Of a stretch of 38,212 nt of DNA, positions 1 through 38,212 are shown piece by piece. A program made the translations under genes and the position numbers. Positions within the stretch are counted from its first letter, which is position 1. The number at the start of each line of letters is the position of its first letter. Below the pieces are notes generated by a model that saw nothing but the letters and a program-made list of their open reading frames with translations, was not told the origin of the DNA and did not search any database. The stretch is from Saprospiraceae bacterium (GTDB taxonomy: Bacteria > Bacteroidota > Bacteroidia > Chitinophagales > Saprospiraceae). The stretch lies in the NCBI GenBank assembly GCA_020630555.1, contig JAHDBE010000005.1, positions 329 through 38,540 of the forward strand. The letters are read 5' to 3'.

Positions 1-66
1 TTGCATAGAGCTGGAGCGGATGTGATAATTACATATTTCGCAAAGCACTTTGCACAAAGGGTATAA
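1..66 (+). CDS. hemB: Porphobilinogen synthase (delta-aminolevulinic acid dehydratase), C-terminal end only
   Basis: The first 21 codons, read in frame 1 and ending in TAA at 64-66, give a peptide containing RAGADVIITYFAK. This is the characteristic C-terminal end of HemB, the enzyme that condenses two 5-aminolevulinate molecules to porphobilinogen in haem synthesis. The rest of the gene lies left of the window. It runs toward the ECF sigma gene on the other strand, and the hairpin at 65-88 lies immediately after its stop codon. The assignment rests on a short but highly typical tail. No catalytic residue is visible here. Confidence 0.85.
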   Translation: MHRAGADVIITYFAKHFAQRV

Positions 67-88
67 AAAAAGCGGCACGAAGCCGCTT
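65..88 (-). terminator. Intrinsic terminator between hemB and the ECF sigma gene
   Basis: AAGCGGC at 70-76 pairs perfectly with GCCGCTT at 82-88 around a five-base loop. Read on the minus strand, the stem is followed by seven T residues (65-71). This is a classical Rho-independent terminator for the sigma gene that ends at 115. On the plus strand the tail is less T-rich, so it would be a weaker terminator for hemB. Confidence 0.85.
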
Positions 89-114
89 CCTTAATTGATT
101 TTATGCCATGAACA

Positions 115-696
115 TTACGACAGTAATAGTTCTTTATCACCTACCATTTTACGCATATTAATGAGTGCATAACGCATTCGACCAAGGGCCGTATTAATAC
201 TAACTCTGGTAAGCTGAGAAATTTCTTTAAAACTCATGTCTGCGTAGTGGCGAAGTATCACAACCTCGCGTTGCTCTGGAGGTAACTGATCCACAAGTTT
301 TCTAATTCTTGTTTTCATTTGATTCTTCACAAGAATATCCTCCATGTTATCTTCTTGAGTCTCTAATACATCAAAAATATCAAAGGTCTCAGAGGGTGAT
401 ACTTTCGTACGTCTCTTTCCACGTCTAAAGTTATCCACACACATGTTGTACGAAATCCTTAAAGCCCATTGTAAGAACTTCCCTTCGTGGTTATATTTTC
501 CTTTTCTTAACGTGTCAATAATCTTAATGAACACATCCTGAAAAATGTCATTTGCTTTTTCATGATCCTTCACGAATAAATAGATAGACGTGTAAATTTT
601 CTCTTTGTGGCGGTTGAGAAGAATTTCGAAGGATTTGTCATCACCGTTTAGATATCGGTGGATTAACTCTTGATCTTTTACCATAACTACATCCAT
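115..696 (-). CDS. ECF-type RNA polymerase sigma-70 factor
   Basis: An alternative sigma factor of the extracytoplasmic-function class, which directs RNA polymerase to a small regulon. Region 2 is seen as a helical segment with FLQWALRISYNMCVDNFRR. Region 4 contains LPPEQREVVILRHYADMSF followed by a helix-turn-helix around KEISQLTRVSINTALGRMR. Region 1 is missing, as usual for ECF factors. The reading frame is open to a TTG at 723, but the first ATG is at 696 (MDVVMVKDQEL) and another lies at 684; I prefer 696 (193 residues). No anti-sigma gene lies next to it, so its control cannot be read from context. The stop is 27 bases before a strong terminator. Family assignment is secure; the regulon is unknown. 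Confidence 0.93.
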   Translation of the reverse strand: MDVVMVKDQELIHRYLNGDDKSFEILLNRHKEKIYTSIYLFVKDHEKANDIFQDVFIKIIDTLRKGKYNHEGKFLQWALRISYNMCVDNFRRGKRRTKVSPSETFDIFDVLETQEDNMEDILVKNQMKTRIRKLVDQLPPEQREVVILRHYADMSFKEISQLTRVSINTALGRMRYALINMRKMVGDKELLLS

Positions 697-792
697 AACT
701 AGACCTTTTAAATCGGTTAACAATCTTGTCTTAAAAGTTTTAGAGTAGATGTATTATGCTATAGAGTTAATTTTTAAATGAATAATAAGCTC

Positions 793-800
793 CAAAAATA
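793..800 (-). promoter_or_regulatory. Possible -7 element for the ECF sigma gene
   Basis: Read on the minus strand these bases are TATTTTTG, a perfect match to the Bacteroidota -7 consensus TAnnTTTG, about 100 bases upstream of the sigma start. No good TTTG -33 element lies at the expected distance, so this is only a candidate. The 697-993 gap otherwise holds AT-rich sequence and the uvrA promoter. Confidence 0.35.
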
Positions 801-933
801 GAGGGATTATCTCAAAAAGTAAAGCTTCAACTCTAAAATATGTGATATTAATACTGATTTCAATTTATTAAAAGCCGTTAACATATGTTTAACCGATGGA
901 GTATTCCTTTTAAACATGAGGAAATTTTGATCA

Positions 934-963
934 TTTGTTCATATTTATTGTTATCCATATTTG
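934..963 (+). promoter_or_regulatory. Bacteroidota-type promoter of uvrA
   Basis: TTTG at 934-937 is followed after 18 bases by CATATTTG at 956-963, one mismatch from the -7 consensus TAnnTTTG. Transcription would begin near 970. The in-frame TTG at 961 would then lie inside the promoter, which supports the ATG at 994 as the true uvrA start. Confidence 0.6.
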
Positions 964-993
964 TACGTATTAATTTCACGGCTCAATGACACC

Positions 994-3822
994 ATGGGAA
1001 AAGTAGCCAAAAGAAAATCCAAATCTTCAGAAGTAGATATTAATAAGTTTATCCACATCAAGGGAGCCAGATCCAATAATCTCAAAGACATTGAATTGCT
1101 CCTCCCTAAGAATAAACTTATCGTGGTTACAGGTTTGTCAGGATCTGGGAAGTCCTCATTAATTATGGACACTCTTTATGCAGAAGGGCAAAGAAGGTAT
1201 GTAGAAAGTTTATCGTCCTACGCCCGTCAGTTTCTAAATAGAATGAAGAAACCCGAAGTCGATTTTATAAAAGGGATTTGTCCAGCAATTGCGATCGAAC
1301 AAAAAGTAAATTCCTCAAATGCTAGATCAACTGTAGGTTCATTAACCGAGATTTATGATTTCATGCGATTACTTTTCGCTCGCATCGGTATCACTTATTC
1401 TCCGGTAAGCGGTGATGTTGTCAAAAAACACGAGATATCAGATGTCGTTGACGCCATTAAAAAATTATCTGAAGGGACTAAAGTTCGGTTATTAATACCC
1501 TTACAGAATAAATATGAGCGGACTCTTGGTGAGGATTTAAATTTACTTCAACAAAAGGGATTTACCCGGATTACCTTTAAAAATGAAGTCTTTTTTATTG
1601 AAGATTTTTTAGAGGATCATCCCAAAGAATCCAAGAAGAAAAGTCAAAAAATTGCGAAAGATTACAGAATTCTCATCGATCGTTTTGTAGTCAAAGATGA
1701 GGATGAAAATTGGAAACGTATTGCAGATTCTATTTTGACCTGTTTCCAGGAAAGTGAAGGGCACTGTTACGTAGACATTATTGATGGAAAAGAATTGTAT
1801 TTCAATAATAAATTTGAATTGGACGGTATACAATTCTTGACACCTACGCACCAATTATTTAACTATAATAATCCTTACGGCGCATGTCCGAAATGCGAAG
1901 GATATGGACGAGTCCTCGGAATAGATCCAAACAAAGTAATACCGGATGATGGCATATCTGTTTATGATGGCGCCATTGCCTGTTGGAGAGGGCAAAAAGG
2001 ACAAAACTGGTTGAATAGATTACTAAACTCTGCTCATAATTTTGATTTTCCTGTGCATCGACCTATTAAGGATTTAACACCAGAGCAATACAAAATGCTT
2101 TGGACTGGAAACGAATTCTTCTACGGCATTGATGAGTACTTTAATGAATTAAAAGAAAAGTCATATAAAATTCAAAACCGAGTCATGATGGCTCGATATC
2201 GAGGACGCACCACTTGTAATGAATGTGATGGAGGCCGTTTGAGAAAAGAAGCGCGATATGTCAAGGTTGGAGATAAGGATATCACACAACTTATAAATAT
2301 TCCCATTGATGAGCTGAAGGTGTATTTCCAAAAACTAAAACTTAGTAAACATCATCAAGAAATAGCTAAACGGATTTTACTCGAAATCAACAACCGAATA
2401 GAGGTGATGATGGATGTCGGGTTATCATATCTCACGCTTGATCGACTTTCGTCAACATTATCAGGTGGCGAAACTCAGAGAATTAATTTGACTCGAACAT
2501 TAGGAAGTAACCTGACGAATTCTCTTTATATCCTGGACGAACCAAGCATTGGTCTTCATCCTAAAGACTCAGAAAAATTAGTGTCCGTTCTTTTAAAATT
2601 GCGAGACCTTGGTAACACAGTTGTAGTGGTAGAGCATGAAGAAGATATCATCCGAAACGCAGATTATATTGTTGATGTAGGTCCAAACGCTGGAGTTTAC
2701 GGAGGTGAAATAGTGTATGACGGAACATACAAGAGCTTTTTATCGAAAGCTAAGTCGAGTTTAACTCAAAATTATTTGACCAATATTAAAGAAGTACCTC
2801 TTCCTGAACATCGACGAAGCTCATCAAATAAATTGAAAATTTCAGGAGCCCGCATGCACAACCTTAAAGATGTCGATGTGGAAATTCCTTTAAATGCGCT
2901 TACAGTTATTAGTGGTGTTTCGGGTTCAGGAAAAACCACCCTTGTTAAACATATATTACATCCGGCGATTAAAAACGAATTGGACGATTTTAAAACGGCC
3001 ACCTCGGGTTTCAATGAATTAACAGGAGATATTGGCAGAATAACTCAGGTGGAGATGATAAATCAAAGTCCTATCGGAAGATCCTCACGTTCTAATCCGG
3101 TGACTTACGTCAAAGCTTATGATGGTATTAGAAAATTAATGGCATCACAGCAATCCGCTAAAATTAAAGGACTTCAACCCAAGCACTTCAGTTTTAATGT
3201 AGAAGCGGGTCGATGCGAAACATGCAAAGGAGAAGGGGAGACAACAGTAGAAATGCAATTTCTAGCCGACGTCAAATTAACCTGTGAAGATTGCCATGGT
3301 AAAAGATTTAAGGAAGATGTACTTGATGTCACTTACAAAGACAAAAACATCTTTGATATATTAAACTTGAGTATAGAGGAGTCGCTTGATTTTTTTGAAG
3401 GGCATAGAGATATTACCTCTAAACTTCAACCATTAAATGATGTGGGCCTTGGTTATATTAAACTTGGTCAGAGTTCGTCGACACTCTCAGGAGGTGAAGC
3501 ACAAAGAGTCAAATTAGCAAGCTACTTAGTTAGAGAAAGTAAAACGGAAAAGATCTTTTTCATCTTTGATGAGCCGACGACAGGTCTCCATTTTGATGAT
3601 ATTGTAAAATTGATGGCTGCGTTTAATGCTTTGATAGAAAACGGACATACTGTGGTTATAATCGAACACAATTTAGATGTTATTAAATGTGCGGATTGGT
3701 TGATTGATTTAGGTCCAGTAGGAGGGAAAGAAGGAGGCCATGTTATGTATCAAGGACCAACAAAGGGAATTCTTAAATCTAAGAAATCGGTTACCGCAAA
3801 ATATCTTAAATCAAAGTTGTAA
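994..3822 (+). CDS. uvrA: Excinuclease ABC subunit UvrA
   Basis: The damage-recognition ATPase of nucleotide excision repair. It forms a dimer that loads UvrB on distorted DNA. Both ABC ATPase halves are complete. Walker A motifs are GLSGSGKSS (about 47-55) and GVSGSGKTT (about 641-649). Signature motifs are LSGGETQR (489) and LSGGEAQR (831). Walker B sequences are ILDEPSIGLHP and IFDEPTTGLHF. Cysteine pairs C298/C301 with C408/C411, and C741/C744 with C764/C767, form the zinc modules; the last has the usual 19-residue spacing. Length is 942 residues, normal for the family. The start is the ATG at 994; upstream codons back to a TTG at 961 overlap the likely promoter. A TonB-family gene follows 73 bases downstream on the same strand. 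One TTGACGAAAGTC dodecamer lies antisense inside the gene at 2444-2455. Confidence 0.98.
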   Translation: MGKVAKRKSKSSEVDINKFIHIKGARSNNLKDIELLLPKNKLIVVTGLSGSGKSSLIMDTLYAEGQRRYVESLSSYARQFLNRMKKPEVDFIKGICPAIAIEQKVNSSNARSTVGSLTEIYDFMRLLFARIGITYSPVSGDVVKKHEISDVVDAIKKLSEGTKVRLLIPLQNKYERTLGEDLNLLQQKGFTRITFKNEVFFIEDFLEDHPKESKKKSQKIAKDYRILIDRFVVKDEDENWKRIADSILTCFQESEGHCYVDIIDGKELYFNNKFELDGIQFLTPTHQLFNYNNPYGACPKCEGYGRVLGIDPNKVIPDDGISVYDGAIACWRGQKGQNWLNRLLNSAHNFDFPVHRPIKDLTPEQYKMLWTGNEFFYGIDEYFNELKEKSYKIQNRVMMARYRGRTTCNECDGGRLRKEARYVKVGDKDITQLINIPIDELKVYFQKLKLSKHHQEIAKRILLEINNRIEVMMDVGLSYLTLDRLSSTLSGGETQRINLTRTLGSNLTNSLYILDEPSIGLHPKDSEKLVSVLLKLRDLGNTVVVVEHEEDIIRNADYIVDVGPNAGVYGGEIVYDGTYKSFLSKAKSSLTQNYLTNIKEVPLPEHRRSSSNKLKISGARMHNLKDVDVEIPLNALTVISGVSGSGKTTLVKHILHPAIKNELDDFKTATSGFNELTGDIGRITQVEMINQSPIGRSSRSNPVTYVKAYDGIRKLMASQQSAKIKGLQPKHFSFNVEAGRCETCKGEGETTVEMQFLADVKLTCEDCHGKRFKEDVLDVTYKDKNIFDILNLSIEESLDFFEGHRDITSKLQPLNDVGLGYIKLGQSSSTLSGGEAQRVKLASYLVRESKTEKIFFIFDEPTTGLHFDDIVKLMAAFNALIENGHTVVIIEHNLDVIKCADWLIDLGPVGGKEGGHVMYQGPTKGILKSKKSVTAKYLKSKL
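2444..2455 (-). repeat. Dodecamer repeat TTGACGAAAGTC (antisense inside uvrA)
   Basis: Exact copy of the A/T subtype of the TTGRCGRAAGYC family, read on the minus strand: stem GAC/GTC around a GAAA loop. It lies antisense to the UvrA codons for RLSST, so the protein does not explain its orientation. Confidence 0.7.
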
Positions 3823-3895
3823 CACACCAAAAAAGCTTTCCATTCCATCTGATACATAAGTCGCGACTTGAATTTTTTAATCAAATTATTCAAGT

Positions 3896-4654
3896 ATGTC
3901 ATTTAATGGATTACACAGATGGGATGAGTATCGCCCGGAATGCTTAAAAATAGCCTTGATCTTAGCCTTGGCTTCCACCAATATTATTATTAATCTCACC
4001 ACCGAGTTAAATCTAGATGAAGATTATATTGTCGAACCTATGTATGAAGATCCCTTTGTACAAATTCCACGAACTATCGAGAAAAAAGAGGTCGTTGTTA
4101 AGCCACCCAAAATTGAAAATGCCTCAGAACTCGTCGTTGAAGAGCCTGAATTTTTAGATGAAACTGAGGTGGAACAGAAAGAAGAATCAAACTCTACGAA
4201 TCAAGAAACACACATTGAAGATAATTTTACCAATGAAACATTGGCCCCCGAGCCAGCCCCTAAAATCGAACCGATAATTATTGAAGAAGAAGAGGAGGAG
4301 CTTTTTTTGTTTGCCGAGCATATGCCAGTTTTTGGTGATTGTTTGGATCAACTAGATGATGAGGCTGAAAAACGAAAATGTACTTCTGAATCCCTTCAGA
4401 GATTTGTGTATTCAAAACTTAAATATCCTAAAATTGCCATTGAAAATGGGATTCAAGGTACGGTTGTCGCTGAATTTGTGGTTAGCAAATCAGGTGAGGT
4501 TAAGGACTTGAAAATTATTCGGAAAATAGGTGGTGGATGCGATGAGAGGGTTTATGATATCTTATCGAAGATGCCAATATGGCGACCAGGAAAACAGAAT
4601 GGTAGACCTGTCAATGTGATATATAAGATGCCTGTTAAATTTAAACTCAAATAA
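3896..4654 (+). CDS. TonB-family energy transducer protein
   Basis: A membrane-anchored periplasmic protein of the TonB type, which passes energy from an ExbB/ExbD motor to outer-membrane receptors. The 252-residue protein has one hydrophobic segment at about 17-34. A long acidic and proline-containing linker rich in Glu follows (about 45-140). The C-terminal TonB domain covers about 177-252 and has the typical pattern: AIENGIQGTVVAEFVV, then SGEVKDLKIIRKIGGGCDE, a W-R-P-G-K motif, and a closing VIYKMPVKFKL. The linker is unusually acidic rather than the Pro-Lys-rich type of E. coli TonB, which is common in this phylum. It lies between uvrA and a methylmalonyl-CoA mutase gene with no functional link. 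No exbB or exbD is present. The receptor partner is unknown; the TonB-dependent receptor at 9116 is one candidate. Confidence 0.9.
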   Translation: MSFNGLHRWDEYRPECLKIALILALASTNIIINLTTELNLDEDYIVEPMYEDPFVQIPRTIEKKEVVVKPPKIENASELVVEEPEFLDETEVEQKEESNSTNQETHIEDNFTNETLAPEPAPKIEPIIIEEEEEELFLFAEHMPVFGDCLDQLDDEAEKRKCTSESLQRFVYSKLKYPKIAIENGIQGTVVAEFVVSKSGEVKDLKIIRKIGGGCDERVYDILSKMPIWRPGKQNGRPVNVIYKMPVKFKLK

Positions 4655-4655
4655 A

Positions 4656-4667
4656 TTGGCGAAAGCC
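4656..4667 (+). repeat. Dodecamer repeat TTGGCGAAAGCC just after the tonB-family stop
   Basis: Exact copy of the G/C subtype. It begins two bases after the stop codon of the TonB-family gene. With the next base it forms TGGC/GCCA around GAAA. No T-run follows, so it is not a standard terminator. Confidence 0.75.
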
Positions 4668-4721
4668 AGGAAGATCATATTGAAACATTAAGAAACTTTT
4701 GAATTCTTCTATTTTTACAAT

Positions 4722-6797
4722 ATGAGTGACGATCGTTTAAATGATACCGCAGAGGGTATTAGCTTAAAGTCTAAATATTCTAAGGACGATATTGAAAAAG
4801 CAGAGCATCTAGGTTTTGTTTCAGGGATTCCTCCGTTTTTAAGGGGGCCATACTCGACTATGTACATGTCTCGGCCATGGACGATTCGACAATATGCTGG
4901 ATTTAGTACTGCCGAAGAAAGCAATGCCTTTTATAAGAGAAATTTAAAGGCAGGTCAGAAGGGGCTATCAGTAGCATTTGATTTGGCTACACATAGAGGG
5001 TATGATTCCGACCATCCAAGGGTAAGCGGGGATGTCGGTATGGCGGGAGTCGCCATTGACTCTGTAGAAGATATGAAAATATTATTTGATGAAATCCCTC
5101 TGGACAAGATGTCCGTTTCAATGACCATGAATGGAGCGGTGATTCCAATTATGGCCTTTTACATAGTTGCCGCAGAGGAGCAGGGAGTCGATCCGAAAGA
5201 TTTAAGCGGGACCATACAAAATGATATACTTAAGGAGTTTATGGTGCGGAATACTTACATATATCCACCGGCACCATCCATGAGGATCATCTCTGATATT
5301 TTTGAATACACGGCTAATAAGATGCCTCGATTTAATTCTATCAGTATAAGCGGTTACCATATGCACGAAGCTGGGGCTCCAGCAGATTTAGAATTGGCTT
5401 ATACTTTAGCGGATGGATTAGAATATATTCGTGCAGGCGTAAAAGCCGGTTTAGACGTGGATGCGTTTGTCCCAAGGTTTTCATTTTTTTGGGGGATTGG
5501 GATGAATTTTTTTATGGAAATTGCCAAGATGAGGGCAGGTAGGATCTTATGGGCAAAACTGGTCAAACAGTTTAATCCTAAAAATCCAAAGGCTATGGCA
5601 CTTCGAACACATTGCCAAACATCAGGTTATAGTTTAACTGCTCAAGATCCATATAATAATGTGGCTAGAACTGCGATTGAGGCGCTTGCCGCGGTCTGTG
5701 GTGGAACACAATCCTTGCATACAAACTCATTAGATGAGGCCTTAGCATTGCCTACTGATTATTCTGCGAGAATAGCTAGAGAGACTCAAAAGTATATACA
5801 GGCAGAATCTAAAATAACAGAGTGTGTAGATCCTTTCGGCGGTTCCTTTTATGTAGAATCTCTTACACATGATTTAGTCCAAAAAGCATGGGCACACATA
5901 ATGGAAATAGAGGACCTTGGTGGGATGAGTAATGCGATTGAAAAAGGTGTGCCTAAGATGCGCATAGAAGAAGCTGCCGCAAAAAAGCAAGCTCGAATAG
6001 ATAGCGGCCAAGAAAAAATTGTAGGCGTGAATTATTATTCGAAAGCCATGGATGATAATCTTGAGGTATTGGAAGTGGATAATAATCAAGTGAGGGAAGG
6101 ACAGATTCAGAGACTCAAGCAAATTAAATCTACTAGAAATGAAGAAAAGGTCTATGAAGCTTTAAGACAAATAGAAGAATGTGCTTCTTCTGGATTAGCT
6201 AATCTATTAGAAATGGCTGTTAATGCAGCAAGAGAACGAGCTACCTTAGGCGAAATATCTTTAGCGATGGAAAAAGAGTTTGGAAGATTTGTGGCGAATA
6301 ATACTTTAATTAGTGGTGTGTATTCACGAGAGATAAAAATGGATGATAAATTTAAATTAGCTCAAAGCCTCTCTGATCAATTTGCAGAAAAAGCAGGAAG
6401 ACGACCTAGAATAATGATTGCTAAGTTAGGTCAGGATGGACATGATAGGGGTGCTAAAATAATAGCGACAAGTTTCGCGGATTTAGGTTTTGATGTCGAT
6501 GTGGGACCTTTATTTCAAACCCCTGAAGAGGCGGCGAAGCAAGCAGCGGAAAACGATGTGCACATACTTGGTATATCTTCTTTAGCTGCAGGGCACAAGA
6601 CATTGGTCCCTCAAACGATAGATGCATTAAAATCCTTAAATAGACAAAACATAATGGTAATCGTGGGAGGGGTAGTGCCCCCCCAAGATTACGATTTCTT
6701 ATTTGATAGTGGGGTAGCGGCTGTGTTTGGGCCGGGAACCATTATATCAGATGCAGCGTCTGAGATCTTAAAAATAATGCTCGACGCTTTTAATTAA
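4722..6797 (+). CDS. scpA: Methylmalonyl-CoA mutase, large (catalytic) subunit
   Basis: A coenzyme B12-dependent enzyme that interconverts methylmalonyl-CoA and succinyl-CoA, linking propionate and branched-chain catabolism to the citrate cycle. The 691-residue protein has the N-terminal TIM-barrel mutase domain, with [53 protein letters not shown] and [15 protein letters not shown]. The C-terminal cobalamin domain has the base-off motif GQDGHDRG, with the cobalt-ligating histidine near residue 574, followed by a GG-containing nucleotide loop (IVGGVVPP). No small-subunit gene and no epimerase lies beside it, so its partner must be elsewhere, or it acts as a homodimer. Its TAA shares the TTAA at 6794-6797 with the stop of the convergent gene. 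The alternative, a different acyl-CoA mutase, is less likely given the motif match along the full length. Confidence 0.96.
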
Positions 6798-7687
6798 AGC
6801 TTGACGATTTCTTGAGTATTTACTGTACCATCCTGGAATCTTAAACGCAGGTAGTATGTACCACTTGGTAAACTTGACACGTCCAATCTTTCTGTTGGGT
6901 TATTAAACACATTTAGAATCTGTCCTCGATTGTTCATAACTTCTAGTCCTGTAATATTTGAAGGAATAAGTACATAACTATCAGCGGGGTTCGGAAATAG
7001 ATAAGCTCCATGTGTTTCTCCCTCTAAAGTGACTCTAATGACTTCGCTGAATCCATAGTTTCCGTCGTAATCATATTGTTTAATTCTGTAGTAATAGCTT
7101 TTTAAATTTAAAGCACTATTGTCTATGTAGGTATACGACTGTAATGATTCACTAAATCCATTACCTGATACTTCACCAATTGTTTTAAAATTGGAAAGCT
7201 CAGTACTTCTTTGTATTTCGAATCTTTCGTTATTGACTTCCGTCAATGTTTCCCATGTTAAATGCACTGAACCATTTCTTTCAACACCTTGAAATTTTCC
7301 AAAATCTACAGGTAACATCGCGGGAAGTGACATAACCTGAGCACACATGTTTCCTCCGCCATTAGGAGCTGACCAAGAGTTTACAAAAAACTGCACAGCA
7401 TCAGAACAAGAGGTTGTCGAACACACTGTCACCGAACCTAGATTATTCGTATTTGATATAGAAGACATAAAATCTAGTACACCATTTACATAATAACCAT
7501 ATTGCCATGAAGCATTTCCATTCGAAAACGTTACTGTAATATCCGAACATACAGTCATGATATTGTCTGAACAATCGGAATCCGTGAAATACGGAAAACC
7601 AATGTTAATATCAAAATTAGAACATTGGGAATAACTAAAATTGGAAAATGCCAACGTAAATCCCAGAACAAATAAAGCCTTTTTCAT
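6794..7687 (-). CDS. Secreted protein with T9SS type A sorting domain, function unknown
   Basis: Begins with a clear signal peptide ([16 protein letters not shown], cleavage likely after FSYS-Q). I therefore place the start at the ATG ending at 7687, not at an upstream in-frame codon. The mature N-terminal part is rich in Cys, Ser and Asn with no family I recognise. A middle segment, [18 protein letters not shown], through [19 protein letters not shown], is the fibronectin-like module common in Bacteroidota extracellular proteins. The last 69 residues start [11 protein letters not shown] and end [16 protein letters not shown] and TQEIVKL. This is a type A sorting domain, predicting export by the type IX system and surface attachment or release. 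It lies downstream of the PqiA-like gene on the same strand with a 52-base gap. Its stop overlaps the mutase stop by four bases. Function is not assignable. Confidence 0.85.
7235..7246 (-). repeat. Dodecamer variant TTGACGGAAGTC (GGAA loop)
   Basis: Member of TTGRCGRAAGYC with a GGAA loop. It is read in the sense direction of the T9SS protein gene and encodes LTEV in a fibronectin-like segment where the protein motif TEVNNERF is itself common. This copy could be due to coding constraint. Confidence 0.45.
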
Positions 7688-7739
7688 AGGGGTATTGGTT
7701 TTTAAGCAGGTGTAGACCAAAAACCATACCATTCATATG

Positions 7740-9029
7740 TTAATTTTCTTTAATATGCATTTTGTTAATAATAATGCTCGTAATTATGGACAAAACACAA
7801 TAGGAGGTAAAAAAGAGTGCTCCAGGGGAGAGTTTACTGTAATTAATTGTTTCTACACTGTATCCATCACCCCCACCAATTTCACCTAATTGTGAGGTAA
7901 CTATACCGTAAAAACCAATGTAAGCCATAAAGATCGCTACCACGAAAACATCTGCCATGCTCCATTTTCCAAGATAGAATATGACATTTTGTGCCAGTTT
8001 ACTGTTCCGTATTTTATCCATGTACAAAAACAAAGTGGATAAAATCAATTTAAAAAACGGAAATACGATAGAAAACATTAGGATCAGAAATCCGACGATC
8101 TTTAAATCAATTCCAGATCCTTGAAGTAAAGTATGCGTCACATCAAGAATTGATTTACTTTGAAAGTATAAGACCTGTTCATCAAAGTTCACATCATTGC
8201 CCATGACATTGAATGAGAAATTATCTAGTCTGGCGTCAATATCTATCATTGGCAGTGTTACTCCTAGAACAAGCATAACAATAGAAATCAAAGTAAACCC
8301 AACAACCAAAGATCGTTTACCAATGACTTTAAAGAATAAGCCCCATAGAATCGCGAGACTTAAAAGCAGGCCGTAAATCCATTTTAAAGTATTGGTGATC
8401 TCTTTTTGAATTTGCGCTATTTTAGGGATTATGTAATCTGAACTTTCCGCAGCATTACTCGAGCCATATTTTTCATAGATAACTTGACGCGGATCAGTTA
8501 GGTCTCGACTTTCCATGCCGTCGAATAAAAGACTATTGAGTTCTTCCTCTAAGAATCCTTTTATTGTCGGTTCGTTTCGTTTTAATTCTTTGGCTAATTC
8601 ACGTGCGATGGCAGGAATTTTTGATTTTAAATCCATGTTAGCGACAAAACCATGCACGTTGTCTTCGATCAGCCTGAGAAACATCTTATTGATTTTTGAA
8701 GATTTTCCGGCTTCCACCAATAACATATCCACTAATTTTCCTGAGACGATATATTCTTTATGGAGCGCTCTAAGATATCCTTGAAGTTGGATATCCAGTT
8801 GATCATAGATTTCAGGATTAATTTTAAACTCTTGAATTTTTCCAGAGAAAATATCAAGTGCTTTGTCTTTCCACAGTTCGACATTGAAAAGACCGTAATT
8901 TATCCTATTAATCTCTGCAAAATCCTCTTTTAAAATGGTTTGTTCTTTTTGCAAAGAATGCAAATGCCATCCTTTACTAACACAAAACCCTAATACAATG
9001 ACGAATATTATCCAAGCACCAATGCGCAT
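7740..9029 (-). CDS. PqiA-like integral membrane protein with N-terminal extracytoplasmic extension
   Basis: The C-terminal half (about 215-425) resembles the paraquat-inducible protein A domain (PF04403). Hydrophobic segments lie near 216-234, 242-262, 312-336, 355-380 and 402-421, with LPMIDI, FPFFKLILSTLFLY and LGKWSMADVFVVAIFMAYIGF. The last is the strongest family signature. PqiA-type proteins act with MCE proteins in transport between inner and outer membrane in Proteobacteria. The N-terminal half is different: one hydrophobic segment (4-20), then about 190 mostly helical, charged residues without a recognised domain, which probably face the periplasm. No MCE-domain gene is nearby. It starts divergently from the TonB-dependent receptor, with 86 bases between them. 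The domain call is fairly safe; the role is unknown. Confidence 0.75.
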   Translation of the reverse strand: MRIGAWIIFVIVLGFCVSKGWHLHSLQKEQTILKEDFAEINRINYGLFNVELWKDKALDIFSGKIQEFKINPEIYDQLDIQLQGYLRALHKEYIVSGKLVDMLLVEAGKSSKINKMFLRLIEDNVHGFVANMDLKSKIPAIARELAKELKRNEPTIKGFLEEELNSLLFDGMESRDLTDPRQVIYEKYGSSNAAESSDYIIPKIAQIQKEITNTLKWIYGLLLSLAILWGLFFKVIGKRSLVVGFTLISIVMLVLGVTLPMIDIDARLDNFSFNVMGNDVNFDEQVLYFQSKSILDVTHTLLQGSGIDLKIVGFLILMFSIVFPFFKLILSTLFLYMDKIRNSKLAQNVIFYLGKWSMADVFVVAIFMAYIGFYGIVTSQLGEIGGGDGYSVETINYSKLSPGALFFTSYCVLSIITSIIINKMHIKEN

Positions 9030-9115
9030 AATTTTAGCTATTGTCTTCTCTTACAACGTAGAATGATTAAAATAGTAACAAAAGATAGTCATATTAGTGT
9101 GATAATATGTAATTC

Positions 9116-11374
9116 ATGAAGTGGTCCTTACTAGTTTATTTAGCTCTTCTGTCTTTTTGTATTCAAGCGCAAAATCCAGATAGTGTATGTATACGCATAG
9201 TAAATTTTCAAGGTCGACCATTAGTGGGTGTTAATGCATGGGATGAAAAAAATGAGATTGGAACAATATCGGACATACAAGGAATTATTAAATGGCCCAT
9301 GAGTAGCGATAGCTTAAATTTAAGTTATCTAGGATTCATGGATACAATAATTGCCAGACCAAGGATAAGCTTTACAGACATTAAGCTTGTTAGAAACATG
9401 CAGGTTTTGGCATGTCCTATCATAAGAGCGAATTACACACCGCCCTTATTGTCCGTGGATAAATTAATAGTGGGCGATTTGAATACCGTATCTCATCCAA
9501 ACATATCTAATATTTTAAACAGAAGTACAGATGTATTTATGCACTCAGGTGCTTATAATACAAATCGTATTACAATTCGAGGTATTGGAAACCGATCTCC
9601 GTTTTCTACGAATAAGTTACGTGCTTATATTGATGAAATACCAGTGACCAATGGTGTAGGAGAAACTTCGATTGAGGATTTAGATTTAAGCATGTTTTCC
9701 AGTCTGAATATATGGAAGGGTCCTACATCTAGTGTCTTTGGTGCATCTTTAGGGGGAATGATTGAATTTAAGACAGCGCTTAATGGTGTTGATCAAAACT
9801 CAAGAGTCTCAAACAGATTAGTTTTAGGTGAGTACGGATTAGTTAGTAATTCTTCCAGTGTACATTTTAGTAACAAAAATCGTGATTGGTCTGGATCCGC
9901 GAGCTTTGGACATCACAGAAGCGATGGCTATCGAGATAATAATAATTACCAAAGATTAAATTACGGCCTGCAACTTCGAAAGTTTGGTGATCGATCCTCA
10001 GTACGATTGTTAATGCAACATATAAATCTGCGAGCCCAGATTCCTAGTTCGCTAAACGAAATAGATTATAATGAATCTCCAAAAAAAGCGGCATTTACAT
10101 GGCAGCAAGTTGAAGGATATGAGGATTATACTAAGACTATTCTAGGTGTTTCTTATGATAAGGGATTATTAAATAACTGGCGCATCAAATCCTCGGTCTT
10201 TGCCAATTTATACAACGCTTACGAATCAAGGCCATTTAATATACTCGATGACGAGGCGTATTCATTCGGGGGGAGGTTAAGGCTTCTATGGGATAGGGAA
10301 GACGAAATTGGATGGTTTGCTAGTATTGGATCTGAATTCTTTGATGAAAATTATGACTGGTCAATCTTTGAAACTCAGGATGGAATCCAAGGCGAGAAGA
10401 CAAACGAGAATTCTGAAAATAGACGTTATCTTAATCTTTTCGCTGATATTAATTATAAACCATGGTCTGAAATAATCATTCAGGCTGGAATAAATGTGAA
10501 TCACACAAGCTACACACTTGTAGATGGATTTAACGGAGACGATCAAAACATTTCAGGTGATCATAGTTTTGGGACGATACTCTCACCCAGACTTTCGATT
10601 CATTATGTTCCCCGTAAGTGGATTAAGAATACATCACTAGTTAGCCATGGATTTTCTGCTCCAAGTTTGGAGGAAACATTAAATCCTGATGGAGAAATCA
10701 ATACAGAACTTAAACCCGAACAAGGATGGAATCTCGAAAATATTACAGAGCTAACTTTTTTGGAGAAATCCTTGAAGGTGGAGCTTGATATATATACAAT
10801 GAATGTCCAAGATCTAATAATTACAAAAAGATTAGATCTCGAACGCTTTATCGGAGACAATGCAGGTCAGACACGGCATTCTGGAATAGGTATAAGTTTA
10901 GAACATAACTTACTTGAAAGGAGAGAGGGTAGATCTTTGTCTTACCATATAAGTTATAATTATGCTCGCTATCGTTTTTTAGATTTCGTCGATGATGGTA
11001 ATGACTTTTCAGGAAATGAATTGACTGGAACGTCTCCAAACCAAATCTTTGGTGAATTTAATGGAGCCATTGGTCCTTGGTTTGGAAAGGTTGATTATCG
11101 TTTTCGAGATGAAATGCCTTTACGAGATGATAATTCCATATACTCGGATAAATACCATTTAAGTACAATACAAATTGGTTTCAAAAAACTTCTTTTTGAA
11201 AACCTATCACTCAAAATCTTTGGAGGTATTAATAACTGGTGGAATGAAAAATACGCCTCCATGTTTTTAATAAATGCGAGTAGTTTTGGAGGAGCTAGTC
11301 CACGTTATTATTATCCAGGATTACCTCGTAATTATTTTTTAGGCATTGACTTGAGTTTAAGTTTCGACAACTAA
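9116..11374 (+). CDS. TonB-dependent outer-membrane receptor
   Basis: A 752-residue outer-membrane active transporter. A signal peptide covers about 1-18 (LLVYLALLSFCIQAQ). Residues about 22-95 form a short carboxypeptidase-regulatory-like domain (GRPLVGVNAWDEKNEIGTIS). The plug domain follows (about 110-225) with ITIRGIGNRSPFSTNKLRAY, IDEIPVTNG and WKGPTSSVFGASLGGMIEF. The rest is a beta-barrel with repeated aromatic-rich strands, ending in LGIDLSLSF. The substrate cannot be read from the sequence. There is no SusD-like gene beside it, so it is not a typical glycan-utilisation pair; an iron-siderophore or vitamin receptor is possible. The TonB-family protein at 3896 could power it. Promoter elements upstream are not clear. 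Confidence 0.93.
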   Translation: MKWSLLVYLALLSFCIQAQNPDSVCIRIVNFQGRPLVGVNAWDEKNEIGTISDIQGIIKWPMSSDSLNLSYLGFMDTIIARPRISFTDIKLVRNMQVLACPIIRANYTPPLLSVDKLIVGDLNTVSHPNISNILNRSTDVFMHSGAYNTNRITIRGIGNRSPFSTNKLRAYIDEIPVTNGVGETSIEDLDLSMFSSLNIWKGPTSSVFGASLGGMIEFKTALNGVDQNSRVSNRLVLGEYGLVSNSSSVHFSNKNRDWSGSASFGHHRSDGYRDNNNYQRLNYGLQLRKFGDRSSVRLLMQHINLRAQIPSSLNEIDYNESPKKAAFTWQQVEGYEDYTKTILGVSYDKGLLNNWRIKSSVFANLYNAYESRPFNILDDEAYSFGGRLRLLWDREDEIGWFASIGSEFFDENYDWSIFETQDGIQGEKTNENSENRRYLNLFADINYKPWSEIIIQAGINVNHTSYTLVDGFNGDDQNISGDHSFGTILSPRLSIHYVPRKWIKNTSLVSHGFSAPSLEETLNPDGEINTELKPEQGWNLENITELTFLEKSLKVELDIYTMNVQDLIITKRLDLERFIGDNAGQTRHSGIGISLEHNLLERREGRSLSYHISYNYARYRFLDFVDDGNDFSGNELTGTSPNQIFGEFNGAIGPWFGKVDYRFRDEMPLRDDNSIYSDKYHLSTIQIGFKKLLFENLSLKIFGGINNWWNEKYASMFLINASSFGGASPRYYYPGLPRNYFLGIDLSLSFDN

Positions 11375-11439
11375 ATTGAATTCGCTTAAGTAGTTTCAAA
11401 ATGCAGTCCTTATTTTTAAGAAACTAGAAACGCGCGTTA

Positions 11440-12174
11440 ATGAAGAAACTACTCATCTCTTATTTTTTCCTACTCTTCTATATAGGTGTAAAAGGACAAT
11501 GTTTTGAAGATAGACACAGTCTTGCTTTAAATGATTCATGGATGTCTTGTGAATCAAAGACTAGTCCAAACGAATTTCGAGGAGAATCTCACTGGATCCT
11601 ATATGACTTTGGTGATATTTATGAATTGGGTGAGACCCACATCTGGAATTTATCTAACCCAAATTATATGACAAGTGGCATATCCGAACTTATCATAGAT
11701 TACTCTATTGACGGAGAATTTTGGCAAGAATGGGGAAGTTATTCAATTCCAATAAGTAATGGTTCTGGATTTTATGAAGGCACTCAGGGTCCTGACTTGA
11801 CGGACATACAGGCGCGATATGTTTTGCTTACCGCAATATCTAATCATGGTGGGGATTGTTATGGTTTGTCAGAAATTCGAATTAATACCTCTGGAGTGGT
11901 TGTTCCCTCATCCAACAAGGATGTCAGTTATGTGTCTGCCGATATTTTTCCTAATCCTGCGGATCAGGTAGTACATATCGTAATCGATTTTAATGGAGCT
12001 AATAATCTTCCTATCCGGATTTTTGATTCTAATGGAAGTTTAGTACACGAGGGATTAATTAATTCTTCAAATCCCTATTCTGTGAATACTAAAAATTTAC
12101 CATCAGGGAATTACGTACTCTCCTTGGGAGAGAGGATTGTATTAAGCCAAAAAATAATTACTGTAAGTCATTAA
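11440..12174 (+). CDS. Secreted discoidin/F5-8-type-C-like protein with T9SS sorting domain
   Basis: A 244-residue protein with a signal peptide (about 1-19, ending GVKG-Q). A compact domain of about 130 residues follows (20-150) with QCFEDRHS, HWILYDFGDIYELGETHIWN, IDYSIDGEFWQEWGSY, GSGFYEGTQGPD and ARYVLLTAISNHGG. The order of these motifs resembles the F5/8 type C (galactose-binding-like) fold used for ligand or carbohydrate binding. The C-terminal 80 residues (IFPNPADQVV to VLSQKIITVS) form a type A sorting domain. It is paralogous to the protein at 15623-16642, which lacks none of these motifs and has an extra fibronectin-like module. The pair brackets the DUF1800/DUF1501 genes. Ligand unknown; the fold call is by motif resemblance. 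Confidence 0.8.
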   Translation: MKKLLISYFFLLFYIGVKGQCFEDRHSLALNDSWMSCESKTSPNEFRGESHWILYDFGDIYELGETHIWNLSNPNYMTSGISELIIDYSIDGEFWQEWGSYSIPISNGSGFYEGTQGPDLTDIQARYVLLTAISNHGGDCYGLSEIRINTSGVVVPSSNKDVSYVSADIFPNPADQVVHIVIDFNGANNLPIRIFDSNGSLVHEGLINSSNPYSVNTKNLPSGNYVLSLGERIVLSQKIITVSH

Positions 12175-12332
12175 TTAAAATATGGGGGTTTCTACCTATA
12201 AAAATTAGCAGGTGGAATTATATTTTTAAGAAGCAATTCGCCAAACTCCCTACGAAAATATTTTTTATTGAATTCAGCATGGACTTTGTCTATGTAATAA
12301 TAAACTACCCGATCAACCATAAATTGAAAATT

Positions 12333-14120
12333 ATGCGAAGAATTTTGTCCTTAACTTTTTTGCTTTGCATCGGAATTTCAGCTTTTGCTCAATATGATGA
12401 TTATATAGGTGCAGGCCATTCCGACGGTATAACAGTTACTTCAAGTAGCGATACAGGTGATGCTACGGCAGATAAGACTATTGATGGATCTGGAATGGAT
12501 GCTGACCTCATGGAAGCATCGCGCTTTTTGTCTCAAGCTACCTTTGGAGCAAATAGACAGCTAATCGAAGATGTCAATGAAATTGGATTTTCGACATGGA
12601 TCGACAATCAATTTAATGAACCAGCTACTTACATGACACCATTATTTGAATCCATTTGGAATGAAATATATGATGCCTATGTAAATGGAGGAGTGCCTCC
12701 GGATGAAATTGATGGTCCATGGACAAATCACTGGTATTATACTTGGTGGCAATTAAATATGACCAATGATGACTTACTGAGACAACGTGTCGCCATGGCA
12801 CTGAGTGAAATATTAGTTATCTCCATAAACTCAGATTTGAGAAATAGATTTGATGCCTTAGGGTATTATTATGATCTACTGATCGAAGGAGCTTTCGGAA
12901 ATTATGAAGATCTATTACTCGACGTCACTTTATCAGCACCAATGGGTTATTACCTGAGTCATCTAAATAACCCAAAAGAAATACCGGAAGAAAATATTCA
13001 CCCTGATGAAAATTATGCAAGAGAAATCATGCAGTTATTTTCTATAGGATTATATGAACTAAACAATGATGGAACTCAGGTTTTAGATGGTAATGGCGAC
13101 CCCATTCCAACATATAATAACGACGACATCAAAGAACTTGCACAAGTGTTTACTGGTCTTGGTCCTGGTGATATTAATGATAATGTAGATTGGACAACAG
13201 TACCTTACTTTGGTTTGGGATTTTGGGGTACCGATCCTACAGTGCCCATGATTATGTATGAGGAATGGCATGATACAAGTGATAAAGAGTTAATAGGTGG
13301 GCTTACTCTTCCAGCAGGACAAGCCGGTATGACGGACATCACTCAGGCAGTGAGCCATTTATTTCAGCACAATAATGTTGGTCCTTTTTTAAGTAAACAC
13401 CTAATCAAAAGATTAATAAAATCAAACCCCACACCAGCCTATGTGGATAGAATTGCATCAGTGTTTAATGATAATGGAAACGGTGTGCGCGGTGATTTGC
13501 AAGAAGTGGTTAAAGCGATATTACTTGACCCAGAAGCTAGAGATTGTGCTTGGGTATTGGATGAAGAAAGCTCTAAGCTAAGAGAGCCAATTGTACGATA
13601 CCTTCACCTTGCTCGAAGTATACCGACGGATAGCCCTTTAAACAGATACTGGAATAACGGCTTCGATTTTTTAAATGCGACAAAGCAACAGATATTGACC
13701 TCCCCCACAGTATTTAATTTCTTCCCTCCTGAGCATCAGCCAGTTGGAGAAATCGCGGATGCAGGATTGGTAGCACCAGAGTTTAAATTACACAATACAG
13801 CTACTTCTGTAGGATTTATCAATAGGGTTAATAGTTGGGTAGTATGGGATGGTTTAATGTATAGCTGGGAAGATGATGATATAATTGGAGAGACTGGAGT
13901 CGAGCTCAATACTTTAGATTTAGAGGTATTGGCCGAAGAGCCAGAAGAACTTATCAATGAACTCGATATTCTATTGACTCATGGTCAATTAACGGATGCG
14001 ATGCGGACTATTATTAGAGATGCTATGACGCCCTTTGAATGGGGTAATTATAATTATGATCGAACACGAATGGCCTTGTACCTTTTAATGATTTCGCCGG
14101 ACTATAACATTTCCAAATAA
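12333..14120 (+). CDS. DUF1800 domain-containing secreted protein
   Basis: A 595-residue exported protein of the DUF1800 family, seen as EASRFLSQATFGANRQLIED near the start of the domain, LLRQRVAMALSEILVIS, the hallmark HPDENYAREIMQLFSIGLYE near residue 223, FLSKHLIKRLIKSNPTPAYV, and a C-terminal tail with RTRMALYLLMISPDYN. A signal peptide begins at the ATG at 12333 (RRILSLTFLLCIGISAFAQ). The frame is open further upstream, but the codons before this ATG do not look like a leader peptide. The DUF1501 gene starts 20 bases downstream, so the two are probably cotranscribed; such pairs occur in many Bacteroidota and Planctomycetota. Biochemical activity of the family is not established to my knowledge. 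There is no T9SS sorting domain. Confidence 0.92.
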   Translation: MRRILSLTFLLCIGISAFAQYDDYIGAGHSDGITVTSSSDTGDATADKTIDGSGMDADLMEASRFLSQATFGANRQLIEDVNEIGFSTWIDNQFNEPATYMTPLFESIWNEIYDAYVNGGVPPDEIDGPWTNHWYYTWWQLNMTNDDLLRQRVAMALSEILVISINSDLRNRFDALGYYYDLLIEGAFGNYEDLLLDVTLSAPMGYYLSHLNNPKEIPEENIHPDENYAREIMQLFSIGLYELNNDGTQVLDGNGDPIPTYNNDDIKELAQVFTGLGPGDINDNVDWTTVPYFGLGFWGTDPTVPMIMYEEWHDTSDKELIGGLTLPAGQAGMTDITQAVSHLFQHNNVGPFLSKHLIKRLIKSNPTPAYVDRIASVFNDNGNGVRGDLQEVVKAILLDPEARDCAWVLDEESSKLREPIVRYLHLARSIPTDSPLNRYWNNGFDFLNATKQQILTSPTVFNFFPPEHQPVGEIADAGLVAPEFKLHNTATSVGFINRVNSWVVWDGLMYSWEDDDIIGETGVELNTLDLEVLAEEPEELINELDILLTHGQLTDAMRTIIRDAMTPFEWGNYNYDRTRMALYLLMISPDYNISK

Positions 14121-14139
14121 CCACAAAAGATCACAATCA

Positions 14140-15546
14140 ATGAAAGATTTTAAAATAAATAGAAGAAAGTTTTTAGGTCAGGCGAGTTGTGCGGGCTTAG
14201 GATATACAACACTGATGTCTACCTTATGCAACTTCAAAGCAATGAATGCCGCCTCGATAATGAATTCGTCCGTAATAGGATCTGGAGATTATAAAGCATT
14301 AGTATGTCTTATGTTTTCTGGCGGTGGTGATTCTTTTAATATGCTCGTGCCTCGAAGTGATGCCGAGTATAATGAATACGCAACGACTCGCTCGAATATG
14401 GCTCTTTCACAAGATTCATTACTGACCATAAACCCTAACAATAGTCAAGGGATGGAGTTTGGTGTGCATCCTGCTATGACAAATATGCAAGGTATGTTCG
14501 AAAGTGGACGAATGGCATTTGTGCCAAATGTAGGAAGCTTGATTGCACCTATAACAAAAACCCAATATTTTGATGGCTCTGGTCAGGTTCCATTAGGTTT
14601 GTTTTCGCATTCAGACCAACAACAACATTGGCAAACCTCTTTACCACAAAGTAGATCTGCAGTCGGTTGGGGAGGAAAAATAGCCGACCTCTTAGAAGCA
14701 GCTAATCAGAATCAAACCATTTCAATGAACATTTCTTTAGGTGGAAGTAATACCTTCCAAACAGGAAATAATACTGTTGAATACGCTATAAATCCCTACA
14801 ATGGAAGTTCGGGAATAGTGGGTTATCAAGGGCAATGGCAATTTAATGAATTGCGTACCGCTGCCATTGATAATATCGTAGATGCAAACTATCAAGACAT
14901 GTTCAAACAGGCCTATGTCGATGTTATTAAGACATCTAGAGACGGTCACATTATGTTTAGTAATGCAATCGATAATGTTACACCATTTAATACTCAGTTT
15001 AGTGATAACGAATTGTCTCAGAGTTTCCATATGATTGCTAAGACAATTGCTGCAAGGACTGATTTAGACATGTCTCGTCAGATATTCTTTATTAATTATG
15101 GAGGATGGGATCATCATGATGAAGTGTTAAATGCCATGCAGGATATGATGACTGAAGTAGACAACGCCATCGGGGAGTTCTATTCTGCATTAGACGAAAT
15201 TAGTATGTCCGATTGTGTGACGACTTTTGGTATCAGTGAGTTTGGTCGTACGCTTACTTCTAATGGAAACGGAACAGATCACGCTTGGGGTGGAAATATG
15301 TTTGTTGTTGGTGATGGGGTTATCGGTAAAGATTTATACGGAGATTTTCCGTCTTTAGAACTTGATAATCCTCTTGAAGTAGGTGGTGGAGTATTAATAC
15401 CTACAACTTCGGCCGATGAATATTTTGCCGAATTGGCCTTGTGGTATGGAGTCCCTAAATCCGACTTGCCTTTGATTTTTCCGAATATTGGAAACTTCTA
15501 TGACATTACTTCGGCAGAAAATCCGATAGGATTTATGACGACCTAA
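14140..15546 (+). CDS. DUF1501 domain-containing protein with twin-arginine-type leader
   Basis: A 468-residue protein of the DUF1501 family, which belongs to the alkaline-phosphatase/sulfatase-like superfamily. The N-terminus KINRRKFLGQASCAGLGY resembles a Tat signal, suggesting export after folding, perhaps with a bound metal. Family motifs include ALVCLMFSGGGDSFNMLVPR near the start of the mature part, HPAMTNMQGMFESGRMAFVP, NYGGWDHHDE at about 319-328, and FGISEFGRTLTSNGNGTDHAWGG in two adjacent blocks. The His/Asp-rich WDHHD and TDHAWG are candidate metal ligands. It follows DUF1800 by 20 bases, as in many genomes. The usual catalytic Ser/Thr of sulfatases is not obvious, so activity is open. 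Confidence 0.92.
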   Translation: MKDFKINRRKFLGQASCAGLGYTTLMSTLCNFKAMNAASIMNSSVIGSGDYKALVCLMFSGGGDSFNMLVPRSDAEYNEYATTRSNMALSQDSLLTINPNNSQGMEFGVHPAMTNMQGMFESGRMAFVPNVGSLIAPITKTQYFDGSGQVPLGLFSHSDQQQHWQTSLPQSRSAVGWGGKIADLLEAANQNQTISMNISLGGSNTFQTGNNTVEYAINPYNGSSGIVGYQGQWQFNELRTAAIDNIVDANYQDMFKQAYVDVIKTSRDGHIMFSNAIDNVTPFNTQFSDNELSQSFHMIAKTIAARTDLDMSRQIFFINYGGWDHHDEVLNAMQDMMTEVDNAIGEFYSALDEISMSDCVTTFGISEFGRTLTSNGNGTDHAWGGNMFVVGDGVIGKDLYGDFPSLELDNPLEVGGGVLIPTTSADEYFAELALWYGVPKSDLPLIFPNIGNFYDITSAENPIGFMTT

Positions 15547-15573
15547 GGTCTACACTTTATCCCAATGTTTTTT

Positions 15574-15600
15574 AACCACGTTGATATTCAACGCTTGGTT
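15574..15600 (+). terminator. Hairpin after the DUF1501 gene, possible weak terminator
   Basis: CGTTGA (15579-15584) pairs with TCAACG (15588-15593) around a three-base loop. AACCA and TGGTT extend the stem past a two-base bulge. Only a short T stretch follows, so termination may be partial, leaving the downstream T9SS gene partly cotranscribed. Confidence 0.4.
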
Positions 15601-15622
15601 TCTAACACTTTAAAATCAACCT

Positions 15623-16642
15623 ATGAAAACCAAATTGTTTATTCTTATATGTGGATTGTGCTTTTTACAGTCGGCGAATTCTCAATGCTTTTTAGATCGT
15701 CATAGTACAGATTGGAATGACGGATGGGAAAGTTGTACCATGGCTCCCAATCCAAACGATGCTCGAGGCACAACACATTGGATCCATTATGATCTCGGTT
15801 ATGATTATATATTAAATGAAATGCATTTATGGAATAGTAATGCCTTTGGTAAAACAGATCAAGGTGTACAAGAATTCTATGTGGACTATTCTCTAGATGG
15901 GATTACTTGGGATGAGTTAGGTGTGTATTCTTTGTCTCAAGCAACAGGCTCTGGATTTTATGAAGGATTTCAAGGTCCAGATTTTAATGGTGCAGCTGCC
16001 CGCTACGTTTTAATTACTCCAATCTCTAATTACGGAGGCTCTTGTTATAGTCTTGGAGAATTGAGAATTGAAGTGGAATCTGTCGTGGTGCCCGTGGAGC
16101 TGGCTTTTTTTAATGCGAATTGTTCAGAGGATGGATCATATGTAAATCTCGAATGGGAAACAACTACAGAAATTAATAGTGATTATTTCGTCATCGAAAA
16201 AAGTCAAAATGGAGAGGATTGGAAGAAATTAATGGACATAAAAGCTCAAGGGAATTCTGCCAATCAGACTAACTATACGGAAAGAGATTTGGATGTCGCG
16301 AATGGTAAGAATTACTACCGTTTAATACAATATGATTTAGATGGAAAAAGAAATGACTTGAGCATGGTTGTGAGTGATTGTGAGCGAGATATTACGGGAG
16401 TTACCATTTCTCCTAACCCATTTCGTGAAGAAACACTTATTTCAATACAGAGTAATGATCCTTCAGACATAGAAATGAAAATTTATAATTCCATTGGCTT
16501 ATTAGTTTATCAAAAACAATATGCCTCAAATAATGGTATTACTCAAATTCGTTTTGAATCAGAGAATTTAAGCGTTGGTCAATATTATTTGTCGATAGAA
16601 CAAGGATCTCAAAAATATCGTAAGAAACTCGTCGTTCAATAA
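15623..16642 (+). CDS. Secreted discoidin/F5-8-type-C-like protein with T9SS sorting domain, paralogue of the 11440 gene
   Basis: A 339-residue exported protein. The signal peptide ends near residue 20 (ANS-Q). The ligand-binding-like domain (about 21-150) matches the 11440 protein motif for motif: QCFLDRHST, HWIHYDLGYDY, VDYSLDGITWDELGVYS, GSGFYEGFQGPD, ARYVLITPISNYGGSCY. It then has a fibronectin-like segment absent from its paralogue (VNLEWETTTEINSDYFVIEK to YYRLIQYDLDG). A type A sorting domain closes the protein (ISPNPFREETLI to QKYRKKLVVQ). It ends one base before the stop of the convergent membrane protein gene. It may act with the DUF1800/DUF1501 products at the cell surface; that is inference from position only. 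Confidence 0.82.
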   Translation: MKTKLFILICGLCFLQSANSQCFLDRHSTDWNDGWESCTMAPNPNDARGTTHWIHYDLGYDYILNEMHLWNSNAFGKTDQGVQEFYVDYSLDGITWDELGVYSLSQATGSGFYEGFQGPDFNGAAARYVLITPISNYGGSCYSLGELRIEVESVVVPVELAFFNANCSEDGSYVNLEWETTTEINSDYFVIEKSQNGEDWKKLMDIKAQGNSANQTNYTERDLDVANGKNYYRLIQYDLDGKRNDLSMVVSDCERDITGVTISPNPFREETLISIQSNDPSDIEMKIYNSIGLLVYQKQYASNNGITQIRFESENLSVGQYYLSIEQGSQKYRKKLVVQ

Positions 16643-16643
16643 T

Positions 16644-17375
16644 TTATACTTGCAAAAACATGGTTATGGTCATTAGGATCATAACCGTGTTTTCTATTAT
16701 TGTCACCTCACTCATAGGTAGATTAAATAAAGTACCCACACAGGCACACTGAATCTTAGTCTTGTTCAAGTTTGCTTGAATAACTCCGATGGTTCCTACT
16801 ATTAAAACGACTAATACTGTCATAAGTAGAATTCTAGGTTGTATCCATAATATAAACCATATGCCAAGAAATAATTCTAGAATTGGGTAAAACCAAGCAT
16901 ACACAGAAACAGGTTTAGCGATAATATCATACTGACGAAAAGCCGCAACGAAACCTGACCAATCTAAAAATTTAAAGAACGATAGCATTACAAAAAAGCC
17001 AGCCATCATATGTCTCATCCATCTCATTGAGTCAAAGGCATCGTTCGAATATTCTACGACGGAGCTTATAACGGTTACGAATAATAAAATAAGTAAAAGG
17101 GGTTTATAGGTTTTGATTTTCTCTTTCACTTTCGTGAAAAAATCTGTGTTGTCCATGATTGGAGAAACATCATAATTTCCGACTTTCGAAATAATCGATC
17201 TGAGTTCGTCCAAACTTAAATCAAACAAACTTGTAATAAGACTTGACTCTGGTGCCAATTTTACTTCCGCGGCACGAATGGAATTTTCGCTTTCCAAGGC
17301 CTTTTTTACTTTGGAAACACAGTTCTGACAGGTCATGCCCGTGATGATAACTGACTTATTATATAGGACTCCCAT
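16644..17375 (-). CDS. Heavy-metal-associated (HMA) domain fused to MauE/DoxX-like membrane domain
   Basis: The N-terminal part (about 1-75) is an HMA metal-binding fold with GMTCQNC, whose two cysteines would bind Cu(I) or a similar ion. A linker follows, then four to five membrane segments: LLLILLFVTVISSVV, MMAGFFVMLSFFKFL, YPILELFLGIWFILW, ILLMTVLVVLIVGTIG and a last one near the C-terminus. The motif QCACVGTLFNLPMS and the general layout recall MauE-type proteins. I place the start at the ATG ending at 17375; an upstream in-frame extension would overlap the divergent sigma gene and has no HMA similarity. A role in copper handling or thiol redox is plausible but not shown. No copper ATPase is nearby. 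Confidence 0.8.
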   Translation of the reverse strand: MGVLYNKSVIITGMTCQNCVSKVKKALESENSIRAAEVKLAPESSLITSLFDLSLDELRSIISKVGNYDVSPIMDNTDFFTKVKEKIKTYKPLLLILLFVTVISSVVEYSNDAFDSMRWMRHMMAGFFVMLSFFKFLDWSGFVAAFRQYDIIAKPVSVYAWFYPILELFLGIWFILWIQPRILLMTVLVVLIVGTIGVIQANLNKTKIQCACVGTLFNLPMSEVTIIENTVMILMTITMFLQV

Positions 17376-17451
17376 AGTTAATTCGCTTTTATTAAAAACA
17401 AGTTTCGCTAAAAACATTTGACATTTTGCAATTACAAAGTCATCTTTATTT

Positions 17452-18003
17452 GTGGACTTTAGCCAACTCGACGATATGACACTCATCAGACGTTATCAAA
17501 AAGATAACGATGTCGAAGCGCTTTCTCACTTATTTATTAGATATAAAACAATGGTTTATGGGGTATGTTTGAAGTATCTCAAAAACTCTTCTGAAGCTGA
17601 AGATGCGACCATGGAATTATATCAAGTCCTCTTAAGACGAATAAAAAATAAGAATATTGATCAGTTTAGAACATGGTTTTACGTACTAGTAAAAAACCAT
17701 TGTTTCGAAGAACTGCGTTCACATTCGCGTAAGCGAGAAAAACAAGAAAATGCAGACATTGTGTATTCACAGAATATTTATCATCCTAATAGTAAAGGAA
17801 AAGAAGATGAACTCATTAGGATGCATGCCTGTTTAGAAAAATTGAAGGTTGATCAAAGAGAAAGTGTACGTTTGTTTTATTTGGAGCAGAAAACATATGA
17901 AGAGGTAGGCAAGCTCCTCAATTTAGAATGGAAAAAAGTCAGATCACATATTCAAAATGGACGCCGTAACTTAAAAATATGCATGGATAAAAATGTCAAT
18001 TAA
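17452..18003 (+). CDS. ECF-type RNA polymerase sigma factor, paired with an anti-sigma-like gene
   Basis: A 183-residue sigma-70 family factor. Region 2 covers about 25-90 (LFIRYKTMVYGVCLKYLKNS, then WFYVLVKNHCFEELRSHSRK). Region 4 covers about 125-175 (CLEKLKVDQRESVRLFYLEQ, then KTYEEVGKLLNLEWKKVRSH). The frame begins with GTG at 17452; an ATG at 17476 (MTLIRRYQ) is an alternative. A possible -7 element TTTATTTG lies at 17446-17453 with TTTG at 17425-17428. If that promoter is real, the GTG lies inside it and the ATG would be the start. The gene overlaps the next one by 11 bases, the usual arrangement for a sigma factor and its membrane-bound regulator. Confidence 0.92.
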   Translation: MDFSQLDDMTLIRRYQKDNDVEALSHLFIRYKTMVYGVCLKYLKNSSEAEDATMELYQVLLRRIKNKNIDQFRTWFYVLVKNHCFEELRSHSRKREKQENADIVYSQNIYHPNSKGKEDELIRMHACLEKLKVDQRESVRLFYLEQKTYEEVGKLLNLEWKKVRSHIQNGRRNLKICMDKNVN

Positions 18004-19291
18004 CAATACACATAGCGATGGTTTTTATTTAGAATTGCTTGATCAACTGGCACAAGGCAAAATAACTCGTGATGATCTATACCTTTTGCAGAAAAGAGCC
18101 CTTGATGATCCGTTTATAGCGGATGCACTAGAGGGTTTTATTGACCATGACAATGAGGACCATACTGCCATAATCGATCGTATAAAACCGTCAAGACATG
18201 TGCATACTGAGAATAAAATACGCCGTATGTGGTGGCCTATTGCAGCGTCTATTTTACTTATTGCCGTTTCGGGAGTTTTATATTTTGACTCTACTAGGAC
18301 GAGCGATTTTGTGGAATCCGAATCTTCCGATTCCAGTGAAATCCCTATTCTTGCCCAGGGTAAAACAGAAGAGGCTAATGACCGAATTAATGCCCTTTTA
18401 GAGCCTTTGGAGGAAAAAGAGGACTCCAATATTTTAAGTAAAGATCTTTCCAAAAAATCAAAGAAAACAGCGAATCCCGCAGAAAAGAACCTACAACCTA
18501 AAGAGGATGTAGTATCTCAAAAAAGCAAGAAAACCTCTGAAAAATTGACTCATGAAAATGAGCCATTAGATGAGTCGAGTGTTGATGAAGAAATCGCTAG
18601 TGTACCAATAATTCGAGGGAGCTCGAGTCGCGTTCAAGAGGTTCAAATTGATGGAGTTCCGATCCAGACGAAAACTTCAATAGAATTGAATAGCCTTAAA
18701 GGGCGCGTATTGGATAGAAATAAAAATGTTTTAATCGGGGCGCAAGTTGTTGTGACTGATGCGCTATCTAATAGTTCTGTAACTAGCACAGATATGGATG
18801 GCAACTTCAATTTTGATAAACTGGATACAGGAGAAGTAGAATTAAAAATCGCCTATACGGGTTACGAGCCTTATGTCATGGGAAACATGTATATAGAACC
18901 TGGTCAAAACCTTATGGAGGTTGAGATGGTCGAAGGAGCCCTGTTAGATGAAATAGTGGTTTTAGATTATGCCCAGGCTAAAAAGAAATCCAGTATTGAG
19001 AATTCTTACAAACAAGATGTGAATGCCTTGCCTGAAATGGGTTATGAAGAATTAGAGCTATTTGTGCATCGTGAAAAAGTAGTAATGCAGTCAGATTTTG
19101 GATCTGTTGGCTATGTACTATTACAATTTCTTATTCTCGAAAATGGAGAAATAGATCAAATCAAAATCATCGAATCGACAACCACCTCACGAAACTCCGA
19201 AGCCACCCGGATTATTAAGGATGCGGGTAAATGGAAATTAAAAGAGGGAATACAAGCCCCTTATTTAATGACTTATCGAATGGATTTCTAG
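17993..19291 (+). CDS. Anti-sigma-factor-like membrane protein with carboxypeptidase-regulatory-like and TonB-C-like domains
   Basis: A 432-residue single-pass protein. The short N-terminal cytoplasmic part (1-79) has LLDQLAQGKITRDDLYLLQK and DPFIADALEGF, a pattern seen in Bacteroidota anti-sigma regulators. The membrane segment is at about 80-98. A charged Lys/Glu/Ser linker covers about 100-200. Residues 206-224 (IIRGSSSRVQEVQIDGVPI) look like the IRG...IDGVPI core of a TonB-receptor plug. Residues 235-312 are a carboxypeptidase-regulatory-like domain (LKGRVLDRNKNVLIGAQVVV to IAYTGYEPY), followed by LLDEIVV, as at the plug entrance of SusC-type receptors. The last 60 residues resemble a TonB C-terminal domain. 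It overlaps the sigma gene, so it most likely controls it. How the signal reaches it is unknown. Confidence 0.75.
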   Translation: MSINNTHSDGFYLELLDQLAQGKITRDDLYLLQKRALDDPFIADALEGFIDHDNEDHTAIIDRIKPSRHVHTENKIRRMWWPIAASILLIAVSGVLYFDSTRTSDFVESESSDSSEIPILAQGKTEEANDRINALLEPLEEKEDSNILSKDLSKKSKKTANPAEKNLQPKEDVVSQKSKKTSEKLTHENEPLDESSVDEEIASVPIIRGSSSRVQEVQIDGVPIQTKTSIELNSLKGRVLDRNKNVLIGAQVVVTDALSNSSVTSTDMDGNFNFDKLDTGEVELKIAYTGYEPYVMGNMYIEPGQNLMEVEMVEGALLDEIVVLDYAQAKKKSSIENSYKQDVNALPEMGYEELELFVHREKVVMQSDFGSVGYVLLQFLILENGEIDQIKIIESTTTSRNSEATRIIKDAGKWKLKEGIQAPYLMTYRMDF

Positions 19292-19321
19292 ATTAGTAGA
19301 AAAAGACGAACCCAAACTCAA

Positions 19322-19329
19322 TAAATTTG
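19322..19329 (+). promoter_or_regulatory. Possible -7 element upstream of the HtrA-type protease
   Basis: TAAATTTG is a perfect match to TAnnTTTG, 34 bases before the ATG at 19364. No TTTG -33 element at the usual distance is apparent, so it is a candidate only. Confidence 0.4.
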
Positions 19330-19363
19330 TTTCTTATTACGATAAGTAATAAAAGCCAGACAG

Positions 19364-20554
19364 ATGAAATTTGGACAGATATTAATTTGGGTAATTTTAG
19401 TGGGATTCGGTTTTTACTTGGGCACGGGTCTAAAAACAACGAATACCTCAGAATTAGATTTAGAATCCATTCCGACAGGAGCAGATGCAGATTTTAATGG
19501 GGAGCCCGCTGTTAAGAATACACAAGTGGCCTCTGTTTCTACAGAACGTACGCCAAATTGGGATGAAAATGCCACCGTCATTGTAACAGATGTAGAGAAA
19601 GCGACAATTGAGCTTTTCGAAAAATCTGCACCATCTGTAGTTTTTGTTACATCCACAAGTCTTGAAAGTGATCGCTGGTCTAGAAATGTTTATGAAATCC
19701 CCAAAGGCACAGGAACAGGTTTTATTTGGGATGATGAAGGTCATATTGTGACTAATTTTCATGTCATAAAAGATGGTCAGAAATGGGAAATAACCTTAGC
19801 CGATCAATCTATTTATCCGGCTGAGCTTGTCGGCTATGAACCCAGAAAAGATCTCGCCGTTCTTAAAATCAATGCCCCTAAAAACAAATTACGTGCTTTA
19901 CCGGTAGGAACATCTTATGATCTTAAAGTGGGACAGTCTGTTTATGCCATTGGTAATCCATTTGGCTTGGACCAGACCCTTACTACTGGAGTGATAAGTG
20001 CCTTGGGCCGCGAGATAGAGTCCCTAGCAAGAATTCCAATTAGAGATGTAATACAGACAGATGCCGCGATTAATCCTGGAAATTCGGGAGGACCTTTGTT
20101 AAATTCATCAGGAAGACTAATTGGTGTAAATACCGCGATTTATAGCCCATCAGGAGCTTCAGTAGGCATAGGATTTTCAATACCAGTTGACATCGTGAGT
20201 TGGGTAATTCCCGACTTAATCGAATTTGGAGAAGTCCGAAGACCTATGTTAGGTGTAGAATTGGTATCCATGCAGCTAATGGAAAGATGGGAAATAGAAG
20301 GAGCGATGATCGCTGCATTAACACCAAATGGGTCCGCATCAAAAGTAGGTATGCAAGATACTCAAACAGGAACTCAAGGAGGGATACGTCGATTTGGAGA
20401 TATTATCGTCGGTATAAATAACGCCGATATAAAAAATAATAACGATCTGATTTTAGCTTTAGAAAAATATAAGCCGGGTGATGTAGTCCAAGTAAAATTT
20501 ATCCGAGACGAACAGGTACAAAACCTAGAAATTAAATTAGGATCTTCTCTTTAA
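19364..20554 (+). CDS. DegP/HtrA-type periplasmic serine protease (S1C) with PDZ domain
   Basis: Degrades or refolds damaged envelope proteins. The N-terminal hydrophobic segment (about 5-21) is a membrane anchor or uncleaved signal. The trypsin-like domain has the complete triad: His133 in TNFHVI, Asp163 in RKDLAVLKI and Ser241 in INPGNSGGPLL. One PDZ domain follows (about 280-396), with RRPMLGVELVSM, FGDIIVGINNADIKNNNDLI and a closing PGDVVQVKFIRDEQVQNLEI. At 396 residues with one PDZ it is closer to DegS or plant-type Deg1 than to two-PDZ DegP. It follows the sigma/anti-sigma pair by 72 bases, so it may be an envelope-stress target of that sigma factor; this is inference. Its stop shares TTAA at 20551-20554 with feoB. 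Confidence 0.95.
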   Translation: MKFGQILIWVILVGFGFYLGTGLKTTNTSELDLESIPTGADADFNGEPAVKNTQVASVSTERTPNWDENATVIVTDVEKATIELFEKSAPSVVFVTSTSLESDRWSRNVYEIPKGTGTGFIWDDEGHIVTNFHVIKDGQKWEITLADQSIYPAELVGYEPRKDLAVLKINAPKNKLRALPVGTSYDLKVGQSVYAIGNPFGLDQTLTTGVISALGREIESLARIPIRDVIQTDAAINPGNSGGPLLNSSGRLIGVNTAIYSPSGASVGIGFSIPVDIVSWVIPDLIEFGEVRRPMLGVELVSMQLMERWEIEGAMIAALTPNGSASKVGMQDTQTGTQGGIRRFGDIIVGINNADIKNNNDLILALEKYKPGDVVQVKFIRDEQVQNLEIKLGSSL

Positions 20555-22653
20555 GATAAAATTTGATAAACGGCGAGTGCGCTGAAATAGGCGAGAATAG
20601 TCATGTAACAAAACTGAATAATAGGCCATTTCCAAGATTTCGTTTCACGTCTAGTTACGGCTAAAGTACTCATGCATTGCATGGCAAAAACATAAAAGAC
20701 AAGAAGAGATAAGGATGTTGCTAGATCAAATCTTGGCTTGTTCGTTTCAGGGTTAATCTCCGCACCTAATCTCTCCCGAATAGTGGAATCTTCCTCTGCA
20801 CTTCCAATCGCGTAAATACTTGCCATTGTTCCTACGAAAACCTCACGTGCTGCGAAAGAGCTCAGTAAAGCTATACCAATTTTCCAGTCGTACCCCAGAG
20901 GCCTTATGACTGGTTCTATAAATTTTCCGATATGTCCAGCATATGAGTTTTCTAATTGGTATGCAGCTATTAAATCAGCCGTTTCATTTTCAGCGAGTTG
21001 TTGTGATCTTGATTCCGTGAGAGCTAATTCCTCGGCTTTCGCCAAAGAATCTCCAGGACCGTAATTGGCAAGAAACCATAACAGAATCGAGATGACAAAA
21101 ATGACTTTCCCTGCCTCGATGACGAAGGTCATGACCTTTTCTTTTACAGTGTAAATGACATTTTTCCAAAGAGGAGCTTTATACTGAGGGAGTTCCATGA
21201 TTAAATAAGATGACTCATTTGTGCTTAGTAATTTTTTAAACACGTATGCCGAGCTCAAGGCAGCAACAATTCCTAGTAGATATAAGCCCATAAACACAAG
21301 TCCTTGGGCATTAAATATCCCCCATACGTCTGTGGCTGGAACCACAAAAGCTACCAAGATGGCATAAACCGGAATTCGCGCCGAGCAAGAAATAAGTGGA
21401 GATACCATAATTGTAATTAGGCGCTCTTTCCAATTTCCAATGGTTCTGGTGGACATGATGGCCGGAATTGCACAAGCACCACTACTTACCAAAGCGACTA
21501 TACTTCTTCCATTTAAACCGAATCGCTGCATTAAACCATCAAACATGTAAACCGCACGAGACATATACCCTGACTCTTCCAAAAGCGCTATAATCAGAAA
21601 AAGGATAGCAATCTGTGGTATGAAAATGAGAATACCCCCAAGACCAGCTATAATACCATCTACCAGTAGACTTCGAAACCATGATTCAGGTAAATAAGCA
21701 TTGACCAGATTGCCGAGTTCCGAAAATCCCAAATCAATCATATCCATAGGCCAAGAGGACCAAGCATAAATCGCTTGGAAAACAAATAACATTATGCAAA
21801 AGAAAAGAATTGGACCGATTATTCGATGGGTAATAATCGAGTCGATTTTATCTGTAAAACTGTTGTCAGTGGTCGGATTATTTTTTGAAATGGATAAGCC
21901 TTCAATAAAATGAAACCTCTGAAGTGTTTCCTGAATTTGATAATCTAATACATTGATATTCTGAGTCTCCAGACTTTCGTCAATGAGATTTCTTTCATCA
22001 CTATTTAATCCAGATATCCATGAGCTATGATGCAGACGCAAAGTGTTTTGATAAACATTAGAAGTCGATCCAAAAATGTCTTTACATAACGCAATTAAAT
22101 TTTCTGGACTTGAAAATATTTTTGAATTCGATGTATAGACAGTCGATCCATTTAAAAAATCCTTAAGAGCATGTTTTAAAAAAGCAATGCCATCTTGCTC
22201 TCTAACCGAAATAGGAATTATGGGGATTTTTAATTTTTTCTCTAAGTTTTTGACTTTCGTCAAATAGTCCTCTTCATAAAGGTCTATCATGTTTAGACAC
22301 AAAATCATCGGAATTTTTAAATCTATGATCTGCGTGGCTAAAAGTAGGTGCCTTTCTATGTTATTTATATCGGCGACGTATACAACGAGATCAGGATAAT
22401 CTTCATGTTTAGGATTTGAGAGAATATCGACAACAATTTTTTCGTCTGAAGTATTGGGATATAAACTATAGCATCCTGGTAAATCAATGAGCTCGGCTCT
22501 TTGGTCTTCTAAATTTAGAGTGCCTGTTTTTTTATCAATAGTGACTCCTGGAAAATTACTAATCTTTTGTTGAAGACCAGTCAGCAAATTAAACAAGCTG
22601 GATTTACCACTATTAGGATTGCCTACTAACGCTATTTTTTTAAGATCGCTCAT
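20551..22653 (-). CDS. feoB: Ferrous iron transport protein B
   Basis: Inner-membrane Fe(II) transporter with a cytosolic GTPase domain. The G domain (about 1-170) shows G1 GNPNSGKSSLFN, a switch region with NFPGVTID, G3 DLPGCYSLYP and G4 NMID. The membrane part begins near residue 280 and contains the two Gate regions, with GLGGILIFIPQIAILFL, GLNGRSIVALVSSGACAIPA and SCSARIPVYAILVAFVVPA; the cysteine-containing segments are those linked to iron passage. Length is 700 residues, a little short of the E. coli protein (773). feoA lies four bases upstream. There is no feoC. Three TTGRCGAAAGYC dodecamers lie inside this gene (21034, 21972, 22252). Its stop shares a TTAA palindrome with the HtrA-type gene. 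Confidence 0.98.
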   Translation of the reverse strand: MSDLKKIALVGNPNSGKSSLFNLLTGLQQKISNFPGVTIDKKTGTLNLEDQRAELIDLPGCYSLYPNTSDEKIVVDILSNPKHEDYPDLVVYVADINNIERHLLLATQIIDLKIPMILCLNMIDLYEEDYLTKVKNLEKKLKIPIIPISVREQDGIAFLKHALKDFLNGSTVYTSNSKIFSSPENLIALCKDIFGSTSNVYQNTLRLHHSSWISGLNSDERNLIDESLETQNINVLDYQIQETLQRFHFIEGLSISKNNPTTDNSFTDKIDSIITHRIIGPILFFCIMLFVFQAIYAWSSWPMDMIDLGFSELGNLVNAYLPESWFRSLLVDGIIAGLGGILIFIPQIAILFLIIALLEESGYMSRAVYMFDGLMQRFGLNGRSIVALVSSGACAIPAIMSTRTIGNWKERLITIMVSPLISCSARIPVYAILVAFVVPATDVWGIFNAQGLVFMGLYLLGIVAALSSAYVFKKLLSTNESSYLIMELPQYKAPLWKNVIYTVKEKVMTFVIEAGKVIFVISILLWFLANYGPGDSLAKAEELALTESRSQQLAENETADLIAAYQLENSYAGHIGKFIEPVIRPLGYDWKIGIALLSSFAAREVFVGTMASIYAIGSAEEDSTIRERLGAEINPETNKPRFDLATSLSLLVFYVFAMQCMSTLAVTRRETKSWKWPIIQFCYMTILAYFSALAVYQILS
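21034..21045 (-). repeat. Dodecamer repeat TTGGCGAAAGCC in feoB
   Basis: Exact G/C-subtype copy, read in the sense direction of feoB where it encodes LAKA. It is the only G/C-subtype copy on the minus strand of the window. Confidence 0.7.
21972..21983 (-). repeat. Dodecamer repeat TTGACGAAAGTC in feoB
   Basis: Exact A/T-subtype copy in the sense direction of feoB, but in a different codon phase from most copies (encodes part of IDESL). The phase difference argues against a purely protein-level cause. Confidence 0.7.
22252..22263 (-). repeat. Dodecamer repeat TTGACGAAAGTC in feoB
   Basis: Exact A/T-subtype copy, sense to feoB and encoding LTKV in the GTPase region. The next copy is 268 bases away at 21983. 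Confidence 0.7.
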
Positions 22654-22657
22654 CCCA

Positions 22658-22882
22658 TTAGTTTAATAATATGCACTTTGCTTCATCACGACGTAAAGCA
22701 ATTAATTGGTGTTCTAATCTCAAATAGTAACTCCGACTAAACAAAGATTTCCGTACAAGTGTAATTCTAGAATTTGGCTTAAAGCCAATGGTATGCAAAG
22801 AGGCGGCCACCGGATTTTTGGCGAAGCCTATTATGACAGCGGTTTCTCCGGGTTTAAGATCTATAATACTTCTTCTATACAC
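22658..22882 (-). CDS. feoA: Ferrous iron transport protein A
   Basis: A 74-residue SH3-like small protein that assists FeoB at the inner face of the membrane. It shows LKPGETAVIIGF, HTIGFKPNSRITLVRKSLF and a terminal block with ALRRDEAKCILL, matching the FeoA fold in order and length. The start is a GTG ending at 22882 (MYRRSIIDLKPG); no ATG is available nearby. feoB begins four bases downstream, so the two are one transcription unit. The divergent Crp/Fnr gene starts 142 bases away and may regulate it. Confidence 0.93.
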   Translation of the reverse strand: MYRRSIIDLKPGETAVIIGFAKNPVAASLHTIGFKPNSRITLVRKSLFSRSYYLRLEHQLIALRRDEAKCILLN

Positions 22883-23024
22883 TTTTTAATTAGTCTAAAT
22901 ATGGTCGACGAAGGTATTAACATTTACGGATTTCAACTTGTTTCAAAAAAAAATTCTGTCAGAATAGGGGTTTTGCAAATTTCCGTCGTATTAGATGAAA
23001 GATTGTTTACGAAAACTGACCGCT

Positions 23025-23714
23025 ATGAACGATTCTTCGAAATTTTTAGCTCTTAAAGACTTTCCAGTTTTTTCTATGATAGACGACCACAGTTTGAATG
23101 ATTTGGCGTCAAAAGTGGACTTTGTGAGATGTGAAAAAGGAAAAAAGATTTATCGAATGGATCAAAACATTCAATTCGTATATGTCATCCTTAAAGGTTC
23201 AGTTAAAATTGGTCGAAATACAGGTAGTGGTCGCGTTATGATTAAAGATTTGGTCTATGAAAATGAAATCTTTGGTGAAAATGTCTTCACATCTGTAGAT
23301 CGTAGACAAGAATTTGCAGAAACTATTCAATCCACGAGTTATTTTAAAATTCCTCTTGAAGTATTTAAAGATCTGATTGTACATCATCCGGAGTTTGCCG
23401 ATGAGATTATGAAAATCATTGTTGAGCGACTTAATGCCCTTGAAAGTCGAATTCGAAGTTTCGTATTTGACAAAGCAAAACAAAGGATTGTTGATTTTAT
23501 AAAACGAACAGGAGAATTAAGAGGGATAAAAATAGGTCTGGACGAATGTTTAATAAATCATGGTTTATCTCACAAGGAGATTGCGTTGATTACGGATACA
23601 TCCAGACAAACAGTGGCTCGAGTATTGGGTGAATTAAAAAAAGACAATGTGATTCACTTTAGTGCCCGCAAGCCTAGTAAGATATTAATCAGAGGAGATT
23701 TTGGTTTAAGTTAA
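23025..23714 (+). CDS. Crp/Fnr-family transcriptional regulator
   Basis: A 229-residue regulator. The cyclic-nucleotide-binding-like beta-roll covers about 10-130 (PVFSMIDDHSLNDLASKVDF, YVILKGSVKIGR, YENEIFGENVF). A dimerisation helix follows (IVERLNALESRIRSFVFDKA), then a winged helix-turn-helix near 181-215 (LSHKEIALITDTSRQTVARV). There is no N-terminal cysteine cluster, so it is not an oxygen-sensing iron-sulfur FNR. An in-frame ATG at 22995 is 10 codons upstream; I prefer 23025 because the family-like sequence begins just after it. It is divergent from feoAB, a common place for a regulator of iron uptake or of anaerobic growth. Its ligand cannot be told. Confidence 0.92.
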   Translation: MNDSSKFLALKDFPVFSMIDDHSLNDLASKVDFVRCEKGKKIYRMDQNIQFVYVILKGSVKIGRNTGSGRVMIKDLVYENEIFGENVFTSVDRRQEFAETIQSTSYFKIPLEVFKDLIVHHPEFADEIMKIIVERLNALESRIRSFVFDKAKQRIVDFIKRTGELRGIKIGLDECLINHGLSHKEIALITDTSRQTVARVLGELKKDNVIHFSARKPSKILIRGDFGLS

Positions 23715-23740
23715 TTAAGATAGTTGGTTTTTCGTTTTTT

Positions 23741-23769
23741 AAAGCTCTTGTCCCGCAAGGGCTTTTTTT
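23741..23769 (+). terminator. Intrinsic terminator of the Crp/Fnr gene
   Basis: Ten bases at 23741-23750 pair with 23756-23765 (one G-T wobble) around the loop TCCCG, followed by seven T residues (23763-23769). The T-run runs straight into the stop codon of the convergent aroA gene. Confidence 0.88.
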
Positions 23770-25031
23770 CATTCCCCTTGAATAGTAAATCCTAAACTTT
23801 CTAAATCCTTCCAAAATGTGGGATAGGATTTATTAACAACCGAAGGGTCATTGATTCTAACAGAATTCAAAATTCCAAGGCATGCCAAAGACATGGCCAT
23901 TCTGTGATCTTGATAGCTATCAAATACAGGGACATCTTTAAAAGTACATTGACCTTCTTGCATAAAATAGTTGACTCCTTTTTTTGAAAAACGATCAGGT
24001 AATTGGCTCAAATAAACTTGAGTTTTGGATAGTTCATTGGCCATGGCTTTTGTGCGATCCGTTTCTTTTATGGCCAGGGTTTGTAATCCAGAGAAAAGAC
24101 CTTTAGTACCCCATCCTGCGCATAAAGTAAAAACCGATTGTGCGATGTCTGGGCATTTTATAAAATCATATTCAAAGAATTCAGGAATAAGGTCGTCTTT
24201 CTTTTTAAGATGAATAAAATTTTCACCATAGCTTGTTTCTACACCAAATCGCCTTGCGATTCCAGTAATGGCTTGATCGGCTTGTAAACTCTCTTCGCTT
24301 AATCCATACAATTTTAAATCTAATTCTTTGGCGAAAGCCGCTAAAACGTAGTAATAACTCGCTGCGGACCAATCCGCCTCAACACGAAAATCCTGAGACG
24401 AATATGTGCCAGGAGAAACCTGTATAGAATGATTTTTCCAAGTTATTTCGGCACCAAAAAATTTCATTAATTCAGTGGTCATTTCGACATAAGGCCTAGA
24501 TACGAGTTCGTTTTTAATATGAATAGTTAAACCTTGAGGTAAACTAGGAGCGATTAAGAGCAAGGCAGAAATAAATTGACTACTGATATTTCCATTAATA
24601 TGAATCTCATTTGTAATCTGTCCTTTAAATGGATTTATTTGTAACGGCGGATAGCCTTCCTTTTCTAAATATTCTATATCTCCACCAATCTCTCTGAGGG
24701 CATCTACTAAAATTCCGATAGGACGCTGTTTCATTCGATCAGATCCCGTTATAATTTGTGTTTTCTCCTTCAGAGCATAATAGGCTGTGGAAAATCTCAT
24801 ACTCGTCCCTGCATGACCAATATCAATAGGCCCATCTATATTCGCCAATGCTTTTTTGAGATGATGTGTGTCATCGCTGGTAGAAAGATTTTCAAACTCA
24901 AATTGATCATTTGACAAAGCTCTAATGATGAGTACGCGATTAGAAATACTTTTAGAGCCATCTAACTTAACCGATCCAATTAGATTCGGATCTGATTTAC
25001 TTAATTCTATCTGTTTACTCAATGGGGCCAT
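23769..25031 (-). CDS. aroA: 3-phosphoshikimate 1-carboxyvinyltransferase (EPSP synthase)
   Basis: Joins shikimate-3-phosphate and phosphoenolpyruvate in the shikimate pathway to aromatic amino acids. The 420-residue protein has the family motifs in order: LDGSKSISNRVLIIRAL near the N-terminus, GHAGTSMRFSTAYYAL (the phosphoenolpyruvate-binding loop), SSQFISALLLIAPSL, and AIKETDRTKAMANEL. The C-terminal DHRMAMSLACLGI precedes NKSYPTFWKDL. The start overlaps the end of the OsmC-family gene by 13 bases, so it is translated from the same message as phoH and osmC. aroB is in the separate plus-strand cluster at 27641. One dodecamer lies antisense at 24328. Confidence 0.97.
   Translation of the reverse strand: MAPLSKQIELSKSDPNLIGSVKLDGSKSISNRVLIIRALSNDQFEFENLSTSDDTHHLKKALANIDGPIDIGHAGTSMRFSTAYYALKEKTQIITGSDRMKQRPIGILVDALREIGGDIEYLEKEGYPPLQINPFKGQITNEIHINGNISSQFISALLLIAPSLPQGLTIHIKNELVSRPYVEMTTELMKFFGAEITWKNHSIQVSPGTYSSQDFRVEADWSAASYYYVLAAFAKELDLKLYGLSEESLQADQAITGIARRFGVETSYGENFIHLKKKDDLIPEFFEYDFIKCPDIAQSVFTLCAGWGTKGLFSGLQTLAIKETDRTKAMANELSKTQVYLSQLPDRFSKKGVNYFMQEGQCTFKDVPVFDSYQDHRMAMSLACLGILNSVRINDPSVVNKSYPTFWKDLESLGFTIQGE
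24328..24339 (+). repeat. Dodecamer repeat TTGGCGAAAGCC, antisense to aroA
   Basis: Exact G/C-subtype copy on the plus strand, antisense to the aroA codons for AFAKE. Its orientation is independent of the protein sequence. Confidence 0.7.
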
Positions 25032-25426
25032 ATTATTTCGATCATCTCTTCGAGGTCATCACTTAAACTTCGAGCGACTGGACAATGATGAGCTGCTTTT
25101 TCTAATATATTCTTTTCAGCTTCAGAATATTTTTTATCAGGCATTTGAAGAACCACTTCAATCTTTGAAATACGTCTTGGGTTGGAAGTCATGACTTTCT
25201 TTATGGATGCTTTAGCACCCACCATGTCGATGTTTTTATCCATGGCTTTTATGCCCATAATTGTCAGGATGCAAGAGCCAAGAGATGTCGCCACTAAATC
25301 CGTGGGTGAAAAAGCTTCCCCTTTGCCACGGTTATCGGTGGGGGCATCGGTAAAAATTTGATTACCCGACTTTAAGTGCGTGGCTTCTGTTCGTAAATCA
25401 CCTAAATACACAACTTCAGAGGTCAT
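25019..25426 (-). CDS. OsmC/Ohr-family thiol peroxidase-like protein
   Basis: A 135-residue protein of the OsmC family, which reduces organic hydroperoxides through two cysteines. These are seen in TSLGSCILTIMGIKA and in HHCPVARSL at the expected distance. The intervening SKIEVVLQMPDKKYSEAEK also fits. It overlaps phoH by four bases (ATGA) and aroA by 13 bases, so translation is probably coupled. It belongs to the YhfA-like branch rather than Ohr by length, which I infer. Role in oxidative stress is by family only. Confidence 0.93.
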   Translation of the reverse strand: MTSEVVYLGDLRTEATHLKSGNQIFTDAPTDNRGKGEAFSPTDLVATSLGSCILTIMGIKAMDKNIDMVGAKASIKKVMTSNPRRISKIEVVLQMPDKKYSEAEKNILEKAAHHCPVARSLSDDLEEMIEIIWPH

Positions 25427-26403
25427 TCTTCTTCGCTTTTATTAAGAATTGGGTGTTGGTTTGCCTTGTGGTAGCGTTTAATGATCTCTTTGACTAGCCT
25501 ATGTCTGACGACATCTTCTGCGCCAAGATAAACACTTCCTATGCCGTTAACATCTTTTAAAATATCTAATGCTTGAAATAAGCCTGAGCGTTGATTTCTC
25601 GGCAAATCAATTTGTGATGGATCCCCAGTAATTATACACTTGGCATTTGGACCCAATCGTGTGAGGAACATTTTTATTTGGGGTGCGGTACAATTCTGAG
25701 CCTCATCTAAAATTATAAATGCATTATCAAGGGTACGACCCCGCATAAAAGCTAATGGGGCGACCTCGATGACGCGCTCGCCCATAAATTTCTTTAACTT
25801 ATCCGCTGGCAACATATCGTCCAAAGCATCGTAAAGTGGCCTTAAATAAGGATCGACTTTATCCTTGAGATCACCTGGTAAAAAACCGAGACTCTCTCCA
25901 GCTTCGACTGCAGGTCGGGTTAAAATAATTTTTCGAACAAGTCTATTCTTTAATGCTTTTACAGCCAATGCGACGGCGGTATAAGTTTTTCCGGTACCCG
26001 CTGGACCGATGGCAAAAACAATATCATTAGAATCTGAGCTGCTAACGAGTAGTTTTTGATTCTTCGTTTTGGCTTTAATGGCTCGTCCATTTCTGCCGTG
26101 CACAATGGTATTTCCTGTAGCCCTCTGCGGCACTTTATGTTCATATGGATTTCCACCTTCGAGCATGTCCTCAAGAATTTGATTAGTCAGTTCATGTTTC
26201 TCTCGAAGCATTTTGACCATGGTCTCGATCTTAGATTTGACCAATTGTGTGTCGTGCTTATTTCCGGCTAAACGCAGGTTACTTCCTCGAGAAGTTATCG
26301 TTAAATCGGGAAAAGCCTTCTTTAAAATTTTTAATCGGGAGTTTTTCTCTCCGTACAATTCGACTGGATCTACATCGTCGATAGTTAAAATGATTTCGCT
26401 CAA
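25423..26403 (-). CDS. phoH: PhoH-family ATPase
   Basis: A cytosolic P-loop NTPase of the PhoH/PhoL type, linked in other bacteria to RNA handling and phosphate stress. Walker A is AIGPAGTGKTYTAVALA; Walker B is AFIILDEAQNC; RPAVEAGESLGFLPGDLKDK is a strong family block. An N-terminal KH-like part begins SEIILTIDDVDPVELYGEKN. No ATG lies near the N-terminus. The frame is open to a TTG ending at 26466, but the first 21 residues from there do not look like the family. I prefer the TTG ending at 26403, which begins just before the conserved part (326 residues). It is first in a phoH-osmC-aroA unit. Confidence 0.94.
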   Translation of the reverse strand: MSEIILTIDDVDPVELYGEKNSRLKILKKAFPDLTITSRGSNLRLAGNKHDTQLVKSKIETMVKMLREKHELTNQILEDMLEGGNPYEHKVPQRATGNTIVHGRNGRAIKAKTKNQKLLVSSSDSNDIVFAIGPAGTGKTYTAVALAVKALKNRLVRKIILTRPAVEAGESLGFLPGDLKDKVDPYLRPLYDALDDMLPADKLKKFMGERVIEVAPLAFMRGRTLDNAFIILDEAQNCTAPQIKMFLTRLGPNAKCIITGDPSQIDLPRNQRSGLFQALDILKDVNGIGSVYLGAEDVVRHRLVKEIIKRYHKANQHPILNKSEEE

Positions 26404-26574
26404 TACGCTCTTTTTATTTCGTTTTAGGGTATAAAAGATATTTCTTTGTAGTATTAAAATGACCAAGTCGCTGATTAGTTCAGTTATTTGATCATAATTG
26501 AATCAAATTTTGGAAATATCTTCCAGTCTATCAAACCAGCACTGAGATTTTATTATTAAATCAACGAAACCTTC

Positions 26575-27348
26575 ATGCAGCTTGTTACTATAACGACAGA
26601 TTTTGGAACGAGTGATCATTATGTCGCAGTGCTTAAAGGAAATATCCTAAGTAAAAAACAGGATCTACAGATTATTGATGTATCTCATGATATTGATGCC
26701 CATGATATTGTTCAGGCCGCTTTTCATGTTTCTAATACCTTTAGAACTTTTCCGAAGGGAACAATACACGTAGTCGCTGTATACAATTATTACGATCCTA
26801 ATTTTGAGTTTATAGCCTTTGAAAAGGATGGATATTACTTTATAGGTCCGAACAATGGCATTTTTTCATTGGTGTTTGATGATATAAATCCAAGTTCGGT
26901 TCACAAAGTGGATTACGACAACGAAAAAGATTATAAAATCCAACAAATTATCTCACATGCCGTAGCCTGTTTTGCACATGGATTAGGAATGACTGAGATG
27001 GGTCCTGTTGTCGATCGATTTTCGACGAAAATTGGTATTCAACCCGTTGTTACAAGCGATCAAATCCGAGCAACGATTATCCATATTGACCATTTTGAAA
27101 ATGTCGTGGTCAATTTAAAAGAAGAGGAGTTCGAACGAATAAGAGCAGGCAGGAAATTTTCAATCTACTACCAACAGAACGATCCAGTTACTCGGATAAA
27201 TCGAAGTTACCACGAAGCACATATAGGGGATGTCTTATGTTGTTTTAATGCAGCAGGATATTTAGAGATTGCGATAAATATGGGACGAGCAGCAAGTCTC
27301 CTGGGTTTACGAAAAAATGAGACTATTCAAATAAATTTTTACGAATGA
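26575..27348 (+). CDS. SAM hydroxide adenosyltransferase (DUF62/chlorinase-like SAM hydrolase)
   Basis: A 257-residue enzyme of the fluorinase/chlorinase superfamily. The non-halogenating members hydrolyse S-adenosylmethionine to adenosine and methionine. It begins with the hallmark TITTDFGTSDHYVAVLKG and continues with IIDVSHDIDAHDIVQAAF, VHVV-type strands, IGPNNGIFSLVF and IHIDHFENVVVNL. I cannot see the chlorinase-specific insertion, so the hydrolase role is preferred; this is inference. The stop overlaps the start of the ABM gene by four bases (ATGA). It starts divergently from phoH with a 171-base gap. Confidence 0.93.
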   Translation: MQLVTITTDFGTSDHYVAVLKGNILSKKQDLQIIDVSHDIDAHDIVQAAFHVSNTFRTFPKGTIHVVAVYNYYDPNFEFIAFEKDGYYFIGPNNGIFSLVFDDINPSSVHKVDYDNEKDYKIQQIISHAVACFAHGLGMTEMGPVVDRFSTKIGIQPVVTSDQIRATIIHIDHFENVVVNLKEEEFERIRAGRKFSIYYQQNDPVTRINRSYHEAHIGDVLCCFNAAGYLEIAINMGRAASLLGLRKNETIQINFYE

Positions 27349-27641
27349 TTAAGCGGGTAGTCCGAATGAGTTTTCATCCGGAAAGAGTCGACGATTTTCT
27401 TAAAATGTTTGAAGAAATTAAAGAAAAGATCAGAGGCCAAGAAGGATGTTTAAGATTAGAATTGCTCCAAGACATTCATGAACAACATGTGTTTTTCACC
27501 TATAGTTTTTGGGAAAACGAAACCGCATTAAACGCCTATCGACATACTGACTTATTTGCAGAGGTGTGGAAAAAAACCAAATCAAAATTTAATGATAAAC
27601 CCATGGCATGGTCTCTTGAATCTAAAATCGAAATAGAGTGA
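27345..27641 (+). CDS. Antibiotic biosynthesis monooxygenase (ABM)-domain protein
   Basis: A 98-residue dimeric alpha-beta barrel (ferredoxin-like) protein. Typical family sequence is seen in RMSFHPERVDDFLKMFEEIK, GQEGCLRLELLQDIHEQHVF and FFTYSFWENETALNAYRHTD. ABM proteins include quinol monooxygenases and haem-degrading enzymes, so the substrate is open. It sits between the SAM hydrolase and aroB with start and stop overlaps on both sides, indicating coupled translation. Confidence 0.92.
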   Translation: MIKRVVRMSFHPERVDDFLKMFEEIKEKIRGQEGCLRLELLQDIHEQHVFFTYSFWENETALNAYRHTDLFAEVWKKTKSKFNDKPMAWSLESKIEIE

Positions 27642-28687
27642 TGCTTCGATGTTCGACATATGAGATCCACTTTGGAAATTGGTCCGCATTGAATCATTTA
27701 TTGGACCATCAGAATTACAGTGCGATTACTGTTTTAGTGGATGACAATACAGAAAAAAATTGCCTTCCAATTTTTAAAGACTCTGTCCGCATTGATGATT
27801 TTCATATCATATGTATTCCGCCAGGAGAGCTACATAAAAACATCAATCTTTGTAATAAGATATGGGAGGAGATGAGTGCCCTTGGTATGGATCGACATTC
27901 CTTATTGATAAATCTTGGTGGAGGTGTTATTGGAGACATGGGAGGTTTTTGTGCTTCTTGTTATATGCGAGGAATTGATTTCGTTCAGATTCCTACGAGC
28001 CTATTGTCGATGACGGATTCTTCAGTGGGTGGAAAATTAGGTGTCGATTTTAAGGATTTAAAAAATTTAATTGGATTGTTTGGCGACCCGAAAATGGTTT
28101 TAATCGAAGATCGTTTTTTATCAACTTTGCCTTTCGGCGAATTAAAAAGCGGATTCGCGGAGAGCCTAAAACACGCCTTGATCAATGATGATGATTTTTG
28201 GGAAAAATTAATTAAGCTAGATTTAAGCGATTATAAGGCGTGGAATTCATTAATTAAACACTCTGTATCTATAAAATTAGGCGTAGTTAAAGAAGATCCA
28301 CATGAAATTGGATTACGTAAAATTTTAAATTTTGGACATACCATTGGGCATGCAGTAGAATCCTTGAAACTGCAGGAAGGAAATCCTTTAAAACATGGTG
28401 AGGCAGTCGCATTGGGTATGATCATTGAATCTTTTTTGGCGGAAGCCAAAGGACAATTAAAAAAAGAAGATTGTCTGAGAATAGAAGCTGGCATTGATCA
28501 ATTTTTCGAAAGAGTAGAAATCAGACCTGAACACTTCGATACGATCGTTAATCGCATGAAGTCCGATAAAAAAAATCATTCCGGCACGATTCGAGCCGCA
28601 TTGGTAAATCGCATCGGACAGTGTGAATATGACATAGAAATTCACCCAACGGAAATTAAATCTGCCCTACAGAGATACAGTTCTTAA
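27641..28687 (+). CDS. aroB: 3-dehydroquinate synthase
   Basis: NAD- and metal-dependent enzyme of the second shikimate pathway step. NAD binding is indicated by NLGGGVIGDMGGFCASCYMR, which leads into QIPTSLLSMTDSSVGGKLGV. The metal-binding histidines are expected in GHTIGHAVE and near LKHGEAVALG. Length is 348 residues, close to the family norm. A GTG at 27638 directly precedes the ATG at 27641; I choose the ATG. The start base overlaps the ABM stop. Two repeats are associated: a TTGGCGGAAGCC inside the gene (28436) and TTGGCGAAAGCC six bases after the stop (28694). Confidence 0.97.
   Translation: MLRCSTYEIHFGNWSALNHLLDHQNYSAITVLVDDNTEKNCLPIFKDSVRIDDFHIICIPPGELHKNINLCNKIWEEMSALGMDRHSLLINLGGGVIGDMGGFCASCYMRGIDFVQIPTSLLSMTDSSVGGKLGVDFKDLKNLIGLFGDPKMVLIEDRFLSTLPFGELKSGFAESLKHALINDDDFWEKLIKLDLSDYKAWNSLIKHSVSIKLGVVKEDPHEIGLRKILNFGHTIGHAVESLKLQEGNPLKHGEAVALGMIIESFLAEAKGQLKKEDCLRIEAGIDQFFERVEIRPEHFDTIVNRMKSDKKNHSGTIRAALVNRIGQCEYDIEIHPTEIKSALQRYSS
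28436..28447 (+). repeat. Dodecamer variant TTGGCGGAAGCC (GGAA loop) in aroB
   Basis: Member of TTGRCGRAAGYC with a GGAA loop; with its two downstream A residues it forms a perfect 5-bp stem (TTGGC/GCCAA). It is sense to aroB and encodes LAEA. Confidence 0.6.
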
Positions 28688-28693
28688 ATCACA

Positions 28694-28707
28694 TTGGCGA
28701 AAGCCAA
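28694..28707 (+). repeat. Dodecamer repeat TTGGCGAAAGCC with full 5-bp stem, after aroB
   Basis: Intergenic copy, six bases after the aroB stop. TTGGC pairs with GCCAA around GAAA, a perfect five-pair GNRA hairpin. No T-run follows. It may lie in the 3' end of the aroB message. Confidence 0.75.
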
Positions 28708-28831
28708 CGAATACTCGAAAATCCATAACGAATACTCTTTATCCAATAGTTTGAGCTGTTTAACGTTATAATTTGGGTTCGAAATCTAATGATTATATAT
28801 TATAAAAATATGTAATATGTAATCAATTCGA

Positions 28832-28839
28832 TAACTTTG
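28832..28839 (+). promoter_or_regulatory. -7 element of the first class A PBP gene
   Basis: TAACTTTG is a perfect match to TAnnTTTG, 26 bases before the ATG at 28866. No canonical TTTG is seen about 20 bases upstream. The rest of the 178-base gap holds the dodecamer hairpin and AT-rich sequence. Confidence 0.5.
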
Positions 28840-28865
28840 CACTTCAGTGCCCAGATCTATTCTAC

Positions 28866-31376
28866 ATGGCTAAAGCAAAAAAGAAAGAACAAAAAGTAGA
28901 AGGAATTCAGATTCCGTCATCACTCGTAAAATGGGTGTGGATTGCCGCCATGGCGGGTCTCTTAATTTTTATGGCCTTGCTTGTTTTGGTGTCCTACACT
29001 AAAATGCCAGATTCTCAGGAGTTAGAGAATCCACGTTTTGAATATGCCTCCTATGTTTACTCCGATGATATGGAACTCATGGGTAAGTACTATCGCTATA
29101 ATCGTGATTGGGTGACATACGATGAACTGAATCCTCATCTTGTGAATGCTCTAGTAGCTACTGAGGATGAACGCTTTTACAGCCACAATGGAATCGATTT
29201 AAAAGGTACGATTCGAGCGATGGTGTTTTTAGGAAAAAGGGGTGGTGCGAGTACGATTTCACAGCAATTGGCTAAGCTGTTTTTTACGAATCGTTCCTCA
29301 AATTTTGTTAAACGTGTTTGGCAAAAAATGAAGGAATGGGTCATCGCAGTAGAATTTGAAAAACGCTACACTAAAAATGAGATCATAGCTATGTACCTCA
29401 ATAAATTTGAGTACAACTATGGCGCCCACGGTGTTGAAGCAGCGGCCCAAACTTATTTCGGAAAAAAACAAAGTAAGTTGGATTTAGAAGAAGCCGCCGT
29501 ACTTATTGGGATGCTTAAAAATCCATCTTTATATAATCCTAAACGATTTCCAGAACGTGCTCAAAGTCGCAGAAATGTGGTTTTAAGTCAAATGAGGAAA
29601 AATGGATACATCACCAAGGAAGAGTATAACCAACTTAAAACAATAGCTTTAGATAATTCTAAATTTAAAAGACAAGAAACATATGATGGTCTGGCCCCGT
29701 ATTTTAGAGCAGAATTAACCAACCAACTTCGAGATCTCCTCGAAAATGAAAAGATTACCAAACCTGATGGAACCAAATACAATCTGTATATAGATGGTCT
29801 AAAAATTTATACAACATTAGATTCTCGTATGCAAGCACATGCAGAGAAAGCCATGTTTAAACATATGAAATCCTTACAAGAAAGATACTTTAATCGATGG
29901 GAGGGAATGGATCCGTGGAAATACGATGCAGACGATTCACAACTGAAAATTCGACGAGAATCTTTAAATCGGATGGTTAGAGAATCAGACAGATATCGTA
30001 CAATTCGCAAAAAATATTTATCCGAAATCATTACGCAAATAGGTAAGGAGGTGGAAGGTAGTAAATGGAGAGATATCGATATTCAGCGTATGCTGCGCCA
30101 ATCAAAAAACGATACGCATTTTAAACAGCTTATTCGAGATAAAGTGATCACAAAAAAGCAAGCCAAGGTGTATGAACAGATTATGGCTAGAGAGGATTAC
30201 AAAACCTTGAGAAAGCAGTGGAACGCCCTTCAATCCAAAGCGAAAAAGGTTTTTAATACCAAAAGAACAATGCAGGTTTTTGCGTACAACGATAAAGGAT
30301 ATAAAGTGGTCAACATGACCCCAATGGATTCGATTAAATATCATCGAATGCATATGCAATTAGGATCTGTTTCCATAGAGCCACAAACTGGTTTTGTGAA
30401 AACCTGGGTAGGCGGTATTGATTATGATTATTTTAAGTTTGATCATGTAAATGACAAAAACAGACGACAGATTGGTTCGACCTTTAAGCCTTTTGTTTAC
30501 GCCACAGCCATTTCCAATTTAGCGTTTTCACCCTGTTATCGAGTGGAGGATAAACAATATACTATACCGGCGAATGACCCAGATTTTCGTCTCAGTAAGG
30601 CGTATTCGCCGAAGAATTCGAAGGACTTTACTAATCAAATGGTCACTTTAAAAGACGGTATGAAGAATTCTATGAATTCTGTCTCTTTGTTTTTAATGAT
30701 GCAGTTAGGTAATGTTTCTATAGTCAAGGATTTGACCACTAATATGGGTATACCTTCTTCTAAAATTCCTGACTATCCATCCATTTGTTTGGGTGCGGCA
30801 GACTTATCGGTAATTGAAATGGCCGGTGCTTATACCACTTTTGCAAATAACGGCGTCTATTCCAAACCTATATTCATAAAAGAGATTCGAGATAAAAATG
30901 GAAAGTTGATTTACAAAGCAGTCCCCGAACAAAAAAAGGCGATTGCTCCACATTACAACTATGCTATGGTTAATATGCTTCAGCATGCTACGAATCATTT
31001 GTCCGGACAATTGAATACGAGTTTTGGAGGAAAAACCGGAACCACTAATGATCATCGCGATGGGTGGTTTATGGGTATAACGCCTAATTTGGTCGTCGGC
31101 ACTTGGGTCGGTGGAGAAGATCAATGGATTCGTTTTAGAAGCATAGGTGATGGACAAGGTGGGGTCATGGCACGACCATTTTTCTTTGATTTTATGCAAA
31201 GAGTTGAGCGTGATCGTGCCTTAGGATTTGATACGAGTGCTGAGTTTGTAGTCCCGGATGGAGAAGGTATTGAATTAGATTGTTCGGCCTATGCTGAACT
31301 TATTGAACAAGAAGTCGAAGACGAACCTGACTTAGAAGAATTTAGTCGGGATGATGAGTTTGATGAAGATTTTTAA
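28866..31376 (+). CDS. Class A penicillin-binding protein (PBP1a-type transglycosylase/transpeptidase)
   Basis: Builds peptidoglycan strands and cross-links them in the periplasm. One membrane anchor lies at about 21-45. The GT51 transglycosylase domain shows ATEDERFYSHNGID (catalytic Glu100) and GGASTISQQLAKLFF. The transpeptidase domain has Ser538 in GSTFKPFVYA (SxxK), SMN at 602-604 and KTG at 723-725. A charged helical insert of about 140 residues (roughly 340-480) precedes the transpeptidase. The C-terminus is a strongly acidic tail ending DDEFDEDF. 836 residues. A paralogue lies at 32603. The stop overlaps that of the gene on the opposite strand by sharing TTAA (31373-31376). Gene symbol is left blank because PBP1a and PBP1b cannot be separated. 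Confidence 0.96.
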   Translation: MAKAKKKEQKVEGIQIPSSLVKWVWIAAMAGLLIFMALLVLVSYTKMPDSQELENPRFEYASYVYSDDMELMGKYYRYNRDWVTYDELNPHLVNALVATEDERFYSHNGIDLKGTIRAMVFLGKRGGASTISQQLAKLFFTNRSSNFVKRVWQKMKEWVIAVEFEKRYTKNEIIAMYLNKFEYNYGAHGVEAAAQTYFGKKQSKLDLEEAAVLIGMLKNPSLYNPKRFPERAQSRRNVVLSQMRKNGYITKEEYNQLKTIALDNSKFKRQETYDGLAPYFRAELTNQLRDLLENEKITKPDGTKYNLYIDGLKIYTTLDSRMQAHAEKAMFKHMKSLQERYFNRWEGMDPWKYDADDSQLKIRRESLNRMVRESDRYRTIRKKYLSEIITQIGKEVEGSKWRDIDIQRMLRQSKNDTHFKQLIRDKVITKKQAKVYEQIMAREDYKTLRKQWNALQSKAKKVFNTKRTMQVFAYNDKGYKVVNMTPMDSIKYHRMHMQLGSVSIEPQTGFVKTWVGGIDYDYFKFDHVNDKNRRQIGSTFKPFVYATAISNLAFSPCYRVEDKQYTIPANDPDFRLSKAYSPKNSKDFTNQMVTLKDGMKNSMNSVSLFLMMQLGNVSIVKDLTTNMGIPSSKIPDYPSICLGAADLSVIEMAGAYTTFANNGVYSKPIFIKEIRDKNGKLIYKAVPEQKKAIAPHYNYAMVNMLQHATNHLSGQLNTSFGGKTGTTNDHRDGWFMGITPNLVVGTWVGGEDQWIRFRSIGDGQGGVMARPFFFDFMQRVERDRALGFDTSAEFVVPDGEGIELDCSAYAELIEQEVEDEPDLEEFSRDDEFDEDF

Positions 31377-32530
31377 TCGACTTTCGTCAAAGGGGAAAAG
31401 ACTAAGCTATAATGCTTTATCGTTTTCCAATCCTCTTTTCCTTTTTTCCTATTTATTTTATAACTCGATGGAACGGATTTGAATGGGTTTGGAATGATCT
31501 TAGGAAAAATGTAGTTTGATTCTGCAAAAAACCTGTTCAGAATAGGTCTGCGATATTGATTATAATAATCAAGGTTTACGTCTATAGGAGGCCATAAAAC
31601 ATTTTTCATTTGGGGATACTCATAATCGATTGTTCTTCTAAATTCCTTGTTATATTCTTTAACATAATGAATCTGTTGTTTTACCTCTGAACCTTCGTAG
31701 ACGTATTCATAGAAATATTCATTTTGACCTTCGATTATTAAGATTTTAAATAATCGATCCAAATGGTCATATGAGTAGCTTGTGGTTTTCTCTACTTCAA
31801 ATTCGTTTGTGAGAGAATCACACACTCCAATTTCTAGCTCAGTAAGTTGTCCTTTCTGATTATACCTTAAATTGAAAGTTTTTCCATGACGTAAAATCTT
31901 ACTTGGGGAATGAAAATCATTCTGATAGTATAATTCCGTCATTATACTCTTATTATCTCGAATAGACGTGATTTTAACAAGACGATTTAACTCATCATAT
32001 TTATAAGTTTTGCTTCCGGTTTTGGTAATAGAATCATTGTAAAAAAAAGTATTCTTTACTTGAGAAATGTCTCCATTTTCAGTGTAATAAAAATCTGTTT
32101 TTTCCAAATTAAAGTAATTCCCTAGAGTATAATCCGAACTACTTGAACTGATCTGACCATTTTTATTATACCCGTTAATAATGGTTACCGGTGTTAGATT
32201 ACAATCACCTCTTTGTCTTAATTCTTTAAGGATGTTTTGGTTTTTATCCAAGGTGTAGTTTATAGTATTCGATAAACGCAAGTCTTTTTGGAAAAGAGAA
32301 TGGTCGGAATAAGTTGTCTTCTTGACTAATGCCTTTGAGGAATTATAGTCTAGAACAACTATGGATTCATGTTTTAATTCGGTTCGATTATATTTTGCAG
32401 TATACATATGAACACTGTCGACGACGTAAATAATATCTTGATCAAGTGTATCGAGTTTCTGAGCATCTGCATTATTACTAAGCAAGATTATTACAAAAAA
32501 ACACAGGCTTAAAATTATTCTATAATTCAT
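31373..32530 (-). CDS. Secreted protein with YD-repeat-like motifs, function unknown
   Basis: A 385-residue exported protein. The signal peptide covers about 1-23 (MNYRIILSLCFFVIILLSNN, then ADA-Q). The mature part has spaced strands with YKYDELNRLVKITS, YNQKGQLTELE, YSYDHLDRLFKIL and FYYTENGDISQVK. These resemble the YD/RHS-type beta repeat found in secreted proteins, but they are few and no toxin or cleavage motif is visible. No T9SS sorting domain is seen at its end (SLVFSPLTKVD). It is on the minus strand between two class A PBPs. A link with cell-wall synthesis is possible only by position. A dodecamer lies over its last codons. Confidence 0.6.
   Translation of the reverse strand: MNYRIILSLCFFVIILLSNNADAQKLDTLDQDIIYVVDSVHMYTAKYNRTELKHESIVVLDYNSSKALVKKTTYSDHSLFQKDLRLSNTINYTLDKNQNILKELRQRGDCNLTPVTIINGYNKNGQISSSSSDYTLGNYFNLEKTDFYYTENGDISQVKNTFFYNDSITKTGSKTYKYDELNRLVKITSIRDNKSIMTELYYQNDFHSPSKILRHGKTFNLRYNQKGQLTELEIGVCDSLTNEFEVEKTTSYSYDHLDRLFKILIIEGQNEYFYEYVYEGSEVKQQIHYVKEYNKEFRRTIDYEYPQMKNVLWPPIDVNLDYYNQYRRPILNRFFAESNYIFPKIIPNPFKSVPSSYKINRKKGKEDWKTIKHYSLVFSPLTKVD
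31379..31390 (-). repeat. Dodecamer repeat TTGACGAAAGTC at the PBP / YD-like gene junction
   Basis: Exact A/T-subtype copy. It encodes LTKV in the last codons of the minus-strand gene and begins two bases after the stop of the plus-strand PBP gene, so it lies at the end of both messages. Confidence 0.7.
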
Positions 32531-32602
32531 ACACTGATAAAATTAGATCATTTTTAGATTAGTTCCGTTGCCTGAAAAATCTTATTTACCTTTAGGCTCT
32601 TT

Positions 32603-35218
32603 ATGACTGACGAGAATACGCATATAGAATCAGCACCTAAAAGTAGAAGGTGGTTAAAGTGGATCACATGGCTATTATGGCTAGGAGTGATTACTGGGAC
32701 GATATTTGGTGTTGTCTTGTTTTACAATTTATCAAAATCGGATTTGCCTTCTTTTGAGCAGCTTGAAAATCCTCAATACGATTTGGCATCAGTTATTTAT
32801 GATGTTAATGGTAATTCCTTTGGTAAATACTATGTAGAGAATCGCGAACCAGTAATTTATGAGGAAATTTCTCCACTGGTTTTACAAGCTTTATTAGCGA
32901 CTGAAGATGAACGATTCTATAGCCATAGTGGGATAGATTTGGAAGCTTTATTTAGGGTATTGACCAAAACAGTATTGCTCCAAAAAGGAGAAAGTGGAGG
33001 AGGAAGTACGATAACTCAGCAGCTAGCTAAACTTCTTTTCGATCGTCCTAATTTGTCTGGGATGTCTTCATTTAAAAGGGCCCTGAAGTTAGTTGAGGTA
33101 AAGTTAAAGGAGTGGATAACTGCGACACGATTAGAAAAGAGCTACACGAAAGAGGAAATAATAACGATGTATCTAAACAAGTTTGAGTTCATTAATGGAG
33201 CCCATGGAATTCAAGCTGCAGCTGAAACATATTTTGGAAAAAGGCAAGAAGATTTAAAAGTAGAGGAAGCCGCTACTTTGGTTGGGATGTTAAAAAATCC
33301 CTCATTGTATAATCCTCGTCGATTTCCAGAAAAATCAAAATCAAGACGAAACATCGTTTTGAGCCAAATGGTCAAGGCAGAAAAATTGGCGAAAGCCGCC
33401 TATGATACCCTGAAAATTCAGGATGTCAATATGGATAATTTTAAAAGGACAACCCAAAGTGAAGGTCCCGCACCATATTTCAGATCTGAACTGACTAAAT
33501 ATATACGTGATTTATTTAATGAGCAAGGTATTGTAAAGCCAGACGGAAGTAAATACAATGTTTACACGGATGGATTAAAGATTTATACAACCATAGATTT
33601 ACGATATCAAGCCCATGCGGAAAATGCGGTAAAGGAGCACATGAAATGGAATCAGGATCGCTACTGGAATGTGTGGAAAGGGAGGAATCCTTGGACCTAT
33701 GATGCCGATGAAGTACAAAGAGAAATTCGCAGAGACATCTTAGAGAGGCGCGTTAAAAGTTCAGAACGCTATCTAGATTTACGCGAACGACAATTGGGTG
33801 AAACTATTTCCAAAATTAGAGAGAAATACAACGATTTACCCTTATCCGATAATGTGATCAAAACTCTCATTAGAGTTAAAGATGGAAAAATCAAGTTGCG
33901 TGGCGCCATTAACCAAGACAAGCTTGATAAGGCATTCGAAAAGGATTACGAAGATCTATTGAATATAAAAGGATGGAATACATTGCGCCAGAAGTGGGAC
34001 AGTTTTCAAGAAACCTACAAGGAGGTATTTAACAAGAAGATCAAAATGATGGTCTTTGATTATAAAACAGGATCTGAAAAGGAGATGGAGATGTCTCCTA
34101 GAGATTCCGTTAAGTTTCACAATCAACACTTACAGGCAGGTATGCTTGCTATGGATCCTAACAATGGCCACATAAAGGCTTGGGTAGGAGGAATTAACCA
34201 TAAATACTTTAAGTATGACCATGTAAATTCAAGGCGACAGGTAGGTTCCACCATAAAGCCTTTTGTCTACGCCACGGCGATCAGCTTACAAGGGATTTCA
34301 CCATGTCAACAGTACGAGGATATACAATATACCATTGCTCCGGGAGACGCTAACTTTGATATGGAGGAAGAATGGTCACCTGCTAATGCTAATGAGAGTT
34401 TTACGGGTAATATGTATAACCTGTATCAAGGATTGTTATACTCGAAAAATAGCATCACAGTAAGGTTGGTTAAAGAGATGGGCTCCGTTTCTGTGATTAG
34501 AGAGTTACTCAGTAATGCAGGCATAGATATTAGTATGATTCATCCTAATGGTCAGCCTGTTGTTCCTAGACTTCCGTCAATATGTCTTGGGGCGCTAGAT
34601 CTTACCCTGACAGAAATGACTGGAGCTTATACGGTTTTTGCGAATAATGGTACGTATACCGAGCCCATATTTTTGGATCGAATAGAGGACAAAAATGGTA
34701 AGGTCATTTACAGAGGTGTAGCCAGTAAAAATGCAGCCATTAACCCATTATATAATGCAGTTATGGTGGACATGCTTAAGAATAATGTAGCTGGAGGATT
34801 TAAGTTTGGTTTAAAAACCAAGACTGGTGGTAAAACGGGTACAACCAATGATTATGCAGATGGATGGTTTATGGGTATAACTCCAAATTTAGTTGTGGGC
34901 ACCTGGGTAGGAGGAGACGATAAGTGGATCCGATTCTTGACTTTGGATGATGGTCAAGGCTATGTGGTAGCCAGACCTATTTTTGAAAAGTTTATGAAGG
35001 CTGTGGAAAAAGATGGAAATATAGCTTTTGACATAACGGCTGATTTTGATCCACCACCTAGTGGTTTTTCAGATTTTGTGGATTGCGCCAAATTTAAGCA
35101 GAAAAAAGTGGAGGATGAGCAAGCTGAAATTATGAAGACCAAGACCTATAACGATGAATTTGAGGAGGAACTAGAAGAGGAGGATTTTGAGGAAGAAGAC
35201 ATGGAGGAAGATTTTTAA
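32603..35218 (+). CDS. Class A penicillin-binding protein, second copy
   Basis: Paralogue of the 28866 gene with the same domain order. A membrane segment lies at about 15-40. The glycosyltransferase has ATEDERFYSHSGID (Glu101) and GGGSTITQQLAKLLF. The transpeptidase has Ser549 in GSTIKPFVYATAIS, SKN at 614-616 and KTG at 744-746. The charged insert before the transpeptidase is conserved in pattern. The tail is even more acidic than in the first copy, with many Glu. 871 residues. Together the two genes and the intervening minus-strand gene suggest a tandem duplication that took up, or was split by, another gene. Two dodecamers lie in this gene (33386 sense, 34569 antisense). The next gene starts 18 bases downstream. 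Confidence 0.96.
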   Translation: MTDENTHIESAPKSRRWLKWITWLLWLGVITGTIFGVVLFYNLSKSDLPSFEQLENPQYDLASVIYDVNGNSFGKYYVENREPVIYEEISPLVLQALLATEDERFYSHSGIDLEALFRVLTKTVLLQKGESGGGSTITQQLAKLLFDRPNLSGMSSFKRALKLVEVKLKEWITATRLEKSYTKEEIITMYLNKFEFINGAHGIQAAAETYFGKRQEDLKVEEAATLVGMLKNPSLYNPRRFPEKSKSRRNIVLSQMVKAEKLAKAAYDTLKIQDVNMDNFKRTTQSEGPAPYFRSELTKYIRDLFNEQGIVKPDGSKYNVYTDGLKIYTTIDLRYQAHAENAVKEHMKWNQDRYWNVWKGRNPWTYDADEVQREIRRDILERRVKSSERYLDLRERQLGETISKIREKYNDLPLSDNVIKTLIRVKDGKIKLRGAINQDKLDKAFEKDYEDLLNIKGWNTLRQKWDSFQETYKEVFNKKIKMMVFDYKTGSEKEMEMSPRDSVKFHNQHLQAGMLAMDPNNGHIKAWVGGINHKYFKYDHVNSRRQVGSTIKPFVYATAISLQGISPCQQYEDIQYTIAPGDANFDMEEEWSPANANESFTGNMYNLYQGLLYSKNSITVRLVKEMGSVSVIRELLSNAGIDISMIHPNGQPVVPRLPSICLGALDLTLTEMTGAYTVFANNGTYTEPIFLDRIEDKNGKVIYRGVASKNAAINPLYNAVMVDMLKNNVAGGFKFGLKTKTGGKTGTTNDYADGWFMGITPNLVVGTWVGGDDKWIRFLTLDDGQGYVVARPIFEKFMKAVEKDGNIAFDITADFDPPPSGFSDFVDCAKFKQKKVEDEQAEIMKTKTYNDEFEEELEEEDFEEEDMEEDF
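33386..33397 (+). repeat. Dodecamer repeat TTGGCGAAAGCC in the second PBP gene
   Basis: Exact G/C-subtype copy in the sense direction; encodes LAKA in the linker after the transglycosylase domain. The other PBP copy has a different sequence there (reads GYITKEEYN at the matching position). Confidence 0.7.
34569..34580 (-). repeat. Dodecamer variant TTGACGGAAGTC, antisense to the second PBP gene
   Basis: GGAA-loop variant on the minus strand, antisense to codons for RLPSI. The protein motif PSICLGA is shared with the first PBP, whose DNA at the same place does not match the dodecamer. Confidence 0.5.
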
Positions 35219-35236
35219 TAACTAACTTTTATAATT

Positions 35237-35584
35237 ATGAAAGCTCATGTAGCAAGTTTAATCAATGCCATTACCTTGGTTGCGATGGGTGCTTGGGGAT
35301 ATTTAGGATCAGCAAATCCGTCTAAGACCGCTTTAATTCCTGTTTTTTTTGGTGTCATGTTATTTGTTTTGAATCGAGGATTGAAAATTGAAAATAAGGC
35401 TGTGGCACATATCGTGGTGCTACTTACATTAATAATAATGGTCGCTTTAATAAAGCCATTAAATGCGGCTATGGGAAGAGGGGATAACATGGCGATGATT
35501 CGTGTGGGCTTGATGATGTTAACTTCTGCTTTTGCTTTTGTCCTATTCATTAAGAGTTTTATCGACGCGCGTAGACGTTCGTAG
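35237..35584 (+). CDS. Small membrane protein with four predicted transmembrane segments, function unknown
   Basis: A 115-residue hydrophobic protein. Membrane segments are likely at about 8-25 (INAITLVAMGAWGYLG), 30-49 (TALIPVFFGVMLFVLNRG), 55-75 (AVAHIVVLLTLIIMVALIKP) and 85-108 (RVGLMMLTSAFAFVLFIKSF), with a basic end DARRRS. The layout recalls the small TMEM14-like proteins, but I would not assign it. It begins 18 bases after the second PBP gene and probably shares its message. The terminator at 35669-35699 closes the unit. Confidence 0.75.
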   Translation: MKAHVASLINAITLVAMGAWGYLGSANPSKTALIPVFFGVMLFVLNRGLKIENKAVAHIVVLLTLIIMVALIKPLNAAMGRGDNMAMIRVGLMMLTSAFAFVLFIKSFIDARRRS

Positions 35585-35668
35585 GAAAAATAGACGCGTT
35601 TGTAGGAGAATTAATGCATTTATTTTTTCAAATATGTTTTTAATATATATTTGAAATGATATGGTGTG

Positions 35669-35699
35669 AAAGGCGTATCAGATGTGATACGCCTTTTTT
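35669..35699 (+). terminator. Strong intrinsic terminator
   Basis: A perfect 12-bp stem (35669-35680 with 35685-35696), loop GATG, then a six-T run. It ends the PBP/small membrane protein unit. Confidence 0.93.
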
Positions 35700-35719
35700 C
35701 GATTTAACATATTGTTTTA

Positions 35720-35752
35720 TTTGATATATAAAATTGTTCTATATTTATTTTG
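35720..35752 (+). promoter_or_regulatory. Likely promoter of the first outer-membrane barrel gene
   Basis: TTTG at 35720-35723, then 21 bases, then TTATTTTG at 35745-35752 (one mismatch from TAnnTTTG). Transcription would start close to the leader hairpin at 35758. Confidence 0.45.
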
Positions 35753-35757
35753 TTAAA

Positions 35758-35789
35758 CCAATTGCCCTAACACGCTTTTTAGCAATTGG
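35758..35789 (+). promoter_or_regulatory. 5' leader hairpin of the first barrel gene
   Basis: CCAATTGC (35758-35765) pairs perfectly with GCAATTGG (35782-35789) around a 16-base loop, 27 bases before the ATG at 35817. It is near the predicted 5' end of the message. A similar hairpin stands at the same relative place before the second barrel gene. Confidence 0.55.
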
Positions 35790-35816
35790 GTGTTATTCAT
35801 TAAAACTACTATTACA

Positions 35817-36413
35817 ATGAAAAAACTTACTATTTCTTTATTCTCAGCATTAATGTTTATGGCATTAAGTTATACAGCTAACGCACAGTTTGGAGCTAGA
35901 GCTGGTATCAATTTAGCTAACATTAGCATTGAATCTGAGGGTGTAACCATCGAAGGCGATAATAAATTTGCTTTCCATGCAGGATTGACTTACGAACATA
36001 TGTTAAGCGAGAATCTTTATTTACGACCTGGAGCTTTGTTTTCTATTAAGGGTTACGAATTCGAAATTGAGTTTCTTGGAGAAACAATTGACGCAGGGGT
36101 AACAACTACAAATATTGAAATTCCAATAGATTTCGTTTACAAGTTGGCCGCTGGTAGTAATAAGGTTGGTCTTCATGCAGGTCCTTACTTAGGAATGTTA
36201 ATGGGTGCTGAAGATGGTGAAGGTACAGATGTTAAAGAAGGATTTAAGTCGTTAGATTTTGGTTTGAACATCGGAGCTACTTTTGAGTTAAACAAAATTA
36301 GTCTTGGTATAAACTACGGTCTTGGATTAGCTAATATTGCTGAAACGGAAGATGGAGATGATACAACAGCGACGAATAGAGTGCTTGCATTCTTCGTCGG
36401 ATACGCTTTCTAA
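35817..36413 (+). CDS. Outer-membrane beta-barrel protein (OMP_b-brl / porin-family-like), first copy
   Basis: A 198-residue outer-membrane protein with a signal peptide (KKLTISLFSALMFMALSYT, cleavage near NAQ). The mature chain is a run of amphipathic strands with FGARAGINLANISIESEG, FAFHAGLTYEHMLSENLYLR, SNKVGLHAGPYLGMLMGAED and FKSLDFGLNIGATFELNKIS, and ends with FFVGYAF, a terminal aromatic typical of outer-membrane barrels. I place the start at 35817 because the signal peptide begins there; the frame is open from a GTG at 35790 that lies in the leader stem. The adjacent gene at 36633 is a close paralogue. Function unknown; structural or small-solute roles are both possible. Confidence 0.87.
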   Translation: MKKLTISLFSALMFMALSYTANAQFGARAGINLANISIESEGVTIEGDNKFAFHAGLTYEHMLSENLYLRPGALFSIKGYEFEIEFLGETIDAGVTTTNIEIPIDFVYKLAAGSNKVGLHAGPYLGMLMGAEDGEGTDVKEGFKSLDFGLNIGATFELNKISLGINYGLGLANIAETEDGDDTTATNRVLAFFVGYAF

Positions 36414-36437
36414 GAATTAAGAACTTATTTGTTAGAT

Positions 36438-36468
36438 AAGGGCTGACTCATTTGAGTTAGCCCTTTTT
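36438..36468 (+). terminator. Intrinsic terminator after the first barrel gene
   Basis: A 12-bp stem (36438-36449 with 36454-36465, one G-T wobble), loop ATTT, then a T-run. The two barrel genes therefore have separate messages. Confidence 0.88.
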
Positions 36469-36560
36469 GATTTTAGCATTTTTTTAATATTCCTAAGGTC
36501 AATAATAGCTTTTCATTAAGAGTACTGTAGGATGAATGACTCTACTTTTAAGACGTTAAA

Positions 36561-36606
36561 CCAATTGCCATTATCCATTTTAGTGATATGCTTTAGTGGC
36601 ATTTGG
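36561..36606 (+). promoter_or_regulatory. 5' leader hairpin of the second barrel gene
   Basis: CCAATTGCCA (36561-36570) pairs with TGGCATTTGG (36597-36606) with a single T-T mismatch, loop 26 bases, ending 26 bases before the ATG at 36633. The segment GTTAAACCAATTGCC is shared with the first gene; the loop is not. Confidence 0.5.
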
Positions 36607-36632
36607 ATTTTGTTCATCAAACTACTATTCAC

Positions 36633-37232
36633 ATGAAAAAATTGACTACTATTCTATGTTCAGTAATTATGTTATTGACTTTTAGTTTTACAGCGCATAC
36701 GCAAATCGGCGTACGAGCCGGTTTGAATTTAGCAAACATTAGCATCGAATCTGAGGGATTTAGTATTGAAGGAGATACCAAATTTGCGTTTCATGGGGGA
36801 TTAAGCTACGAACGATTGTTAAGTGAGAATCTTTACTTTAGACCGGCTGCTTTATTTTCTGTAAAAGGATATAAGTTTGACTTAGAAACGCCAGGTATTG
36901 GAACAATTGATGCAGGATTGACAACGACTTATATTGAGATACCTTTAGATTTTGTTTATAAATTACCTGCAGGTTCTAATCAAGTAGGACTTCATGCGGG
37001 TCCTTATTTGGGGTTTTTATTGGGAGCTGAAGAAGCCGAAGGAACAGATGTGAAAGATGATTTTAAATCTTTAGATTTTGGTCTCAACTTTGGCTTGACC
37101 TTCGAATTTAATAAGATAGCCATAGGTGCAAATTATGGCCTCGGACTAACTAATATCGCAGAAACTACAGAAGGCGCTGATTTGTCCGCAAAAAATAATG
37201 TACTCTCATTTTTTGTAAATTACGCCTTCTAA
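36633..37232 (+). CDS. Outer-membrane beta-barrel protein, second copy
   Basis: A 199-residue paralogue of the 35817 protein. The signal peptide is KKLTTILCSVIMLLTFSFT, then AHTQ. Shared blocks include IGVRAGLNLANISIESEG, FAFHGGLSYERLLSENLYFR, NQVGLHAGPYLGFLLGAEE and FKSLDFGLNFGLTFEFNKIA. It ends LSFFVNYAF. The ATG at 36633 begins the signal peptide. The copies differ mainly in short loops, so they may vary the surface exposed by one ancestral barrel. It has its own leader hairpin and a strong terminator after it. Confidence 0.87.
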   Translation: MKKLTTILCSVIMLLTFSFTAHTQIGVRAGLNLANISIESEGFSIEGDTKFAFHGGLSYERLLSENLYFRPAALFSVKGYKFDLETPGIGTIDAGLTTTYIEIPLDFVYKLPAGSNQVGLHAGPYLGFLLGAEEAEGTDVKDDFKSLDFGLNFGLTFEFNKIAIGANYGLGLTNIAETTEGADLSAKNNVLSFFVNYAF

Positions 37233-37246
37233 AAGATATATCTCAC

Positions 37247-37284
37247 AAGTAAAAAAGGGGCTCCTTAAAGCCCCTTTTTTACTT
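37247..37284. terminator. Bidirectional intrinsic terminator
   Basis: A perfect 16-bp stem (37247-37262 with 37269-37284) with T-runs in both directions, between the second barrel gene and the convergent hydrolase gene. Confidence 0.93.
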
Positions 37285-38212
37285 TTACTGTTTCGATATC
37301 ATTTGGGTATACACCCCAAATTCACCTTCCAATTTTAGTACATAGTTTCCGACAGGAAGATCAGAGATATTTATCACTTTATCCGGCTTAGATTGCCTCA
37401 ATACGAGCCTTCCGTATTTATCAAATACTTGGACAAGTTTTAATTCTTCTAAAGTATTAATCTGTATAACATCAGAAGTAGGGTTTGGAGAAATGGATAT
37501 CTTTTCTGAACTCACATCCACCGTGTTTGACAAGGATCTAAATCCAAACCACCAAACCACTGTATTACTCGCAGCAGGAGAAACACATCCCCCATGATCA
37601 AGAGGCATATTTGGATCAAGTCCAATGGCCGTTACGTCAGGTGCACCATTTGCGTTCATAGTCTCCTCAGCTAAAATGCTGTTTATATAATAGACTTGGT
37701 CGTCTCCTTCACAGTATAAAATTCTTGTAGGAGCCTGAGGCGTCCAATCATATACATCATTTAGGCGTAAAGCCGTTGGGACAGGATGATCGTCATTAGC
37801 CAAAATTCGCGTAAGAATAGAATCTTGAATCATATTCTTTGGAATAGATGCACCGTATTCCGCTTCCAAGCGAGCGATTAGCCTTTCGTTTAATTCCCAT
37901 AAATCTATATCCTCGTTACGAAACTCAATGATATCTTCTAAATAACCTGGTTTAAATATATCCTCTACGTCATGATTTGCCATGAGTTCGGGATAAGCCG
38001 TTTTCATAGATATGGCAACATTGGCTAAATAAGCCACAAAGAAATACTCACTATCACCTAAAGTGAATTCTATCATTTTCTCTGATACACTGTAAGGACC
38101 ACTCATATGAGAGGCTGCTGTGACAGGCATGATATCCGAATAATTTGCTTCTAATTCACGATGCACCGCCATACTTGCATGACCGCCTTGAGAATAACCT
38201 GTGATAAACAAT
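37285..38212 (-). CDS. Secreted alpha/beta hydrolase with T9SS sorting domain (N-terminus outside the window)
   Basis: The visible part begins with FITGYSQGGHASMAVHREL, the nucleophile elbow G-x-S-x-G of an alpha/beta hydrolase, so the catalytic serine is close to the window edge. A candidate acid and histidine are in ILYCEGDDQVYYIN and PLDHGGCV. The last 75 residues (ISISPNPTSDVIQ to VGNYVLKLEGEFGVYTQMIS) form a T9SS type A sorting domain. It resembles secreted lipase/esterase-like proteins of the phylum; the substrate is not readable. The start codon is not in the window. The gene runs to the end of the window at 38212. Confidence 0.85.
   Translation of the reverse strand, partial: LFITGYSQGGHASMAVHRELEANYSDIMPVTAASHMSGPYSVSEKMIEFTLGDSEYFFVAYLANVAISMKTAYPELMANHDVEDIFKPGYLEDIIEFRNEDIDLWELNERLIARLEAEYGASIPKNMIQDSILTRILANDDHPVPTALRLNDVYDWTPQAPTRILYCEGDDQVYYINSILAEETMNANGAPDVTAIGLDPNMPLDHGGCVSPAASNTVVWWFGFRSLSNTVDVSSEKISISPNPTSDVIQINTLEELKLVQVFDKYGRLVLRQSKPDKVINISDLPVGNYVLKLEGEFGVYTQMISKQ

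Follow-up and report, generated by a model that had tools for sequence, protein, structure and literature searches.

In this study, we found that the window, by which we mean the whole 38,212-nucleotide stretch of Saprospiraceae bacterium contig JAHDBE010000005.1 that was analysed, encodes a candidate anti-sigma factor built from parts of the TonB system. Judged from its sequence, this protein, P0001, appears to represent a type of membrane regulator that occurs in many Bacteroidota and is made beside its sigma factor. TonB-system parts are predicted on the outer side of the regulator, which suggests a switch that listens via TonB-type contacts and not via a normal surface receptor. We propose that the TonB C-terminal-domain (TonB-CTD)-like end acts as a docking module for a partner bearing a TonB box and an NTE, and that this docking gates the release of the sigma factor. 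The probability of this reading is roughly 0.45, somewhat below even odds.

Domain layout of P0001

The features of the locus are as follows.

17452..18003, + strand: ECF sigma-70 factor gene (PF04542 5.6e-10, PF08281 2.9e-10, TIGR02937 1.4e-24)
17993..19291, + strand: P0001, 432 aa, candidate anti-sigma factor of TonB-system parts (ORF call, Pfam, NCBIfam, AlphaFold2 model, local models)
18017..18211, + strand: predicted cytoplasmic helical N-domain, residues 9-73, with the family motif DPF..DALEG (models, alignment)
18218..18289, + strand: single TM helix, residues 76-99 (hydrophobic by eye; helix in the model)
18608..18664, + strand: plug-signature-like hairpin IIRGSSSRVQEVQIDGVPI, residues 206-224, in a disordered linker (custom plug models, relatives)
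18689..18940, + strand: SusC-type NTE / CarboxypepD_reg domain, residues 233-316 (Pfam, PDB sequence search, structure comparison)
18944..18961, + strand: TonB-box motif LDEIVV, residues 318-323, directly after the NTE, in the SusC position (pattern only)
19019..19288, + strand: TonB C-terminal-domain fold, residues 343-432 (Pfam, structure comparison, genome-wide search)
19364..20554, + strand: HtrA-type serine protease with one PDZ and, by eye, an N-terminal hydrophobic stretch (PF13365 1.8e-36, PF13180 5.1e-9)

According to the ORF coordinates, the end of the sigma gene and the start of P0001 share 11 nt. P0001 was modelled as a monomer with AlphaFold2 (mean pLDDT 71.8, pTM 0.33) from a 76-row alignment, A5, which comprised P0001 and 75 of the 80 related loci described below; L099, L136, L140, L154 and L160, which lie at contig ends, were left out. 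The predicted protein consisted of four N-terminal helices, one TM helix (76-99), a disordered linker of low confidence (about 100 to 230), a well-defined NTE (233-316), the TonB-box motif in a low-confidence region, and a well-defined TonB C-terminal fold. The structure-comparison listing for the whole model was mostly one domain, and a family absent from that listing is not excluded. No receptor gene directly adjoined P0001 in the window. FecR-family and STN domains gave no Pfam match in P0001 at E<=1, in searches whose HMMER filters drop most matches above about 0.1. No C-terminal beta-barrel domain was among the matches, and the protein ends in the TonB-CTD fold.

The preliminary description of this DNA had placed a carboxypeptidase-regulatory-like domain in the periplasmic part, followed by LLDEIVV as in SusC-type receptors. 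Both were borne out. The NTE scored above the gathering cut-offs of two Pfam families, PF13715 (42.2 bits vs 32.2, 8.2e-11) and PF13620 (47.3 bits vs 32.3, 2.8e-12), and only three solved sequences matched P0001 at E<=1, namely the SusC-type N-terminal domains or receptors 6ytc, 5t3r and 9hfj. The NTE model matched the SusC NTE of 9hfj with Z 11.5 and rmsd 2.2 over 80 aligned residues. It also matched the carboxypeptidase D TTR domain 5aq0 with Z 13.0 and had a seven-stranded Ig/TTR-like fold. The TIGR04056 match of P0001 in NCBIfam covered only model positions 3-97 of 981. LDEIVV follows directly after the NTE, in the same place as the TonB box VDEVVV of the SusC protein Bt1763, for which the available text of the source describes tests by deletion and mutation (PMC7782687). 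Of the 98 family proteins with an NTE, 74 had a box motif at its end and 24 had none, vs 478 hits in 20000 random 30-aa windows. These counts were obtained with a looser pattern; with a stricter one, applied to the 75 residues ahead of the CTD, a box was found in 56/105 proteins.

A C-terminal TonB-like domain had also been described earlier, and it was recovered here mainly as a fold. By sequence it was borderline: TonB_C scored 21.5 bits on P0001 in Pfam, just below the cut-off of 24.6, and 24.9 bits in the genome-wide search, just above it. The model of residues 343-432 matched the TonB-CTD of H. pylori (5lw8) with Z 9.3 and rmsd 2.3 over 81 aligned residues. Profile searches and structure comparison together support receptor or TonB homology of the NTE, box and CTD, as opposed to generic beta domains. 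The TM helix of a TonB energy transducer carries a conserved His that couples it to ExbBD. P0001 has no His in residues 76-100, and in the TM columns of the family any His was present in 11/76 members and an S-H/H..S pattern in 2/76. A role as an energised TonB was set back by this TM helix without the TonB His, which makes force transduction unlikely; P0001 is probably no energised TonB.

The designation of P0001 as a candidate anti-sigma factor is based on the sigma gene immediately upstream and, weakly, on the fold of the N-domain. In ASDIs, the class I anti-sigma factors, the domain has a three-helix fold plus a helix 4; here, four helices were predicted ahead of the TM helix in both models. 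Residues D39, P40, F41, A45 and G48 were invariant in the 76 rows, which had been fetched with a pattern over the DPF..DALEG motif. RsiW (E 3.4) and MucA (E 6.4) were among 13 Foldseek matches, none of them significant and the best of them to the Pif1 helicase, and direct comparison with MucA/RsiW structures gave weak, insignificant Z values of 4.5-4.8. The NCBIfam anti-sigma model NF052375 matched 9/76 rows, P0001 not among them. The zinc motif Hx3Cx2C was found in 0/76 family rows within the first 110 residues. This motif is optional in class I anti-sigma factors (ASDIs), and about 44% of ASDIs do not carry it according to the accessible part of the source (PMC7406223).

Spread of the family and neighbouring genes

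Relatives were collected from named GTDB genomes with an N-terminal alignment of 18 rows. At least 591 stretches matched, at least 450 relatives were confirmed, and the best 80 were retained. Selection was based on the anti-sigma N-terminus and not on YfbK, and the counts from named loci describe these best 80 of at least 450, not the phylum. In the phylum and class searches, only 4-5 candidates were scored per genome, and absences there mean little.

Among the best 80 of at least 450 relatives, 76 were complete at the 3' end. Local models found both the NTE and the TonB-CTD in 59 of these 76, the TonB-CTD without the NTE in 10, the NTE without the TonB-CTD in 3, and neither in 4. Pfam matched PF13715 in 64, TonB_C in 58 and Plug in 3 of the 76 alignment rows, and NCBIfam matched tonB_Cterm in 51, besides the nine rows with NF052375. 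The most conserved positions included DPF..DALEG (also the search pattern), glycines of the NTE and residues of the TonB-CTD. A homologous sigma gene lay immediately upstream on the same strand in 77/77 named loci that extended 650 nt or more in that direction (best 80 of at least 450), and a sigma gene was directly upstream in 21/21 same-family loci (window included) and 15/15 class/phylum loci. A search for the same fusion next to other ECF sigma genes had been suggested earlier, and the fusion was indeed found in many Bacteroidota. Several families of the phylum have conserved the combination of NTE and TonB-CTD.

Neighbouring genes on the other strand were compared among loci with 3.5 kb or more of upstream sequence. 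Here a divergent YfbK/vWA gene lay no further than 3.5 kb from the anti-sigma gene at 31/70 named loci and was absent at 39 (best 80 of at least 450 relatives), and it was present in 10/18 same-family loci (window included). Neither this gene nor the downstream HtrA figured in the preliminary description. It stood directly beside the sigma gene, head-to-head with a gap of at most 350 nt, in 25/31 named and 5/10 same-family loci and was further off in the rest. Among vWA ORFs longer than 300 aa, 44/50 had an NTE, and a TonB-box motif followed the NTE in 40 of the 53 vWA ORFs that carried one. When ten divergent neighbours were scanned, eight combined an NTE with vWF_A, VWA and YfbK_C (two of them also gave a Plug match), and the remaining two neighbours belonged to a different vWA type with T9SS tails. 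The divergent YfbK/vWA protein is a candidate partner of the regulator in many relatives.

The window's genome (87% complete, 6% contaminated) yielded no YfbK_C domain. In the sister genome G070, a vWA gene and a second vWA gene lie between the sigma gene and an HMA-MauE gene, and both are missing from the window. Residues 30-183 of the first G070 vWA protein were 54% identical to a portion of a receptor-like frame of 1231 aa in the window's genome. By this likeness, the vWA protein resembles a pseudo-receptor without a barrel.

Plug pieces in the linker and in vWA neighbours

The plug-like segment of the preliminary description stood only in part: a hairpin was found at residues 206-224, with plugs in relatives, but P0001 has no plug domain. 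Plug PF07715 gave no Pfam match in P0001 at E<=1, and no plug was found in P0001 alone by Pfam, NCBIfam or PDB sequence searches. The case for a plug piece therefore depends on a custom model and on relatives. We built a plug HMM from 25 receptor-type fragments after 4 of 29 candidate plug regions had been dropped. It scored 9.1 bits on the P0001 linker, which was equalled by 3/5000 shuffles of the same linker and reached by 1/2212 control pieces from other proteins. A signature-only model scored 4.4 bits, with 1/5000 shuffles and 3/2212 control pieces at that level. Taken alone, the P0001 hairpin thus appears only modestly above chance.

Thresholds for plug pieces were set above the best of 5800 shuffled linkers. 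Plug pieces were detected in 20/113 anti-sigma linkers with a sigma neighbour, P0001 being counted via the signature model only, vs 4/2212 controls, one of them at 36.1 bits, the level of a real plug. The hairpin also stands in the corresponding linker of L038 and L091, which are the two nearest relatives of P0001 by the sigma tree, and the L046 linker has a similar one. Much fuller plugs were found in the linkers of L094 (Chitinophaga; PF07715 2.1e-9), L137 (Mucilaginibacter galii; PF07715 1.2e-11) and L141 (Mucilaginibacter; TIGR04056 3.1e-74, TIGR04057 1.5e-13). L094 and L137 are two of the three members among 76 with a Pfam Plug; the L141 plug is absent from the Pfam listing and was caught by TIGR04056, TIGR04057 and the custom model. 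Because the nearest relatives have the hairpin and other members have fuller plugs in the same linker, the P0001 piece is probably homologous to a plug. It may be a hairpin-sized remnant. The plug trait required 13 changes on the sigma tree by a quick method with 40/110 inner branches open, which suggests that the trait comes and goes, and plug pieces are too patchily distributed for the plug to be essential.

Plug matches were also observed in the vWA neighbours of L141, L091 and L145, that of L091 below the cut-off, and none was found at E<=0.001 in the vWA neighbour of L137. Plug pieces occurred in both the anti-sigma protein and its vWA neighbour in 6 cases, in the anti-sigma protein only in 6, in the vWA protein only in 7 and in neither in 35 (Fisher p 0.027). 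This test ignores relatedness and its thresholds were picked after the shuffles had been seen, and the co-occurrence is suggestive only. In L046, the hairpins of the vWA and anti-sigma proteins were identical at 19/26 residues (by eye) and 47/78 nt. Recent copying of DNA between the two genes was rejected since only 47/78 nt were identical, and the likeness is at the protein level. In L046 and L141, but not in L091, the vWA hairpin closest to the anti-sigma hairpin was the one encoded at the same locus, in a comparison without the L137 vWA hairpin; given the L091 exception, the likeness within a locus is not general.

Possible mode of action and known systems

Based on gene position and, weakly, on the fold, the N-terminal helical domain would hold the sigma factor. 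The TonB-CTD-like domain would act not as a force transducer but as a dock for the box or NTE of a partner on the periplasmic side, perhaps together with the regulator's own NTE. In many relatives, this partner would be the YfbK-type vWA protein from the divergent gene; in the genome of the window, which yielded no YfbK, it could be a TonB receptor or the box of the same or a neighbouring molecule. A change in the contact, for example through envelope stress or receptor traffic, would expose the regulator to proteolysis and free the sigma factor, and in the window the cut might be made by the HtrA encoded downstream. Regulated proteolysis releases the sigma factor in other sigma regulators, according to the available text of PMC9249621. 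The scheme would be analogous overall to PupB-PupR and FecA-FecR surface signalling, with the NTE and TonB-CTD parts replacing STN parts.

The docking reading is favoured by the homology of the parts, the sigma gene upstream in all testable loci, the divergent vWA genes and the precedents of PupR and VreA. It is weakened by the failure to find YfbK in the window's genome and, within 3.5 kb, at 39/70 named loci, the disordered box and its absence in 24/98 proteins, and the insignificant match of the N-domain. The patchy plug pieces also weaken it, as do the 10 proteins with the TonB-CTD only, the 3 with the NTE only and the 4 with neither among the 76 complete ones. Recognition of a TonB box by TonB is normally an energy-coupling contact. 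A further-reaching form of the docking reading seems doubtful: surface signalling without a barrel, in which a YfbK-type vWA pseudo-receptor would present its TonB box to a TonB-CTD relocated to the anti-sigma factor, the contact being reused for information and some anti-sigma factors holding a captive plug.

An envelope-stress sensor of the RseA/DegS type is unlikely. Its periplasmic half would be mainly a protease-sensitive tether cut by HtrA under envelope stress, and the TonB-type domains would be mere building blocks. The single-PDZ HtrA gene directly downstream in the window is consistent with this idea, and an HtrA gene is also located 3' of the anti-sigma gene in L038 (85 nt), L042 (293 nt) and L148 (132 nt). 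In L051, HtrA lies 1643 nt downstream with an opposite-strand gene between, and the anti-sigma protein there scores for neither NTE nor TonB-CTD. HtrA was downstream in 4/19 same-family loci that reached 3 kb or more beyond the gene (window included), and the final residue was F in 40/105 anti-sigma members with a TonB-CTD. However, HtrA was downstream in only 1/70 named loci of the same minimum reach (best 80 of at least 450), and the NTE, box and CTD are conserved far beyond the loci that bear it. The protease was also under the model cut-offs for both DegP/Q and DegS: its best NCBIfam match, TIGR02037, gave 297 bits, under the cut-off, and the label DegS was rejected at 207 bits vs a cut-off of 423 (TIGR02038), the protein being DegS-like only in layout (one PDZ, hydrophobic N-terminus). 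It may be a lineage-specific site-1 protease.

A self-docking switch, in which the regulator's box pairs with its own or a neighbour's TonB-CTD until an external TonB box or TonB displaces it, is quite unlikely in our estimate. Box and CTD do lie in one chain, with a median of 17.5 residues from the end of the NTE to the start of the CTD (n=94). The box before the CTD is also retained in L069, L114 and L156, three proteins without a scoring NTE, and in L114 and L156 it is the start of the plug piece. In the AlphaFold2 monomer, however, pLDDT is below 50 at residues 319-338, and the box stretch is predicted to be disordered and forms no strand.

It is very unlikely that the regulator is a decoy, mimicking parts of receptors and competing with them for TonB. 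The receptor-type TonB box, the NTE and, in some members, the plug pieces agree with this, but the best-supported part besides the NTE is the TonB-CTD, that is, the receptor-binding side and not the receptor side, and plug pieces exceed the threshold in only 20/113. Ordinary domain shuffling, with the P0001 hairpin arising by chance and the NTE and TonB_C as generic periplasmic beta modules with no TonB-related role, would fit a hairpin that is weak alone and the lack of a Pfam Plug match in P0001, but it is very unlikely given the far more complete plugs that L094, L137 and L141 carry in this linker, the hairpin in the two nearest relatives, a box motif far above chance and a combination kept in several families of the phylum.

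The docking reading thus remains our preferred one. None of the single domains is new, all being annotated already, and there are known regulators with parts resembling receptors or TonB. In a full-text literature search that covered titles, the starts of abstracts and few subscription papers, we found no description of the combination in one anti-sigma candidate, of its spread, of the divergent vWA neighbour or of captive plugs, and within the literature searched these are what is new. Only 6% of Bacteroidetes ECF sigma factors are near class I anti-sigma factors, as stated in the accessible text of PMC7406223, and the P0001 family may explain the regulation of part of those away from them. 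The divergent vWA gene points to a likely partner in several cultured species; sigma, anti-sigma and adjacent vWA genes occur together, for example, in the environmental species Mucilaginibacter galii (L137), Pedobacter glucosidilyticus (L162) and Ohtaekwangia koreensis (L098). The family also poses the question of whether the contact between TonB box and TonB-CTD carries a signal instead of force.

Among known systems, M56/BlaR1-type proteins, of which the window's genome has an example (G000:C44, L173), resemble P0001 as inner-membrane proteins of signalling type with TonB_C domains; the example differs in being a metallopeptidase with no NTE or Plug among its Pfam matches at E<=0.001. YfbK-fold vWA proteins, including proposed vWA force transducers, share the YfbK domain families with the divergent vWA neighbour. 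Many of the transducers are TM-tethered, have SHLS motifs and stand beside motor genes in the portion of the report available (PMC12204202), whereas here a vWA protein with a SusC-type N-terminus is encoded opposite the sigma gene. SusC/RagA receptors have the NTE and box position of P0001, and some relatives share the plug; unlike these receptors, as far as the available text describes them (PMC7782687), the P0001 family consists of predicted inner-membrane regulators without a barrel and with the plug before, not after, the NTE.

The nearest regulators are FecR and PupR, which have an anti-sigma N-domain, one TM helix and a periplasmic domain homologous to the receptor's own N-terminal signalling domain, according to the accessible parts of two reports (PMC7186176, PMC9249621); P0001 is predicted to have a similar layout, with a candidate anti-sigma N-domain. 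In PupR, the STN subdomain is homologous to the signalling domain of its receptor and is needed for binding, as given in the text available (PMC7186176). PupR combines CJM and STN, whereas the P0001 family has the NTE (PF13715), the TonB box, the TonB-CTD and sometimes a plug. The PUMA3 protein VreA of Pseudomonas aeruginosa, in the available description (PMC2729926), combines an STN-like domain with a TolA/TonB-like CTD and, as in P0001, has a receptor-type N-terminal domain and no beta-barrel. VreA is a separate, mostly soluble periplasmic protein beside the regulator VreR, whereas P0001 carries such parts within the anti-sigma candidate itself, with an NTE in place of the STN.

Genes beside the sigma factor genes

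The ECF sigma gene directly upstream of the candidate anti-sigma gene has a divergent neighbour in the window, and another ECF sigma gene, the second in the window, lies close to the contig edge.

16644-17486, minus strand: gene encoding a fusion of an HMA domain and a MauE-type membrane domain (Pfam)
115-723, minus strand: second ECF sigma gene

The HMA-MauE gene and the sigma ORF diverge, and with the listed coordinates of the sigma ORF their 5' ends overlap. In two loci from relatives, the gene that adjoins the sigma gene in divergent orientation (L038 10411-12195, L051 9575-11341) encodes a different vWA protein, with VWA_4, an NTE-like domain, and a T9SS tail.

Domain matches and receptor pieces in the anti-sigma family

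A GDSL lipase match was found in 2 of the 76 family members in alignment A5. These are probably L095 and L117, which are Chitinophaga proteins with neither the NTE nor the TonB-CTD. Pieces resembling a TonB box and the beginning of a plug were observed within the linkers of L132, L162, L114, L156, L135, L165, and L169, as if receptor fragments had been captured repeatedly.

Other frames in the window's genome

The window's genome also contains a receptor-like frame of 1231 aa (G000:C176, L007), and the vWA protein of the sister genome showed 54% identity to part of this frame over about 150 residues. G000:C44 (L173, 1-2052) encodes a BlaR1/M56 peptidase that carries two TonB_C domains, and its open frame also includes a T9SS sorting tail, an odd combination for an inner-membrane protein.
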